64,000 nucleotides of DNA from Streptococcus parasanguinis (lineage in GTDB: Bacteria > Bacillota > Bacilli > Lactobacillales > Streptococcaceae). A model generated the notes under the pieces. It did no database searches. It was not told the origin of the DNA and saw nothing but the letters and a program-made list of their open reading frames with translations. Shown here piece by piece: positions 1 through 64,000 of the stretch. A program made the translations under genes and the position numbers. The number at the start of each line of letters is the position of its first letter. The first letter of the stretch is position 1. The stretch spans positions 2,053,501-2,117,500 of the forward strand of contig NZ_CP133988.1 of assembly GCF_031582885.1 (NCBI RefSeq), read 5' to 3'.

Positions 1-669
1 TTCTAGATCATTTAATCCATCCCCAAATACTAAAACATTCTCTGGCTTCAAGCCCAAATGATTTACAAGATGAGAAACTCCTGAAGCTTTTGAAGCTTCA
101 AAGCGAACAACATCTGACGAATGGGGATGCCACGAAACTAGGCGCAAGTTCTCTTGCAAAGAAGGGGGCAACTCTAGCTCACTATCCTGTTCATCAAAGG
201 TCCACATTTGGAAAATAGGTTCTTTCAAATGCAGATCTGGATCTACTGGTAAGTTTGGATAAATGATGTCAATAGCATCACTGATCAAGGGTGTCCGATT
301 AGACAGGGAAGCTTGATGACTAGCTACTAACCCATAATCAATCTCGGATTCTTTGGCCCAATCCACAAAAGAAGAAACGATTGCTTCATTGATTGGTGAT
401 TGGTAGATCACAGTTCCTTTTGTATCTTCTATATAGGCACCGTTTAAGGTTACTAGAAAATCAGGCTTTAAGTCCATGATTTCAGGAACAACCCCAAAAA
501 TCCCTCTACCCGTTGCAATCCCTGTTCGGATTCCTTTTTCTTTCAATTGATGAAAGACTTCTTTGACAGATTCTGGGATCAATCCAGTTTCTTTTGCACG
601 TAATGTATCATCAATATCAAAAAAGACGATTTTAACTTTTTTGGCTTTATAACGTAATTTTGCGTCCAC
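1..669 (-). CDS. Cof-type HAD phosphatase (partial, 3' end off window)
   Basis: This is the N-terminal 223 codons of a haloacid dehalogenase-superfamily sugar-phosphate phosphatase of the Cof/YidA subfamily, cut by the window edge. The first catalytic motif FFDIDDTL is seen at residues 16-23 (nucleophile D18, acid D20), a Thr-Gly-Arg motif follows near residue 50, and the metal-binding motif GDGLND is the last thing visible. The start is taken as GTG at 669 because a strong Shine-Dalgarno (AAGGGGGAGA, 673-682) precedes it and the first residues MDAKLRYKAKK fit the streptococcal family as I recall it. Substrate cannot be told. It is transcribed in the same direction as, and downstream of, liaR. 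Confidence 0.85.
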   Translation of the reverse strand, partial: MDAKLRYKAKKVKIVFFDIDDTLRAKETGLIPESVKEVFHQLKEKGIRTGIATGRGIFGVVPEIMDLKPDFLVTLNGAYIEDTKGTVIYQSPINEAIVSSFVDWAKESEIDYGLVASHQASLSNRTPLISDAIDIIYPNLPVDPDLHLKEPIFQMWTFDEQDSELELPPSLQENLRLVSWHPHSSDVVRFEASKASGVSHLVNHLGLKPENVLVFGDGLNDLE

Positions 670-713
670 TTGTCTCCCCCTTATGATCATGCTCTATTAT
701 AGCATGTTTCCCT

Positions 714-1346
714 TTAAAAATCTTCTTGATTCACCAGATGGTGTCGGAAGGCATAGACGACTGCTTGCGTCCGATCACTGACTTCTAATTTGGATAAGAT
801 GTTGGAGACATGGGTCTTCACTGTTTTTAAAGAAATGAAGAGTTCATCTGCTATTCGTTGATTTTCATATCCTTTCGTCAATAAAGCCAGAATATCTCGT
901 TCTCTAGCTGTCAAATCATCATGCAATTCAGCATGGTTCTTTCGTGACTTAACTTTTTGACTAACTTCTGTCTCAATTGCAAATTCTCCCTTTGCAACCT
1001 TTCGGACAGCCTGTAAGATCTCAGTTGCTGACGAAGTCTTTAAGATATACCCTTTTGCACCTGCATCTAAGACTGGGTAAATCTTTTCGTTATCTAAATA
1101 AGACGTCAAAATGACAATTTTAGCTTCCGGCCACTCTTTTAGGATGGCTAGAGTTGCATCGATACCATTTAGCTCTGGCATCACAATATCCATGATGATG
1201 ACGTCTGGTTTTTCTTTCAACGCCAACTCCACGCCTTTTTGCCCATTTTGTGCCTCTAAGACTTGCTCAATATCGGTTTGCATGGACAAAAAGCTTTTCA
1301 ATCCCAATCGGACCATTTCATGATCATCTACTAATAATACTTTCAT
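714..1346 (-). CDS. liaR: LiaR/VraR-type response regulator
   Basis: A NarL/FixJ-family response regulator of 210 aa. The receiver domain (about 1-120) has the acidic pair D7-D8, phosphoacceptor D53 in IIMDIVMP, and K103 in GYILK. A LuxR-type helix-turn-helix (about 145-205, LTARERDILALL then KTVKTHVSNILSKL) forms the DNA-binding end. Its start overlaps the liaS stop by 4 bases (ATGA), and liaF-liaS-liaR is the classic order of the lipid-II/cell-envelope stress system of Firmicutes. It is expected to activate its own operon and envelope-protection genes when LiaS is released from LiaF. Family assignment rests on gene order as well as on domains. Confidence 0.95.
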   Translation of the reverse strand: MKVLLVDDHEMVRLGLKSFLSMQTDIEQVLEAQNGQKGVELALKEKPDVIIMDIVMPELNGIDATLAILKEWPEAKIVILTSYLDNEKIYPVLDAGAKGYILKTSSATEILQAVRKVAKGEFAIETEVSQKVKSRKNHAELHDDLTARERDILALLTKGYENQRIADELFISLKTVKTHVSNILSKLEVSDRTQAVVYAFRHHLVNQEDF

Positions 1347-2359
1347 ACAGTTTCCTTTTCATTTTTATCTTTTACAAGGAGGGGAACACGAATATCTACA
1401 GCCACTCCCTTTTGAGGACTCGTTCTTATTTTAATGGTTCCCGCCATGTCTTCTACACGTTCTTGAATATTTTTCAACCCATAACTCAATCGTTCCAATT
1501 TTTCCTGCTCAAATCCGATTCCATCATCTACCATCCGTAAATGAAGTTGTTTTCCTTCCTGTTGCAAAAAGACATCCATTTGTTGAGCTCTAGCGTGTTT
1601 CAAGGTATTGCTGACAATTTCTTGGACGATCCGAAATAGATGTTCTTCCATTTCTTTTGGAATGCTCATGTCATTATGATGGAAGACAACTGCTAGGTTA
1701 CTCTTTTCCTTCAATTCTCTAAAAATCATCTCCATCCCTTCTACCAAACTTTTTCCTTCCAATTCTGTAGGACGAAGATGTAGGAGCAAGACGCGTAAAT
1801 CATTTTGGGCTGTACCTAGAATATCTGACACACCATTTAGTTGCTGCTGGATCTGACTTTTCTCTAACTCAAGAGCCTGTGCTGCCACTCCAGATAAAAT
1901 CATATTGGCTGCAAACAATTCTTGACTAACCGTATCATGTAGATCACGCGCAATTCTCTTACGCTCGATTTCCACAATTTCTTCTTCATTTCGCATCACA
2001 CGATTTTCACTCTTTTGTAAATTTTCTTCTAGTCGAAGCAATTTGCTGTCCAATAAATCTAACTGTTGATTCAATTCTTTGGGGGCAATTTCTTTTCGCT
2101 GTGAAGCAGTCAGGATAGATTCTACCTTTTGTTGTACTGCATGAACTGTTACAAATTGCGTGATTTTGATAATTAAGACAACCAAAGCCGTCAATGCAAG
2201 CGTCAGACTAAAAACCAAAAATAGGAATGACTGAAGCAAGGAAAGATCTGAGAGAAGTTTGCCCCACTGAAAACCAACAAAATGGAAAATGGTATGACAA
2301 ATGACCGCAACCACCATTAGGGAATAGAAGTACAATAGGAGATAGTCTAATTTCTTCAT
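1343..2359 (-). CDS. liaS: LiaS/VraS-type sensor histidine kinase
   Basis: A 338-aa intramembrane-sensing kinase. There are two N-terminal transmembrane helices (about 8-28 and 45-68) with only a short loop outside. A coiled-coil region (about 95-130) leads into the HisKA_3 dimerisation domain with phospho-acceptor H141 in RKRIARDLHD. The HATPase_c domain has the N box around VQEIVSNTLKHAR, the G1 box DDGIGF and the GLKNIQERV motif. It overlaps liaF and liaR by 4 bases each, so the three are translationally coupled. The lack of an extracellular sensor domain is typical of the family, in which LiaF supplies repression. Confidence 0.95.
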   Translation of the reverse strand: MKKLDYLLLYFYSLMVVAVICHTIFHFVGFQWGKLLSDLSLLQSFLFLVFSLTLALTALVVLIIKITQFVTVHAVQQKVESILTASQRKEIAPKELNQQLDLLDSKLLRLEENLQKSENRVMRNEEEIVEIERKRIARDLHDTVSQELFAANMILSGVAAQALELEKSQIQQQLNGVSDILGTAQNDLRVLLLHLRPTELEGKSLVEGMEMIFRELKEKSNLAVVFHHNDMSIPKEMEEHLFRIVQEIVSNTLKHARAQQMDVFLQQEGKQLHLRMVDDGIGFEQEKLERLSYGLKNIQERVEDMAGTIKIRTSPQKGVAVDIRVPLLVKDKNEKETV

Positions 2360-3051
2360 GCGCGAATCACCTCAACATCCCCAACAATACCAACTAACAC
2401 AATTTTTATAGAACGGTGCGATCTCCGATAGTGTGCCGTTTCAATGTCTATGGTTTCATTCCTCATTTTACGGACAGGAAGATCCAAAAACTTCAGATCT
2501 CCATACAGAGTGTTAATTTGTAAATGCAATTCCAAATCAATCGGTAAGATAATTTTTGTATTTCCAAAACCTTTCCGAATGATCACTACATTGTCCCAAT
2601 TGCAAATGGCTACCTCCTCTAAATGGAGGGTGTCATTCCCAAAAACTCGGATCACATTCAGATCTCGATACCCTCGACTTTGCTTTGAAAAATGTTGTAA
2701 ATCACCAATCCATCGAGTTTTTTCCTGACGAATTTTCGTATCCTCTTCAACATCAAACACAACGGCTTCATTTTCCTTATACATATAAGGGTAGGCGATC
2801 AATAAACCATAAACCACCGCAAATAAAATGGCTGCAATCACAAAAGGATTCAGCATTACGATAAAAAACAAGAGCACGCTCAGTGCAATTAATAGAAAAT
2901 TTGCTTTTTGTTTGCCAAAATAGTAATACAAAAGGAGCAAAAAGAGAACCATCAAGACAACAAATCTGGAAAAATCGATTGATAAAATGGTGATCGCTGC
3001 TAATGTTAACAAAACGGCTTCAACGAAAATAAAAATTTGTATTTTCCACAT
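2356..3051 (-). CDS. liaF: LiaF-type membrane inhibitor of LiaS
   Basis: A 231-aa protein with about four hydrophobic segments in the first 95 residues and a soluble C-terminal half (about 115-231) of the LiaF C-terminal/DUF2154 beta-helix type, with repeated short beta-strand motifs (NVIRVFGNDTLHL, NVVIIRKGFGN). In the family LiaF keeps LiaS inactive until lipid-II-targeting antibiotics or envelope damage appear. It is first of the liaFSR genes; a terminator-like hairpin separates it from stkP upstream, and a -10-like TAAAAT lies at 3072-3077 with Shine-Dalgarno GATGAGG before the ATG. The system lies directly downstream of the Ser/Thr kinase/phosphatase pair, a conserved neighbourhood in many streptococci. 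Confidence 0.92.
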   Translation of the reverse strand: MWKIQIFIFVEAVLLTLAAITILSIDFSRFVVLMVLFLLLLYYYFGKQKANFLLIALSVLLFFIVMLNPFVIAAILFAVVYGLLIAYPYMYKENEAVVFDVEEDTKIRQEKTRWIGDLQHFSKQSRGYRDLNVIRVFGNDTLHLEEVAICNWDNVVIIRKGFGNTKIILPIDLELHLQINTLYGDLKFLDLPVRKMRNETIDIETAHYRRSHRSIKIVLVGIVGDVEVIRA

Positions 3052-3131
3052 AGTCTACCTCATCTTTTCCTATTTTATCAAATTTTTCCTCATTTGACTT
3101 CCGTCTGTGGTTGGATAATAGCAGACAATCA

Positions 3132-3159
3132 AAAAGACTCAGAAATCCATCTGAGTCTT
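3132..3159 (-). terminator. stkP terminator
   Basis: Inverted repeat AAGACTCAG / CTGAGTCTT (3134-3142 and 3151-3159). Read on the minus strand it is followed by a run of T, as expected for a Rho-independent terminator after stkP. It separates the gmk-stkP operon from liaFSR. Confidence 0.85.
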
Positions 3160-3167
3160 AGACTGAT

Positions 3168-5039
3168 TTATGAATCTCCACCAGTTGCACTACTGCTGGA
3201 GCTTTCTGTATCTGATCGTTCAGCAGAGGATGAACTAGATGCATCTGAACTTGATGAGGCTTTCGTACTTGAAGAAGCCATCACTTTAGGCTCATATACA
3301 GTCAAAACAATTCGTGTTCGGTTAATATCCACCGTACTCGAAACTTCTGGAGTTTGACTGACAATTTGACCGGCAGAAACAACTACCCCATCAGGGAGAT
3401 GTTCCGTTTTTCTTAATTCGATATTGGCTTCTTTAATACCATAGATCTCAATCAAATTACTTCTAGCAAAATCATAAGTTGATCCAACATAGTTTGGCAT
3501 TTCAATTGAAGTCGTTTCTTTCGCTACTTTCAAAACAATCTTGGTTTTTGAATTCAGAGAATATTGCTCTCCTGGAGCTGGGGTTTGTTCAAGAACTGTC
3601 CCTGCAGCATAATCGAAGGTCTCAACTTCTTCAATCGTGATCATTTTGCTTGATACTTTATAAGTATTTTTCAGATCTTCCTCTGCTTTAGCTCGTGTTT
3701 CTCCTACATAGTTTGGCATTTCAAAACTATTTGGACCTTTTGAAACAATCAAATCAATGCGACTTTGTTCTTTCTTTTGAGCACCTGCATTTGGATTGGT
3801 CCGAATGACATAGCCTTCTGCAACCGAATCACTGTACTCTTCTTTCTCTTCACCGACTTGAAGGTCTTGTCCCTCAATAACCGCTCTAGCTTCGGCAATG
3901 GTTTTGCCGGAAACATCTGGAACTGTTTTATTGGCTGGGCTCATATACAACAAGAAAGTAAAGGCTGCAAGAACTAGGGCAATGGCAAAAAACAAGACCT
4001 TGTAGCGCGCCCGCAAGCGTCTTCTTGGCTTTTTACTTGGTGCCATTGTCTGCTGGTCAGATAATGGTCGATTAGGATCTACCGAACTGATTTCACTGCG
4101 TACCTCAGAGATTGGAACAGGAGCCGTCTTTGGAGTTGGACTCACTTTTGGAAGAGTCTTTGTATCAGCTTTCGATTGATCTTCAAAAATCAGTTTTTTC
4201 TCATTTCTTCTCTCGTAGGACAAGCAACTTGAAAGGTCCACATACATCTCTGCCACTGATTTATAGCGATCCGTCAGTTTTTTAGCGGTCGCTTTGATCA
4301 CCACATTTTCTAAAGCTTGTGGAACATTCTTATTCTCTTCCCGAATAGATGGGAGTGGCTTTTGAAAATGCTGCAAAGCGATTGTAACTGCACTATCTCC
4401 ATCATAAGGAATGTGTCCTGTCAACATCTCATAGAAAATGATCCCCATCGCGTAGATGTCACTTTGCACCGTAGCTTTTGAACCGCGCGCCTGCTCAGGG
4501 GACAAATAATGAACCGACCCCAACATCGAGTTGGTCTGAGTCAAACTAGTCTCTGCGAAGGCCACTGCAATCCCAAAGTCTGAAACTTTTGCTGTTCCAT
4601 CTGGTGTCAAGAGAACATTCTGTGGTTTTAAATCTCTATGGATAATGCCACGCGTATGGGCAAGACGCATAGCTAGAAGGATCTGCCCCATCAAACGAAC
4701 AGCTTCTTCATTTGATAAAGGAGCATTTTCTTTGATATAGCGTTTCAAGTCTAAACCTGCAACATATTCCATTGCAAGGTATTGTTGTCCTTCTTCTTCG
4801 CCAATGTCTGTAATCCGAACGATATTTGGATGGTCCAGCTCTGCCATCGCCTTTGCTTCACGCTGAAAACGCGCAACTGCAATGGGATCCGTCTGGTAAT
4901 TCGTACGCAGTACCTTGACTGCAACTTCTTCCCCATCCAAAATCAAATCACGCGCAAGATAAACATCTGCCATCCCGCCGCGTCCAATTTGTTGGATGAT
5001 TTTATATCGCCCGGCAAAAATTTTGCCGATTTGAATCAT
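3168..5039 (-). CDS. stkP: PASTA Ser/Thr protein kinase StkP/PknB
   Basis: A eukaryotic-type kinase of 623 aa. The cytoplasmic catalytic domain (about 11-270) has the glycine loop GRGGMADVY (19-27), ATP-lysine K42, catalytic HRD (D136) and DFG (154-156). A basic juxtamembrane stretch precedes one transmembrane helix (about 347-366). Outside are three PASTA domains (about 372-434, 438-510, 514-585) and a final serine/threonine-rich tail of about 35 residues. Pneumococcal StkP has four PASTA units, so this form is one unit shorter. It senses muropeptide/lipid II and phosphorylates division and wall proteins; likely substrates coded nearby are mapZ and gpsB. It overlaps the phosphatase gene by 4 bases. 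Confidence 0.95.
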
Positions 5040-5776
5040 GCTGCGTCCTCCTCAGTAAAGTGGAGCAGTACAACGGTGATATTATCCAAGCCTCCAGCAT
5101 TATTGGCAAAACGAATCAAGGTTTGAGCTTTTTCTTCCAGTGAAACATCACTCAAGACAATGTCTCTGATTTCATCTGGGCCAATCATATTGGTTAAACC
5201 GTCACTATTGATCAAAATATAATCATCTGCTTCAACCGTCACCAAACCATAATCCGGCTCTAACTCATCTTTTTGACCAATGGACTGAGTGATGATGTTA
5301 CGTTGAGGATGATGGGCAGCTTCTTCCTCTGTAATTTGACCAGCTCGCAAAAGAGCATTTACAAGAGAATGGTCACTGGTCAACTGCTGGTATTCGCCCT
5401 GACGAATGAGGCCAATCCGTGAATCCCCAACGTGGGCATAAATCACTTGTCCTTCTACAAAAGCCAAGGCTTCTAGTGTCGTTCCCATTCCTTTGTGCTC
5501 ATCATCTTGCCCAGCCAAATGAATCCGACGATTCACAGCTTCTAAATGTTCTGCAAACCATTCCCGTACTTGATTAACCGTCTCGATCTCAGAAGAAACC
5601 CAAGCCGCACCTAGGTCTGTGACTGCCATTTCACTAGCAATATTTCCGGCACGGTGTCCTCCCATACCATCAGCAAGAAAAACCATCGGTTTTCCTGCCT
5701 TGTTTGTATATTGATTTGCATAGTCTTGGTTATTTGTCCGTCTTTGACCTACATCGGTTAAGATCGTAATATCCAT
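5036..5776 (-). CDS. phpP: PP2C-type protein phosphatase, partner of StkP
   Basis: A soluble 246-aa PPM/PP2C phosphatase that reverses StkP phosphorylation. The metal-binding motifs are all present: TNNQD near residue 17, ADGMGGH around D36, GDSR in the middle, SDGL and finally DNITVV near the C-terminus. It lies directly upstream of stkP with ATG/TGA overlap (5036-5039), so kinase and phosphatase are made at a coupled ratio. It is also known as PppL or Stp1 in other streptococci. Confidence 0.95.
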
Positions 5777-5797
5777 ACTGTCAGTTTCCTCCTGATA

Positions 5798-7111
5798 TTA
5801 TGAGATTCTCTTAAAACGACTAATAAAGAAGCCGTCGCTTCCATATAATTCGGGTGTAATAAGGATACAATCATTTTTAAGAATATCTTTTCTTTCGTGA
5901 TCCAATGGGACTTGTTCGAAATTTGGATGGTTTTTCAAAAATTGGTCCACCACTTCAAAATTCTCTTTGCCCATAATTGTACACGTACTGTACACTATTA
6001 TACCACCTTTACGCACACTTTGACAAACACTATCCAGAATGGCCAATTGAATAGCTTGTAAAGATACAAAATCTGCACTCTCTTTATTGTACTTGATATC
6101 AGGCTTTCTCCGTATCAAACCAATCCCTGAACAAGGCGCATCCACCAAAATTTTATCGAAAGCATCAGGTCCAAATGTTTCAAAGACTTTTGTCGCATCT
6201 AACTTCTTTGTCAAAATTTTGTCCGCAACATGGAGCCGATTAGCATTTTCTTGAATCAATTTGAGCTTATGGTCATAGAGATCCAAGGCTGTGACTTTCC
6301 CAGTTGTGAGATAAGAAGCCAGGTGAGTCGTCTTTCCACCTGGCGCCGCACAGGCATCTAAAACCCACTCATCTCCTTGCAAATCCAAAGCCGGTGCCAC
6401 CAATTGACTGGACTCGTCTTGAATAGTAATGCGCCCTTCTTTGAACAAGGAATGCGCTGCAAAATGTCCCTGTTCTTTCACGAGAGCGGACGGAGCAAGT
6501 AGAGAGGAGGTTGCTTCGAACAGCTGAGCCAACTCTTCTTTTTCGTCTAGATCAATCACACGAATACTGGATTTATTACGCTGATAGAGACTCTTAAAAA
6601 TAGCGCAAGCACGTTCCTCACCGTATTCTTCGATCAATGCTTTGACCAACCATACAGGTAGGGAATACTCTACCGAATAACGTTTGTTCTTTCGCTTGAT
6701 CGTATCAATAGCTGGTAGCCCCTCGCGGAGGAGCTTTCTAAGAATAGCATTGACAAACTTCTCACTGCCTTCTTTTCGACGTTTTGCTATCCGAACAGCT
6801 TCATTGACGATGGCATGATCGGGAATGCGGTCTAAATAAACAAGTTGATACAAACTCATCATCAAAAGATAATAGAGCCAAGGATCCAATTTCGTCCGGT
6901 CTTCAATTACGTGGGCGAGATACCACTCGAGTGTTATCTTCCGTGCTACAGTACCGTATACAACTTCCGTAACAAAGCTTCTATCTTTATCTGAAAGTTG
7001 AGAGTGTTCTAGCGCTTGATTTAGTGCAATATTAGAATAAGCTCCCTGTTCAAAAACCTCTTCTAACACTCGAACGATCTGTTCACGCGCATTCATTTGT
7101 TTAATTTCCAA
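5798..7111 (-). CDS. rsmB: 16S rRNA m5C967 methyltransferase RsmB (Sun)
   Basis: A 437-aa protein with an N-terminal NusB-like RNA-binding domain (about 5-135) and a C-terminal Rossmann methyltransferase domain. The SAM-binding motif is [12 protein letters not shown]; the two catalytic cysteines of m5C enzymes are in DAPCSG and YSTCT. The start is taken as TTG at 7111 because a Shine-Dalgarno AGGAG lies about 7 bases upstream of it; the first ATG (7096) has no such spacing. This start overlaps the end of fmt by 11 bases. It belongs to the gmk-to-stkP operon. Confidence 0.93.
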
Positions 7112-8036
7112 AGTGATCTCCTACTTTCAATTGACGGCCAGCGCCATTCAAAAAGTCTGTGATGGACATTTTTGGTTTTCCTGCCGGCTGCACAACTTTG
7201 AGGGACAATGCGCCTTCTCCTGCAGCGACCAGCAACTCTTTTTTGGTCAAAGCAATCACTTCTCCTGGATTTCCATTTCCTTCGCATAGCTCTGCTTCAT
7301 AAACTTTAAAGCGTTGCCCATTTAATAACGTATGAGCGACCGGCCAAGGATTCATCCCTCGGATCTGATTAAAGACTTGGCGATTGGTTTTGGTCCAGTC
7401 CAAAACCTCTTCTTCCGGTAAAATATTCGGTGAAAATGTGACCAAACTTGGATCTTGTGGACTTGGCTTGATCTCCCCTGCCAGGTAAGCTGGCAAAGTA
7501 TCTAGGAGTAAGTCACGTCCAAGGACTGCCAATTTTTCAAACAAAGTTCCCACATTGTCCTCATCTAAAATTGGGAGAGAACGAGCTGCAATCATGTCTC
7601 CGGCATCCATTTCCTTGACCATTTCCATAATTGTAACCCCAGCTTCTTCGTCACCATTGATCAGGGCATAGTGAATGGGAGCTCCACCTCTATATTTAGG
7701 TAATAAAGACGCGTGGACATTCACCGCGAATTGGAAGTTCTCCAACAATTTTGTCGGTAAAAATTGTCCAAAAGCAGCGGTCACAATTCCATCTGCATCT
7801 AGTGATAAGAGCGTTTCCATTTCTGGACTACCCGATAATTTCTCCGGCTGAAGAACTGGTAGTCGATGTTCTAAAGCTACCTGCTTCACCGGGGTCATTC
7901 GAATCTCTTTTTTGCGACCTACTTTGCGGTCTGGTTGCGTCACAACTGCCAAAATTTCATAGCGCGAATCTGCTAACAATCCCTTTAAAACCGTCGCTGA
8001 AAAATCAGGCGTTCCCATAAAAATTAATTTTGTCAT
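7101..8036 (-). CDS. fmt: Methionyl-tRNA formyltransferase
   Basis: A 311-aa enzyme that formylates initiator Met-tRNA using 10-formyl-tetrahydrofolate. The N-terminal formyltransferase fold starts [13 protein letters not shown]; the active-site region has the N-x-H pair in [18 protein letters not shown] and the following D in KEMDAGDMI. The C-terminal OB-like tRNA-binding domain occupies about 205-311. Length is normal for the family. It sits between priA and rsmB with an 11-base overlap to the latter, a typical streptococcal arrangement. Confidence 0.96.
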
Positions 8037-8047
8037 TTCTTTCTTCC

Positions 8048-10432
8048 TTACATAAAGCTTTGAGGTTCATTATCAATACTGACACGTAGATCTTGGTTGC
8101 CTCTTTCTTGTGTAAATTCTAGGATTTGATTCAAGACCTGTGTCATGCCTTCTTCGAAACGATATTTCACAATGATTTGATAATGATACAAATTATGTGT
8201 GCGTGCAATTGGTTTAGGTGTTGGTCCTAAGATTTGGACCTGATCAGATAAGCCAGATCGGAGAATTTCCATGACCTGATGTGACTTCTCCATCACAATT
8301 TCCTCACTCTTATGGGATAGGGTTAACCCAACTGTGAAGTAATAAGGCGTATAGCCTAACTGCCGGCGAATCTGCATTTCATAGGCAAAAAAGCCTTCAT
8401 AATCTTGGTTTTTGGCAAATCGAATCGCATAATGATTGGGGTTGTAGCTCTGAATGATAACCTCTCCTTCTTTCTCTGCTCGTCCGGCCCTTCCTGCCAC
8501 CTGAGTCAAGAGTTGAAAGGTTCGCTCTGAGGATCGATAATCCGGTAAATTTAAAGAAGTATCCGCATTCAAGACACCCACTAACGTCACATTTGGAAAA
8601 TCCAAGCCCTTCGCAATCATTTGCGTCCCTAATAAAATATCCGCTTCTCCATTCCCGAAAGCATCTAATATTGCTGCGTGGCTCCCTTTTTTTCGGGTAG
8701 TATCCACATCCATACGCAAAATTTTAGCCTCAGGAAAGATCTCTTGTAATTCATCATAGGCTTTTTGTGTTCCTGTCCCGTAATAACGAATGGAAGGACT
8801 TTGGCAATTTGGACAGTGTCGAGGAATCGCTTTGCTATAGCCACAATAATGACAGTTCATGGTTTTAGTATCCATGTGGAGGGTCAGTGAGATATCACAA
8901 TTGGGACAAGTATCCACAGTTCCACACTCGCGACACATGACAAAGCTGGAATAACCACGGCGGTTCAACATCAAGACGACCTGCTCTTTTTTCTGCAAGC
9001 GATCAGCAATAGCTTCCACTAGAACCGGAGTGAAGTTACCAGCTTCATTTTGGCCAATATAATCACGGAAATCAACGACTTTAACTTCTGGAATTTTGGC
9101 TGCCGGATTGGCCCGTTGGGTGAGACGAATTAATTCATAAACCCCTTTTGTTGCACGAGCCCTCGATTCTAAACTTGGTGTAGCAGATCCAAGAAGCAAG
9201 ACTGCTTGATTGTACTGAGCCCTTAGGACTGCGACTTCCCTTGCGTGGTAGCGTGGATTACTATCTTGTTTGTAGGAAGCCTCATGCTCCTCATCAATGA
9301 TGATGGCTCCGATGTTTTTTAAAGGGGCAAAGATGGCTGAGCGCGCTCCAACGACTACCTTGGCCTCCCCACGTTCAACTTTCCGCCATTGATCATACTT
9401 CTCACCATTTGATAAGCCCGAGTGCAGAATAGCTACTTCCTGGCCAAAACGCGAGATAAAACGATCCGTCATCTGTGGCGTCAGGGAAATCTCAGGAACC
9501 AACATAATAGCCGTTTTCCCCTTATTTAGAACTTCTTGAATAATCTGCAGATAAACTTCTGTTTTCCCACTTCCAGTCACACCTTCTAGTAAAAAAGGTT
9601 TTGATGTTTTCCCAATTTGAGAAACTACTGTTTCGACAGCTTTTGCTTGCTCTGAATTTAAAAGCAGAGCCTGGGTCTGTTCTTTGCCTTCATAATATGC
9701 AGCCGCCCGATTCACTTCTCGTTCTGTAATTTCTAAAACACCCTGTTCGATAAAATAAGCTACCACTTCTCGTGAAAAATCCTGATACAATCCTGCTAAG
9801 GGTTGCTCCCCTTGCTCTAGTAACAGGCGCTCTTTCAATGCTAGCCTTTTTTTAGCTCTTCCTGATGGTTGAAGTTCTTTTAATCCTTCCTGGTTAACGC
9901 GATACCATTTTTCTGTTTTAATTTGTTTCCTATCCTTGGCCTTGTATTCAAGTACCAAATCTCCTTTTCTGACCAACCGCATCACTTGGGCTTGATCGGC
10001 CGCATCTAGAGAAGAAAAAGAAACTTCATTTTTTTCACCAAAAAGTTTCACTTTGAGAGTTGGATCTAAAGAAGGTTGAGGATACAAAATCTTATCATAA
10101 CTCGAATTGAGGAGAGAAGGAAGCATGGTTTTTAAAATCGTGATCTTATAAGAAAAAACACTTTTTCGTAATTGATCTGCCAACCAGAACTGCTCTTGAT
10201 TTAAGACCGGAGTGTAATCCAAGACCTCCACAATCGCTTTTAATTCCTCGCTTGTGTCTGCCTCTTCTAAAACATCTACCACAATCCCTTGAATGAGGCG
10301 ATTCCCTTTACCAAAGGGGACATGAACTCGCATACCTGCCTCCACCATATCCTCAAATTCTAATGGAATCTGATAAGAATAGGGTTTATCTGTCTGCATC
10401 AATGGGACATCTACGATGACTTTTGCTATCAC
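8048..10432 (-). CDS. priA: Primosomal replication restart helicase PriA
   Basis: A superfamily 2 helicase that reloads the replisome at stalled forks. The Walker A motif is [11 protein letters not shown], Walker B DEEH, and motif VI lies in QVAGRAGR. Four CxxC pairs form the two zinc sites (CREC, CPNC, CHYC, CPNC). The start is placed at GTG 10432, giving 794 aa, because a near-perfect Shine-Dalgarno GGAGGTG lies 6 bases before it and the family begins at this point ([17 protein letters not shown]). An upstream in-frame ATG at 10456 would add eight residues but has no ribosome site. It follows rpoZ in the operon. Confidence 0.95.
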
Positions 10433-10519
10433 TTTTTCACCTCCAGCCTCTATCATATGAGCTTTACTTTATCACGGAACCCTTTAAATAGCAAAAAATA
10501 AGATTGAGAAGCCCCAACC

Positions 10520-10831
10520 TTAAATTTTTTCACCATCTTCTTTTTCTTTGGCAATTTGTTCCTTAATTTTGCGCTCTTCTTCTTCTTTGCGAATCCGCTC
10601 TGCTTCAATCCGACGACGAAGTGCTTCACGTTTTGCTTCTGGATCCGGGTGAACAACTACGTTTCCAGACTCGATTTCTTCAAGCGCTTGTAATGTTGAT
10701 TTAACTGATTGGAATTCTTGAGTTGGTACTGCACCACTTTCCAATTCGTGGGCCCGTTTTGCCTCAAGAATAACCAATGAATATTTTGATGGTACTTTGT
10801 CAAGCAATGTATCAATAGAAGGTTTTAACAT
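10520..10831 (-). CDS. rpoZ: RNA polymerase omega subunit
   Basis: A 103-aa omega subunit. The conserved core is at the N-terminus ([20 protein letters not shown], then AKRAHEL); the C-terminal third is a charged helix rich in Arg, Glu and Lys. Two ATG codons are adjacent; the second (10831) is preferred because AGGA is better spaced to it. It lies between gmk and priA, 28 bases after the gmk stop. Confidence 0.95.
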
Positions 10832-10859
10832 CATATTCCTATACCTAATTTCTAATTAT

Positions 10860-11513
<654 letters not shown>

Positions 11514-11519
11514 CTATCT

Positions 11520-11548
11520 AGTGTAACAAAAATCGGCCTAATTTTCAA
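11520..11548 (-). promoter_or_regulatory. Promoter of gmk operon
   Basis: On the minus strand, -35 TTGAAA (11543-11548), 17-base spacer, -10 TACACT (11520-11525). The gmk start codon is at 11492, preceded by Shine-Dalgarno AAGGAGA. Confidence 0.75.
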
Positions 11549-11565
11549 CTGATTTTTTCATTCAA

Positions 11566-11596
11566 AAAAGCTTGAGATGCTAGATCTCAAGCTTTT
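11566..11596 (-). terminator. rny terminator
   Basis: Perfect 13-bp inverted repeat AAAAGCTTGAGAT / ATCTCAAGCTTTT with a 5-base loop, beginning 2 bases beyond the rny stop codon. On the minus strand it is followed by further T residues. Confidence 0.92.
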
Positions 11597-11598
11597 GT

Positions 11599-13206
11599 TT
11601 ATTTTGCGTAATCGACTGCACGCAATTCTCGAATCACGGTAACCTTAATGTTTCCAGGATACTCAAGATTGGACTCGATCTTCTCACGAATATCATGAGC
11701 TAAGATCGTCACTTTATCATCCTTGATTGCCTCAGGGCTAACCATAATACGGATTTCACGACCCGCTTGAAGGGCGAAACTTGTCTTAACTCCTTCAAAA
11801 CTATTTGCAATTTCTTCAAGATCTTGCAAGCGTTTGATGTAGCTTTCAAGTGACTCACTTCGTGCTCCAGGTCGAGCTGCACTCAAGGCATCCGCTGCAG
11901 CGACAATGACTGCGATGACACTTTCTGGTTCCACGTCACCATGGTGACTGGCAATGGTATTGACCACCACTGGGTGTTCCTTGTACTTCCGTGCCAATTC
12001 AGTTCCAATCTCGACGTGACTTCCTTCCACTTCACGGTCAATCGCTTTACCGATATCATGTAAGAATCCTGCACGTCGTGCTAAGGTAGCATTTTCACCC
12101 AACTCGCTAGCAATAATACCAGAAAGTTTGGCAACTTCAATGGAGTGACGCAAAACGTTTTGACCATAAGAAGTACGGAATTGCAACCGTCCCATGATTT
12201 TCATCAAATCTGGATGGAGGTTTGGCGCACCGATTTCATAGGCAGCCGCCTCACCGTATTCACGAATACGATTGTCAATTTCCTGACGGTTCTTCTCAAC
12301 CAGCTCTTCGATACGGGCTGGATGGATCCGACCATCTTTGAGAAGGCTCTCCATTGTCATTCGGGCAATTTCACGACGAATCGGATCAAACCCTGACAAG
12401 GTCACCACTTCAGGCGTATCATCAATAATCACATCGACACCTGTCAAACTCTCAAAGGTACGAATATTGCGACCTTCACGACCGATAATCCGACCTTTCA
12501 TACTATCGTCCGGCAAATGAACGGTTGAGTTTGTTTGCTCAGCAACAAAATCACCCGCCATTCGCTGCATAGCTTGCACGAGAATGTCTTTTGCGATTTT
12601 ATCAGAACGTTCTTTCACTTCCAATTCAGCATCTCGAATCCGTGAGGCAATTTCTTTTGAAAGTTGCTCTTCCGTCTGACTCAAAATAATGTCACGCGCT
12701 TCTCCTTGACTTAGAGCAGCGACACGTTCCAGTTCTTCTACTTTCTTGTGTTCAAGCTCTTCCAGCTGTTGTTCACGCGTATCAATGTGTTTAGTTCTAT
12801 CTGTAAGACTTTGCTCTTTGTGTTCAAGAGACTGTTCTTTGCTTGTTAAAATGTCGTCTTTACGATCAAGATTGCTAGCACGTTCTGCCAAACGGCTTTC
12901 TAATTGCTTCAATTCTTGTCGTTCTGACTTAAACTCAGCATCGACCTCTTCACGATATTTTCTGGCTTCTTCCTTTGCCTCCAAAAGTGCTTCTTTTTTA
13001 AGTGAACTTGACTCATGCTTCGCCTCTTTTAAAATCAAATCGGCTTCGCGTTCAGCCTGCCCACGTAAATTCGTTGCTTCTTGTTCAGCATTCAAAAGGG
13101 TGAGTTCCGCAGCTTCTTTTGAAGCTTTCATTTTAAGAGCAGTTCCCACATATCCAATGACTAAACCAATGACCGCGGCAAAAACACCTGTAATAACAAA
13201 ATTCAT
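11599..13206 (-). CDS. rny: Ribonuclease Y
   Basis: A membrane-anchored endoribonuclease of 535 aa that starts mRNA decay. It has one N-terminal transmembrane helix (about 4-24), a long coiled coil (about 28-205), a KH RNA-binding domain (about 225-285, [15 protein letters not shown]) and an HD hydrolase domain with LHDIGKAID and ASHHGD. Length is in the family range. It is divergently oriented from luxS, with its own promoter at 13255-13283 and its own terminator. Confidence 0.97.
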
Positions 13207-13254
13207 GCTTTTACCCCAAATCTATTTAATTAGTTGAATTAAAAATTCTTTTAC

Positions 13255-13283
13255 ATTTTACCATAAATTACTAAAATTAACAA
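13255..13283 (-). promoter_or_regulatory. Promoter of rny
   Basis: Minus-strand -35 TTGTTA (13278-13283), 17-base spacer ending in TGG (extended -10), and -10 TAAAAT (13255-13260). The leader to the ATG at 13206 is about 43 bases. Confidence 0.75.
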
Positions 13284-13385
13284 TCTAAAAAAACAGGAAA
13301 AACCTTTTATATTTTTGCTTAACGCTTGTTCTTTTATCGACTTTTCTTTCATGGAACATCTGTGAGACATTCATTTATTTCCACT

Positions 13386-13414
13386 TTGTTGAATCTGCTT
13401 TTTTATGCTATAAT
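13386..13414 (+). promoter_or_regulatory. Promoter of luxS
   Basis: -35 TTGTTG (13386-13391), 17-base spacer ending in TGC (extended -10), and consensus -10 TATAAT (13409-13414). The luxS ATG follows at 13441 with Shine-Dalgarno AGAAGG. Confidence 0.85.
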
Positions 13415-13440
13415 CAAGAAAAACAAAGAAGGATTTGAGT

Positions 13441-13923
13441 ATGACAAAAGAAGTAATTGTTGAAAGTTTTGAATTGGACCACACAGCTGTGAAGGCTCCC
13501 TATGTACGCTTGATTGGGGAAGAAACTGGACCCAAAGGAGACATCATCTCCAACTTTGATATTCGTTTAGTGCAACCCAATGATAATGCGATTCCTACTG
13601 CGGGACTCCACACGATCGAGCACCTTTTTGCAATGCTTATTCGCAAACGCATCGATGGTATGATTGATTGTTCCCCATTTGGATGTCGCACCGGTTTTCA
13701 TATGATCATGTGGGGACAGCATTCGAGTACGGAAATTGCTAAAGTAATCAAAGATTCTTTAGAAGAAATTGCATCTGTCAGCACTTGGGAGGATGTGCCA
13801 GGCACAACCATTGAGTCTTGCGGAAATTACAAGGATCACAGCCTCTTTTCAGCCAAAGAATGGTGTCGCCTGATTCTAGATCAAGGAATTTCTGACGATC
13901 CCTTTGAACGTCATCTTGTTTAA
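13441..13923 (+). CDS. luxS: S-ribosylhomocysteine lyase (AI-2 synthase)
   Basis: A 160-aa iron/zinc enzyme that cleaves S-ribosylhomocysteine to homocysteine and the AI-2 precursor DPD in the activated methyl cycle. The metal ligands are H54 and H58 in HTIEH and the C-terminal cysteine in ESCGN; the active-site CRTGFH motif is present. Start chosen at ATG 13441 because AGAAGG lies 8 bases upstream and this gives the usual length; a TTG two codons earlier is not needed. It is a single-gene unit, opposite in strand to both neighbours, followed at once by a repeat element whose first hairpin acts as its terminator. Confidence 0.97.
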
Positions 13924-13930
13924 TACGAAA

Positions 13931-14109
13931 AAGAGGCTGGGACAAAAGTCCTAGCCTCTCAATTATTTTTGGATTGTCGAGCAAGACGCAGTGGTTGAGT
14001 GGGCTCTACTACGCTGATTTCATCAGCTTTTACAGCCCTACTCAACTGTGCGGAGGTGGGACGACGAAATCGAATTCTAACGAATTACCGATTTCTGTCC
14101 CACTCTCTT
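13931..14109. repeat. 179-bp MITE-like repeat, copy 1
   Basis: Differs from the copy at 35113-35291 at only two positions. The ends form imperfect inverted repeats: AAGAGGCTGGGACAAAAG at the left and AAGAGAGTGGGACAGAAA as the reverse complement of the right end (14 of 18 identical). Inside are three hairpins: GAGGCTGGGAC/GTCCTAGCCTC, a larger TTGAGTGGGCT/AGCCC-ACTCAA arm enclosing GCTGA/TCAGC, and GAAATCGAATTC/GAATT-CGATTTC. There is no coding capacity. It looks like a non-autonomous small mobile repeat that also supplies a terminator. Confidence 0.85.
13933..13958 (+). terminator. luxS terminator within the repeat
   Basis: GAGGCTGGGAC, 4-base loop AAAA, GTCCTAGCCTC, followed by TCAATTATTTTT. 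It lies 10 bases after the luxS stop. Confidence 0.8.
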
Positions 14110-14152
14110 TTTTATTGTCATTTTTCCCAAAAAGGGGATGTCTGATCAAGCA

Positions 14153-15577
14153 TTAATAATCCAGAGCATCTGAATGACCTTTTCCGTTTCCTACGAAATA
14201 ACCAGTTTTGGCATTGATACTAAAGAGATAGGTTCCATCTGGTTTGAATAGGTTGTAATAGCCATTACCGTTAATGATATTGACACGCTCTAAAATGTAT
14301 TGATTGCCAGTGATATGTCCACGTTTACGAGCAATATTCAATACTTTTTCAAGGATCCCATCACCAAACACCCAAGCTGGGTTATTGACATCATTGATAG
14401 CTGCTTGGTTATATGGCACACGACTCAAGTTCCGCTGAAGTGGGACACCATCGCTTGGAAGACCGTACCCTGAATAGCCTGGACTTGCCGTTCCTGCACC
14501 ACCTGTAGCAGCATTGACAGTTGGGGCCGTAGGCGTTGCTGCTTGAGCTGGGGCTGGAGTTGCATTAGAAGTATCTGTACCACCTGTCCCTGTCACTGGT
14601 GCCGGTGTCGCAACTTGTTGTGAACGTCCTTGCGCAACCGCCTCATTCAATAAGCTATCTAATTTTTCATTGCCTGTCTTTGTTTCTGCAAAGGTCGCAT
14701 CACTTTTCGCTTTGGCAGTTGCATCAAGAACTCCATCTTTGATGACTGGAGAACTAAATTGAGAATTCACTTTTTGAATGGCAGAAACTTGCTTCACAAG
14801 GTCTTCATATTTTGTTTTAGCCGCATTATAATCACTGCTTCCTTCTAATTTGTCCAGCAGTTTCTTCAGATTTTCCAAGTCTCCGAATTTATCATTTTTA
14901 AGAGCACTTTTTGATTCATCTACAAAAAAGGCATCGTAGGCTTTGGTAAACTCTTCCAATTTTTGAGCCTGTGTTTCACTGCTACTTGATTTAGAAGTAG
15001 AAGATGACTTGCTAGATGAAGACGATACAACAGTTGTACCACCAGATTTTCCACGACTGTGCATCCAGTTATAGGTCACAAAAATGGCCGAACCGACAAT
15101 CGCAAGACCTAAGGCAGAGTATAGAACCGCTTTGATTCGTTTGCCCGCATTGCTTGGTGTTTCCTCAGGAAGTTCCTCAGCTTCTACAATTGGTTCAGTT
15201 GGTGTGGGACCAAATTTAATCTTAGCAGGTAATTCAGTTGAGATAGCATCCATTTCAGGCCTTTGTTCCAAGACCGTTTCCGTCACTTCCGGCTCCTCCA
15301 CTGCTTCAGCTACTTCAGCAACTGTTTCTGTAGCTGCCAACTCTTCAGCTTTAGCCAATTCTTCTTTGGCCAAAATTTTTGTATCGTATTTTTCAGCTTC
15401 AATTTCAGCTCGGTGTTGTTTGATGTATTTGTCTAAGACATTATCACCTTCCGTTACACCTGCTTCGATTTCTTCTGCCTTTCGATTGGCTTGCCCAATC
15501 GTCATCTCTTTAGCATCTTCAAACTCTAAAATTGATTCTGTTTCTTGCTCTAATGGCTTATTATCCTTCTCTGTCAT
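14153..15577 (-). CDS. mapZ: Mid-cell-anchored protein Z (division site selection)
   Basis: A 474-aa bitopic membrane protein that forms a ring at mid-cell and guides FtsZ in streptococci. The cytoplasmic N-terminal half is acidic (residues 1-160, starting MTEKDNKPLEQE) and in the family is phosphorylated by StkP. One transmembrane helix lies at about 170-190. The extracellular part has a serine-rich linker, a helical region (about 225-310), a Pro/Thr/Ala-rich linker and a conserved C-terminal domain (about 375-474) that binds peptidoglycan. It follows the methyltransferase gene by 11 bases, the usual streptococcal neighbourhood beside gpsB. Confidence 0.93.
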   Translation of the reverse strand: MTEKDNKPLEQETESILEFEDAKEMTIGQANRKAEEIEAGVTEGDNVLDKYIKQHRAEIEAEKYDTKILAKEELAKAEELAATETVAEVAEAVEEPEVTETVLEQRPEMDAISTELPAKIKFGPTPTEPIVEAEELPEETPSNAGKRIKAVLYSALGLAIVGSAIFVTYNWMHSRGKSGGTTVVSSSSSKSSSTSKSSSSETQAQKLEEFTKAYDAFFVDESKSALKNDKFGDLENLKKLLDKLEGSSDYNAAKTKYEDLVKQVSAIQKVNSQFSSPVIKDGVLDATAKAKSDATFAETKTGNEKLDSLLNEAVAQGRSQQVATPAPVTGTGGTDTSNATPAPAQAATPTAPTVNAATGGAGTASPGYSGYGLPSDGVPLQRNLSRVPYNQAAINDVNNPAWVFGDGILEKVLNIARKRGHITGNQYILERVNIINGNGYYNLFKPDGTYLFSINAKTGYFVGNGKGHSDALDY

Positions 15578-15588
15578 AAAAATCCTTT

Positions 15589-16746
15589 CTATGCCTTTAT
15601 CTGCCGTTTTACTCGTTCCCCAAAATATTGGTAGAGATCAACTTTTAGGGTTCCGTTATAAAGTTTTCGTTTTTTATCTGCTTTACTACCGAATTTAGAT
15701 TCAAAACCTTCATCACTGGTTAAGATAAATTTACTCCAGGTTTTGAGAGGTGCAAATACGTGCCCCATTTCAGTATACAATTTCGTCACACCCTCATCAT
15801 CGGATAAGCGTTCTCCATATGGAGGATTGGAGATAATCACCCCGTTGATCTTATCTGAGTGAAGATCTTGGACTCGCATTTGTTTGAAAGTAATGTCACT
15901 GCTAACGCCCGCTTTCTGGGCATTTTCTTTGGCAATCTCAACCATCCGTGCATCGATATCGGTTCCCATAATATCCAATTCGATCTCGCGATTGATTTTT
16001 CTGCTTGCTTCTTGACGGACTTCATGAATCAAGCGATCATCCATCCAGTTCCATTCTTCAAAAGAAAAGGTCCGACGTAAACCAGGTGCCATATTTCTCG
16101 CAATCATTGCCGCCTCAATACAAAACGTTCCAGAACCACATGTCGGGTCAATCAAGGGTTTATCTGGATACCAGTTTGACAGCAGAAGAATTGCTGCTGC
16201 CATATTTTCCTTAATAGGGGCTCCCCCTTTTTCAGTCCGATAACCACGTTTGAAGAGGCTACTACCAGTGGTGTCAATCAAGACAGTGGCTTGATCTTTA
16301 AGGATCGATACTTCGATCTTGAACTCTGCCCCATTTTCCATGAGAGGAACACCTTCTGGGCGGGCATAATGTTTTTGTAACTTTTTAACCACTGCTTTTT
16401 TCGAAATGGCCTGAACGCTAGGTTCATTATGAAGTTTTGATTTGACACATTTAGCCTTAGAAATGGGAAAACGTGCTCCTAAAGGCAAATAATTTTCCCA
16501 ATCCAAAGCAAAGACACCTTGAAAGAGTTCTTCGAAGGTTTTGGCTGGAAAAGTCCCAACCACAATTTTTACTCGATCAGCCGCGCGCAACCAGAGATTG
16601 GTCTCTATGATTGCTCGACGGTCTCCTTGAAATCGAATCCGTCCATTTTCAACCTGGCAATCGTAGCCGAGATCACGTAGTTCTCGACCAACAACAGCCT
16701 CTAAGCCAGCAGCGACCGTTGCAATCAATTCAAATTGTTTTTTCAT
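15589..16746 (-). CDS. THUMP-domain class I rRNA methyltransferase (RlmL/YpsC family)
   Basis: A 385-aa SAM-dependent RNA N2-guanine methyltransferase. The N-terminal ferredoxin-like/THUMP RNA-binding region covers about 1-160; the methyltransferase domain has DPTCGSGTFCIEAA and the N-P-P-Y catalytic motif in ISNPPYGERL. It matches the monofunctional N-terminal half of enterobacterial RlmL, so 23S rRNA is the likely substrate; no direct evidence here. It sits between rnpB and mapZ. Confidence 0.88.
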   Translation of the reverse strand: MKKQFELIATVAAGLEAVVGRELRDLGYDCQVENGRIRFQGDRRAIIETNLWLRAADRVKIVVGTFPAKTFEELFQGVFALDWENYLPLGARFPISKAKCVKSKLHNEPSVQAISKKAVVKKLQKHYARPEGVPLMENGAEFKIEVSILKDQATVLIDTTGSSLFKRGYRTEKGGAPIKENMAAAILLLSNWYPDKPLIDPTCGSGTFCIEAAMIARNMAPGLRRTFSFEEWNWMDDRLIHEVRQEASRKINREIELDIMGTDIDARMVEIAKENAQKAGVSSDITFKQMRVQDLHSDKINGVIISNPPYGERLSDDEGVTKLYTEMGHVFAPLKTWSKFILTSDEGFESKFGSKADKKRKLYNGTLKVDLYQYFGERVKRQIKA

Positions 16747-16769
16747 CTTATTCCTATCACTTTAAAAAA

Positions 16770-16803
16770 GGAGGTTGAGATCTCTCTCCACCTCATCAAC
16801 CTA
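16770..16803 (-). terminator. rnpB terminator
   Basis: Just past the 3' end of rnpB on the minus strand: an inverted repeat around AGGTTGA / TCAACCT followed by CCTTTTTT. Confidence 0.7.
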
Positions 16804-17187
16804 TATGCAATTTTCTATAAGCCATGTTTTGTTCCAGAAATGACTAGGTACCATTTCCTTCGATAATCATCTGTCTACTGTTTCCAGTCAGAATGCTATG
16901 TTCGTTTCCACGCATTCCATGCCCCGACCAAAGTTTGGGTTGCTAGCTTGAGGGGTTTACCGCGTTCCACTTTTTAGGTTTCCCTAAAAACTACGTCACT
17001 GTGGCACTTTCAGAGTTACTAGAGCTTATCCTTAGACTTAGCTCCTTCACTCGCCGTAACTTGAATACCAAGTCCCTAGGCTTATGGATTCACCTAGCAC
17101 AAACACTACAGGCATCACAGCCTGTGCTAGCATGGACTTTCCTCATGAGAGGATTCTCTCACGCGATTATCCAAAAATTGCACAATC
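16804..17187 (-). ncRNA. rnpB: RNase P RNA (Bacillus type, class B)
   Basis: The catalytic RNA of RNase P, which matures the 5' ends of tRNAs. On the minus strand the hallmark segments are present: the P4 and CR-I region with GAGGAAAGTCCATGC, the CR-IV/V region AACCCAAACTTTGGTCGGGGC, and the closing half of P4. The 5' and 3' ends (GTGCAATTTTTGG and AAAATTGCAT) pair to form P1. It starts about 8-12 bases after the gpsB stop, so it may be made from the gpsB promoter and processed. The ends are estimated to within about 5 bases. Confidence 0.95.
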
Positions 17188-17194
17188 TATGGGA

Positions 17195-17536
17195 TTAATA
17201 ATCGCGATCTACGATCTGTTTCCCAAAAACTTCTTTTTCCAAACGATTGAGACGTTTGAGAATATCAAAGTTCGTCGCTGTTGTCACTTGCGGGAATTCT
17301 TGCGTAGCAGTGCTAGCAATCGGAGATGTTTGTGGTGTTTCCTGTGCTTTTTGGGCAAGTTCTTCACGAAGGCGGGCGTTTTCTTCACGCAATTCCTTCA
17401 CCAAAGCAGCATAGGTTTCATAGTCTTTTATGACATCATCCAAAAATTCATTTACTTCATCTTTATTATAACCACGAACTTCTCGTTTGAAATCTTGATC
17501 AAAAATATCTTTCGCAGTAAAAATAATACTCGCCAT
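17195..17536 (-). CDS. gpsB: Cell division regulator GpsB
   Basis: A 113-aa DivIVA-family protein. The N-terminal membrane-binding domain has the [19 protein letters not shown] signature; a coiled coil follows (about 30-70) and a Thr/Pro/Gln-rich linker joins it to a short C-terminal helical domain (about 92-113). GpsB couples septal and peripheral peptidoglycan synthesis through penicillin-binding proteins and is linked to StkP. ATG 17536 is used because GGAGAG lies just upstream; an upstream TTG would add four residues. Confidence 0.95.
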
Positions 17537-17565
17537 TACTCTCTCCAATCTAGTTCATCATCTCA

Positions 17566-17595
17566 ATTATATAAAAAAATGGTAAGAAAAATCAA
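17566..17595 (-). promoter_or_regulatory. Promoter of gpsB (and possibly rnpB)
   Basis: Minus-strand -35 TTGATT (17590-17595), 18-base spacer, -10 TATAAT (17566-17571). Confidence 0.75.
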
Positions 17596-17605
17596 GGTAT
17601 AACAC

Positions 17606-18133
17606 TTAGTTTTCGTAAAAATTTTCAGCAAGTTCATTTAAGTCATCAAAACTTAATTGTTTGACATAAAATGGTTCTTTTTCTACCATCATTTTGTAAA
17701 GATATTTTAAATTGGTTTCATTTTCTGGATCATAAAAAACATAAGCTCCATCCGCGTTATCTATCAAAAACTGATTGTATTCTTTTAGTTGACCCGGATT
17801 GCTATAGTGGGGATAGGCATATTTCACGAAATCCACCTGTTTGAAGCGTGCTAATAATTCCTGATTGCTTTCATTCCAATTTTCGCCAACATTCTCAAAT
17901 AGGAAGATCGTCGCCATTTGAAAATCGTAATCTTTTTTTAATTCAAAGGCGACCTCTAGTACCCAAGCCTCAAATCCCAAATTACCAGAAAAGACCAGCC
18001 ATTTCACTCCTTCTTCAAATAAACGACGAAGATCTCTTTCAATGGCTTTTTTGATAATGGTCAGTCGAGGGTCTTTATTGGAAAAGACGCCCACATCAAA
18101 ACTCTTATAACCTGCAACAAGTATGGTATTCAT
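17606..18133 (-). CDS. DUF1273 / YpsA-like SLOG-family protein
   Basis: A 175-aa Rossmann-like protein of the YpsA (DUF1273) family. Seen are the N-terminal strand-loop [17 protein letters not shown], a glycine-containing loop [13 protein letters not shown] and the acidic end. The family belongs to the SLOG superfamily and is thought to bind nucleotides or NAD/ADP-ribose derivatives; in Bacillus YpsA affects cell division. It sits between gpsB and the divergent recU, as in many Firmicutes. The actual ligand is unknown. Confidence 0.85.
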
Positions 18134-18159
18134 TTTTTCCTCATTATTCTAATTTATGA

Positions 18160-18165
18160 TATAAT
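18160..18165 (+). promoter_or_regulatory. -10 of recU-pbp1a promoter
   Basis: TATAAT at 18160-18165 preceded by TGA (extended -10). No clear -35. The recU ATG is at 18198 with Shine-Dalgarno AAGGAG. Confidence 0.65.
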
Positions 18166-18197
18166 AGAGTGATGTAATTGTACCAATAAGGAGAACT

Positions 18198-18791
18198 ATG
18201 GTCAACTATCCACATAAAGTAGCCAAAAAAACCTTGGTCTCTACACAAAGGAAACATCCAGTCGACTTTGCGAATCGTGGGATGACATTTGAAAAAATGA
18301 TCAATGAAAGTAATCAATACTATCTTTCTCGAGGTCTGGCAGTCATCCATAAAAAACCAACACCGATTCAAATCGTGAAAGTAGATTATCCACGTCGCAG
18401 TCGGGCAAAGATTGTTGAAGCCTATTTCAGGCAAGCCTCAACGACAGACTATTCTGGAGTATACAAGGGACGCTATATCGATTTTGAAGCTAAGGAAACA
18501 CAGCAAAAGCAATCCATGCCGATGAAAAATTTTCATCAACATCAAATCGATCATATGGAGGCTGTTGTCCAGCAAGGCGGTATCTGTTTCGTTCTCTTGC
18601 ATTTTGCAAAGTTGAGTGAAACCTACTTACTTCCTGCTCCTGCATTAATTCACTATTACAACATCGATCATGGTAGTAAATCCATGCCCCTCTCCTATAT
18701 TCAGGAGCACGGCTTTCTAGTAGATAAGAATCGACTTCCGAGCGTTCCTTATCTTGATATTATCGAACAGAAACTTCTAGGCGGTATTTAA
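18198..18791 (+). CDS. recU: Holliday junction resolvase RecU
   Basis: A 197-aa structure-selective endonuclease that resolves recombination intermediates in Firmicutes. Visible are [19 protein letters not shown] near the N-terminus, the acidic/lysine catalytic centre [13 protein letters not shown] (D and ExK), and HQIDHM in the second half. It is directly followed by pbp1a: the TAA stop touches the next ATG. The recU-pbp1a pair is conserved and probably translationally coupled. Confidence 0.96.
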
Positions 18792-20909
18792 ATGAATAAA
18801 CAAACAGTCATTCAATGGTTGAAATATGTTGCGATCGCAGCCATTTCATTTTTTTTACTTTTATTTGTCCTTGGTGGACTGATATTTAGTTACTATGCTA
18901 TGAAAGCACCAACCTTGTCTGAAAAAGATTTGGTTGCAACAACATCTAGTAAGATCTATGACAACCAAAATAACTTGATCGCGGATTTGGGGGCTGAGAA
19001 ACGAATCAATGTCACAGCCAATGAAATCCCTACTGATTTGGTCAATGCTATCGTTGCGATTGAAGACCACCGTTTCTTCAATCACCGTGGGGTCGACATC
19101 ATTCGGATCGGCGGTTCCTTCCTTCACAACTTACGAGGAGGAAGTCAAGGTGGGTCAACCTTGACGCAACAATTGATCAAATTAACCTATTTCTCCACTT
19201 CGGCCTCTGACCGTACCCTCTCTCGTAAGATCCAAGAAGCTTGGTTAGCAACCCAATTGGAAAAGAAAGCAACCAAACAAGAAATCTTGACCTATTACGT
19301 CAATAAAGTATTTATGGCGAATGGGAACTACGGAATGCAGACAGCTGCGAAAAGTTATTACGGAAAAGATCTAAAAGATCTTTCGCTCCCTCAATTGGCA
19401 CTCCTTGCAGGGATGCCCCAAGCACCAAACCAATACGATCCATACTCCCATCCTGAAGCAGCGCAACAACGCCGAAACTTAGTATTAAAAGAAATGCTCG
19501 ATATGAAGACCATTTCTAACAAACAATACGAAGCAGCGGTCAATACACCTGTTACAGATGGTCTGCAAAGTCTCAGTTCTTCAAGCAGTTACCCAGCCTA
19601 TATGGATAATTACCTGAAAGAAGTGATCGAGCAGGTCGAAGAAGAAACGGGCTACAATTTGCTTACAACTGGGATGGATGTCTATACTAACGTTGATACC
19701 GAAGCGCAAAAGAAATTGTGGGACATCTACAATACAGATGAATATGTCAACTATCCAGATGATGAATTGCAAGTAGCTTCAACAGTTATCGATGTTAATA
19801 ATGGTAAAGTCATTGCACAACTTGGCTCTCGTCACCAATCTAGCAACGTTTCCTTTGGTACAAACCAAGCCGTTGAGACTAACCGTGACTGGGGTTCTAC
19901 TATGAAGCCAATCACAGACTACGCCCCAGCCCTTGAGCATGAAGAATACACTTCTACTGCAGCTACCATTACAGATGCACCATATAATTTCCCTCATTCC
20001 TCAACACCAGTCTACAACTGGGACCGTTCTTACTACGGTAGCATTACTATGACTTATGCAATCCAACAATCTCGGAACGTTCCAGCGGTGAAGGCCCTCG
20101 AAAAAGTCGGGCTTAAAAAAGCCAAGAAATTCCTAAATGGACTGGGAATCGATTATCCAGAAATGGTATACGCCAATGCCATCTCAAGTAATACTAGCGA
20201 TTCAAGTAACAAATACGGAGCTAGCAGTGAAAAAATGGCTGCTGCCTATGCTGCTTTTGCAAATGGTGGTACCTATTACAAACCGAAATATGTCAGTCGA
20301 GTTGTCTTTAGCGATGGAACCACAAAAGAATTCGATTCCGAAGGAACTCGCGCAATGAAGGCAACAACTGCCTACATGATGACAGATATGATGAAGACAG
20401 TTCTCATGTCTGGTACTGGTACAAATGCGGCTATTTCAGGAGTCTACCAAGCTGGTAAGACAGGTACATCAAACTATGCTGACAACGAGGTAAATAAGTT
20501 AACCAAAAATACAGGTTATTCAAGTATCGTGGCTCCAGATGAATTATTCGTTGGATACACACCTGAATATGCTATGGCCGTCTGGACAGGTTATTCAAAT
20601 CGCTTGACTCCGGTATTAGACAACGGAATTCAGGTAGCAACCGATGTTTACCGTCAGATGATGCTCTATCTTGCCAATAACAACAATTCTGGTCATACAG
20701 ATTGGACGCAACCAAGTGGACTGTATCGAAGTGGTTCTTATCTCTACTTAAACAATGGTAAGAACAACTACAATAACTACTATTATGAGCCAAGTTATTC
20801 CACTGATCAGTATTCGTATGAAGAACCATCGTCTAGCTCTTCAAACGAAGAAAATCCATCTAAACCATCTGAGCCTTCTTCGCAAGACTCTAACAATCAT
20901 AACGAATAA
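18792..20909 (+). CDS. pbp1a: Bifunctional penicillin-binding protein 1a
   Basis: A class A PBP of 705 aa. It has an N-terminal transmembrane anchor (about 12-35) and a glycosyltransferase 51 domain with [10 protein letters not shown] (91-100) and [10 protein letters not shown] (119-128). The transpeptidase domain has the active serine S369 in STMK, SRN at 427-429 and KTGT at 556-559. The tail after about 640 is rich in Asn, Ser and Tyr. It polymerises and cross-links peptidoglycan with MreCD/RodZ and is a beta-lactam target. The STMK motif is the susceptible-type Ser-Thr-Met-Lys. Confidence 0.97.
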
Positions 20910-20921
20910 TATAACAGAGAA

Positions 20922-20947
20922 GTCGGGCTTTTGGCCCGGCTTTTTTT
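20922..20947 (+). terminator. pbp1a terminator
   Basis: GTCGGGC, loop TTTTG, GCCCGGC (one G-T pair), followed by seven T. Confidence 0.93.
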
Positions 20948-21032
20948 AAAACAATGGTTAAAAAACCAGAACGAATAAAATCTGATTTATTTAGTTAGAC
21001 TTCCCAGCTTTTTTATTTTTGAGTATATAAAA

Positions 21033-21054
21033 AAAAGAGCCTTTCGGCTCTTTT
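21033..21054 (-). terminator. pepC terminator
   Basis: AAAAGAGCC, loop TTTC, GGCTCTTTT. It lies 9 bases beyond the pepC stop; because it is symmetric it may act in both directions. The stretch 20948-21032 between the two terminators holds nothing else that I can see. Confidence 0.88.
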
Positions 21055-21062
21055 CTGTATCA

Positions 21063-22397
21063 TTATTTTGCCAAAGCTCCCATTGGATCCCACGGTGCTA
21101 GGACAATTGGTTCTGCTTCATAGGCTGCTAATTCGTCTGCTGTTAGGAATTCTTTACGAACCACGATTTGGTAGGTATATTCATCCATCCAAGCATCAGA
21201 AGCCACAAAGTAACCATCTGTACCGACCTTGTCTCCCCATGAATTTTCAACCTTCCATTTACGAGACTGACCTGCTTCGTCTAAATCAACCCCTGTCAAG
21301 ACCATAGCATGTGTCATGAGACTTTCTGCATAGTCCAAGCGACCCGCCTTGTCTTGTGTCAAATGAATGTCCATGCCTGCTTCAAAATCGTAGACATCTG
21401 TTGCCAGGATTCCGGCTTTACGGTTGCTGACTTGGCCTACATCTGAACCAAACCAGACAGTTTCCCCTGCTTTCATTTGAGCAATGGCTAATTCTTTCAA
21501 TCGATCCATTGGAACATTTAGGTAGCGGACTGGACGGCTACCAACAACATTGCCCAGCATATCTACGGTGTAAGAATTTCCATATGGCTTGTCTGTAGTT
21601 GGGGCATTGATAATAGAGACGTAATCGTCTAATTGAAGGTCTACATATTTTTTGTAGAAGCTTTGTGGAGTTAAGCCACTTTCACTATGGAATTGGTTGT
21701 CCTTATCACGGTATGAAAAGTCAAATTCACGTGGAGGCAATCCTAAAGACATAGCCAAGAAGTTAAAAATTTCTTGCAACAGCGCTTGTTTCTTGCTCGC
21801 AACTGCCTCACTATCTGCGCCTGAGTGAATCAAATCACGCAAGATTTGCGCATCTTGACGCAAGAGTTTATTGAGGTAGGTGTTCAATTCCCGGCTATTG
21901 CTTGAAGAAATCGATTCTGGATAAACTGATTTTGGAACCACTCCGTATTTCTCAAAGAGAGATACCACCATATCCCATTGACCGCCATCTTGTTGTGGGG
22001 TTTGTAGGAGAAAAGCCACCTTACGGCTGGTCAATTCTTGGTCTGCTGTAGCAATCACTTGCTCCAAAAACCAGTTTGATTTTTCATACTTATCCCAAAA
22101 GAAAGTATGTGCTTGAGACAATTCAAAATCCTCCAATTGGAAGCTTGAAATCATCTTGTGACGGAAGGTATTTAAAGCAGCAAACATCCAACAACGTCCA
22201 GATACTTTTTGGTTTGTCACCTTATCCTTGGTCAAATCAAGTGAAAAAACTGGTGTATTTTCTACTGCACTCTTGCGCGTTTCAAGTGATGCATGGATCC
22301 CATTGTGGGTAACAGCATTTTCAAGAGCCGCATATTTCACATTTGCTTCATAATTAGCATAGAGCTGGTCTGTAAATTCTTTCGTTAATTCTGACAT
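21063..22397 (-). CDS. pepC: Aminopeptidase C (bleomycin hydrolase family)
   Basis: A cytoplasmic cysteine peptidase of 444 aa (family C1B) that trims N-terminal residues from peptides taken up by the cell. The catalytic Cys lies in VSGRCWMFAALN, the His in SLMTHAMVLTG, and the Asn in VENSWGDK. The C-terminal end, which plugs the active site of the hexamer, finishes at Lys 444. It is a single-gene unit with its own promoter and terminator. Confidence 0.97.
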   Translation of the reverse strand: MSELTKEFTDQLYANYEANVKYAALENAVTHNGIHASLETRKSAVENTPVFSLDLTKDKVTNQKVSGRCWMFAALNTFRHKMISSFQLEDFELSQAHTFFWDKYEKSNWFLEQVIATADQELTSRKVAFLLQTPQQDGGQWDMVVSLFEKYGVVPKSVYPESISSSNSRELNTYLNKLLRQDAQILRDLIHSGADSEAVASKKQALLQEIFNFLAMSLGLPPREFDFSYRDKDNQFHSESGLTPQSFYKKYVDLQLDDYVSIINAPTTDKPYGNSYTVDMLGNVVGSRPVRYLNVPMDRLKELAIAQMKAGETVWFGSDVGQVSNRKAGILATDVYDFEAGMDIHLTQDKAGRLDYAESLMTHAMVLTGVDLDEAGQSRKWKVENSWGDKVGTDGYFVASDAWMDEYTYQIVVRKEFLTADELAAYEAEPIVLAPWDPMGALAK

Positions 22398-22424
22398 AGC
22401 AATCTCCTTTTTTCGTTATTTACT

Positions 22425-22452
22425 ATTATAATCCTTTGAGCAGAATCTTCAA
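22425..22452 (-). promoter_or_regulatory. Promoter of pepC
   Basis: Minus-strand -35 TTGAAG (22447-22452), 16-base spacer, -10 TATAAT (22425-22430). Confidence 0.75.
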
Positions 22453-22464
22453 GTAAAAATCACC

Positions 22465-23016
22465 CTATAGAGAGGGATTCTGTATAGAATAGATGATTTT
22501 ATCCCCACAATATCCTTTGCGTTGAATGGCATGAGGGATGGTTTCTACATACTGCATTCCTGTCTTTTCCATGACTTTCCCTGAAGCAGGATTTAAACTG
22601 ACATAAGTGGCTTTGATTTCTTTAAATCCGACTTCGTTCAATAAGAAAGCCAAAACAGCTATGACGGCTTCTGTCATGAATCCCTGCCCCCAGAATTTCT
22701 TGCCAAGGATATAACCTAGCTCGCATGATTGACTTTCCTGGTCTTGAGAAACCACACTAATATCTCCAATTACCTGATCCGCTGATGTTTTGAAACAGAT
22801 CGCCCATTTATAAGTATCTGGTTTAAAATACTGTTCGATCCATCGTTTGATCGATTCTCTAGTTCTCTCAGAAGATGCATGGGCATCCCAGGTGACATAT
22901 TTCAGGGTTTCAGGATCAGAAGCCCAATTTTCAAACATCGCTGATGCATCCTCCAAAACGAAAGGCCTCATGTATAAACGCTCCGTCTCTATGACAAGAC
23001 TTCCAAGATGCTTCAT
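22465..23016 (-). CDS. GNAT-family N-acetyltransferase (RimJ/RimL-like)
   Basis: A 183-aa acetyltransferase. It starts with the ETERLYMRPFVLEDA strand typical of the RimJ/RimL group; the acetyl-CoA loop is in LGYILGKKFWGQGFMTEAV, and the VSLNPASGKVMEKTGM segment is the usual fourth motif. These enzymes acetylate amino groups on proteins, peptides or small molecules; the substrate here cannot be told. Start supported by GGGAG 8 bases upstream. Monocistronic by position. Confidence 0.85.
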   Translation of the reverse strand: MKHLGSLVIETERLYMRPFVLEDASAMFENWASDPETLKYVTWDAHASSERTRESIKRWIEQYFKPDTYKWAICFKTSADQVIGDISVVSQDQESQSCELGYILGKKFWGQGFMTEAVIAVLAFLLNEVGFKEIKATYVSLNPASGKVMEKTGMQYVETIPHAIQRKGYCGDKIIYSIQNPSL

Positions 23017-23076
23017 AGATTGTCTCCCTTCATTTTTTCATGCAACTTGAACTTTGCAAGTTGGTTACTTTAATCT

Positions 23077-23109
23077 AGAAGAAAAGGACGGATGAAACCG
23101 CCCTTCTTT
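23077..23109 (-). other. Hairpin and T-rich segment between GNAT and nadE
   Basis: AAGGACGG / CCGCCCTT (imperfect) followed by CTTTTTAATG on the plus strand. Terminator-like, but no plus-strand gene ends here, so its role is unclear. The 208-base gap 23017-23225 also holds the repeat remnant and the nadE terminator listed separately. Confidence 0.35.
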
Positions 23110-23133
23110 TTAATGCTTTTCACAATATTGTAT

Positions 23134-23188
23134 GGTGAGACTACGAAATAGAACTCTACGAGTTACCGATTTCTACCTCGTTCTCCTA
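23134..23188. repeat. Degenerate right end of the luxS-type repeat
   Basis: The segment from GGTGAGACTACGAAAT to GATTTCTACCTCGTTCTCC resembles the last 55 bases of the 179-bp repeat (GGTGGGACGACGAAATCG through GATTTCTGTCCCACTCTC). Its hairpin arms differ but still pair (GAAAT-GAACTC / GAGTT-GATTTC). The first two hairpins of the full element are missing, so it is a relic or a related short form. Confidence 0.5.
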
Positions 23189-23204
23189 TTTTAAGACTCG
23201 GGCT

Positions 23205-23227
23205 AAAAAGGTCCACTGGACCTTTTT
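23205..23227 (-). terminator. nadE terminator
   Basis: AAAAAGGTCC, short loop ACT, GGACCTTTTT, overlapping the last bases of nadE. Symmetric. Confidence 0.8.
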
Positions 23228-24050
23228 ACTCCCAAAAATGATCAAATACTGTGATTGGCAAGTGGCGTTTGTGTTGGCCTTTGTACCACCATTTTTCAAT
23301 AGTGGCTTGAGCTTCTGGACTCACTTGTTTGCCTTCTAGGTAATCATCAATTTCATTATAGGTGACACCCAGTGCTACTTCATCTGCTATTCCTGGTTTT
23401 TCTTCTTCCAAATCTGCTGTTGGGATTTTCTCATAAAGAGCAGGATCGGCTCCTAAGGCCTTAAGCAATTGTTTTCCTTGGCGTTTATTCAAACGGAAAA
23501 GGGGTAAAATATCTGCACCACCATCTCCAAATTTTGTGAAGAAACCAGTAATATTTTCTGCAGCATGATCCGTTCCAATCACCGCTCCGCTGCGTGCTCC
23601 AGCTAGAGCATACTGAGCAATCATGCGACTGCGAGCCTTAATATTGCCTTTGTTAAAATCAGAAACCTCTGTTCCAGTCGCTTCTACTGCTCGTACCATT
23701 TCGTCAGCAGACTCCTTGATATTCACAACCAGGCTAACATCCGGCTGGATAAAGGCCAATGCTTTTTGTGCATCTGCTTCATCTGCTTGTACCCCATAAG
23801 GAAGACGAACGGCAATAAATTGATAGGAGGCATCTCCTGTTTCTGCACGCATTTCTTCCATGGCTAATTGAGCTAATCGTCCAGCAAGAGTTGAATCTTG
23901 TCCTCCTGAGATCCCTAATACAAATGTTTTCAAGAAGGGATGTTTTTTTAGATATCTTTTTAAGAAATCAACCGAGCGGCGAATCTCTTCCTGAGGATCA
24001 ATGCTAGGCTTGACACCCAATTGTTGGATAATCTCTTCTTGCAAACTCAT
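23226..24050 (-). CDS. nadE: Ammonia-dependent NAD synthetase
   Basis: A 274-aa N-type ATP pyrophosphatase that amidates nicotinic acid adenine dinucleotide to NAD. The P-loop SGGQDST is in [15 protein letters not shown]; the conserved [23 protein letters not shown] segment binds substrate. There is no glutaminase domain, so ammonia is the donor. It overlaps pncB by 4 bases (ATGA), and together they form a niacin salvage unit: nicotinate to nicotinate mononucleotide (PncB), later deamido-NAD to NAD (NadE). Confidence 0.97.
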
Positions 24051-25507
24051 TTTGCTTCTCCTTCTCCATTGGCCTTGTTACGCATTTCCTCGATCAGATC
24101 CATCTTATCCTGCCAAATATCTTTGGCCAAGTCAACTGGATAATGCTGTGGATTGAGAACGCGCTTGTATTCATCCCATAATTGATCGTAATTTTTACGA
24201 GCATATTCTTGAATTTCTGATAATGTTGGCAGTTGATAAACCAATTGACCCTCTTTAAAAATATCCACTAAAAGAGGAATCGCCTCAAAGTTTCGGACTG
24301 TTTTATTAATGTAGGTATAAGTTGGATGGAACATTTTAAGTTCTGTCAGTTGTGAAACATCTACTCCATCGTAAGTGATGTAGTCCCCTTCTGACTTACC
24401 TTTTTCACGGCTGGTAATCCGCCAGACTTGCTTTTTACCTGGTGTAGAAACTTTCTCTGCATTATTGGAAAGCTTGATGGTATTGATCATCTCTCCTGCT
24501 TCGTTTTCAACAGAGACAATTTTGTATACCGCTCCAAGCGCTGGTTGATCGTAAGCTGTAATTAACTTGGTTCCTACACCCCAAACATCAATTTTTGCTT
24601 TTTGCATTTTTAAGTTGAGGATGGTATTTTCATCCAAGTCATTAGAAGCGTAGATTTTAGCATTTGTAAACCCAGCCTCATCTAATTGCTGGCGAACCTT
24701 TTTAGAAATATAAGCAATATCTCCTGAGTCAATCCGGACGCCTAGGAAATTGATCTTATCTCCCATTTCACGCGCTACCTGAATAGCTGCTGGTACCCCA
24801 ATACGAAGCGTATCATAGGTATCGACGAGGAAGACACAATCTTTATGGGTTTCCGCATAAGCTTTAAAGGCTTGATAGTCATTCCCATATACTTGTACAA
24901 GAGAATGGGCATGGGTTCCTAAAACTGGGATTCCAAAGAGTTTTCCTGCACGAACATTACTAGTTCCATTGGCCCCTCCGATGACTGCTGCACGAGTTCC
25001 CCAAATGGCCGCATCCATTTCTTGCGCACGACGTGTTCCAAATTCCATCAAAGGCTCATCTTCAATGACCGAACGAATACGAGCAGCTTTTGTTGCAATC
25101 AAGGTTTGAAAGTTGACGATATTCAAAAGGGCTGTTTCCACCAATTGACACTGAGCCAAAGGACCTTCTACCTGAACAATTGGTTCATTCGCAAAGACTA
25201 AGTCTCCTTCTTGAGCCGATCGTACCGTCAATTCCAACTTGAGATCACGAAGATATTCCAAGAAGGCCCCATGATAACCAAGTGACTCTAAATAGGCAAT
25301 ATCGCTCTCAGAAAAACTCAAGTTTTCCAAGTATTTCACAATTCTCTCTAAGCCAGCAAATACAGCGTAACCGTTTTTAAAAGGCTGTTGACGAAAATAC
25401 ACTTCAAATACAGCATGTTTATTGTGGATACCTTGATCAAAATAGACTTGCATCATGTTGATTTGGTATAAATCAGTATGCAAAGTTAAACTGTCATCTG
25501 GATACAT
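24047..25507 (-). CDS. pncB: Nicotinate phosphoribosyltransferase
   Basis: A 486-aa enzyme converting nicotinate and PRPP to nicotinate mononucleotide, the first step of niacin salvage. Motifs seen: [13 protein letters not shown] at the N-terminus, the [12 protein letters not shown] segment, [12 protein letters not shown] with the family His, and VRIDSGDI for phosphate/PRPP contact. It is translationally coupled to nadE. Streptococci generally lack de novo NAD synthesis, so this pair should matter for growth. A -10 TATAAT with TGC in front lies about 60 bases upstream of the ATG; I see no confident NiaR operator. Confidence 0.96.
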
Positions 25508-25610
25508 ATGTATACCTCTTTTTTATTGATTTGTTCTATGAATTCCTACCATAAAATTAGTACCATTATAGCACATTTCAGCTCTATTGAATACTGAAAG
25601 GAAAGCATGA

Positions 25611-25642
25611 AAAAAATCTGAGACAGGAAGCTCAGATTTTTT
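25611..25642 (-). terminator. trxB terminator
   Basis: Perfect AAAAAATCTGAG / CTCAGATTTTTT, loop of 8, starting 3 bases after the trxB stop. Confidence 0.93.
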
Positions 25643-25645
25643 GGA

Positions 25646-26557
25646 TTAAAAGTTTTCTGTGATATATTTATAAACTTCTTGGCCAGCAATCGCACCGTCT
25701 CCGACGGCTGTCGTCACTTGACGCAAATCTTTTTGACGAACATCGCCAACTGCAAAAATACCTGGGACTGTGGTTCTCATATGATCATCCGTGACCACCC
25801 AGCCATTTTCATCTAAAATACCAAGTTCTGTCGCAAATTCACTGACAGGATCTAAACCGACATAGATAAAGACACCACCGAAGGCTTGCTCTCTAACCTC
25901 TCCTGTCTTCACATCTTTTAAAAGGACAGACGTTACTTTTTGTTCACCCTTAATTTCTTCAACAACTGTATTCCAAGCAAAGTGAATTTTATCATTGGCA
26001 AAGGCACGATCTTGAAGAACTTTTTGAGCACGCAATTGATCACGACGATGGGCAATGGTCACTGTTTTTGCAAACTGAGTCAAAAAAACAGCTTCTTCTA
26101 CCGCAGAATCACCTCCACCAACGACCAAGAGATCCTCGTCTCTAAAGAAAGCTCCATCACAAACAGCACAGTAGGAAACCCCTCTACTATTTAGCTCCTC
26201 TTCACCAGGGACATTCAATGAACGGTGGTTAGACCCTGTTGCAATCACCACGGTTTTAGCTTCAAATTCCCCATCATCTGTGACAATCTTTTTGGTTGCT
26301 CCATGGTCTTCGATGCGCTCTACCTGTCCAAACAAATGTTCCACACCAAGATTTTCTAAAGGCTCAAACATTTTTTCAGCCAAGTCTGGGCCACTAATAT
26401 TCGCATAGCCAGGATAGTTTTCAATGTCAGACGTATTGTTCATTTGACCGCCTGGAATTCCTCTCTCAATCAATGCGACCTTTAAATTGCTTCGTGCTGC
26501 ATAAAGGGCAGCAGTCATCCCTGCAGGACCCGCTCCAATAATCACTGTATCAAACAT
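25646..26557 (-). CDS. trxB: Thioredoxin reductase
   Basis: A 303-aa flavoprotein passing electrons from NADPH to thioredoxin. FAD-binding GAGPAGMTAALYAAR is at the N-terminus, the redox disulfide CAVC is in SYCAVCDGAFF, the NADPH loop is GGGDSAVEEA, and the C-terminal FAD motif is FAVGDVR. ATG 26557 is chosen over an upstream TTG because GAGG lies 6 bases before it. It has its own promoter directly after the DUF4059 stop. Confidence 0.96.
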   Translation of the reverse strand: MFDTVIIGAGPAGMTAALYAARSNLKVALIERGIPGGQMNNTSDIENYPGYANISGPDLAEKMFEPLENLGVEHLFGQVERIEDHGATKKIVTDDGEFEAKTVVIATGSNHRSLNVPGEEELNSRGVSYCAVCDGAFFRDEDLLVVGGGDSAVEEAVFLTQFAKTVTIAHRRDQLRAQKVLQDRAFANDKIHFAWNTVVEEIKGEQKVTSVLLKDVKTGEVREQAFGGVFIYVGLDPVSEFATELGILDENGWVVTDDHMRTTVPGIFAVGDVRQKDLRQVTTAVGDGAIAGQEVYKYITENF

Positions 26558-26586
26558 ACTCAACCTCTTTCTGTTTTGTTGTAACC

Positions 26587-26615
26587 ATTATAATTCTAAC
26601 ACGGTCTTTTTGCAA
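26587..26615 (-). promoter_or_regulatory. Promoter of trxB
   Basis: Minus-strand -35 TTGCAA (26610-26615), 17-base spacer, -10 TATAAT (26587-26592). The -35 touches the end of the DUF4059 gene. Confidence 0.8.
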
Positions 26616-26843
26616 TTATCGTGCTTGAAAGATAAACAAAATCCCTATGACCGCAAAGGTTAAAATAGGAATCGTCATGATATCAATTAAGAGGATATCA
26701 TACAAATGGGCTTGTCGTTGCTTGGCTGTTTTATCTTTCTTCTTAAGGGCACGGTAGCCAATCCAAATACAAGAAGCGATCCCAACTAAAATCGTTGTCG
26801 TCACTAAACTTTGTAAATATAAGGACAATAATTTATTTAACAT
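26616..26843 (-). CDS. DUF4059 family small membrane protein
   Basis: A 75-aa protein with two transmembrane helices (about 8-28 and 50-72) joined by a basic loop (RALKKKDKTAKQRQAH). DUF4059 proteins are largely confined to streptococci and have no known function. Start set at ATG 26843, where GGAG is 5 bases upstream, rather than 12 codons earlier. Its fixed place between the amino-acid importer and trxB suggests a link to thiol or cystine metabolism, but that is inference only. Confidence 0.8.
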   Translation of the reverse strand: MLNKLLSLYLQSLVTTTILVGIASCIWIGYRALKKKDKTAKQRQAHLYDILLIDIMTIPILTFAVIGILFIFQAR

Positions 26844-26863
26844 CACGACTCCAAATATTTTTA

Positions 26864-26878
26864 CATTTTCAGAAAACA
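26864..26878. promoter_or_regulatory. Weak CodY-like box upstream of DUF4059
   Basis: CATTTTCAGAAAACA matches 12 of 15 positions of the CodY consensus AATTTTCWGAAAATT. It lies just upstream of the DUF4059 ribosome site. Confidence 0.35.
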
Positions 26879-26879
26879 A

Positions 26880-26906
26880 ACCCAGCTAGCATCGCCAGCT
26901 GAGTCT
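26880..26906 (-). terminator. Terminator after amino-acid ABC ATPase gene
   Basis: On the minus strand CAGCTGGC, short loop, GCTAGCTG followed by GGTTTGTTTT. Confidence 0.7.
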
Positions 26907-26924
26907 TACCTCTTCTCTATTATA

Positions 26925-27668
26925 TCAAACATAGGTCCGTTTGTAACTAGCAAAGAATTCTTTTGTCCGTTCTTCTTTTGGATGTTGCATGATTTCCTCT
27001 GGTGTTCCAGATTCAATAATCCGTCCTTTATCCAAAAATAGGACCTTATCTGCTACTTGCGCTACAAAAGACATATCATGGCTGACCAGTACCATGGTTT
27101 GTCCCGATTTTGCCGCATTGGCAATGGATTTTTCAACTTCTCCAACCAATTCTGGATCCAAGGCTGAAGTCGGTTCATCCAGCAAAAGAACCTCTGGTTT
27201 CATGGCCAAGGCACGAGCCAAAGCAACCCGTTGTTTTTGTCCACCTGAGAGGTGACGAGGATAGTGATTTTCACGATCCGATAAGCCGACTTTTGCCAGT
27301 TCTTCTCGAGCAATTTTCGTTGCTTCTTGATCGGATAAGCCCTTCACAACAATGAGCCCTTCTTTCACATTTTCAAGGGCTGTTTTTCTACCAAATAAAT
27401 TAAACTGTTGGAACACCATGGCCAATTTTCTTCTTAAGGTTAAGATTTGATCTTGGGTAATGTGCTCAAAATCAACTTCGAAATCATCAATCTTAATTCT
27501 ACCACTGTCTGGAGCTTCCAAATAGTTTAAACTGCGTAAGAAGGTTGATTTACCAGCTCCCGAAGACCCGATTAAGGCCACGACTTCCCCTTTTTGAATT
27601 TCCAAACTTAGATTATTTAAAACCTTTTGACCTGAAAATGTCTTTGATAATTCTGAAATATAAATCAT
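26925..27668 (-). CDS. Polar amino-acid ABC importer, ATP-binding subunit
   Basis: A 247-aa ABC ATPase of the PAAT (GlnQ/TcyC) group. Walker A GSSGAGKST, Q-loop VFQQFNLF, signature LSGGQKQR, Walker B LLLDEPTSALD and the H-loop in LVSHDMSF are all present. The ATG overlaps the permease stop (TAATG). It powers import of an amino acid. No binding-protein gene is adjacent. By recalled synteny with the pneumococcal trxB region the cargo may be cystine or glutathione (TcyBC), but sequence alone does not prove this. Confidence 0.93.
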   Translation of the reverse strand: MIYISELSKTFSGQKVLNNLSLEIQKGEVVALIGSSGAGKSTFLRSLNYLEAPDSGRIKIDDFEVDFEHITQDQILTLRRKLAMVFQQFNLFGRKTALENVKEGLIVVKGLSDQEATKIAREELAKVGLSDRENHYPRHLSGGQKQRVALARALAMKPEVLLLDEPTSALDPELVGEVEKSIANAAKSGQTMVLVSHDMSFVAQVADKVLFLDKGRIIESGTPEEIMQHPKEERTKEFFASYKRTYV

Positions 27669-28468
27669 TAGATCCGGACCTCCTGATCTGGTAAATCAAT
27701 TGCTACGGGAGTCTCAATATCCAGTCGACGTTCAATGTGACGGCCTAGTATTTCAATGAGAATGTTCACAATCCAGTAAACAATCGATACCGTGATAAAG
27801 CGTTCAAAGTACTTCAAATCGCTCCCCCCAACAATCCGTGCTTGGGCAAAAATTTCAACCACACTGGCACTAAAGGCTAGCGAGGTCCCCTTGGTCAAGC
27901 CAATGAGAGAATTGATTAAGGTTGGAGTTGCAACGACTGCTGCATTGGGAATAATAATCCGTCGATAAACTTGACGGTTGGTCATCCCAAGACTACGTGC
28001 TGCCTCAATTTCACCAGGGTCCACTGATAAAATAGCTGCCCGGATGGTCTCACTCGCATAAGCCGCCTCATTAAAGGCAAGAGCCACAATTGCGAACAGC
28101 TCAGCTGGAATAGCATTAATGTTAAAAGCTGTTCCATAAGACTGATTGATCGCTTTTAAAATAAGAGGAATCCCATAATAAGTCAACATCAGCTGAACCA
28201 ACAAAGGAGTCCCACGTAAAAAACTGACAAAAACAGCTTGAATCGGGTAAAGAATTCGTACACGATTAATTTTGACCAGAGCAAAAATCATAGCAAAAAC
28301 AATCCCAAAAAATGCGCCTCCTAGGGCTAATAAAATCGTCACAGGCAATTTTCCTATGACTGCCGGAAATGCATCCAATACGGCTCTCAAACTAAACAGC
28401 TTGCTATCTGGAACGTGTTTTAAAAAGTCAGCATACCAGTTGGCAGCTAAAAGATTAGTTGTAAACAT
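27668..28468 (-). CDS. Polar amino-acid ABC importer, permease subunit
   Basis: A 266-aa permease with about five transmembrane helices and the HisMQ-type EAA loop EIEAARSLGMTNRQVYRRIIIPNA. There is no fused substrate-binding domain, and none of the neighbouring genes encodes one, so the binding protein must be elsewhere in the genome. Start at ATG 28468 is supported by AGGAAG about 8 bases upstream; 15 codons of in-frame upstream sequence are probably not translated. Confidence 0.9.
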   Translation of the reverse strand: MFTTNLLAANWYADFLKHVPDSKLFSLRAVLDAFPAVIGKLPVTILLALGGAFFGIVFAMIFALVKINRVRILYPIQAVFVSFLRGTPLLVQLMLTYYGIPLILKAINQSYGTAFNINAIPAELFAIVALAFNEAAYASETIRAAILSVDPGEIEAARSLGMTNRQVYRRIIIPNAAVVATPTLINSLIGLTKGTSLAFSASVVEIFAQARIVGGSDLKYFERFITVSIVYWIVNILIEILGRHIERRLDIETPVAIDLPDQEVRI

Positions 28469-28497
28469 TTTTGTTACTTCCTTTCTCGAACATAAAC

Positions 28498-28527
28498 ATT
28501 CTATCATATTCACTATCGGAATTCCAA
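28498..28527 (-). promoter_or_regulatory. Promoter of amino-acid ABC importer
   Basis: Minus-strand -35 TTGGAA (28522-28527), 18-base spacer ending in TGA, -10 TAGAAT (28498-28503). Confidence 0.65.
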
Positions 28528-28549
28528 AAATTGCTACAGAAATAGAAAA

Positions 28550-28579
28550 ATGATAGACTACTCAAATTTAGTCTATCAT
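28550..28579 (-). terminator. DEAD-box helicase terminator
   Basis: ATGATAGACTA, 8-base loop, TAGTCTATCAT, followed on the minus strand by TTTTTC. It is 86 bases beyond the helicase stop. The intervening 28580-28664 contains two copies of AGTTCCTAA and nothing else recognised. Confidence 0.8.
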
Positions 28580-28664
28580 AATTTTAGACAAGTTCCTAAT
28601 AGTTTTTCTTTATGGAGTTCCTAAAGAAAATCTATGTTTTCTTCTGAACATTTGAAAGAAGGGG

Positions 28665-30008
28665 TTAGAAAGTTTGGCGTTTGGCCTTTCGTTCCGCCCG
28701 GCCACGCGCACGGTTTTCAGCTCGCTTAGCTTTTCTCCGCTTTTCATCAACTGCCCATTTGATTTTTTTCTTGTAGCCTGGTTTGATTTTTTTCTTTTTC
28801 TTCTTCACCAGACCAATCATTTCAATGTCGAGTTTCTCTTGCTTTTTCTCACGATTCGCTCGTCTGTCCCGATCATAAGTATCTTCAATAACCCCATTTT
28901 TCAACACTTTCGGTACGAAACGAATTCCCATTTTTTCTAGTTCACGGATATCTGAATCATCACTCGGTTGATAAAGAGTAATAGCGACACCTGGTAGACC
29001 ATTGCGCCCTGTCCGACCGACACGGTGGACAAAGAAAGAAAGATCTTGTGGAATAGCATCGTTGATGACATGACTCACCCCTTCGATATCAATTCCACGA
29101 GCCGCTAAATCTGTGGCCACAATATACTCAAAATCAAGATTTTTAACCTGATTCATGATCCGTTTCCGTTCACGTGGTGGGATATCTCCGTGAATCTTTG
29201 CCACTTTCAATCCCTGAGCCACCAAATAGGCATGGAGATCATCTGCTCTCGTTTTGGTATTAACGAAAATCATGGCCAAATAAGGTTGCAAGGTCTTGGT
29301 CAATTGGTAAATTTGCTCATTTTTATCCCGACCCTTGGTGGAAACCAGCCAATTATCGATGGTATCTGAAATCACCGTCTTGGTCTTAATCTGCTCCATG
29401 ACTGGGTTTGAGAGATATTTTTTCAAGAAAGGCTGCAATTTTTGCGGAATGGTGGCTGAAAAAACTAAAAATTGCAGTTGTTGCGGAAGACTTGAAGCAA
29501 TCTTATCCACAGTAGACAAGAATCCCATGTCCAGTGTCATATCTGCCTCATCCACCACAAAAGTATGGGCCTTATGAATAGCCAGATCACCCGATGCAAC
29601 CAGATCATAAATCCGGCCTGGAGTTCCAATCACGATATGTGGTTGTTTGACCTGCAGTTTTTCAATCTGACGGCTTTTATCCGTTCCTCCAACATAATTT
29701 ACAATCCGAATCTCTTTTTCAGAATGACTAGCGATTTGACGAGCAGCTTGGTAAATTTGCGTCGCCAACTCCCGACTAGGAGCCGTGATGACCGCTTCTA
29801 CTTGTTGGCTGTCTTCATTTAAGGTTTGAAAAATCGGCAAGAGGAAAGTATGGGTTTTCCCAGAACCTGTCTTTGACTCTCCTACCAAATCATTTCCAGC
29901 TAGGACAATCGGAATTAGTTTTTCCTGTACTTCGGTTGCTTCTCTAAAATTGATTTCTTTCAGTGCCTCTTGAATATAGGGCTTAAAATTAAACTCTGTA
30001 AATTTCAT
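28665..30008 (-). CDS. DEAD-box RNA helicase (CshB-like)
   Basis: A 447-aa ATP-dependent RNA helicase. Motif I is SKTGSGKT, motif II VDEADMTLD, motif III FSAT, and motif VI HRVGRTGRNG. After the second RecA fold the last about 80 residues are very basic (runs of Lys and Arg), an RNA-binding tail. The pattern is close to B. subtilis CshB/YqfR, which acts in cold adaptation and ribosome assembly. ATG 30008 is used since AAAGGA is 9 bases upstream. Monocistronic, with promoter and terminator of its own. Confidence 0.92.
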   Translation of the reverse strand: MKFTEFNFKPYIQEALKEINFREATEVQEKLIPIVLAGNDLVGESKTGSGKTHTFLLPIFQTLNEDSQQVEAVITAPSRELATQIYQAARQIASHSEKEIRIVNYVGGTDKSRQIEKLQVKQPHIVIGTPGRIYDLVASGDLAIHKAHTFVVDEADMTLDMGFLSTVDKIASSLPQQLQFLVFSATIPQKLQPFLKKYLSNPVMEQIKTKTVISDTIDNWLVSTKGRDKNEQIYQLTKTLQPYLAMIFVNTKTRADDLHAYLVAQGLKVAKIHGDIPPRERKRIMNQVKNLDFEYIVATDLAARGIDIEGVSHVINDAIPQDLSFFVHRVGRTGRNGLPGVAITLYQPSDDSDIRELEKMGIRFVPKVLKNGVIEDTYDRDRRANREKKQEKLDIEMIGLVKKKKKKIKPGYKKKIKWAVDEKRRKAKRAENRARGRAERKAKRQTF

Positions 30009-30036
30009 TTTCTCAGTTCCTTTCATGATCTCTATT

Positions 30037-30042
30037 ATTATA
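30037..30042 (-). promoter_or_regulatory. -10 of DEAD-box helicase promoter
   Basis: TATAAT on the minus strand preceded by TGA (extended -10); no convincing -35. Confidence 0.6.
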
Positions 30043-30112
30043 TCAGAAAAGCTGTCTTCTTGCCTCTCTTATGGGTCATTTTTCCTAACCAGCGAAGTCT
30101 CTCTGAGTCAGC

Positions 30113-30146
30113 AAAAAAACGATGGGCAAGCCCACCGTCGTTTTAT
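30113..30146 (-). terminator. mraY operon terminator
   Basis: On the minus strand AAAACGACGGTGGGC, TT, GCCCATCGTTTTTTT, starting at the mraY stop codon. Slightly imperfect stem with a T run. Confidence 0.85.
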
Positions 30147-31135
30147 AGGTAGAGAAGGACTAGAGTCACGACACTTGTCACCAAGGCAATGGACCACATA
30201 AAGGCATCCACTTTCCATTCTGACCAGTTTTGCCCATTGCCAGAAAGGCCACCCAGTTCTAAATGATGGTGGAAAGGAGTCATTCGGAAAATCCGACGTC
30301 CTTCCCCGTAGCGTTTCTTGGTCCATTTGAAATAGGTCACTTGTAGCATCACTGAACCTGTTTCAATGACATAGACCAGACCAATCAAGAGCAACGTCCA
30401 CTCGACATGCAAAGCCATTGACAAGGCTGCAAGCATCCCTCCAAGAGCTAGACTACCGACATCTCCCATAAAGATTTTAGCCGGCTTGTGGTTGAAGACA
30501 AAGAATCCAAGCAAGGCCCCAATCATACTCAAGGTGACAAAGAGAATGTCCCATTTCCCTTGCATATAGGCAATAAAGGAATAGGCACTCAGGCTAATGG
30601 CAACGGAGATGCTGGCTAATCCATCGATCCCATCTGTCAAATTGACAGCATTTGAGAAACCAACCAACCAAAATAAAGCAAAGAGAATGTAGAAATGGCC
30701 CAAGTAAAGTTCATATCCGAAAACATTCAAAAGGCTTCCTGCACCGTGGCGTTCAGAAAAAATATAGAAGATGATTCCACCAACAAGTTGAAGGGCCAAT
30801 TTTTGTTTTGGGTTAAGACCTTCATTAATCTTACGAAAAACTTTTAAAAAGTCATCCAAAAATCCAACAATTCCATAAAGAATCAAGATAAATAGAATCA
30901 GTTGAACAGGGCGCGTGAAATTTCCAGTCAATACGGTAACGACAAAACTAACTAGAACGGCTGTAATGAGAAATACAACTCCACCCATTGTCGGAGTGCC
31001 AGCTTTCGCTTTGTGTTGTTTCACATCTTCGTGCATTTGTTGCCCAGAAATATGAGCACGATGGTAAAATCGAATAAAGGCTGGAATAGCAGCCACTGTT
31101 AATAGAAACGATACAAGGATCGTAGCAATATACAT
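30143..31135 (-). CDS. mraY: Phospho-MurNAc-pentapeptide transferase
   Basis: A 330-aa integral membrane enzyme that makes lipid I from UDP-MurNAc-pentapeptide and undecaprenyl phosphate. About ten transmembrane helices are seen. Conserved motifs: GTPTMGG near residue 50, the DD pair in [18 protein letters not shown], and the [11 protein letters not shown] and FHHHLE motifs. It is last of the rsmH-ftsL-pbp2x-mraY operon, 1 base after the pbp2x stop. Confidence 0.97.
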
Positions 31136-31136
31136 C

Positions 31137-33419
31137 TTAGTCTCCTAATGTTAACGTAATCTTTTTAGTTTTATTGAGTGAGGTGTTCATTTTGACACTT
31201 TGTTTAGTTACTTTCTTTCCACTACCTTTATAGGTAATCTCAATTCCAGTCCATTCTCCAAAGATGTCTGCATTTTTCTTAGTCCAACCATACATATCTG
31301 GAACCGCATCAAAGTCTTCTGTCAATAACAATACTTGCTGATTGGCTTTGACTTTAGAGCCTATATCCACAGACATTTTGCGGATATTTTTCCCGGTTCC
31401 TAGGACAATTGGTTGCACCAAATTGCGACGCAATTCCTCTGAATAAGCACCTGGGCTCAAATTTTGTTTCAGATTCAACTCCTTAGAGAGAGTTTCTACT
31501 GAAGGGATTTTGTAGGTCGTTTCTTTGGTCACACCATCCAACGTTGGTGCCTCTGATGTCAAATGCAATTCGTCTTTTAAAGCAACTGCATCTTCCAAAA
31601 TAGGATTGACCAGCTCTTCCCAGCTGGTCGCTGAGAATTTCACTTCTGGTTGTTGGACCGTCACATACATGATGAATTCAGGATCTTCTGCAGGTGTCAT
31701 GGCTACAACCGAGTTGATATAATCATTTTCTCCTTGTAAGTATCCTTGATCTGTCGCAATTTGGGCAGTCCCTGATTTCACCGCAACGTTTTGACCGGGT
31801 ACCTGAATGATGGGTCCATCGCTGTACAAGGTTCCATACTCTGGATCTGTTCCGACGGTGATCATATAGTTCCGTGTCTGTTGCGCAGCTGATCCTGAAA
31901 CTGGTTTTCCAACAACTTCTTTTTTTGATTTGCGGGCTGTGTCTGATTTTTTATCGTAAATAGCACTAATAAATTTCGGCTCTAACATTTGCCCATCATT
32001 AGCGATGGCGCTAAAGGCCTGTAACATTTGGGTTTGACTGACGGAAATCCCTTGACCAAAGGCAGATTGTGCCTGACTGACATAGTTATCCCCTGGAAGA
32101 CCCCCGTAAGCTTCATTTCCCATTCCAAAACGGGTCGGAAGACCGAATTTAAAGCGGGTTAGGTAGTCCATCCAGACAGCATTTCCCATCTTTTGCTCCA
32201 AGCGAGTCATCCCCACGTTACTTGAGTAAGCAAAGCCCTGTGCGATATTCATATAGCGACCTTCAGACAGCCCCATATTGACATCCCAGTCACGGATCGT
32301 CGCATCTTTTACTTGTAGTTCGTTATTGTAGTATCCTTCATTATAGGCTGGGAAAGTTCCATGATCAATCGCCGAAGCTAATAACATGACCTTCATCGTT
32401 GAACCCGGTTCATATTGATCTTGATAAAGGATGGTATTCCAGGTTTTCAAGTTTTTCAGATCCAACCCTTGTTTGGTATCCGCATTATAGGATGGACGTT
32501 GCGTTGTAGCCAGGATTTCTCCAGTTTTTGCACTCACAAGAGTCGCACTAACATACTTTCCTTTTACTTTTTCTTGGAAAACATCCATTCGCGTCTCAAG
32601 GTAGGTTTGTAATTCTGCTGAAATGGTCGTATAGACATCTTTTCCATCTTCTGTTTTGACAGAAACCTTATCTGAACCAGGAACGATATTGCCGTTTCGG
32701 TCTTTGTCATAGGTGATAACCCCATTTTGACCAGCGAGAATACGATCGAGGGATTTCTCCATCCCTGATTGCCCCTTCAGAGTTTTATTCCCCTCTTTAT
32801 CTTCTTGAAGAGAGGCCTGACCTATAAATTGAGAGGCGAAAACTCCATTTTTATAGCTTCGATTTGGACTAGTTGTAAAGGAAACCCCTTCAATCTTCGC
32901 TGCTTCCATGGCCTCACGGATAGCTGTCATATTACTATAAGTAATGCCGTTTCCGTTCGATCCAAAAGAAACTTGTTTCAATTTCTTTTGCGACAACTGT
33001 TGAATGACGTAATCCTCATCCATCCCTAAGTACTGCTTAAAGATTTCTGCTACTTTTTTAAATTGGCTCTCTTCTACATAGAGGATTTTTCCGGTTGCTG
33101 ATTTGTACTTTTTATCAATAACAGCATAAACGTTATAGGTCGTAGCATCTTCAGCAATTACTGCTCCATTTCGGTCATAGATCGTTCCACGTTTTGCAGG
33201 AACAATAACCGTCTGCTCATGGACTTTTTTTGCTTGATCCGATAAGGTCACACCGAATTTTTTGTCAGTTCCAATAATCATTGCAAAATTAATCAGAAAG
33301 AGAAAAAAGAGGAAAATCGCCAGTACACTGAGATTTTTCCCAACTTGTTTTCGATTCTGATCCGGCAAGCGACGTTTCTTTATCGAATACCCGATCAAAA
33401 ATTTTTTGAATTTATTCAT
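31137..33419 (-). CDS. pbpX: Penicillin-binding protein 2x (septal transpeptidase)
   Basis: A class B PBP of 760 aa (from the ATG at 33419) working with FtsW at the septum. An N-terminal transmembrane helix (about 30-50) is followed by a PBP dimerisation domain. The transpeptidase domain has active serine S340 in STMK, an SSN motif (YSSNVGM) and a KSGT motif. Two PASTA domains close the protein. The start codon overlaps the ftsL stop by 8 bases; a GTG four codons earlier is an alternative. Active-site motifs are of the unaltered type, so no hint of mosaic beta-lactam resistance at those sites. Confidence 0.96.
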
Positions 33420-33747
33420 CACTACTTGCACTCACTGTTTTTCGATTTTCTTTTTGCAGCTTCATTCCTTGGGAGCTAGCCAACTGTGATAAGCGGTCAT
33501 AACGTGTTAATTCATTGACCTCTTGACGAACATCTGCCAATTCCGTCTTTTTGGCTTCTAGTTCCGTATTCAAATCAGTCAACTCACTCTGTACTTGTAA
33601 AATTCGTGTCTGCATAAAGACGATACTAATGGCTAAAATCACAGCTGTTAAGACAATCGACCCATAAAAAGCCTTTTCTACTCTAGAGAAGCGGCGAAAG
33701 TGGTCTTGCAATACCTGTGTTCTTGTTCTCTCATCTCTTGCTGCCAT
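33412..33747 (-). CDS. ftsL: Cell division protein FtsL
   Basis: A 111-aa bitopic protein: short basic cytoplasmic end, one transmembrane helix (about 27-48) and an extracellular coiled coil (about 50-95, with heptad Leu/Val) that pairs with DivIC and DivIB in the divisome. Its position between rsmH and pbp2x is diagnostic because the sequence itself is weakly conserved. Confidence 0.92.
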
Positions 33748-33758
33748 ATCAATTCCTC

Positions 33759-34709
33759 TTACTTGTGTATTTTTCGAGCAACCCGTAATTTTGCTGAATG
33801 GGATCGATTATTTTCCTCAAGCTCTTCTTCACTTGGCAAAATAGGTTTCCTGTTGACCAACTCCATCTTTGGTTTCAAATCATCTGGAATAAAGGGAAGT
33901 CCCTTTGGAACCTCAACCGTCGAAGCTTCTTTAAACAATTGTTTGGTCAATCGATCCTCTAACGAATGAAAGGTAATCACAGAAATACGACCATCGAGGG
34001 CCAACAAATCCATGGCTTGCTGAATCGATTCATCTGCAGCTCCCAGTTCATCATTGACTTCGATACGAATGGCTTGGAAAATCTGTTTAGCAGGATGGCC
34101 CTTTTTCTTGAGCTCCTTAGCTGGTTTAGCAGATTTAATAATCTCTGCTAATTCAGTCGTCGTTTCAATCGGTTTAATTGCTCGTGCTTGCTCAATTTTC
34201 CGCGCAATTTGCTTGGAAAATTTGTCCTCTCCATATTTGAAAAAAATACGGACTAGATCATGGTAATCGTAGCTATTAACGACTTCATAGGCTGTCAAGG
34301 AAGCTTCTTGATTCATCCGCATGTCTAACGGCGCATCTTTCTTGTAAGAAAATCCGCGTTCCCGTTCATCTAACTGAGGACTAGAGACACCTAGGTCATA
34401 ACAGATTCCATCAATTTCAGTCACACCCAATTCGTTTAGACGTTCCTTCAAATGACGAAAGTTATCCTTAATGAAGGTCACCATGCCTTTCTCAATAAAA
34501 GGTGCTAAACGAATCTTAGCATTCTCAATTGCATGCTGATCTTGGTCAAAGGCATAAAGATGGCCCGATTCATTTAATTTTGTTAACAAATATTCGCTGT
34601 GGCCTGCCCCACCCAATGTGGCGTCTACATAGATCCCATCTGGCTTAACATCCAGCATATCGATCGTTTCATGAAGCAAAACCGTTACATGATGAAATTC
34701 TTTACTCAT
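33759..34709 (-). CDS. rsmH: 16S rRNA m4C1402 methyltransferase RsmH (MraW)
   Basis: A 316-aa SAM-dependent methyltransferase. The start [14 protein letters not shown] and the SAM loop [15 protein letters not shown] are typical; the [10 protein letters not shown] motif and the terminal [11 protein letters not shown] segment are present. It is first of the wall-synthesis operon. An extended -10 (TGG-TAAAAT, 34719-34724) lies only 9 bases before the ATG and there is no Shine-Dalgarno, so the mRNA is probably leaderless or nearly so. Confidence 0.96.
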
Positions 34710-34718
34710 ATCTTTACT

Positions 34719-34724
34719 ATTTTA
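34719..34724 (-). promoter_or_regulatory. -10 of rsmH operon, very close to start codon
   Basis: Minus-strand TAAAAT preceded by TGG. Nine bases separate it from the rsmH ATG. No good -35 at 17 bases. Confidence 0.65.
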
Positions 34725-34825
34725 CCACAAATGGAACCAAGATGCACTCCTGAAAGAAAATTCACTAACTAATCCTATCTGCCCTTTTCGGATCCTACAA
34801 AATACCTAGAAAGGCTTGATTTCAC

Positions 34826-34853
34826 TTGTTTCCTCTAGGATTTATGATACAAT
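34826..34853 (+). promoter_or_regulatory. Promoter of 59-codon ORF (leaderless)
   Basis: -35 TTGTTT (34826-34831), 16-base spacer ending in TGA, -10 TACAAT (34848-34853). The next ATG is 6 bases downstream, where transcription should begin. Confidence 0.6.
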
Positions 34854-34859
34854 ACTCTT

Positions 34860-35039
34860 ATGAAAATAAGAAAACAGATTCTCATCCCACTTTTATTGGT
34901 CGATGCTATCGCTCTCTACTTTTTTCTAACCACTATTGAGGCTTGGATTTTTTGGCTTGCTGCCCTGATCCTAGTCGGCTCACTTTGGTGGCTCAAAAAA
35001 GCTATTCAAAAACAAAAAACAGAGATGGAAGAAAAATAA
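34860..35039 (+). CDS. 59-aa membrane protein, unknown function
   Basis: A short ORF of 59 codons between rsmH and the repeat. The translation starts MKIRKQILIPLLLVDAIALY, has two hydrophobic helices (about 7-24 and 28-45, the second with four Trp) and a charged end KQKTEMEEK. Coding is supported by a promoter and by a strong terminator that begins within its last codons. No Shine-Dalgarno is seen, and the -10 box is 6 bases upstream, so a leaderless mRNA is inferred. No family was recognised. Confidence 0.65.
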   Translation: MKIRKQILIPLLLVDAIALYFFLTTIEAWIFWLAALILVGSLWWLKKAIQKQKTEMEEK

Positions 35040-35061
35040 TTTCTTCCATCTCTGTTTTTTT
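35019..35061 (+). terminator. Terminator embedded in the end of the 59-codon ORF
   Basis: A 16-bp perfect stem ACAGAGATGGAAGAAA / TTTCTTCCATCTCTGT (35019-35034, 35040-35055), loop AATAA, then TTTTTT. The loop contains the stop codon. Confidence 0.95.
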
Positions 35062-35112
35062 CTAATCCCCCAAGAAATTTCTTACAAAAAGGAAACTAGC
35101 TCTGAAATAATA

Positions 35113-35291
35113 AAGAGGCTGGGACAAAAGTCCTAGCCTCTCAATTATTTTTGGATTTTCGAGCAAGACGCAGTGGTTGAGTGGGCTCTACTACGCTGAT
35201 TTCATCAGCTTTTACAGCCCTACTCAACTGTGCGGAGGTGAGACGACGAAATCGAATTCTAACGAATTACCGATTTCTGTCCCACTCTCTT
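35113..35291. repeat. 179-bp MITE-like repeat, copy 2
   Basis: Same orientation and length as 13931-14109, with two base differences (T for G in the GGATTNTCGAG segment, A for G in GGTGNGACG). The right end stops 5 bases from the stop codon of the amino-acid permease, so its hairpins (first one 35115-35140) probably terminate that gene on the minus strand and back up the terminator of the small ORF on the plus strand. Confidence 0.85.
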
Positions 35292-35296
35292 GCGGT

Positions 35297-36679
35297 TTAT
35301 TGATTATGTTTCCAATTGCTGTAAATCCCAAAAAGAATGATCCAGATGGTTGCCCCAATCGCTCCAATGTATGTTGATTCTTGCAAGAAGAGACAAACGA
35401 ATACGAAGAGGAAGAAAACAATGGTCAATGGATTCAACACTTTATAGGCTGGCATGACAAAACCATCTGGCATAAATTCTTTCGATTTACGGTACTTAAG
35501 ATGGGCAAGCATAGTCAAAATGTAAATAGCAATGTAGACACCAGAAGAAGAGGCCGTAATCAAGGCAAAGGCATCTGAGACACCTGGCAAGACATTGATA
35601 AAGGCAGAAACAGCAACCACAATCGCAGAAAAAATAATCGCGCGACTTGGAATCCCCATACGAGATAAGCTATTCAGTTTCAAACGATTCATCACTTTGC
35701 TGTTTGGTGTTTCTTTTGCAATCTGGTACAAGTGACGCCCTGTTGAATAGAGGGTGGAATTCAAGGAAGATGCAGCAGCTGTCAGTACAACAAAATTAAT
35801 CAATCCAGCTGCCCACTTGATTCCTACCATCTGAAAGACTGTTACAAACGGTGACTTATTGACAGGAAGCTGTTGCCAAGGGAAAATAGCCATAATCGCC
35901 AACAAAGCTCCTACATAAAAGATTACAATCCGGATTGGAATTTCTTTAATAGCTTTTGGCAATACTTGGCGGGGATTAGCTGTTTCAGAAGTAGTAATTC
36001 CAACAAATTCGATCGCTTGATAAGCAAAGAAGACCATTTGGAAGGCCATGACAAACTTGACCCAACCATTTGGAAACATTTGAAAACCACTGGTAATATT
36101 GGTTAAGCTAGCGTGTCCAGCTGGTGTTTCAAAATTCGTCGTCACCATAAAGATCCCTGTTGCGATCAAAGCTAAAATAGTGACAATCTTGATCATTCCA
36201 AACCAGAATTCAACCTCTCCAAAAACCTTCACAGCGATCAAGTTTACACAACTTAAGAGCGCTAAAAAGATAATTTGAATCTGCCAGGCTGGCCAATTTG
36301 GAAACCAAAGCTGGACATAGTTGGAAACAGCGGTGATCTCTGCCATTCCCAAAAATACCAAGGAGACCCAATAGGACCATCCTGAAAAATAACCCCAACC
36401 TTTTCCTATATACTTGGTGATAAAGTTGATAAAGGTGTGTTGATCAGGGTCCATATAGAGCATTTCTCCGATTGCCCGCATCATCAAGTACATGAAGGCG
36501 CCAGTCAGCATATAGACTAAAATAATAGAGGGCCCTGTCAAAGAAAGGGAACGACCGGCTCCAAGAAAGAGTCCTGTCCCGATGGTTCCTGCAATAGCGA
36601 TCAGCTGAACATGCCGATTTTGCAGACCACGAACCATCCCATTTTCGGTTTCTTCACCAGGATGATGTTTTTTTGACAT
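35297..36679 (-). CDS. Amino-acid permease (APC superfamily, AAT family)
   Basis: A 460-aa transporter with 12 predicted helices. The N-terminal MVRGLQNRHVQLIAIAGTIGTGLFLGAG is the amino-acid transporter (AAT) family signature, with the conserved E in AIGEMLY; AYQAIEFVGITTSETANP is the family motif in helix 6. Relatives move Asn, Pro, Lys, GABA or D-Ala/D-Ser; substrate undetermined. It is monocistronic, with a strong promoter and a CodY-like operator, which fits nutrient control. Confidence 0.92.
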   Translation of the reverse strand: MSKKHHPGEETENGMVRGLQNRHVQLIAIAGTIGTGLFLGAGRSLSLTGPSIILVYMLTGAFMYLMMRAIGEMLYMDPDQHTFINFITKYIGKGWGYFSGWSYWVSLVFLGMAEITAVSNYVQLWFPNWPAWQIQIIFLALLSCVNLIAVKVFGEVEFWFGMIKIVTILALIATGIFMVTTNFETPAGHASLTNITSGFQMFPNGWVKFVMAFQMVFFAYQAIEFVGITTSETANPRQVLPKAIKEIPIRIVIFYVGALLAIMAIFPWQQLPVNKSPFVTVFQMVGIKWAAGLINFVVLTAAASSLNSTLYSTGRHLYQIAKETPNSKVMNRLKLNSLSRMGIPSRAIIFSAIVVAVSAFINVLPGVSDAFALITASSSGVYIAIYILTMLAHLKYRKSKEFMPDGFVMPAYKVLNPLTIVFFLFVFVCLFLQESTYIGAIGATIWIILFGIYSNWKHNQ

Positions 36680-36705
36680 ATAATTACTCCAATTCTTTTT
36701 CTGTA

Positions 36706-36720
36706 CATTTTCAGAAAAGT
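36706..36720. promoter_or_regulatory. CodY-like box in leader of amino-acid permease
   Basis: CATTTTCAGAAAAGT matches 13 of 15 positions of AATTTTCWGAAAATT. It lies about 20-35 bases downstream of the predicted transcription start, a place where CodY can block elongation. Confidence 0.6.
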
Positions 36721-36744
36721 ATACTTCAAATTTTCATACAATCT

Positions 36745-36773
36745 ACTATACCATGTTTTTAAAAATTGGTCAA
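36745..36773 (-). promoter_or_regulatory. Promoter of amino-acid permease
   Basis: Minus-strand -35 TTGACC (36768-36773), 17-base spacer ending in TGG, -10 TATAGT (36745-36750). Confidence 0.85.
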
Positions 36774-36808
36774 TCCAGTCCAGAATATTCTGAATTTTAT
36801 AGATCGAA

Positions 36809-36840
36809 AAAAGTGCTGGAGTCTCTTCCAGCACTCTTTT
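36809..36840 (-). terminator. Terminator of glyQS-DUF896 unit
   Basis: AAAAAAGTGCTGGA, loop GTCTCT, TCCAGCACTCTTTT, 3 bases beyond the DUF896 stop codon. Confidence 0.92.
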
Positions 36841-36842
36841 GC

Positions 36843-37100
36843 TTATGAATTAGGGTCATCGAGGCTACGGCCATGCAAACCTTTTTCCCGTTGCACTTGG
36901 CGTAGTTTCTCAGGGGTTACATCATTTCCTTCTTCATCCACAATTTTGATACCTTCAATGTGGTGACGAACCGAACGACGATAACCTTCAATGTATTCTT
37001 CACGAAGTTTTGCTTGTTCCACTGTTTCTTCTGGAGTCAAACCTTCTGTTTTTTTCTTTTTAGCAAGCTCATTGATCCGAGCGATTTTTTCAGGTGTCAT
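36843..37100 (-). CDS. DUF896 (YnzC-like) protein
   Basis: An 85-aa protein of the DUF896/UPF0291 family: a two-helix N-terminal hairpin ([17 protein letters not shown], then [18 protein letters not shown]) and a loosely ordered acidic C-terminus. Function unknown in streptococci; B. subtilis YnzC is in an SOS-linked operon. Here it is 33 bases downstream of glyS and probably cotranscribed with glyQS. Confidence 0.88.
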
Positions 37101-37133
37101 AATAAAACCTACTTTCTACCTGTCATCAGGTAC

Positions 37134-39170
37134 TTATTTTGTGTTCAATTGGTTGAAGGCTGCAACAGCATTAGCTTTCGCTACAAGGCCTGCAAGAAGG
37201 GCCAAACGGTTGTTTTTAACAGCCTCATCTTCTGCCATAACCATGGTATTGTCAAAGAAAGCATCAATGACTGGGCTAAGAGCAAAGAGTTGAGCCAATT
37301 TGTCGCTAGCTGAACCAGTCAATTCAAGATCTTCAATTGCTTTAGCAAGGGCTTTTTCTTGATCGTTTTCAAAGAGACTGGCATCGACTGCTACTGAAGC
37401 ATCTGCTTTTTCTGCCAAGTTAAAGGCACGAGAGAGGGACTCAACAGCCGCCTTATAACCATCGGTCTTCGCAGCTTCTGAAAGAGCTTCAGCTGCTTCC
37501 AGCATATCAGCCACGACAAAGTTTGAACCAGCAAGAACAGCATCTTTGATGTCTTTTGGTGTGCGTCCCATCATCTTGTCCACACGCGCCTTGATGAAGT
37601 TGAGCACTTCTACTTGATTGTCATATGAAAGGCTATCAAATGAAAGGGCGTAAAGGCTGTCGATCAACTCATCCATAGGGATATGCCAACCAAAGGCATC
37701 CAAGATACGAACAATCCCTTGTGTTGCACGACGAAGCGCATAAGGGTCATTGGAACCTGATGGAATCAAGCCAACTGAGAAGAATGAAAGGAGGGTATCC
37801 AATTTATCTGCAAGGGCAAGAATAGCACCAACCTTAGTCTCTGGAAGAGCTCCGTCTGCTGAATCAGGAAGGTAGTGCTCACGGATAGCTGTCGCTACCG
37901 CAGCATCCTCACCAGCAAGGAGGGCATATTTTTCACCCATGATTCCTTGCAATTCATCGAACTCTCCGACCATACCCGTCAAGAGGTCAAATTTGTAGAT
38001 TTCAGCTGCACGAGCGACGGCTGCCTTTTCTTCTGCAGTCAAACCAGCTTGCTCAGCTAGTGACGCTGCAATGACACCAGCACGCGCCATGTGTTCTGAA
38101 AGAGAACCAATTTTTTCATGGAAAGTCACGTGTGCCAATTTAGCAACGAGGTCTTCAATCTTAAGTTTTTGGTCTTCACGCCAGAAGAATTCACCATCTT
38201 CGAGACGCGCCACCAAGACTTTTTCATTTCCTCGAACGACATTTTCCAAGTGCTCAGCGTTCCCATTACGAACTGAGATGAAGTTTGGTTTCAGCTGACC
38301 ATCAAGGTCACGTACAACAAAGTAACGTTGGTGTGTTTCCATTGATGTCACCAAAACCTCTTCTGGAACGTCCAAATATTTAGTGTCGAAGCTTCCCATA
38401 AAGGCAGTTGGGTATTCGACCAAGTTCAAAACTTCATTCAAAAGTCCTTCTTCGATTTGGACCTGAACACCTTGATCTGCCTCGATGGCTTTGATTTGCT
38501 CACGAATCATGTTTTCACGTTCTTTGCTATCCGCAATCACGTAAACGGTACGAAGGTCTTCTTCATAAGAATCCGCATTAGTAATTTCTACTTCATGTCC
38601 AAGGAAACGGTGCCCACGGCTCACACGACCTGAGTGGATATCCAAGAAATCAAGGTCAAGCGCTTCGTCGCCCAAAAGAACGATCAAGGTGTGAACTGGG
38701 CGAATGTATTCAAATGTGTTGTTAGCCCAGTGCATGCTGACAGGGAAGGTCAATGAAGCAAGCACTTCTGGAACGCCAGCCAAGACTTCTTTAGCTGGTT
38801 TTCCAGCTTCGTGCTTCGTAACATAAACGTACTCTTCACCTTTGACTTCACGAAATTCGATATCGTCAACCGTCAAGCCTTTTCCACGGACGAATCCTTG
38901 AGCCGCTTTTGAGAAGTTTCCATCTGCATCCAAGGCGATTTTCTTAGAAGGTCCTTTAAAATCTTCAGTCAAATCCGATTGTTGGTCAGCTAAACCAATC
39001 ACACGGACTGCCAAACGACGTGGTGTTGAGAAGGTTTGAATGCTTTCGTATGAAAGACGGTTGTCATCCAAGAAGGCTGCCATTTTCTCACCCAGTTGTT
39101 TTTCACTTGGTGTGACAACGTAGGCTGGCAACTCTTCAAGTCCAAGTTCTACTAATAAGTTTTTTGTCAT
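37134..39170 (-). CDS. glyS: Glycyl-tRNA synthetase beta subunit
   Basis: The 678-aa beta subunit of the bacterial alpha2-beta2 glycyl-tRNA synthetase, carrying the tRNA-binding and HD-like regions and a C-terminal anticodon-binding domain. It starts [16 protein letters not shown], the usual family beginning, with GGAG 8 bases upstream of ATG 39170; the 26 codons of open frame further upstream lie in the structured spacer and are not expected to be translated. It is separated from glyQ by 207 bases, much more than usual for this pair. Confidence 0.96.
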
Positions 39171-39198
39171 GTTTTTTCTCCGAAAAATATCTTTTTTT

Positions 39199-39331
39199 CC
39201 AGTTTGCCTTATGTGATTGGCACGCAGCAACCGACTTCGTCGTTTCATTGCTAAAATTGGAGCCTAAGGTCTCCAATTTTGCCTGGTATCGTTAGTTTCT
39301 CTAACGATACCTTTATCACTGCGGCAACTGG
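39199..39331 (-). other. Four-stem structured element E1 in glyQ-glyS spacer
   Basis: Read on the minus strand: closing stem CCAGTTGCC...GTGAT / ATCAC...GGCAAACTGG, hairpin A GGTATCGTTAG / CTAACGATACC (39285-39311), hairpin B AAAATTGGAG / CTCCAATTTT with loop ACCTTAGG (39253-39280), and hairpin C CGAC-GAA-GTCG (about 39230-39247). The same plan with different stem bases is found at 49887-50024. A further hairpin GGATTG/CAATCC (39339-39360) precedes it. Sense to the glyQS transcript. Confidence 0.75.
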
Positions 39332-39377
39332 TTCTGTAGGATTGCTCGATCAGCCAATCCCATCTAATACACTCTCG

Positions 39378-40295
39378 TTATTCTTCCTCTTCTGCTAGGA
39401 GTTTGGCGCGTGTGGCTTCGTCGAGAAGTGGGTAACCAAGTTTTTTACGTTCTGCGACGAAGGTTTTGGCTACGACACGGGCCAAGTTACGGATACGGGC
39501 AATGTAACCGGCACGTTCTGTAACGGATACAGCACCACGAGCATCAAGCAAGTTGAAGGTATGCGAACATTTCAAAACGTAGTCATAGGCTGGGTGAACA
39601 AGGCCCAATTCCAAAGCACGTCCTGCTTCTTTTTCAAATTTTTCGAAGTTTTCAAGAAGCATATCTTGGTCAGAAACTTCAAAGCTGTATTTTGAGTGTT
39701 CATATTCTGGTTGAAGGAAGATTTCTCCGTATTTAACGCCTGGAGCCCACTCGATGTCGTAAACAGAATCAACTTCTTGGATGTAAGAAGCCAAACGTTC
39801 CAATCCGTAAGTGACCTCAGAAGTTACTGGGCCAGTTGCCAATCCACCAACTTGTTGGAAGTAGGTGAACTGAGTGATTTCCATACCATCAAGCCAAACT
39901 TCCCAACCAAGACCAGCTGAACCAGTTGATGGGTTTTCCCAGTTATCTTCAACGAAACGAATATCGTGTTCCAAAGGATTGATCCCCAATTTTTCCAATG
40001 ATTCAAGGTAGAGCTCTTGGATGTTTGATGGTGATGGTTTCATCACCACTTGGAATTGGTGGTGTTGGTAAAGACGGTTTGGGTTTTCCCCGTAACGTCC
40101 ATCCGCTGGACGACGTGATGGTTCTACATAAGCCGCATTCCATGGCTCAGGACCAATGGCACGAAGGAAGGTATATGGACTCATGGTTCCCGCACCTTTT
40201 TCATTATCATAAGCCTGCATGAGCATACAACCCTGGTCATTCCAGTATTGTTGCAAAGTCAAAATAATTTCTTGGAAGGTTAGTTTTTTTGACAT
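39378..40295 (-). CDS. glyQ: Glycyl-tRNA synthetase alpha subunit
   Basis: The 305-aa catalytic alpha subunit, class II. Motifs: [17 protein letters not shown] at the N-terminus, [18 protein letters not shown] with the motif 2 Arg, and the C-terminal [14 protein letters not shown] segment. It charges tRNA-Gly together with GlyS. Shine-Dalgarno AAGGAG precedes the ATG. Upstream lie a glycine-type T-box leader and a strange duplicated copy of the glyQ start. Confidence 0.97.
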
Positions 40296-40325
40296 CTTCT
40301 TCTCCTTTTTATAAATTCTTGCGAC
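40274..40325 (-). repeat. Duplicated glyQ start region, functional copy
   Basis: 52 bases containing GTCGCAAGAA, the ribosome site, ATG and the first seven codons (MSKKLTF). The segment 40445-40499 resembles it base by base with small gaps (about three quarters identical). Confidence 0.7.
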
Positions 40326-40367
40326 ATGAGTCTGCCTCGTCGATTTTACGAAGCAAGACGAGTTAGT

Positions 40368-40444
40368 ACTGCGTCTAGCTCAGGCACCCTAGTGCTGAGC
40401 GTGTGGCAGTCCGACTGTAAGGAGTTCTCTGCCACTGACGCAGT
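40368..40444. repeat. 77-bp folded element between the two glyQ starts
   Basis: Ends ACTGCGTC / GACGCAGT form an inverted repeat. Inside are two hairpins: GCTCAGGCAC / GTGCTGAGC (40378-40400) and GTGGCAG / CTGCCAC (40403-40435). A further CTCGTC / GACGAG hairpin (about 40336-40361) lies beside it. No coding capacity. Confidence 0.6.
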
Positions 40445-40499
40445 GGAAAGTCAATTTTTTAGACATGTTTTACTCCTTATTCATAAAGTTTCTTGCGAC
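40445..40499 (-). pseudogene. Duplicated glyQ start region, orphan copy
   Basis: Carries AAGGAG, ATG and codons for MSKKLTF, identical in protein to glyQ, but the frame then runs into the 77-bp element and stops after 25 codons. All nucleotide differences within the seven shared codons are synonymous. It lies right after the T-box terminator. Confidence 0.65.
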
Positions 40500-40508
40500 T
40501 TAGGATAC

Positions 40509-40707
40509 AAAAAGAACCGTGTCTCTGCTCCTAAGTCTATGACCTAGGGGCGTCAGAAACGCGGTTCCACCCTAATTTATTACTTCATTTTATTTTACTT
40601 TACTCAGCTTTTTACTGAGAGAAAGCGCCACTTGCTTACTTTGCTCTACTTGGCTCTCACTATCCCAAGCTCGCTAGAAAAACGCCGTAAGCCCTTCTTT
40701 CTTGACT
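40509..40707 (-). promoter_or_regulatory. T-box riboswitch, glycine type, for glyQS
   Basis: On the minus strand the invariant T-box sequence AGGGTGGAACCGCG is seen (complement at 40560-40573), preceded by a stem I region with CTTGG/CCAAG distal stem and an AGTGAGAG loop. The long terminator stem AACCGCGTTTCTGACGCCCC pairs with a segment ending GACACGGTT and is followed by CTTTTT. Uncharged tRNA-Gly should stabilise the antiterminator and allow glyQS transcription. A GGC triplet in stem I is the likely specifier; I did not fold it. Confidence 0.92.
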
Positions 40708-40710
40708 AGT

Positions 40711-40739
40711 ATTATAGCAGATTTTTAGTGACTTGTAAA
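40711..40739 (-). promoter_or_regulatory. Promoter of glyQS T-box leader
   Basis: Minus-strand -35 TTTACA (40734-40739), 17-base spacer ending in TGC, -10 TATAAT (40711-40716). Confidence 0.88.
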
Positions 40740-40741
40740 TT

Positions 40742-40777
40742 AAAATCCGCATGAAACAATCGTTTCATACGGATTTT
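40742..40777 (-). terminator. Terminator of surface protease gene
   Basis: AAAATCCGCATGAAAC, loop AATC, GTTTCATACGGATTTT (one wobble), directly upstream of the T-box promoter. Confidence 0.88.
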
Positions 40778-40802
40778 AGGCTAACAAACAAGGTTGTTTT
40801 TC

Positions 40803-43800
40803 TTATGGACGTCTCGCAGCTTTTGGTTTTTTACCATGAAGTTTTTTCTTGGCATTCTTCAAGGCTGTCAAAGCATCTTTCACATCTTGTTGGCTTGCTC
40901 CTGGATTTGAAAGGATGGTTTGTGCATCCTTGAAGGCTGCTAGGTAAGCTTCTTTTTCTTCATTTCCAGCATAGATGAATTTAGCATTCTTTTCTTGGAA
41001 CTTCAATTCTTCCTTGATGTATTTTTCAAGGCTTGAAAAATCAGTTGCTTTCCCATTTAATTTTCCTTCCGCACGGCTAAGCTCAGCAAGTGCTTGATTG
41101 ATTTGTTCTTGTTTCACAGTTGGATCAACTGCAAGCAAGGCAACTGTTTGGAAAGCACGATCGTAGTCGCGACGTACTTTTTCTTTGGCATTGGCATAAC
41201 GACCAGTTTTAGTCGTAGCATCGTAAGCCTGCATCGCTTCTTTTAAGGCCGCAACGTTTGAAATTTTCCCATCCAAAGCTTGGCTAGCAGCTTCAAGACT
41301 AGCTAGAGCTTGGTTGACTTGCTCTTGACTAACCTTGTTGGTCAAGGCTGCTTGGGCAGCTTGCAAAGCTTGATCATAGGCTTCCTTCTTATCCGCACTG
41401 GCATTGAAGTATTGCGCTGTCTTTGTAACATCTGCTTGGTTGTTCAAAGCAGCCAAGAGATTCACTTTTGAGATTACTCCAATACGATAATTGTTGTTAC
41501 GCCCTGCGACAACTGAGATCACTGGTGCTTCCTCAGCTAGTTCATAGCCTGTAGGAAGAGTTGCAACCAAGGTATATTGACCAGTTGCTACAGATTTACC
41601 AAAGCCATTTTTACCATATTTTTCAGCAGGCAAGACAAAGTTTTCACCATCTGCCCCTTTTAATACGATCGTAGTTGCTTTTGAAACCGGTTGATCAAAG
41701 CTGATGCTAACTGGTGCATATTCTAAAGTATTGGCAAGGAAAGCGATCGTTTGGAAACTATTATCCTCTGTCAAATCAAATTCTTGTGTCAAGCTGCTGA
41801 CAAATTTCACTTCTGTACGATCATACGTAAAGATTTCTGCAGTATAATGACCAAAGTTCAAGAAGTTAATATCTTTTGTCTTATCAACTGACACATATTG
41901 ACCATTACTATCTTTGATTCGGTAAACATACATAGTATCCAAATCTTTGTTCGTCTTAGCGTCACGAACAGCAATTTGAATCCGGCCACTATTTTGATCC
42001 CGAACTAAATCAGCTAGTGAAACATAGTCTACGTTCCCTGCAAAGTCCTCTACGTAGTAATAGATATTCTTCTTATCGATATTTTCAGGAAGATCGAAAC
42101 TACCATCTGCATTCGCTTTAATGACATGGTAATTTTCAAGGGCACGTGTCCCATTCTTATCATCACTAGTTTGGACCATTGTTCCCTTATCATCAAATGG
42201 TGTGACGTAAACGAGTTTTTCAGATAAGATTCCGCCGTCTCCAACATCTTTGGCTTTACGAGCTACAAACTGTTGTGCCCCATCTTTAAAGCGAATATAT
42301 CCAGATGTGATCACTGGTTTTTGAGTATCAACTTGAACCTTAAAGGTCGTTGATTGCTCTTCAGCACCAGGAACCATTGGTGTGTAACGAATGACATAAT
42401 CATATAGACCATCTGCTACTGCATTCCCATTCGCATCAATACCATTCCAAGTAGTATTAGCTAATGTGTAGCTGCGTGGGTTCTTTTGGTCACCGTTGAA
42501 GAAGTTCTTACGATGGTCAGATGGAGTTCCTTCCCACAATGGATTTTTATGTTCCGTATCACTTGCTGCATAAACAGTTGCACGAAGGTTTTCAATGTTT
42601 CTAAGGGCGACTGTCTTGTATTCAACGAGGTCTTTATTTCCATCTTCATTTGGCGAAATGGCAATGCGAACATTCCCATTCTCATCTAATTGAAGAGAAT
42701 GTGTACCTTCCGCATTTTCTTCAATACCAAGAACTGTAATCCGACGACCATCTCGTTTTCCTTGTGTGAGGAGAAGGTCATTTTGCAGGGTAACAAGCGC
42801 AGAAACATTGGCACTAGAGGAGATATTCAAATCTTTTGGAACATGATAGTAGAAGCCATCTTTTCCTTCGCGAACCAAATCATAGATTGGTTTTTCAACA
42901 GCTGGAAGGTTTTGGAATTCTCCCTTGAATCCCATAAACGGCAAGCTAACTACATCCCCATCATCTGCTGGATCGACAAAACGAACAAATCCTTCAAGGA
43001 AATAGCCATTTGGCATTTCTTTGCTTAATTCTTCTGTGAATTTACTTGTGTCGACTTTCACTGTAACTGTTTCAGAACTATGTGCTTTCACGGTTACTTC
43101 AGGCCAAGCAGTTTCTGTTAATTTACGTGGACGTAGGGTAAATTTACCATCCTTCACTTCATCTGTGTCAGTATTCACCAACATTTTCAAGGTACGATCG
43201 GTATCTGAAATATTGTGGACTGTGACATCAAAGGTAAAGCTATCTCCAACATTACCAAGAGTAACGCTTGGATAGTTGTTTTCACCAGTCACATACAAGT
43301 CTGTTGAAACGGCTGCGGCTGTGTCTACAACCCCTGCTCCTTGTTGGCGTGGAGACGTATAGACACCGGTTTCTTTGTTAACATGTGGTTTAGCCGTAGA
43401 CATAATCAAGGCTTTCACAGTTGCAGAAACTTGTTCAGGAGTCAATTCTGGATGGTTCTTCACAAGGTATTCTTTGACCAAAGCTGCCACACCTGCTACA
43501 TGAGGTGAGGCCATACTAGTACCACTCATATCCCCGTAGGTATTGTCATTTAAAGAAGAGAAGATATTCCCACCAGGTGCTGTGACATCTGGTTTCAACT
43601 GACCATCTGTTGTCACTCCCCAGCTTGAGAAATCAGATAATTGATCTGCCTCTGGAGATGGACGGTTGGCCATAGTATTGTTAAAGACAATTTTGTAGGA
43701 ACCTGCCTTAAGAGCTTCCCCATAGCGTTTTGAAATAAAGACAGATGGGATCTTTTTCGCATCTCCTTCAATTGCCATGCCAAGGTTAGATCCTTCCACA

Positions 43801-45221
43801 TTATTGTAGACCAAAGCTCCTGCTGCTCCATGATGGAATGCATTCGCAATCTTTTCTGAGAAGGGAATTTCCCCACGTTGGATTAAAGCTAATTTACCGG
43901 TAAGGTCCAAATCTTTGAAATCATCTTCTTTTCCAAGACCAACTGACACATATTCGTACTCTTTGCCTTTTTCAAAATCAGCATCTGCAGCAGATTTACT
44001 GTAATCAAACTTACCGTTATCCGCTTCCGCATTGCCTTCTAGACCTTTCACCTCAAATACTTCTGTCGTAATAACATTATTATTGATAGAAGCAACAGAG
44101 ATGGAGTCCTCTACCGTTGATGGGTTTCCGACCAAACCATAATCTGGATTTTCAGCAGAAGGTCTTGAGTAACCATTTCCAAAGCTATTGCTATTTCCTG
44201 CAGAAATTAAGACAGATACGCCTTTAGCGCGCGCTCGTTTAATGGCATCTACAATATCTGAATCCGCATTGACCGTAGAACCAGTCGTAGAGCCAAGACT
44301 CATGTTGATAGTATCTGCACCAAGAGCTACAGCATCATCAATTGCTTTTACATAAAGAGCAGATCCTGTTGTTTTTTGACGATCTGAAAAGACACGCATA
44401 AACATAACTTGCGCTTCTGGTGCTACACCATAGATCTTTTCACCGTTTCCTGCTTCTTTATCAGGATTCCCTGTTGCAATCCCTGTAACGTGCATCCCGT
44501 GAGAATCTCTTTCGGCCTCTTTGATATTGTCGGTACCATCAAAGTAGTCATAAGCGTAGACAACCTTGTCGTTGTACCATTTACCATAATCAATTCCTGC
44601 CGCTTTCTTAGCAGCTTCGATTTCTCCTTGGTTTTTAAACTTAGCTTTTGAAGGATCGGTAATCCGAAGAACCTCGTGGTTCACATCCAAGCCAGAGTCG
44701 ATAACGGCGACAACCATCCCTTCCCCTTTATAACCTTGCTTCCAGGTTTGGGGAACAGTAATAATTTCGTCACTTTCGATGCTTTGAGGTTTTTCAGCTG
44801 CCTCATGGCGATTCGTTGTTTCTGAACTTGTCGCAGTAGCCACTGCTGTTGCTTTTTCTACAGGTTTTTCCGCTACTTCCGGTTTTGTTTCTGGAACAGT
44901 AGCTGCCTCTTTCGGAGCTTCTGTTTTTTCAACAAGAGCTGCTTCTGTTGCATTCGTTGTCTTTGCAGCAACTGTTGCTTCTTTTGCAACTTCTACTTTC
45001 TCACTAGCAACTGCTGTACTTGCTTCTGTTGCTTGTGAATGCTCTTCTTCAGCAGGTGCCTGTTGAGTAGTGGCTACAAGCTGTGTTCCAGCACTCGTTT
45101 GGCTGGCCGCTTGTTCTTCAGCACTCGCTTGTGCAGATCCAAATACCAAAACAGCCCCTAATAAAACTGAGGCTACACCAAATTTGTATTTTCTTAATGA
45201 AAAACGTTCTTGTCTATTCAT
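40803..45221 (-). CDS. Large secreted subtilase (lactocepin/C5a-peptidase-like), no LPXTG
   Basis: A 1,472-aa S8 serine protease. The signal peptide is of the YSIRK-GXXS kind (FSLRKYKFGVASVLLG, 7-22), followed by an Ala/Glu/Thr-rich propeptide. The catalytic domain (about 155-640) has D175, H241, oxyanion N343 and S569 (GTSMASPHVAG), with an inserted PA domain (about 385-520). Fn3-like/CspA-type domains follow (about 650-1180). Three FIVAR-like helical repeats (about 1250-1460) end in KKLHGKKPKAARRP. No LPXTG, membrane segment or cell-wall sorting signal is present. Relatives degrade casein, fibrinogen or chemokines. CodY control is likely from the promoter. Confidence 0.92.
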   Translation of the reverse strand: MNRQERFSLRKYKFGVASVLLGAVLVFGSAQASAEEQAASQTSAGTQLVATTQQAPAEEEHSQATEASTAVASEKVEVAKEATVAAKTTNATEAALVEKTEAPKEAATVPETKPEVAEKPVEKATAVATATSSETTNRHEAAEKPQSIESDEIITVPQTWKQGYKGEGMVVAVIDSGLDVNHEVLRITDPSKAKFKNQGEIEAAKKAAGIDYGKWYNDKVVYAYDYFDGTDNIKEAERDSHGMHVTGIATGNPDKEAGNGEKIYGVAPEAQVMFMRVFSDRQKTTGSALYVKAIDDAVALGADTINMSLGSTTGSTVNADSDIVDAIKRARAKGVSVLISAGNSNSFGNGYSRPSAENPDYGLVGNPSTVEDSISVASINNNVITTEVFEVKGLEGNAEADNGKFDYSKSAADADFEKGKEYEYVSVGLGKEDDFKDLDLTGKLALIQRGEIPFSEKIANAFHHGAAGALVYNNVEGSNLGMAIEGDAKKIPSVFISKRYGEALKAGSYKIVFNNTMANRPSPEADQLSDFSSWGVTTDGQLKPDVTAPGGNIFSSLNDNTYGDMSGTSMASPHVAGVAALVKEYLVKNHPELTPEQVSATVKALIMSTAKPHVNKETGVYTSPRQQGAGVVDTAAAVSTDLYVTGENNYPSVTLGNVGDSFTFDVTVHNISDTDRTLKMLVNTDTDEVKDGKFTLRPRKLTETAWPEVTVKAHSSETVTVKVDTSKFTEELSKEMPNGYFLEGFVRFVDPADDGDVVSLPFMGFKGEFQNLPAVEKPIYDLVREGKDGFYYHVPKDLNISSSANVSALVTLQNDLLLTQGKRDGRRITVLGIEENAEGTHSLQLDENGNVRIAISPNEDGNKDLVEYKTVALRNIENLRATVYAASDTEHKNPLWEGTPSDHRKNFFNGDQKNPRSYTLANTTWNGIDANGNAVADGLYDYVIRYTPMVPGAEEQSTTFKVQVDTQKPVITSGYIRFKDGAQQFVARKAKDVGDGGILSEKLVYVTPFDDKGTMVQTSDDKNGTRALENYHVIKANADGSFDLPENIDKKNIYYYVEDFAGNVDYVSLADLVRDQNSGRIQIAVRDAKTNKDLDTMYVYRIKDSNGQYVSVDKTKDINFLNFGHYTAEIFTYDRTEVKFVSSLTQEFDLTEDNSFQTIAFLANTLEYAPVSISFDQPVSKATTIVLKGADGENFVLPAEKYGKNGFGKSVATGQYTLVATLPTGYELAEEAPVISVVAGRNNNYRIGVISKVNLLAALNNQADVTKTAQYFNASADKKEAYDQALQAAQAALTNKVSQEQVNQALASLEAASQALDGKISNVAALKEAMQAYDATTKTGRYANAKEKVRRDYDRAFQTVALLAVDPTVKQEQINQALAELSRAEGKLNGKATDFSSLEKYIKEELKFQEKNAKFIYAGNEEKEAYLAAFKDAQTILSNPGASQQDVKDALTALKNAKKKLHGKKPKAARRP

Positions 45222-45251
45222 AGAAACTCCCCTTTTATTTTAATAGTAACT

Positions 45252-45257
45252 ATTATA
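45252..45257 (-). promoter_or_regulatory. -10 of protease promoter
   Basis: Minus-strand TATAAT, 31 bases before the ATG; Shine-Dalgarno AAGGGGAG is present. The -35 is weak (GAATTT, about 45274-45279) and lies in the CodY-like box. Confidence 0.7.
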
Positions 45258-45263
45258 ACGCAA

Positions 45264-45278
45264 AATTATCTGAAAATT
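45264..45278. promoter_or_regulatory. CodY box overlapping protease promoter
   Basis: AATTATCTGAAAATT matches 14 of 15 positions of the CodY consensus. It occupies the spacer between -35 and -10, so binding would block RNA polymerase. Confidence 0.7.
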
Positions 45279-45306
45279 CATTCAAAAAACAAATTGTAAC
45301 ACAAAT

Positions 45307-45326
45307 GTAACATTCACGAATGTTAC
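45307..45326. promoter_or_regulatory. Palindromic operator-like site upstream of protease
   Basis: GTAACATTC-AC-GAATGTTAC, perfect 9-bp half-sites. Another TGTAAC lies 11 bases before the left half (45295-45300). It is about 30 bases upstream of the -35, a usual place for an activator. No regulator recognised. Confidence 0.5.
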
Positions 45327-45437
45327 TAACTATTAATTTATTTTCGTTCGGAAAAATGTAAATTAGTATGGGAAGGTATTATAGAACATCTGTTTTTGTT
45401 GGAGTTTTAAAATTATTTAATCATTGAAAGGATTTTA

Positions 45438-45467
45438 AAAACCGAGAACGAAACTGTCCTCGGTTTT
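45438..45467 (-). terminator. Aldo/keto reductase terminator
   Basis: AAAACCGAG / CTCGGTTTT, loop of 12, followed on the minus strand by more A/T; 24 bases beyond the stop. Confidence 0.8.
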
Positions 45468-45490
45468 CATTAATGAATAGATATTCTTTC

Positions 45491-46333
45491 TTAAAAATCC
45501 TTGGTGTCTGGATCTGGTGCACCTGCTTCAACCGGAAGATGGCGAAGGAGTTCCATATCATCTGCCGTCAATTCAAAATCAAAGCAATTTAAATTACTCG
45601 CAATCCGCTCAGGTGTAACCGATTTTGGCAGTGGAAGGAAACCTTCTTGCAAACTCCAAGCCAAGGCTAGTTGAGCGACCGTCTTTCCATATTTAGTAGC
45701 CATTTCTTTTACTTGTTCATTTTGGAACAATTCTCCTTGGCCAAAAGGTCCCCAAGCCTCTAGTAAAATGCCATGCTTACGACTCGCTGCAATGGCTTCG
45801 CTTTGGTAAACCCCAGGTGCTAGACGAATTTGGTTCACAGACGGAATGACCCGAGCTGTTTCAAGGAGGGCTTCCAAATGATGAGGCAGAAAATTGCTAA
45901 TACCAATAGCTCGAACCTTGCCAGCAGCTAGCATATCTTCCATTGCCCGCCAAACCTCAGCATTTCGTTGTTTCCAAGCATCATTTTCTCGAAGAGGTTT
46001 TGGATTTGGCCAATGAATCAAATAAAGATCTACATAGTCCAAGCCTAGTTTCTCAAGAGACTCTTCCAAAGCAGCTTGAGCGTCTTCATAGGTGTGATGA
46101 GTATTCCAAAGTTTGGTGGTAATAAACAGGTCTTCGCGCGCAAGACCACTGTCTTTAATGGCCCGACCCACACTCTCTTCATTCTGATAAATCGCAGCTG
46201 TATCGATATGGCGGTAACCTGCTTTTAAAGCAGCTAAGACAGCTTGATAGGCTTCTTCTCCATCCGCTGCTTTCCACGTCCCAAATCCCAATACAGGAAT
46301 CTCCACCCCATTATTTAAACGATAATGATTCAT
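45491..46333 (-). CDS. Aldo/keto reductase (2,5-diketogluconate reductase-like)
   Basis: A 280-aa NADPH-dependent (beta/alpha)8 reductase. Catalytic residues are in GYRHIDTAAIYQNEE (D and Y), TTKLWNTHH (K) and YLIHWPNP (H). Motifs GISNF and the C-terminal PKS loop (LPLPKSVTPERI) bind cofactor. Likely role is detoxifying small aldehydes or ketones; the exact substrate is unknown. The ATG overlaps the upstream small gene by 4 bases. Confidence 0.93.
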   Translation of the reverse strand: MNHYRLNNGVEIPVLGFGTWKAADGEEAYQAVLAALKAGYRHIDTAAIYQNEESVGRAIKDSGLAREDLFITTKLWNTHHTYEDAQAALEESLEKLGLDYVDLYLIHWPNPKPLRENDAWKQRNAEVWRAMEDMLAAGKVRAIGISNFLPHHLEALLETARVIPSVNQIRLAPGVYQSEAIAASRKHGILLEAWGPFGQGELFQNEQVKEMATKYGKTVAQLALAWSLQEGFLPLPKSVTPERIASNLNCFDFELTADDMELLRHLPVEAGAPDPDTKDF

Positions 46334-46548
46334 TTTTTCTTTCCTTTCTTCGATTTCGGTTTCTTAGGCCCTCGAAGCTTGAGCTCTGGCTTAAAAATAT
46401 TTTTCTTGGTTGGCTCTATCTTCTTGCTATAAAAACTATAGAGTAAAAATGACCCACCAACGATCACAATAAAGATATTTTTTCTTACAATCCCATAGAG
46501 CAAGAAAAAAATTCCCATCAATAAAAAACGTATATCAATTGCCTTCAT
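46330..46548 (-). CDS. Small membrane protein with lysine-rich tail
   Basis: A 72-aa protein not recognised as a family. It has two hydrophobic segments (about 7-20 and 24-41) and then a strongly basic tail ending GPKKPKSKKGKKK. A consensus promoter (46573-46601) and Shine-Dalgarno GAGGTAG support expression. The ATGA overlap with the reductase suggests coupled translation, but no functional link can be drawn. Confidence 0.75.
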   Translation of the reverse strand: MKAIDIRFLLMGIFFLLYGIVRKNIFIVIVGGSFLLYSFYSKKIEPTKKNIFKPELKLRGPKKPKSKKGKKK

Positions 46549-46572
46549 AAGCTACCTCACATTTCAATTCCC

Positions 46573-46601
46573 ATTATAGCATGAAAAGACAGCATTCACA
46601 A
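46573..46601 (-). promoter_or_regulatory. Promoter of small membrane protein-aldo/keto reductase
   Basis: Minus-strand -35 TTGTGA (46596-46601), 17-base spacer ending in TGC, -10 TATAAT (46573-46578). Confidence 0.85.
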
Positions 46602-46628
46602 AATTGCACTACCATTGGTAAACAAAAA

Positions 46629-46653
46629 CCTCTCTAGGTATGACCTAGAGAGG
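46629..46653 (-). terminator. nagA terminator
   Basis: CCTCTCTAGGT, loop ATG, ACCTAGAGAGG; on the minus strand followed by TTTTTGTTT. Confidence 0.92.
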
Positions 46654-46679
46654 AAGTATTCTATCTTTAATTCTTGAAT

Positions 46680-47837
46680 CTAATTGGTAGCTTGGTAACG
46701 TTTGACCCCATCGAGATAGGTCGCAACCAGATCCAAATTTTGATCAAGAACGATGAAGTCCGCATCATACCCTTCGCGAATTTGACCACAAACATCATCA
46801 ATATGGACTGATTTTGCCGGATTGAGGCTGGCCATCATCACTGCTTCGTGAGGGTTAGCAATCCCCCACTCTACAACATTTTTTAATCCATCTTTCAATT
46901 TCAAGATTGAGCCAGCTAGATTACCAGTTGATTTCAAGCGAGCAGTCCCTTCAGCAACCACGACTGGGAATTCCCCAAGCATATAATCCCCGTCTTCTAA
47001 GCCCCCAGCTGTCATACAGTCCGTAATCAAGGCAACATTTTCTTTTCCTTTTTGTTTCATCAGGATATCACACGCTAGCGGATCAACGTGATGGCCATCA
47101 CAGATCAACTCTGCTGTAGTATGAGGCAACTCATACATAGCACCAACCATACCGAGTTCACGGTGCGTCAAACCACGCATACCATTGTAGGCATGCACCC
47201 AGACACTCGCACCTGCATCTACCGCTTTTTTAGCTTCTTCAAAAGTAGCATTGGAGTGTCCCAAAGCAACAGTCACCCCTTCTCCTGTAATGGTCCGAAC
47301 AAAGTCTTCTACACCTTCACGCTCAGGAGCAAGGGCAATCTTATTCAACAGACCATTGGCAGCTTTTTGCCAAGCCCGGAATTCTTCCATACTTGGATCC
47401 TTCATATAAGATGGGTTTTGAGCTCCCTTGTATTTTTCTGTAAAATAAGGTCCTTCAAAATAAATCCCGCGAATCTTAGCTCCTGTTGCTTCTTTGTATC
47501 GTGCACCGATATTTTCCGTTACTGCCAAAAGTTGTTCGTAAGAGGAAGTAAGGGTCGTAGGCAAAAAGCTCGTAACCCCTGTACTCAAGAGCCCTTCACT
47601 CATGGTATGGAGAGTGCCTTCGATATTATTATCCATCACATCTACCCCACCAAATCCGTGAATATGGGTATCTACGAGGCCAGGCGCAATGCTGTAACCA
47701 GAATAATCCAGCACATCCGCACCTTCTGGTAAGCTTTCCACATGTTTTCCAAACTTGCCATCAACAAGCTCCAAATAGCCTCCGCGGCGAACCCCATGTG
47801 GATAATAAAATTGATCTGCTTTAATATATGTAGACAT
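46680..47837 (-). CDS. nagA: N-acetylglucosamine-6-phosphate deacetylase
   Basis: A 385-aa amidohydrolase that turns GlcNAc-6-phosphate into GlcN-6-phosphate, the entry to amino-sugar catabolism and wall recycling. Metal and substrate motifs: DTHIHGFGG, FEGPYF with the first Glu ligand, LGHSNATFEEA, HAYNGMRG, and DCMTAGG with the catalytic Asp. Start at ATG 47837 (AAAGGA 7 bases upstream) rather than 12 codons before. The promoter carries CcpA- and NagR-like sites. Confidence 0.96.
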   Translation of the reverse strand: MSTYIKADQFYYPHGVRRGGYLELVDGKFGKHVESLPEGADVLDYSGYSIAPGLVDTHIHGFGGVDVMDNNIEGTLHTMSEGLLSTGVTSFLPTTLTSSYEQLLAVTENIGARYKEATGAKIRGIYFEGPYFTEKYKGAQNPSYMKDPSMEEFRAWQKAANGLLNKIALAPEREGVEDFVRTITGEGVTVALGHSNATFEEAKKAVDAGASVWVHAYNGMRGLTHRELGMVGAMYELPHTTAELICDGHHVDPLACDILMKQKGKENVALITDCMTAGGLEDGDYMLGEFPVVVAEGTARLKSTGNLAGSILKLKDGLKNVVEWGIANPHEAVMMASLNPAKSVHIDDVCGQIREGYDADFIVLDQNLDLVATYLDGVKRYQATN

Positions 47838-47887
47838 AGTCTTGTCCTTTCCATTGTAGGAACTGTGTTCCATTTATATTCATACAT

Positions 47888-47916
47888 ATTATAACGCTTT
47901 CACTTCCATTTGTAAA
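47888..47916 (-). promoter_or_regulatory. Promoter of nagA
   Basis: Minus-strand -35 TTTACA (47911-47916), 17-base spacer, -10 TATAAT (47888-47893). Confidence 0.85.
47889..47902. promoter_or_regulatory. cre-like CcpA site over nagA -10
   Basis: Minus-strand TGAAAGCGTTATAA resembles the catabolite-responsive element TGWAARCGYTWWCA, missing only the last positions. It overlaps the -10 box, fitting glucose repression. Confidence 0.55.
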
Positions 47917-47932
47917 TGGTCTAGACCTATTT
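47914..47932. promoter_or_regulatory. NagR (dre)-like palindrome upstream of nagA -35
   Basis: AAATGGTCTAGACCTATTT with core GGTCTAGACC (47918-47927). It resembles the GntR-family NagR/YvoA operator as I recall it and abuts the -35 box. Confidence 0.5.
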
Positions 47933-47950
47933 TTGAATAGAATCCAACAA

Positions 47951-47982
47951 AAAACAGAGTAAGCTTCCTACTTACTCTGTTT
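47951..47982 (-). terminator. Na/Pi transporter terminator
   Basis: AACAGAGTAAG / CTTACTCTGTT, loop of 7, followed on the minus strand by TTTTGTTGG. Confidence 0.85.
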
Positions 47983-47990
47983 GACGTTCC

Positions 47991-49622
47991 TTAAATTTGC
48001 TCGATTTGTACTTTTTCAGCGAGATTCATGGCATGGTCTGCAACACGTGTATAGTGAGAAATGATATCAATAAAGTTTACTCCGGCTTGAGGTGTACATT
48101 CGCCTTGGTTCAAACGACGAATATGGGTTTTCCGAAGTCTTTTCTCCAACTTTTCAATTGCCTCGTGACGTGCTACCAATTGGTTTGCAAGACTCACATC
48201 ATTGTTCTCAACAGCTTTTAAGGCATCCTCTACAAATTGATGGGTTTGGTTGTAAATATCTTCCAATTCAGCCAAGGCCGCTTCTGAAAAGACCACTTTC
48301 TTACGAATTAAATAATCGGTCAGATTGATCAAGGCTTCCGCGTGATCTCCAATCCGCTCCAAATCCCGTGAAGAATCCAAGATATTGGTGAGAACTTCAC
48401 TTTCTCTCGGACTCAAGGCTTCACTCGACAAACGAATCAAGTAGCGAGTCAAATCATCATCAATGGTATTGATGGCTTCTTCTGTCTTATGACCCTTTTC
48501 AGCTGTTTTTTCATTTTGATGAACAATATAATCATAAGAAAGATTAAAAGCTTTGTCTGCATATCCACCTAAATGAAGCAACTCTTTTTTTGCATTTCCA
48601 AGAGCAATCGAAGGTGCTTGAGTGATCAAATTTTCATCCAAGTAGAGCGGTTCATATTTGACAACCTCGTCCTCACCAGGAATCAGCTTGGTCACAAAGT
48701 ATGCCAAAGCTCCAATGAATGGGAACTGGATGATGGTATTGGTTATATTAAAGGTTCCGTGAGCAAAGGCTATGGTCATTTCTGGGGATAAATGAAGAGT
48801 CGTTTCAAACCATTGAATCAAAGAGGTAAACGGAACAAGGAAGACAAGACAGATAATGGTTCCGATAACATTAAAGGCTACATGGGCACCTGCCACACGT
48901 TTGGCCGCAATATTAGCTCCCAAGGAAGCAATGATAGCTGTAATGGTCGTTCCGATATTATCACCAAAGAGAACTGGGAGGGCTCCTTTCAGGTCAATCA
49001 AATGACTAGCATAGAGATTTTGCAAGATACCAATGGTTGCAGAAGAGGCCTGAATCAAAAGTGTTAAGCCTGATCCAACAAAGACACCCAAGATAGGACT
49101 TTTACTTAACTGCACCATATAGTCACGAAAGACTTGCAAATCTTTAAGAGGTTCCATAGCCCCACTCATCAAGTTGAGGGCAAAGAAGATACCACCGACA
49201 CCAAAAACGATTCGTCCAACATTATTAACCAAACGATTTTTGGTAAAGAAGAGACAAACCGCTCCGATAAAGAGCATGGGAAGAGCGTAGTCTCCTAATT
49301 TAAAACCAATGATAAAGGAGGTAATAGTCGTTCCAATATTGGCCCCCATAACAATACCAATAGCTTGACGGAGGGTTAGAAGTCCTGCACTCACCAGACC
49401 GACCGTAATCACTGTAACCCCTGAACTCGACTGAATCAAGGCAGTCATCCCAATCCCTACTAGAACCCCTAGAAAGGGATTACTCGTATATTTATCAATA
49501 TAGTAGCGAAGTCGATCTCCTGCAGCCTGTTGCAAGCCTTCTCCCATGGTTTTAATACTATAGAGAAAGAGCCCCAGCCCTCCCAAAAAGTTAAATACAA
49601 TTTCCTGCCAGTTAATCGACAT
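47991..49622 (-). CDS. Na/Pi-cotransporter family protein with PhoU-like domain
   Basis: A 543-aa membrane protein. Residues about 5-300 hold eight or so helices in two inverted halves, each with the Q-S-S family motif (MTALIQSSSGVTV and LTLLIQASSATIG) and GANIGTT / GDNIGTT loops. The C-terminal about 190 residues form a PhoU-like helical bundle. It should take up (or release) phosphate with sodium. ATG 49622 is chosen because GGAGG is 7 bases upstream; the ATG two codons earlier is too close. Confidence 0.9.
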   Translation of the reverse strand: MSINWQEIVFNFLGGLGLFLYSIKTMGEGLQQAAGDRLRYYIDKYTSNPFLGVLVGIGMTALIQSSSGVTVITVGLVSAGLLTLRQAIGIVMGANIGTTITSFIIGFKLGDYALPMLFIGAVCLFFTKNRLVNNVGRIVFGVGGIFFALNLMSGAMEPLKDLQVFRDYMVQLSKSPILGVFVGSGLTLLIQASSATIGILQNLYASHLIDLKGALPVLFGDNIGTTITAIIASLGANIAAKRVAGAHVAFNVIGTIICLVFLVPFTSLIQWFETTLHLSPEMTIAFAHGTFNITNTIIQFPFIGALAYFVTKLIPGEDEVVKYEPLYLDENLITQAPSIALGNAKKELLHLGGYADKAFNLSYDYIVHQNEKTAEKGHKTEEAINTIDDDLTRYLIRLSSEALSPRESEVLTNILDSSRDLERIGDHAEALINLTDYLIRKKVVFSEAALAELEDIYNQTHQFVEDALKAVENNDVSLANQLVARHEAIEKLEKRLRKTHIRRLNQGECTPQAGVNFIDIISHYTRVADHAMNLAEKVQIEQI

Positions 49623-49666
49623 GTTCATTCCTCCAAATTTGAGATCAGAAATAAAACTCCTCTCCT

Positions 49667-49695
49667 ATTGTAAAGGATAATTTCCAATCACACAA
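49667..49695 (-). promoter_or_regulatory. Promoter of Na/Pi transporter
   Basis: Minus-strand -35 TTGTGT (49690-49695), 17-base spacer, -10 TACAAT (49667-49672). Confidence 0.6.
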
Positions 49696-49780
49696 GAGAT
49701 TTCTGTAAATTTCTATTATTTTTTGAAACCGTTTTTTCCTTCTGTTTTATTTTCCTCGTTTTAAGAGCCAAAAAAAGAGG

Positions 49781-49797
49781 GTGGAAAATTTCCAACC
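49781..49797. repeat. Left 17-bp direct repeat flanking insertion
   Basis: GTGGAAAATTTCCAACC, identical to 50053-50069. On the minus strand it is followed by CCTCTTTTTTT, the outer arm and T run of a terminator. Confidence 0.85.
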
Positions 49798-50052
49798 CGA
49801 GACTGTAGACAAACTATTCTTTTTTATAAATCTAATAAATTCTATAAAAAGAAATGTTACTCGTTAGAGTGATTCAATCATCTACTGAAACTTTTCGTCG
49901 TGAGAAAAGTACCTGAAACTTAATAGTTTCAGGTACTCGGAATTATTGAGACCTTAGGCTCAATAATTAGTCATGGAACTTCGAAGAAGTTCGCTGACGT
50001 CCGTACTCACCTAAGGAAAGTTTCTAAGAAGACTTTGTCTTTCAATCTGGGC
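49798..50052. mobile_element. 255-bp insertion carrying structured element E2
   Basis: Lies between two identical 17-bp repeats downstream of rbfA. Removing it together with one repeat joins the rbfA stop to a perfect terminator (AGAGG-T-TGGAA ... TTCCA-C-CCTCT then T run). It has no ORF. Beside E2 it contains an AT-rich inverted repeat TTCTTTTTTATA / TATAAAAAGAA (about 49818-49853) and AGACAAA / TTTGTCT near the ends (49807-49813, 50034-50040). The gap 49629-50072 has no gene; before 49781 only the Na/Pi promoter is seen. Confidence 0.65.
49887..50024 (+). other. Four-stem structured element E2
   Basis: Closing stem GAAACTTTTC-GTC-GTGAG (49887-49904) with CTCAC-CTAA-GGAAAGTTTC (50006-50024). 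Hairpin A AGTACCTGAAACT / AGTTTCAGGTACT (49908-49937), hairpin B AATTATTGAG / CTCAATAATT with loop ACCTTAGG (49941-49968), hairpin C GAACTTC-GAA-GAAGTTC (49976-49992). Same plan as E1 with changed, still-paired stems. It is on the opposite strand to the surrounding genes. Confidence 0.75.
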
Positions 50053-50069
50053 GTGGAAAATTTCCAACC
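50053..50069. repeat. Right 17-bp direct repeat flanking insertion
   Basis: GTGGAAAATTTCCAACC, 3 bases beyond the rbfA stop codon. On the minus strand it forms TTGGAA/TTCCA but lacks the CCTC arm and T run. Confidence 0.85.
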
Positions 50070-50072
50070 TCT

Positions 50073-50423
50073 CTAGTCTTTGTTCAAATTGCGTAACATC
50101 TCATCGATCTTGTTACCGTATTCGATAGACTCGTCTTTGACAAAAGTAAGATCCGGAATCTTGTATAATTTCAGATTCCGACCTAATTCACGCTTGATGG
50201 TTCCTGTTGCTTTTTCAAGGCCTGTCTGAGCCTTTTGATTGTCTGAAGCCAAATCACTCATAATTGAATAATACACTTTGGCCATAGACAAATCACCTAG
50301 CATTTGAACATCCGTAATGGTGACGCCTTGAACACGCGGGTCACGGACTTTCTTTTGTAAAATCTCGTTGACTTCCCGCTTAATTTCCATCCCTACTCGG
50401 TCTGTCCGAAAATGACTTGCCAT
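50073..50423 (-). CDS. rbfA: Ribosome-binding factor A
   Basis: A 116-aa KH-type protein that helps mature the 16S 5' end on the 30S subunit, important in the cold. Typical features: the N-terminal [19 protein letters not shown] helix, [13 protein letters not shown] and the [17 protein letters not shown] motif. It is last of the rimP-nusA-rnpM-ylxQ-infB-rbfA operon. Confidence 0.96.
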
Positions 50424-50496
50424 AGGAACTCCTTTCTGCTCTGTGTTTAAAAACTAGGAAATCAGAGGAAAACCCTCTTTTTTCCTAGTCAGCATC

Positions 50497-53211
50497 TTAT
50501 TTTTTAATTTCTTCCATGATGTAGGCTTCGATGGTATCATCTGTCTTGATATCATTGTAACCTTCAATCATCAATCCACCTTCACGACCATTTGTGATCT
50601 CCTTGACATCATCTTTGAAGTGTTTCAAGCTTGCAAGAGCACCGTCATAAATCACGACACCGTCACGAATGACACGGACTTTGGAATCACGAGTAACCTT
50701 ACCACTGAGGACCATAAATCCACCGATGGTACCCACTTTAGAGACCTTAAAGGTTTCACGAATAACTGCTTCCCCGATGACTTTCTCTTCGAACTCAGGA
50801 TCCAACATTCCCTTCATAGCATCTTCCATTTCTTCAATCACTTTGTAGATAATTGAGTGAAGACGGATTTCCACCTCGTCAGCTTCAGCTTGTTGACGTG
50901 CTTGTGGAGTAGGACGGACGTTAAATCCGATGATGAAGGCATTTGAAGCTTCTGCAAGGGTCACGTCTGATTCGTTGATCGCACCAACTGCTGAGTGAAC
51001 GATGGTCACTTTCACACCTTCTACTTCAATCTTTTGAAGGGAAGCAGAAAGAGCTTCAACCGAACCTTGTACATCGGCTTTAATGATGACATTAACAGAT
51101 TTCACTTCCCCAGCCTTCAAGGTATCAAAGAGATTTTCAAGGCTGACGCGGTTGGTTGCTTGACGTTGTTTCATCAGAGCACGTTTGGCACGTTCTTCAC
51201 CCGCTGCACGCGCTGATTTTTCATCTTCATAAACCGCGAAGTGGTCACCCGCCATTGGCGCTTCGTTCAAACCAGTGATAGAAACCGGAGTAGATGGTCC
51301 TGCCACCTTCACACGACGTCCAAGGTCATTGGTCATGGCACGGACACGTCCAAAGGTATTTCCGACAACGATTGGGTCTTGAACATTCAAGGTACCTTGT
51401 TGAACAAGGAGAGTTGCCACCGCACCTTTTCCTTTATCCAAGCGCGCTTCGATAACAGTACCGATGGCACGAACAGTTGGATCTGCCTTGAGTTCTTGGA
51501 TTTCAGCCACAAGAAGGACCGTTTCCAAGAGTTCGTCGATATTTTGGTTGAACTTGGCTGAGATTTCTACAAACTCAGAATCGCCACCCCAAGCAGTTGA
51601 CATAACCCCATGCTCTGCCAATTCACCGATGACACGCTCTGGATTAGCTCCTGGTTTATCGATCTTGTTGATGGCCACAATGATTGGAACATTGGCAGCT
51701 TTTGAGTGGTTGATGGCTTCGATGGTCTGTGGCATCACCCCGTCATCTGCTGCTACGACCAAGATGGTAATATCGGTAACAGATGCACCACGCGCCCGCA
51801 TAGAAGTAAAGGCCGCGTGTCCAGGTGTATCCAAGAAGGTAATCTTCTTGCCATTTTCCACGATTTGGTAAGCCCCGATGTGCTGGGTGATTCCTCCCGC
51901 TTCACCTGTTGCTACACGTGAATTACGAAGGGTATCCAAAAGGGTAGTTTTACCGTGGTCAACGTGTCCCATGATGGTGACAACTGGTGGACGCTCTACC
52001 AACTCATCTGGATTCAAATAGCCATCTTCGACGAAGAAACGTTCGATATCCGCATTGTCCACTTCAACCTTTTTCTTGGCTTCAATTCCATAATCCACCA
52101 TCAAGAGTTCAATCGTATCTCCATCCAGCGATTGGTTTTGAGTCGCCATGACTCCCATCATAAAGAGTTTCTTGACGATTTCAGCTGGTTCACGCTTGAT
52201 GCGTTTTGCGATTTCTGCAACCGTCATTCCATCCGTATACTCAAATTCACTTGGTAATTCATGGAATTTACGCTCTGTTACTGGTTTTGGAGCATCATTA
52301 CGGTTGTTCTTTCCTTTTTTATTTTTCTTATTGTTATTCCAGTTACTATTTCTCTGATTTCTCACTTGATTTTGACTATTTCGATTCCTTTGTTGTTTTC
52401 TTGGACCATCTTCTTCACGATCAAAATCATCGCGTTTCTTATCTGGTCGCGCTTGTTTCTTCCGACGTGTATCGACTTGAGCTGGAGCAGCAGCAACAGC
52501 TGGTTTTGTATGGTTCTCAACAGCTGGCTCCTGTACAGGTGCTTTCACTTCTGGTGCTTCTACCCGTTTCCGGCGCTGTTGACGTTCTTGTTCTGCTTTT
52601 GCAGCTTGTTGTTTGTAGCGATCTTCACTTCCACGTGCGTACTCAGCATTTTGTTCAGCCTTCAGTGCTGCTGCACGCGCTTTGAAATCAACTTTTGGTG
52701 CTACTTGGGCTTGTTCACCACGTCTTTGATCTGGTCGGTTATTGCGACGCTCAGAACCTTGATTTCGTTGTTCATTTCGCTCTTGTGGTCGTTGATTTCG
52801 GTTGTCACCATGACGCTGATTGTCTTTGCGATCACGTTTTGGACGATTATCTTGTTGTTTCCTACGTTCAGCCTGCTCTTTTGCACGCGCTTCTCGTTCC
52901 GCTTTAAAGTTACGACTCTTTGGTTTAGCAGCTGACGTTACTGATTTTGTCTCAGTTGCTCCTTCTTTTTTGATGGGCGCTGCTTCTTTTTTCTCTGCGA
53001 CAGCCGTTGTCTTGGCAGCCACTTCTGCTACTTTCTTTTCGACTGTTTCTTTTTTCGCTGAAAAGCTCTTGATCAACTTTTCAGCAACATCAGTATCGAC
53101 ACTAGATGCATGACTCTTGACGTCAAAACCTAATTCTTTCGCACGAGTGACGACTTCCTTACTTTCCTTGCCCAATTCTTTGGCAATTTCGTATAATCTT
53201 TTCTTAGACAA
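50497..53211 (-). CDS. infB: Translation initiation factor IF-2
   Basis: A 904-aa GTPase that places initiator tRNA. The N-terminal IF2-N domain ([15 protein letters not shown]) is followed by a long low-complexity Lys/Arg/Asn/Gln-rich linker (about 60-330), then a second IF2-N domain, the G domain ([24 protein letters not shown]) and domains II-IV. Initiation is at a TTG codon (53209-53211), with GGAGG 7 bases upstream; no ATG is nearby. The long plus-strand open frames seen against the linker are shadows. Confidence 0.97.
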
Positions 53212-53227
53212 TTGCTGTCCTCCTCTT

Positions 53228-53527
53228 CTATTCCATAAGAGACCTCATTTTCTTTGAAAATCCAGCATCTACAACAGCGACGACCTTACGGGCACGTCCA
53301 ATTGCAGTGCTTAATTCTAGTGTTGAAAACACGGTAGATACTTGAACCTCATAATAGTGACCCTTATCCGTCACCTTTTTTGTCAGGTTACTAGCTGCAT
53401 CATTTGCCAGAAAAACTAATTTTGCTTTTTCTTCCTGGATTGCTTTGATCACGAGTTCTTCTCCAGAAATGAGTTTTCCTGCTCTTTGCGCCAAGCCCAA
53501 CAAATTACTTATCTTTTGCTTATTCAA
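53228..53527 (-). CDS. ylxQ: YlxQ, L7Ae-type RNA-binding protein
   Basis: A 99-aa protein of the L7Ae/L30e superfamily (kink-turn RNA binding), with the start [24 protein letters not shown] and the [14 protein letters not shown] core. Function in streptococci not established; likely ribosome-associated. It starts at TTG 53527 and overlaps rnpM by 8 bases. Confidence 0.9.
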
Positions 53528-53816
53528 GGCCTAACTCTCTTCTCTTCACCTTATGATCTACATAAGCGATCAATTCATCATAGAAAGCTTCTTCCACTTC
53601 CATATTAAAGCTACGATTAAAAACTTTCTTTTTCTTAGCAAGTGCCGCTTCTTCATTGTCTAGCTTGATGTAAGCACCTCGACCATTGGCCTTGCCAGTT
53701 GGATCGATAAAGACTTGTCCTTCTTTATTTTTGACAATGCGGAGCAAATCGCGCTTATCAATAATTTCATTTGAAACGACAGATTTTCTTAAAGGGATTT
53801 TTCTTGTTTTTACCAT
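53520..53816 (-). CDS. rnpM: YlxR/RnpM, RNase P modulator
   Basis: A 98-aa basic protein of the YlxR (DUF448) family. The conserved GRGAYIKLD core is present; the usual N-terminal R-x-C-cysteine motif is changed here (KTRKIPLRKSVVSN). The B. subtilis member binds RNase P RNA and modulates its activity. It lies 14 bases after nusA. Confidence 0.9.
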   Translation of the reverse strand: MVKTRKIPLRKSVVSNEIIDKRDLLRIVKNKEGQVFIDPTGKANGRGAYIKLDNEEAALAKKKKVFNRSFNMEVEEAFYDELIAYVDHKVKRRELGLE

Positions 53817-53830
53817 TTTCCCTCCCTCAC

Positions 53831-54973
53831 TTAGTCGACTTGCTCTTCGCCACTTTCTACTTGGTCTTCAAAAGTTTCTTGAGCTGCTTCCATTTCTTCG
53901 AACTCACTTGCAGATTTGATATCGATGCGGTAACCAGTCAAATGAGCCGCCAAACGAACGTTTTGACCACGACGACCAATAGCAAGAGATAATTTGTTGT
54001 CTGGAACCACAACGAGAGCATGTTTGCTATCTTCATCATCAAAAATAACTTGGTCCACTTCTGCAGGAGCGATCGCATTGTAGATAAATTCAGCTGGATC
54101 TGGAACCCACTCGATGACATCGATATTTTCTTCTGTCGGAACCATACGGTCTAATTTTTGATCGTATCGAGCTGGGTGGAACTTGCTGGTAATCTTTTTA
54201 ATATTCGATCCACCACGACCAACGATAGTCCCAATCGCATCTACGTTTGGATTATGGCTACGAACCGCAACTTTTGTACGATCTCCAGCTTCACGCGCTA
54301 CACTCATAATCTCAACAGTTCCATCATAGACTTCAGGAATTTCTTGTTCCATCAAACGTTTGATCATTTCAGGATGGCTTCGGCTAACAAAGACATTGAC
54401 ACCACGAGGGTTATCTTCTACCTTGTAAACAAAAACTTCGATCCGGTCATGGGATTGGAAGACTTCTCCTGGAATTTGGTCTTGCTTAGACAATTGTGCT
54501 TCGATTGAACCAAGATTGACATAGATAAATCGATTGTCAAAGCGCTCCACCGTTCCACTCATGATTTCATTTTCATGTTCTTTATAAGTGTTATAGGTGA
54601 TGGTGCGCGTTTGCTTACGCATTTTTTCCATGATCGTTTGTTTAGCAGATTGAGCTGCTACACGACCAAATTCAGCTGGTGCTTCTTCAAACTTGATCTT
54701 GTCCCCCAACTCATAAGCAGAGCTAATGGCTAAGGCATCCTTCAAGCTGATTTCTAAACGGCTATCAAAGACTTCATCCACCACTTCACGAACCGTATAA
54801 ACACGGAAATCTCCAGTTTTTTCATTGAATTCAATCGCTGCACTTTCTGATTGTCCATAACGACGGCGATAAGCTGAACGCAATGATTCTGTGACGGCTT
54901 CGATGATATCTTCTTTTTTGATCCCTTTGTCTTCTTCCAAAATGCGGAAGGCTTCTAGCATTTCTTTACTCAT
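53831..54973 (-). CDS. nusA: Transcription termination/antitermination factor NusA
   Basis: A 380-aa elongation factor. The N-terminal RNA-polymerase-binding domain (about 1-130) is followed by S1 (about 135-200, GTVERFDNRFIYVNLG), KH1 and KH2 (GTIVGRGGSNIKKI and AIGRRGQNVRLAAHLTG). The last about 35 residues are acidic, without the extra repeats of Gram-negative NusA. It lies between rimP and rnpM. Confidence 0.97.
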   Translation of the reverse strand: MSKEMLEAFRILEEDKGIKKEDIIEAVTESLRSAYRRRYGQSESAAIEFNEKTGDFRVYTVREVVDEVFDSRLEISLKDALAISSAYELGDKIKFEEAPAEFGRVAAQSAKQTIMEKMRKQTRTITYNTYKEHENEIMSGTVERFDNRFIYVNLGSIEAQLSKQDQIPGEVFQSHDRIEVFVYKVEDNPRGVNVFVSRSHPEMIKRLMEQEIPEVYDGTVEIMSVAREAGDRTKVAVRSHNPNVDAIGTIVGRGGSNIKKITSKFHPARYDQKLDRMVPTEENIDVIEWVPDPAEFIYNAIAPAEVDQVIFDDEDSKHALVVVPDNKLSLAIGRRGQNVRLAAHLTGYRIDIKSASEFEEMEAAQETFEDQVESGEEQVD

Positions 54974-55017
54974 GTTTTTCTTGCCTCTACTATAAAGGCA
55001 TCCTTTCTTTCATTCTG

Positions 55018-55497
55018 TTACAATTTTACAGCCAACCTTGCTTTGGACACAAGGTTATAAGGAATTTCTACAGTTTTCTTTCGTGTTTTATCCATATACT
55101 CGATGGTCAAAACATCCTCTTCAAAACGCACCAAGGTTCCCTCAAAGACCTTTTGCTTTTCAACAGCCTTGTACAAGCTTATGTTTACATACTTACCAAG
55201 AGCTCCCTCAAGGGCTTGCTTGGTTTTCAAAGGTCTCTCCAGGCCAGGACTGGTAACTTCTAAAAAGTACTGTTCTGGAAATGGGTCTGGTTTGATTTGA
55301 TCCAATAGCGGGCTAATGATTTCTGTCAAATCCGCTGTATCATTCAGTGTGATCCCTTCTGGTTTGTCTACGAAAATGCTTAAGACGTAGTCACCACCCA
55401 TTTTGCCATATTCAACATCGACCAATTCAAATGGTTCCTGGATGGCAGGCTGAATCACTTCTGTTACTAAGTCAACAATCGTTGCGATGGTTGCCAC
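55018..55497 (-). CDS. rimP: Ribosome maturation factor RimP
   Basis: A 159-aa protein needed for 30S assembly. Conserved segments [40 protein letters not shown] and the C-terminal Sm-like half are present. The annotated start is GTG 55497 by homology, but the Shine-Dalgarno GAGGAGG runs into this codon with no spacing. It would be correctly spaced (8 bases) for an AUC codon three codons later (55486-55488). It is first of the translation operon, with a consensus promoter and a leader hairpin. Confidence 0.93.
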
Positions 55498-55510
55498 CTC
55501 CTCATAGATA

Positions 55511-55536
55511 AGAGGCGAAGATATTTCCCCGCCTCT
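55511..55536 (-). promoter_or_regulatory. Leader hairpin of rimP operon
   Basis: AGAGGCG / CGCCTCT with a 12-base loop, in the 5' leader on the minus strand, 14 bases before the GTG. No long T run, so rather a processing or translational element than a terminator. Confidence 0.5.
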
Positions 55537-55557
55537 CCTTTTCTATTCATTTAAGGT

Positions 55558-55586
55558 ATTATAACACGATTCCCCAATGATTGCAA
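55558..55586 (-). promoter_or_regulatory. Promoter of rimP-rbfA operon
   Basis: Minus-strand -35 TTGCAA (55581-55586), 17-base spacer, -10 TATAAT (55558-55563). Confidence 0.85.
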
Positions 55587-55594
55587 GGAATATG

Positions 55595-56230
55595 CTAAAA
55601 CTGTGCTTCTACACGGTAAATGACCTGGCCTTTACTTGAGAACTTTTTCTCATATTCCGTCATGACATTCCCCTCAAAATCACTATCATGAAGATCTAGC
55701 CAGACTCCCTTCAAAGTCATACCATACTGTGAAAAGCTCACTAAACTGTATTCAAACAGACCTCGATTATCTGTTTTAAAGTGAATCTCCCCATGTTCTG
55801 GAAGAATTTGCTTGAAGGTATCCAGGAAGGTCTTGTAAGTCAAGCGACGCTTCTCATGACGTTTCTTAGGCCAAGGATCTGAAAAATTCAGATAGAGTTG
55901 ATCAATTTCCCCATCTTCAAAATAGTTGGTCAAGCTATCTCCGTCTACCCAAAGCAATTTAATGTTAGGAACATCAGCTTCTAAGACCTTATCTAAAGCA
56001 TAACTCAAGACCGATTTTTGAATATCAATTCCGATGTAGTTGATCTCTGGATTGGCCTTGGCCATTCCAGTAATAAAGGCCCCTTTTCCGCTACCCACTT
56101 CGATATGAATAGGATGGTCATTCCCGAAAATTTCATGCCATTTTCCCTTGGCATCTTCTGGATTTAGGACCACATATTGCGGGTTCGCTTCTAATAATTC
56201 AGTCGCTCCCTTGCGATTTCTAACTCTCAT
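55595..56230 (-). CDS. trmB: tRNA (guanine-N7)-methyltransferase
   Basis: A 211-aa Rossmann methyltransferase making m7G46 in tRNA. SAM site [15 protein letters not shown]; the catalytic and tRNA motifs [16 protein letters not shown] and [12 protein letters not shown] are present. The ATG overlaps the ccrZ stop by 4 bases. Confidence 0.97.
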
Positions 56231-57021
56231 ATTTCCTTTCCATATTTCAACCGGAAATTGCGCAGAGCATAGATCTCGCGATTGACATTTTCTAAATCAT
56301 TATTTTCATAGTATTTAGCAATTTGGCACAAGAAAGAGTATTGACCAAACCAATAGAGTTTATCAAATACTTTTTGATTGTACTTGTAGCCATAATAGCC
56401 TAACCAATCGCGCCAATTAGAATCTGGGATATAGTGACTCAAGATATGCGCCACATCCAACATCCGGTCTGTCAAACGAACAGAGTCCCAATCGACTAGA
56501 TAAATCAAGCCGCTCTCTGTCTCAATCCAGTTACTATGACGGACATCCCCGTGGACGATCGTCGCATAATCCTCCCGAAAGGCAGGCACTGTCTTACGTA
56601 AATTCTTTACGACTGATTGGATATAGTGGTTCTGACGTAGGGCAATTGGCAACCGGTTGCTCCAAGAATTGAGCAATTCTAATGGAGATTCCACAGGATA
56701 GCCAAGTTTTTTCAATTGGGTCATCAAAGGTCTAGAACGGTGCAATCTCGTTAAAATATTGACCACTTGTTTTTTCGACATCCCATTTGGCGTGAGAATT
56801 TCCCCATTCAACCATTCTTGGGCACTCATCACATTTCCATCTGGCAATCGTCGACTCCATAACAATTGAGGAGCAATCTGTTCTTTTGCTAGACCCGCAA
56901 GGATTGGGGTCGTATTCATTTTTACAAAAACGCGCCCACCATCTGGGTAGGTCCCCATGTAGGCCTTCCCACTCTTCCCAGGAATTGGGGTGAGGCTTAG
57001 CTCTTTTTCATTCGAGTCCAT
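56227..57021 (-). CDS. ccrZ: CcrZ, cell-cycle regulating choline-kinase-like protein
   Basis: A 264-aa APH/choline-kinase-fold protein. Kinase-like motifs are seen: VFVKMN (ATP Lys), [11 protein letters not shown] (Brenner motif with catalytic Asp) and [12 protein letters not shown]. In pneumococcus CcrZ binds FtsZ and couples division to DnaA-dependent replication start. ATG 57021 is used since GGAGG is 6 bases upstream; 19 extra codons upstream are open but begin inside ecsB. Confidence 0.92.
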
Positions 57022-57061
57022 CTTTTCCTCCGTAAAAAGTTTCCAATCTATTTTACTAATT

Positions 57062-58117
57062 TTAACGACTTTCGTCAACCAAGCGCGCCATCTTAAATGG
57101 AAGATAGAGTAGGATTAAAGCAACTGTATAAGCCAGTAGGCCTAACAACAGGACTTTATCTGAAATAAAGACCAGGCCAATTCCTCCTTCTATCACCGTT
57201 ATCATCCCCATGACCAGCTGAATCGTTTTGTTCAACCCTGCCTTTTTACTGCCCTTTTTCATCGGGAAAAGGAGGGTCAAGGGTTGATAATCAAAAGCAC
57301 TGTAAAGCCCCAGTAATTGAAAAATAACCAAGTAATTGAGCAAGGCTACAAGGGCAATCACTACGAGAGGCTGGGGAATAAAGATGATAGCGAGAATAGA
57401 AAGAGCCAAGAGTCGTAGAGTCATAGAGAAAAGATCTCCATTCCGTAGGAAGGAGCGCATATATAAGTGCAGCCACGTATTGCCATGTGTCTTGGGAAGA
57501 AGCCCTAAGAAACCATCCAAGTAAGCTCTTCTTTTAACACTGTTGGTAATGCCTTTCACCGTTGTAAACAAGGCAAAGAAACGAAGAATCAATTGTTTCC
57601 TTGCATTCTCACGAGCAATGGCCAAGGTCCAATTCAAATTTCCATCCTGGTAGAAACGCGCTTCCTTCCAGCTAAAAACAGCCCCTTTAGCCACCCCTAA
57701 GACAAGGATATAAGCTACAATAGCAAGTTTATCCAGCCCCGTTGCCAGAAGAAGAGGCACAAATAATAGAAGGACAAAACTTTGAATCAAAAACCAAAAC
57801 ACAAAAGACTTCTTGGCCTGCCCTTTGATATAACGTTTCACTTCCTCTTCCTTTACCAAAAGGAATAAAGCATCGGGCTTCTCTAAGTAGGTCGCAATAG
57901 AGCCTATCGGAACCAAGAGGAGCAAACCAATCATGAGACTCCAACGGATCAGGCTTGTATCTTTGGGTAGATCTTGCAAGAATTGACTGTATTGAACCGC
58001 CAAAAATCCTATAAAAATCAACATAAAGAGGACGAAATGATCATTGAGAACATAGCGGCTATATTTTACACATTGAGTTCGAAACGTTTGTTGCCGTTTT
58101 TTCATCAACTCTTTCAT
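57062..58117 (-). CDS. ecsB: EcsB/PptB-type ABC exporter permease
   Basis: A 351-aa membrane protein with about nine hydrophobic helices in pairs and no soluble domain, typical of EcsB. With EcsA it forms an exporter; in streptococci the pair (PptAB) secretes short peptide pheromones. The ATG overlaps ecsA by 4 bases. Sequence is poorly conserved in the family, so the call leans on size, topology and its partner. Confidence 0.87.
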   Translation of the reverse strand: MKELMKKRQQTFRTQCVKYSRYVLNDHFVLFMLIFIGFLAVQYSQFLQDLPKDTSLIRWSLMIGLLLLVPIGSIATYLEKPDALFLLVKEEEVKRYIKGQAKKSFVFWFLIQSFVLLLFVPLLLATGLDKLAIVAYILVLGVAKGAVFSWKEARFYQDGNLNWTLAIARENARKQLILRFFALFTTVKGITNSVKRRAYLDGFLGLLPKTHGNTWLHLYMRSFLRNGDLFSMTLRLLALSILAIIFIPQPLVVIALVALLNYLVIFQLLGLYSAFDYQPLTLLFPMKKGSKKAGLNKTIQLVMGMITVIEGGIGLVFISDKVLLLGLLAYTVALILLYLPFKMARLVDESR

Positions 58118-58845
58118 GCTGTTTCCTCTTCTGTCAAGGTCATGTAGATATCATTTAGACTTGCTTTCTCATCCCCAAAAGTTGAACGCAGCTCGTCCAA
58201 GGTCCCTTTTGCTCGGATCTGACCCTTATGGAGGATCACAAAACCATCACACATCTTTTCAGCCGAATCCAGAACGTGAGTACTCATCAAAATCGATTTT
58301 CCTTTTGCTTTCTCATCTGCCAATAACTGAATCAAATCTGCAATCGCAACAGGATCCAATCCCAAAAAGGGTTCATCGACAATATAAAGACTTGGATCCA
58401 CTGCATAGGCGCAAATAATCATGACCTTTTGCTTCATCCCTTTTGAAAACTGGGTCGGGAACCAATCTAATTTTTCAGCCAAACGAAATCGTTCCAACAA
58501 AGGATGGACGCGCACCATGACCTGATCCATGTCTAAATCATAGGCCATAGCTACGGTCTCGATATGCTCTCTCAGGGTTAATTCTTCATATAGGCTAGGG
58601 GTTTCTGGAATATAGCCGATTTTTTTACGATAGTCAGTTGGAGCTTCTGGAAGACTCAAGCCGTCAATCCGTACTTCCCCAGCATAAGGATGCAGGAGAC
58701 CAATAATTTCATTAATCGTGGTTGACTTCCCAGCTCCATTTAGTCCAATCAAACCAATCAGTTGGCCATCCGGAACTGAAAAACTCACCTCTTTCAGGAC
58801 AGGGATGTTGACATAGCCCCCTGTCAACTTGTTGATTTCTAACAT
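58114..58845 (-). CDS. ecsA: EcsA/PptA-type ABC ATPase
   Basis: A 243-aa ATP-binding subunit. Walker A GLNGAGKST, Q-loop region GYIPETPSLYEEL, signature in FSKGMKQK (degenerate, as in exporters of this type), Walker B YIVDEPFLGLD, and MSTHVLDSAEKM with the switch His. The C-terminal tail (RSTFGDEKASLNDIYM) fits the DR-type ATPases. It is first in the ecsA-ecsB-ccrZ-trmB run and divergent from hit. Confidence 0.93.
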   Translation of the reverse strand: MLEINKLTGGYVNIPVLKEVSFSVPDGQLIGLIGLNGAGKSTTINEIIGLLHPYAGEVRIDGLSLPEAPTDYRKKIGYIPETPSLYEELTLREHIETVAMAYDLDMDQVMVRVHPLLERFRLAEKLDWFPTQFSKGMKQKVMIICAYAVDPSLYIVDEPFLGLDPVAIADLIQLLADEKAKGKSILMSTHVLDSAEKMCDGFVILHKGQIRAKGTLDELRSTFGDEKASLNDIYMTLTEEETA

Positions 58846-58863
58846 ATTTTCTCCGATTTCTGG

Positions 58864-58869
58864 TATAAT
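58864..58869 (+). promoter_or_regulatory. -10 of hit promoter
   Basis: TATAAT preceded by TGG (extended -10), no clear -35. On the other strand TATAAT at 58878-58883 may serve ecsA, so the two promoters face each other in 67 bases. Confidence 0.6.
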
Positions 58870-58912
58870 GTTCTTATATTATAACAAAATTTAGTCTAAA
58901 TGAGGTGTATTT

Positions 58913-59326
58913 ATGGTTGACGATTGTATTTTTTGTAAGATTATAGCTGGCGACATTCCTTCCTCCAAAGTCTATGAGGACGAGGAAGTCCTCGCGTTTT
59001 TGGACATCTCTCAGGTTACACCCGGTCATACGTTAGTGGTTCCAAAAAAACACGCTCGCAATCTCTTAGAGATGGACGAAACCGCCACAGCTCAACTATT
59101 TGCACGTGTCTCTAAAGTTGCAAAAAAAGTAGAAGCTGCTACCCAAGCTAAGGGAATGAATGTCATCAGCAACATGGAAGAAGTTTCTGGACAAACCGTT
59201 TTTCACACACATGTCCACATTATCCCTCGCTATTCCGATCAAGATGAGCTTGCCATTTCATTTACTGAACACGAGCCTAATTTTGAACAACTAGCAGTTC
59301 TTGCAGAAACCATCAAAAACAGTTAA
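58913..59326 (+). CDS. hit: HIT-family nucleotide hydrolase
   Basis: A 137-aa histidine-triad protein with the N-terminal zinc-like pair CIFC (residues 5-8) and the catalytic triad HTHVHIIPRY. Members hydrolyse nucleotide phosphoramidates such as AMP-lysine. Shine-Dalgarno GAGGTG precedes the ATG. It is followed 12 bases later by a small membrane-associated gene. Confidence 0.94.
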   Translation: MVDDCIFCKIIAGDIPSSKVYEDEEVLAFLDISQVTPGHTLVVPKKHARNLLEMDETATAQLFARVSKVAKKVEAATQAKGMNVISNMEEVSGQTVFHTHVHIIPRYSDQDELAISFTEHEPNFEQLAVLAETIKNS

Positions 59327-59338
59327 AAAGGAGGCCAT

Positions 59339-59629
59339 ATGAAACTCAAAAATCTCTTTTGGTTTGCAACAGGAGCTAGCATTAGCTACCACTTAGTAAA
59401 AAACCGCAAAGAAATCAAAACAGAGGTGACTGAATCCAGCCATTTGGTTAAGGGAATTCAAGATAACCTAGCAAAAATCCAACGCAATCTGGATATTATC
59501 CAAGACCAAAAAACCAATCTTCAAGAATTGGTAACGGATTTCCAATACAAAACCAAACTATTTAGTCAACAAGCAACAGCCTCTCTAAAAGAAATTCAAG
59601 ACATCTGGCAACCAAATAAAAACGATTGA
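59339..59629 (+). CDS. Conserved streptococcal coiled-coil protein, function unknown
   Basis: A 96-aa protein: a short hydrophobic N-terminus (LFWFATGASISYHLV) that may touch the membrane, followed by a long amphipathic helix (about 25-90) rich in Gln, Lys and Glu with heptads. It has a superficial likeness to YtxH-type stress proteins but I do not assign it. It is cotranscribed with hit (GGAGG upstream), and its stop codon lies in the terminator stem. Confidence 0.8.
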   Translation: MKLKNLFWFATGASISYHLVKNRKEIKTEVTESSHLVKGIQDNLAKIQRNLDIIQDQKTNLQELVTDFQYKTKLFSQQATASLKEIQDIWQPNKND

Positions 59630-59647
59630 GAAAACTCAATCGTTTTT
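59620..59647. terminator. Bidirectional terminator between hit unit and LCP gene
   Basis: AAAACGATTGAG, loop AAAA, CTCAATCGTTTT and more T. It serves the plus-strand small gene and the minus-strand LCP gene, which end 21 bases apart. Confidence 0.92.
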
Positions 59648-59650
59648 TTC

Positions 59651-60844
59651 TTATTCTGAAGGTACCGTAGGTGTCACACTGCTCGACTCTGTAGCTGCTG
59701 GAGCAACTGGTGTCACTGGTGCAACAGAACTTTGAGGCGTCACCACTCCCGTATCCTGGGTCGATGGTACAACTGGTAGTTGGTTAAACTCTTGGTAAAC
59801 AGGTGCTTCCTCAGATGATGCCGCTGGCGTATCACTTTGAGAAGAAGCATTCTTCAACTCTTCATCTCCATCTAATAGGTAAGCATTGGTTTTCAATGTT
59901 TTGATTTCTTTTAGTCCCAAAGCTTTGCGGATGATATTTTGAATTTTCAAGAGATGTTTTGAAGTGACAATCTGATAACTTCCGCCATCTGCTAAGGTGG
60001 CATCTTCTCCTTTCAGCTGGTACTGATGAATCGTTGAAAGGGCATCTTTATATCCTAGCAATTGAAGAAGGCTATTACTGTCAAGCGCTATGTTGGTTTG
60101 CATATTGTCACTAACAGACTCAATGATTCCTTTGTAGTGACTCAAACTATTGAGGCTTAAAACTTTCTCAACAATCTTTTTGATCACTTCACGTTGGCGT
60201 TTTTGACGTCCGTAGTCTCCTTCTGGGTCTTGGTAGCGCATGCGTGAATAAACGAGAGCTTGGTCCCCATTAATCTCCTGACGTCCTGGTGCGATCTTAG
60301 CCGTATATTCTGGCTCATTTTCCTCGATCGAGATATCGAAGTCGAATGGATTGTTAACCGTGATACCACCAACCTTATCCACTAATTGAACCAATCCCTT
60401 CATATTGATCATGACATAGCGGTCAATATGGATATTCAAAAGATCTTGAATGGTCTTAATGGCTAACTTGGCACCACCTTGAGCATAAGCCGAATTCAAT
60501 TTTGCTTGGACCGTTTCGCCATCTGAAGTAATATTGGTTAGGATATCTCTTTCCAAACTCGTCATGGTTGTTTCTTTTGTTTGAGGATTAACAGTCACCA
60601 AAATCATGGTATCACTATTTCCGGCCCAAGGATCTTCCCGAGAACCGCTACCTGTATCAACCCCCATCAAAAGGATAGTCATCGGCTTGTTTTCTGCAAT
60701 GACATTGGTCTCATTTCCAAAGCCTTTATAGGTCTTACTGAGAGTCCCAGTCGTTTGGTTTAGGATGGTAAGGCCATAAGCCCCAATCCCAATCACTGTT
60801 ACCGTCAATAAGCTCAAAAACATTAAAATAATTTTTTTAACCAT
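59651..60844 (-). CDS. LytR-CpsA-Psr family cell-wall ligase
   Basis: A 397-aa membrane enzyme of the LCP family that moves teichoic acid or capsule from lipid carrier to peptidoglycan. An N-terminal transmembrane helix (about 4-26) is followed by the LCP domain (about 85-235) with LLMGVDTGSG, the SLERDIL Arg and the YSRMRYQDPEGDYGRQKRQ signature. The last about 70 residues are Pro/Ser/Thr/Val-rich and extracellular. It ends the tsaE-GNAT-LCP operon, as for pneumococcal lytR. Confidence 0.93.
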   Translation of the reverse strand: MVKKIILMFLSLLTVTVIGIGAYGLTILNQTTGTLSKTYKGFGNETNVIAENKPMTILLMGVDTGSGSREDPWAGNSDTMILVTVNPQTKETTMTSLERDILTNITSDGETVQAKLNSAYAQGGAKLAIKTIQDLLNIHIDRYVMINMKGLVQLVDKVGGITVNNPFDFDISIEENEPEYTAKIAPGRQEINGDQALVYSRMRYQDPEGDYGRQKRQREVIKKIVEKVLSLNSLSHYKGIIESVSDNMQTNIALDSNSLLQLLGYKDALSTIHQYQLKGEDATLADGGSYQIVTSKHLLKIQNIIRKALGLKEIKTLKTNAYLLDGDEELKNASSQSDTPAASSEEAPVYQEFNQLPVVPSTQDTGVVTPQSSVAPVTPVAPAATESSSVTPTVPSE

Positions 60845-60857
60845 ATAGAATCTCTCT

Positions 60858-61388
60858 CTAATCTATCAGTTTCCCCATAAGGTAAACATCTAAGAATTCT
60901 CCTTCAGCTGAACAAGCTCCACGAGCTTGGCAACCTTCGATCTCAAAACCTAACTTTTTATACAGGTGAACTGCTCGTTCGTTGCGCACTTGGACATTCA
61001 AGACTAGTTTCCTAAGAACACCGGTCGAGTGCGCCCACTCAATTCCTTCTTCCAACAAGATCTGTCCAAGTCCTTGATTCCAATAAGCTTTTTGAACCAC
61101 AATAAAGACATCACCAATATGCTGAATGGACCGTTGAGAAGCTGCAGTGATATTTAACAAAGCTGCCAGTTCCTGATCTAGAAATAACAAGAGGCAAATC
61201 CGGTTTTCCGCCATCTCTTGCACCATCAGAAATTGTTCCATGTCTGCTGGAGACATGCCAATTCCAGCTTCATCTAGTGTCATGTAATCTGACTCTTTCC
61301 CAACTTGATTTAAGAAAACAACGACAAGAGCCGCATCTGCACTGTCAGCTTGCCGAATTTCTACTGTCACTTCCTTTTCCTTAGTCAT
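60858..61388 (-). CDS. GNAT-family acetyltransferase downstream of tsaE
   Basis: A 176-aa acetyltransferase. The acetyl-CoA motif is in VVQKAYWNQGLGQILLEEGI and the C-terminal segment NERAVHLYKKLGFEIEG is characteristic. Substrate unknown; the position next to tsaE recalls rimI, but the sequence is longer. Start at ATG 61388 overlaps tsaE by 8 bases. Confidence 0.85.
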   Translation of the reverse strand: MTKEKEVTVEIRQADSADAALVVVFLNQVGKESDYMTLDEAGIGMSPADMEQFLMVQEMAENRICLLLFLDQELAALLNITAASQRSIQHIGDVFIVVQKAYWNQGLGQILLEEGIEWAHSTGVLRKLVLNVQVRNERAVHLYKKLGFEIEGCQARGACSAEGEFLDVYLMGKLID

Positions 61389-61836
61389 CCGTTTTTTCCA
61401 CCTGCTCAAAGGATGTCAGTAAAGCTTCTGCACGCGCTCCATGAGCTTCAAAAGCCAACTCTCGCCCATCTTCTAATTTTCGGATAAAAATTTTTAGATA
61501 AGCATCCGAGAGACTGGGCTCAATCAGCTCTCCCCATTCAATAATGGTCGCCCCATCTCCAAATAGAAAATCATCTAAATCAATAGAATCTGGATCATTC
61601 CCAATCCGGTAAACATCCAAATGGTATAAAGGCAAGCGACCTTCGTATTCACGAACAATGGTATAGGTCGGGCTTTTAATCATCTGATCAATCCCTAACC
61701 CCTTTGCAATTCCTTTGGTAAAGGTCGTTTTTCCTGCTCCTAGATCACCTGATAAGATAATCACGTCTTGCTTTTCTAAGAGTTTTCCTAGCTGTTTTCC
61801 TAGAGCGATCAGCTCCGTTTCATTGTGACTAATCAT
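61381..61836 (-). CDS. tsaE: tRNA t6A-modification ATPase TsaE
   Basis: A 151-aa P-loop protein of the TsaBDE complex that puts threonylcarbamoyl on A37 of ANN-reading tRNAs. Walker A GDLGAGKTTF, the KSPTYTIVREYEG strand and the HLDVYR motif are present. A TGG-TATAAT promoter lies only 6 bases upstream of the ATG and no Shine-Dalgarno fits, so a leaderless mRNA is inferred. Confidence 0.95.
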   Translation of the reverse strand: MISHNETELIALGKQLGKLLEKQDVIILSGDLGAGKTTFTKGIAKGLGIDQMIKSPTYTIVREYEGRLPLYHLDVYRIGNDPDSIDLDDFLFGDGATIIEWGELIEPSLSDAYLKIFIRKLEDGRELAFEAHGARAEALLTSFEQVEKTDD

Positions 61837-61842
61837 TTCTCT

Positions 61843-61848
61843 ATTATA
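61843..61848 (-). promoter_or_regulatory. -10 of tsaE operon adjoining start codon
   Basis: Minus-strand TATAAT preceded by TGG; only AGAGAA separates it from the ATG. The rest of the 178-base gap 61837-62014 holds the next terminator and no ORF. Confidence 0.7.
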
Positions 61849-61964
61849 CCAAACTTTTTAAAAATCTGCTCTTTCTTTTAGAAATTGTTTGATTCAAGTT
61901 TGTTTTTGAGAAGAAGAAATCAAAGAAAACAGGAAACTCTCCGATTTATTCCCTCGATCCATCT

Positions 61965-61998
61965 AAAAAGGAATGGGAGACAACTCCCATTCCTTTTT
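61965..61998 (-). terminator. Purine permease terminator
   Basis: AAAAAGGAATGGGA, loop GACAAC, TCCCATTCCTTTTT, perfect 14-bp stem. Confidence 0.93.
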
Positions 61999-62014
61999 GG
62001 CACTTTTCTGATAC

Positions 62015-63436
62015 TTAATTCAAGGCCATGCTAACGTAGTTTAAAATAAAGAGAACATCTAGGATCCAAATCATGCTGTGCACTTCTTTGGCTTCTCCTT
62101 TAACCACTTTCACTAAGCTATAGGTGATAAATCCAGCAGCGATCCCTTGTGTAATCGAGTAGCTGAAGCCCATAAAGATAGAGGTGAAGAAGGCAGGAAC
62201 TGCTTCTGACATATCTTCCCAATGGATATTTTTCAAGCCACTCAACATCATGATCCCAACAACAATCAAAATTGGAGCTGTAGCAGCGGTCGGTACAATC
62301 GCCAACAAAGGACTAAAGAGACTTGAAATAGCAAAACAGATTGCCACAACCAAGGCTGTCAAACCAGTGCGTCCACCAGCTCCAATACCAGCTGCAGATT
62401 CAACATAAGTCGTTACGTTTGAAGTTCCTGCAATGGCTCCGACTGAAGTCGCTACAAGGTCTGAATAGAGGGCCTTATCTAATTTCGCTGATTGATGGTT
62501 TTCCCCATTTGTCGCAACAATCCCAACTTTTTCACCCGTACCGATTAAAGTTCCAATTGTATCAAAAATATCAGTCAAGGAGAAGGCTAAAATTGCCATT
62601 AAGGTCTCAGGCAAACGAGACGTATTGGAAATCAAAGAACCCAATCCTTTTGATCCCAAAGCTTGACCAAAGATCGTGCCTAAATCATTAAAGGCAGCTC
62701 CTAGATGGTTACTTGCAAAGTCAATTTTAGTGATATCAACCACATGGATGAGAATTCCAAGCACAGTCGTTGCAAAGATAGAAAGGATAATCCCTCCCTT
62801 AATCCCTTTGACAACAAAGAAAATAGTAATCGCAAGACCAACAAGAGCCAAGAGGACAGCCGGATTGTTAAAATCAACCAATCCAGGAACAGCAGATGCA
62901 TTGGCTGAGATCGTTGCATTCGCCTTATCTGCTCCTTCCCCGACCACTGTATAGGTATGAGGGTCAATCGTGAATTTCAAAAATCCTGCATTCTTAATCC
63001 CAACATAGGCCAAGAAAATCCCGATCCCCGCTGAAATAGCAGACCGAAGAGCAGTCGGAATCGATTCGATGATCATCTTCCGAACATTTGTCAATGTGAT
63101 AATTAATGAAATCACACCACAAATGAAGACCATTCCTAAAGCCTCTTGCCATGAGTAGCCCATACCAAATACAACGGTAAAGGTAAAGAAAGCGTTCAAG
63201 CCCATCCCTGGTGCTTGTGCATAAGGCAAATTGGCATAAAAAGCCATCATCAAGGTCCCGACAACGGATCCAATAATCGTTGCAAGGAAGACTCCTTGAG
63301 CTGGCATACCTGTTTGTGACAACATTTGAGGGTTTACGAAGAGGATATAACTCATCGCAAAAAAGGTTGTCAAACCAGCAAGGACCTCTGTTCGAACAGT
63401 GGTTCCATGTTCTGAAAGTTTAAAAAACTTATCCAT
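62015..63436 (-). CDS. NCS2-family purine permease (AzgA/PbuG-like)
   Basis: A 473-aa transporter with about 13 helices. The N-terminal LAGLTTFFAMSYILFVNP, the PYAQAPGMGLNAFF loop and the SLTDIFDTIGTLIGTG motif in helix 8 are those of the AzgA subfamily, which imports adenine, guanine or hypoxanthine. ATG 63436 is used with AAGGAG upstream. No purine riboswitch aptamer was recognised in the 175-base leader region. Confidence 0.93.
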   Translation of the reverse strand: MDKFFKLSEHGTTVRTEVLAGLTTFFAMSYILFVNPQMLSQTGMPAQGVFLATIIGSVVGTLMMAFYANLPYAQAPGMGLNAFFTFTVVFGMGYSWQEALGMVFICGVISLIITLTNVRKMIIESIPTALRSAISAGIGIFLAYVGIKNAGFLKFTIDPHTYTVVGEGADKANATISANASAVPGLVDFNNPAVLLALVGLAITIFFVVKGIKGGIILSIFATTVLGILIHVVDITKIDFASNHLGAAFNDLGTIFGQALGSKGLGSLISNTSRLPETLMAILAFSLTDIFDTIGTLIGTGEKVGIVATNGENHQSAKLDKALYSDLVATSVGAIAGTSNVTTYVESAAGIGAGGRTGLTALVVAICFAISSLFSPLLAIVPTAATAPILIVVGIMMLSGLKNIHWEDMSEAVPAFFTSIFMGFSYSITQGIAAGFITYSLVKVVKGEAKEVHSMIWILDVLFILNYVSMALN

Positions 63437-63477
63437 TTCAGAATAAACTCCTTTTTCATCATTCTCGCTCCCAATCA

Positions 63478-63490
63478 ATTTGCGAACGTT
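63478..63490. promoter_or_regulatory. Possible PurR box at purine permease start site
   Basis: ATTTGCGAACGTT matches 11 of 13 positions of the streptococcal/lactococcal PurBox AWWWCCGAACWWT and lies at the predicted transcription start. Confidence 0.3.
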
Positions 63491-63496
63491 ATTTCT

Positions 63497-63525
63497 ATTT
63501 TACCAAAAGATCTTTCGCCTTTCAA
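63497..63525 (-). promoter_or_regulatory. Promoter of purine permease
   Basis: Minus-strand -35 TTGAAA (63520-63525), 17-base spacer ending in TGG, -10 TAAAAT (63497-63502). Confidence 0.85.
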
Positions 63526-63575
63526 GAAATCCTACTTCTCTTCTCGATTTTTGAGCGCTTTTCCGATTTTTCTGA

Positions 63576-63581
63576 TATAAT
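63576..63581 (+). promoter_or_regulatory. -10 of terminal HAD phosphatase gene
   Basis: TATAAT preceded by TGA; a TTGAGC at 63551-63556 is 19 bases upstream. Confidence 0.6.
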
Positions 63582-63611
63582 GGTCTCATTCTTCTCGAAA
63601 GGAACTGAAAT

Positions 63612-64000
63612 ATGCATAAAAAGATGATCGCTCTAGATCTAGACGGCACTCTCTTAAATTCCGAAAGCAAATTGAGCGACTTTACCATTGATACGATTAA
63701 AAAAATTAGTGCTCTTGGCCATAAAGTCATTATTACAACAGGCCGCCCCTACCGTATGGCACATACCTACTACAAACAACTAGAGCTAGATACTCCGATG
63801 ATCAATTTTAACGGCTCCCTTACGCACCTACCTGAGAAAAAATGGGCGGATGAACAATGCTTGACTTTAGATAAAAAATACCTGCTAGATATGGTCGCTA
63901 ACCGAGACACCATCCAAGCGGACTTTATAGCAGGTGAATACCGCAATAAATTCTTTATTACCGATCCAAATGAGCACGTTGCGGACCCTAAATTATTCGG
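63612..64000 (+). CDS. Cof-type HAD phosphatase (partial, 3' end off window)
   Basis: The first 129 codons of a second Cof/YidA-type HAD phosphatase. It opens MHKKMIALDLDGTLLNS with the catalytic DLDGT motif, followed by IITTGRPY (motif II) and FNGSL at the cap boundary; the rest is beyond the window. Shine-Dalgarno AAAGGA lies 8 bases before the ATG. Substrate not predictable. Confidence 0.9.
   Translation, partial: MHKKMIALDLDGTLLNSESKLSDFTIDTIKKISALGHKVIITTGRPYRMAHTYYKQLELDTPMINFNGSLTHLPEKKWADEQCLTLDKKYLLDMVANRDTIQADFIAGEYRNKFFITDPNEHVADPKLF

What the first reader, a model, noticed from the sequence alone, without database searches (positions are those of the whole stretch)
39199..39331. 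Two structured elements with the same four-stem plan but compensated stems (E1 here, E2 at 49887-50024)
Seen directly: both have, in order, a closing stem with a small internal loop, hairpin A (11-13 bp perfect), hairpin B (10 bp) with the identical 8-nt loop ACCTTAGG, hairpin C with a GAA loop, then the 3' arm of the closing stem. The stems differ in sequence (hairpin B: AAAATTG-GAG versus AATTATT-GAG; hairpin A: GGTATCGTTAG versus AGTACCTGAAACT; closing: CCAGTTGCC versus GAAACTTTTC), yet each pairs with its own partner. Such covariation is a sign of selected structure. In E2 the loop CCTTAGG of hairpin B can also pair with CCTAAGG in the 3' arm (E1 has a shorter CCTTA match), suggesting a pseudoknot. 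E1 is sense to glyQS; E2 is antisense to its neighbours, which argues for a mobile or strand-independent element rather than a cis-regulator of one gene. I do not recognise it as BOX, RUP or any named RNA.
Basis: partly seen in the sequence, partly recalled or inferred. Interest (0 to 1): 0.75.

Follow-up and report, generated by a model that had tools for sequence, protein, structure and literature searches.

The report
Jumping RNA fold domesticated in streptococci
The two look-alike elements share one folded-RNA design that occurs in about 31 copies in this Streptococcus genome: one is a small mobile element sitting in a duplicated gene terminator, likely moved by a known kind of transposase, and the other lies between two cooperating genes, where the fold likely serves the shared messenger RNA.

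Summary
E1 (minus strand, between glyQ and glyS) and E2 (plus strand) share one four-helix fold; in 30 copies from other streptococci, 41 of 50 pairs show compensated changes. The proposed pseudoknot is not supported. The fold is not nameless: both copies match Rfam SSRC8_2 below its cut-off, and a sister copy in this genome passes it. The genome holds 31 strong copies; 131 of 147 Streptococcus genomes searched hold at least one.

E2 is a roughly 249-bp MITE with inverted ends and a duplicated rbfA terminator hairpin around it; two close relatives have a single terminator and no element. IS1182-family insertion sequences in this and related genomes have the same ends, and 7 of 9 testable copies have exact hairpin duplications (23-31 bp), so they are the likely source of the transposase.

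E1 lacks clear ends and splits a gene pair that abuts in 10 of 30 other genomes. The fold recurs between grpE-dnaK, purD-purE, rmlC-rmlB, yqeH-yhbY and groES-groEL, and keeps pairing at purD-purE and glyQ-glyS despite stem changes. I infer domesticated intercistronic mRNA modules; their molecular action is untested. It is not BOX by covariance search.

The parts
39199..39332 (-). E1 core: four-helix RNA fold between glyQ and glyS, sense to both genes
   Evidence: R1 98.7 bits (training member); Rfam RF02616 34.8 bits, E 2e-8
39285..39311 (-). E1 hairpin A (11 bp)
39253..39280 (-). E1 hairpin B (10 bp, loop ACCTTAGG)
39226..39252 (-). E1 hairpin C (GAA loop, conserved ATGRAA / TTGCT flanks)
39339..39360 (-). 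Extra hairpin just 5' of E1, a recurring companion of operon-site copies
   Evidence: by eye
39168..39198 (-). A-rich spacer, ribosome-binding-like GGAG and glyS start codon downstream of E1
49776..49799 (.). E2 left copy of the duplicated rbfA terminator hairpin (17 nt identical to the right copy)
49800..49815 (+). E2 left terminal inverted repeat AGACTGTAGACAAACT
49816..49886 (+). E2 AT-rich leader
49887..50024 (+). E2 core: four-helix RNA fold
   Evidence: Rfam RF02616 61 bits over 49786-50064
49908..49937 (+). E2 hairpin A (13 bp)
49941..49968 (+). E2 hairpin B (10 bp, loop ACCTTAGG)
49970..49998 (+). E2 hairpin C
50032..50048 (+). E2 right terminal inverted repeat ACTTTGTCTTTCAATCT
   Evidence: by eye; one extra T against the common end
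50049..50073 (.). E2 right copy of the duplicated terminator hairpin, next to the rbfA stop codon

Best explanation
E2 is a MITE of about 249 bp that carries a covarying four-helix RNA fold and sits inside a duplicated rbfA terminator, likely moved in trans by an IS1182-family transposase; E1 is the same fold without clear mobile ends, lodged between glyQ and glyS, where it likely works inside the operon mRNA as a folded module that sets off the downstream gene. Shown: the fold and its covariation, the ends, the hairpin duplication, an empty site, an IS1182-type element with the same ends and the same duplication habit in this genome, and recurrence of the fold at a few operon junctions in many species. 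Inferred: mobilisation in trans, descent of operon copies from mobile copies, and selection at the RNA level in sense with the operon. Proposed and untested: the closing helix and 4-way junction separate the two cistrons, for example by protecting the 5' end of a processed glyS mRNA or by blocking ribosomes and RNases coming from glyQ, while glyS is translated from its own ribosome-binding site in the 28 nt between the fold and the glyS start codon.
For: Fold: 41 of 50 pairs compensated over 30 sequences from other genomes; 27 of 50 over 16 purD-purE copies alone; 36 of 50 over 17 glyQ-glyS copies, which mix subfamilies. Mobility: of 30 own copies 14 have both ends within 5 of 16 mismatches, and in 9 of these 14 the left and right flanks are more alike than any of 182 left/right pairings between different copies. 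At the E2 site the window and 4 close relatives (G137, G100, G093, G096) are filled and 2 (G030, G085) empty with a single terminator, all six relatives with 97-98% identical rbfA. IS1182: two pieces of the own transposase match NF033551 best, each below its whole-protein cut-off; 7 of 9 IS copies with a recognisable pair of ends have identical palindromic flanks of 23-31 nt. Domestication: of 72 elements without recognisable ends 43 lie sense between two codirectional genes, against 6 of 44 with both ends. glyQ and glyS abut in 10 of 30 other genomes, by eye, while 16 of 30 hold the fold between them. G-U exceeds A-C 29:10 in sense operon copies (22:9 as distinct column events) and not in antisense copies, 13:15 (9:11).
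Against: No expression or mutational data were available here. The loci are not a random sample, and the same site counts many times: by eye the no-TIR sense set is about 13 distinct sites and the antisense set about 7. E1 itself falls in the intermediate group (ends 5 and 6 mismatches), not in the no-TIR group. The infB-rbfA junction holds the fold antisense in several species, which a simple sense-mRNA role does not predict. The G-U excess is small, the rows are related, and the unsorted rest shows little of it (58:40; 24:21 as events). No sigma-70-like promoter and no scored terminator were found in the E2 region. The empty alleles differ in hairpin loop from the filled ones, so they are not the exact pre-insertion sequence. 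The one transposase match in this genome is broken into pieces.
Confidence: 0.72

Rival explanations
1. Purely selfish element: the fold serves transposition or survival of the element as DNA or RNA, and operon copies are neutral leftovers that cannot be removed because the downstream ribosome-binding site now lies beyond them.
For: Many copies sit in terminators, where insertion is harmless. Mobile copies too keep compensated stems. infB-rbfA copies are antisense.
Against: The IS1182 element with the same ends and a third TIR-flanked element in this genome contain no R1 match (whole-genome search), so the core does not seem needed for movement. Operon copies keep pairing at one site across species while their mobile ends are no longer recognisable.
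Confidence: 0.2
2. The fold is a trans-acting small RNA gene spread by transposition: mobile copies are transcribed as about 280-nt RNAs that end in the duplicated terminator.
For: Rfam SSRC8_2 spans hairpin to hairpin, model 1-281 on E2 and 10 other own copies. S. pyogenes SSRC8 was seen on Northern blots and end-mapped by circular RACE (PMC3675131, passages and section 17).
Against: The E2 region shows no sigma-70-like promoter. The leaders differ among own copies (by eye). Copies inside operons are not followed by the duplicated terminator.
Confidence: 0.15
3. A ligand- or tRNA-sensing cis-regulator (riboswitch or T-box type) in front of glyS and other genes.
For: Junction-rich fold with conserved loops, often 20-46 nt upstream of start codons.
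Against: Downstream genes share no pathway (dnaK, purE, rmlB, yhbY, groEL, a topoisomerase IV subunit, a lipoyl-domain dehydrogenase, glyS). No riboswitch family among the Rfam matches of the window at the gathering cut-off or near E1 and E2 at E<=5.
Confidence: 0.05

Closest known systems
Rfam RF02616 SSRC8_2 (Streptococcus sRNA 8)
   Same: Same core: E2 matches model 1-281 (61 bits), E1 model 130-250 (34.8 bits), sister copy L001 86.4 bits over the cut-off of 72. The SSRC8 paper already lists homologues over nt 142-250 in other streptococci, S. parasanguinis among them (Table 4).
   Different: Treated there as a single small RNA. Repeat nature, mobile ends, terminator duplication and operon-site copies are not in the passages and section read.
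IS1182-family insertion sequences, e.g. IS1272 / TnSha1 in staphylococci
   Same: Transposase family and targeting of terminator-like hairpins (PMC4923244 passages; PMC5678879 passages).
   Different: IS1272 is reported to replace or cut the hairpin without duplication; here the whole hairpin is kept on both sides. MITEs carrying an RNA fold are not mentioned in those passages.
BOX elements of S. pneumoniae and S. suis
   Same: Small modular intergenic repeats with strong secondary structure; composite copies with enlarged hairpins occur here too (PMC3049150 passages and section 7).
   Different: No covariance match of R1 to 12 BOX loci at E<=10.
MITEs in general
   Same: Short, non-coding, TIRs, target duplication, many copies.
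   Different: The cargo is a fold conserved by compensatory change and retained where the TIRs are no longer recognisable.

Membership tests
Rfam RF02616 SSRC8_2 | Score at or above the curated cut-off (72 bits) | tested here: not met
   E1 34.8, E2 61 bits. One of 33 own matches, L001, passes with 86.4. So the window copies are homologues below the cut-off.
Rfam RF02616 SSRC8_2 | Expressed as a discrete RNA | not testable with these tools
   Shown only for S. pyogenes SSRC8 in PMC3675131.
MITE | Terminal inverted repeats | tested here: met
   E2 ends AGACTGTAGACAAACT / ACTTTGTCTTTCAATCT. E1: no clear ends (5 and 6 mismatches of 16).
MITE | Target-site duplication | tested here: met
   E2 17-nt exact repeat and empty sites; 9 of 14 own copies above all cross-pairs.
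MITE | Short and without a transposase gene | tested here: met
   About 249 bp; no ORF of 60 aa or more listed over 49800-50048.
IS1182-mobilised element | Ends shared with an IS1182 element of the same genome | tested here: met
   L077/L302 element, 1548 bp.
IS1182-mobilised element | Movement by that transposase in trans | not testable with these tools
   Needs a transposition assay.
BOX | Sequence and structure match to BOX | tested here: not met
   R1 has no match at E<=10 in 12 BOX loci, found with a BOX consensus recalled from memory. The converse, a BOX model on E1 and E2, was not run; the BOX query found one BOX-like place in the own genome.
IS1272-type hairpin replacement | Target hairpin cut or replaced, no duplication | tested here: not met
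   7 of 9 IS copies with a recognisable pair of ends have exact 23-31 nt duplications; 2 of 9 show none.
Riboswitch or T-box | Association with one pathway and match to a known family | tested here: not met

The most novel reading that the evidence does not exclude
Streptococci have turned a transposon-borne RNA fold into a general intercistronic mRNA part: copies dropped by an IS1182-type MITE were taken into core operons (grpE-dnaK, purD-purE, rmlC-rmlB, glyQ-glyS, yqeH-yhbY, groES-groEL), shed their mobile ends and now separately tune neighbouring genes through one shared reader, such as an RNase or an RNA-binding protein.
Probability: 0.35. Interest if true: 0.8.

Novelty: new variant of a known kind. 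Interest (0 to 1): 0.62.

Why it matters
Small bacterial repeats are often treated as parasites whose structure is incidental. Here one fold can be followed in both states, mobile in terminators and fixed in operons, with covariation at single orthologous junctions. That makes exaptation of a mobile RNA directly testable. It also reinterprets a catalogued small RNA (SSRC8) as a relative of a mobile family, and describes an IS1182 group that duplicates whole terminator hairpins, which lets it insert next to genes while leaving a terminator behind.

Tried and rejected
Pseudoknot between loop B and the 3' arm: counted in two alignments, no meaningful compensation; left as unsupported, not excluded. 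BOX membership: rejected by covariance search. The S. suis boxE/boxF family, of similar summed length (115 + 133 nt), could be related and remains untested. Independent promoter of E2: none found. Spread outside Streptococcus: 32 of 246 order genomes match (own included), 31 Streptococcus and one of another family. A Granulicatella elegans record carries the fold in the named scan; whether it is the same genome as that one is not shown. In a phylum draw 0 of 397 other genomes match. Searches used stricter filters and scored at most 22, 13 and 8 candidates per genome. Literature: searches for SSRC8, BOX/RUP/SPRITE, terminators and MITEs, IS1182 and terminators, IS1272, Streptococcus IS1182 MITE, grpE-dnaK intercistronic elements and SSRC8_2 gave no description of this family as mobile or domesticated in the listings and passages I saw; most papers of subscription journals are not held. 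PMC2267715 was read in passages only: it lists stem-loop families for S. pneumoniae and no clusters for S. pyogenes. MAFFT alignment of E1 and E2 alone was useless. A parE-parC site that I first noted was dropped: the ORF before parC in L100 is a type I restriction specificity protein.

Caveats on counts. One search used a simple ORF caller on 182 elements (32 own, 29 best-per-genome, 30 from low-copy genomes, 91 from the named scan); 66 of them, E1 and the own grpE-dnaK copy L018 included, had neither both ends nor clearly no ends and were left out of the comparison. From, 91 of 101 matches (58 bits or more) were used; the 10 dropped were weak or opposite-strand duplicates. L030 (enlarged hairpin C) was left out of A2 and A3. 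The 35 genomes were chosen because they have few copies, to enrich for operon copies; the 30 loci given, out of 125 matches, entered A5. For the E2 site 28 genomes were searched; only the six with 97-98% identical rbfA were used, the other 22 being more distant (73-89%) or cut by contig ends. In one search 15 IS loci were examined; 9 had a recognisable pair of ends and were tested; two of the 9, L303 and L304, showed no duplication. L156 and L158 look like carriers at glyQ-glyS by eye but were not hit and are not counted.

Full report
What is there. E1 (39199-39332, minus strand) lies in the 207-nt gap between glyQ (ends 39378) and glyS (starts 39170) and is sense to both. E2 (49887-50024, plus strand) lies just beyond rbfA and antisense to it. 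Both fold into a closing stem with an internal loop, hairpin A, a short G-C clamp around hairpins B and C, and an identical 8-nt loop on B. Folding energies are 8.4 and 9.0 standard deviations below shuffles on the strands read this way.

It is a family. Rfam at relaxed threshold gives SSRC8_2 for both, below the gathering score. Searching the whole genome with that family gives 33 matches at E<=1. A covariance model R1 built from 29 own copies gives 31 matches of 98 bits or more, plus a weaker copy in front of rmlB and several composite ones. In the genus 131 of 147 genomes match, own included; in the order 32 of 246, of which one is outside Streptococcus; in a phylum draw none of 397 others. 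Contig lengths suggest that G096 is S. parasanguinis 512_SPAR, so the window is probably of that species group (inference).

The structure is selected. Own copies: 30 of 50 stem pairs compensated, 117 cells against a shuffled mean of 29.5 (which scored 54 pairs with the four pseudoknot pairs). Copies from 30 other genomes: 41 of 50 pairs, 402 cells against 114.7, 94.6% paired against 36-45% in slid controls; that alignment was fitted to R1, which favours pairing.

E2 is a mobile element. Aligning flanks shows ends AGAxTGxAGACAAA on both sides and, outside them, a terminator hairpin that differs from locus to locus but is alike on both sides of one copy. Of 30 own copies 14 have both ends within 5 of 16 mismatches; in 9 of these left-right similarity exceeds the maximum of 182 cross-pairings. 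At the E2 site the close relatives G030 and G085 have one terminator and no element, while G137, G100, G093 and G096 have the element between two hairpin copies. The same ends enclose a 1548-bp element in this genome with a disrupted IS1182-family transposase. Related genomes hold versions with open frames of 483-514 aa, and 7 of 9 testable copies have exactly duplicated palindromes of 23-31 nt. IS1272, of the same family, is known to target terminator hairpins but is reported without duplication (PMC4923244 and PMC5678879, passages). Movement of E2 by such a transposase is inferred from the shared ends and target habit.

E1 is in the fixed state. It has no clear ends (5 and 6 mismatches of 16). 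In 30 other genomes the glyQ-glyS junction falls into three groups: 16 hold a match to R1, by eye in at least three subfamilies; 10 have the genes abutting or overlapping; 4 are other. Even close genomes (G030, G085) differ in the subfamily they carry, so alleles seem to have been exchanged. The 17 sequences of this site, window included, show 36 of 50 compensated pairs; part of that is difference between subfamilies. Fixed copies also lie between grpE-dnaK, purD-purE, rmlC-rmlB and yqeH-yhbY, and copies lie between groES-groEL and between an acyltransferase and a lipoyl-domain dehydrogenase gene (gene identities by family search on one locus per site). Of these the window's own genome has the dnaK, purE and rmlB copies. 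The purD-purE site alone has 27 of 50 compensated pairs over 16 sequences. One groES-groEL copy (L090) still shows both mobile ends and a repeated flank (by eye), which looks like an insertion on the way to this state.

Reading of function. Elements with both ends are seldom sense between codirectional genes (6 of 44), those without ends often are (43 of 72), but repeated sites inflate this, E1 itself was in the unsorted 66 of 182, and the antisense infB-rbfA copies go against it. G-U pairs exceed A-C mismatches in sense operon copies (29:10; 22:9 as distinct events) and in TIR copies (20:9; 13:5), not in antisense operon copies (13:15; 9:11) and little in the rest (58:40; 24:21). This points, weakly, to selection on the sense RNA. 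I commit to an intercistronic mRNA role that separates the two genes; the precise action (5' protection after processing, or a barrier) is a proposal. SSRC8 of S. pyogenes was detected as an end-mapped RNA (PMC3675131, passages and section 17), which shows that at least one homologue is transcribed.

Relation to known things. It is a homologue of SSRC8_2 and a MITE by its features. The SSRC8 paper already lists homologues of nt 142-250 in many streptococci (Table 4), but as homologues of a small RNA. It is not BOX by covariance search, though similarly modular: composite copies have an enlarged hairpin B (L071, L072), an alternative hairpin C (L030, L075) or another repeat in hairpin A (L073). 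The mix of a transposon cargo fold and repeated fixation in core operons was not found in the papers I could search.

Noticed in passing
L078 (G000:C1:1102583-1104909): Another element with the same inverted ends and a duplicated terminator encloses an EmrB/QacA-like MFS transporter (just below the EmrB model's cut-off) and an HxlR-type regulator: the same ends seem to mobilise gene cargo.
   Followed up: partly
L072, L071, L074: Composite copies in which hairpin B holds a long shared insert, roughly 160 nt in L072 and shorter in L071, reminiscent of BOX modularity.
   Followed up: no
L073 and L072 flanks: A second repeat family (GAGAGTGGGACAGAAATC ... TCCCACTCTC) is inserted in hairpin A of one copy and next to others.
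   Followed up: no
infB-rbfA junction in L091, L095, L211, L220, L245, L250, L260: The fold recurs at this junction but antisense to the operon, unexplained by the sense-mRNA reading.
   Followed up: partly
L215 (Granulicatella elegans): Two copies of the fold outside Streptococcus with altered inner stems.
   Followed up: partly
L079 (G000:C1:226650-226730): A very short TIR-flanked element between two hairpins, apparently without the core.
   Followed up: no
L124 (G114, downstream of rbfA): A tandem array of units of about 48 nt (by eye).
   Followed up: no
16813-17178 and 40551-40685: RNase P RNA class B and the SpR19 small RNA in the window, both ordinary.
   Followed up: no
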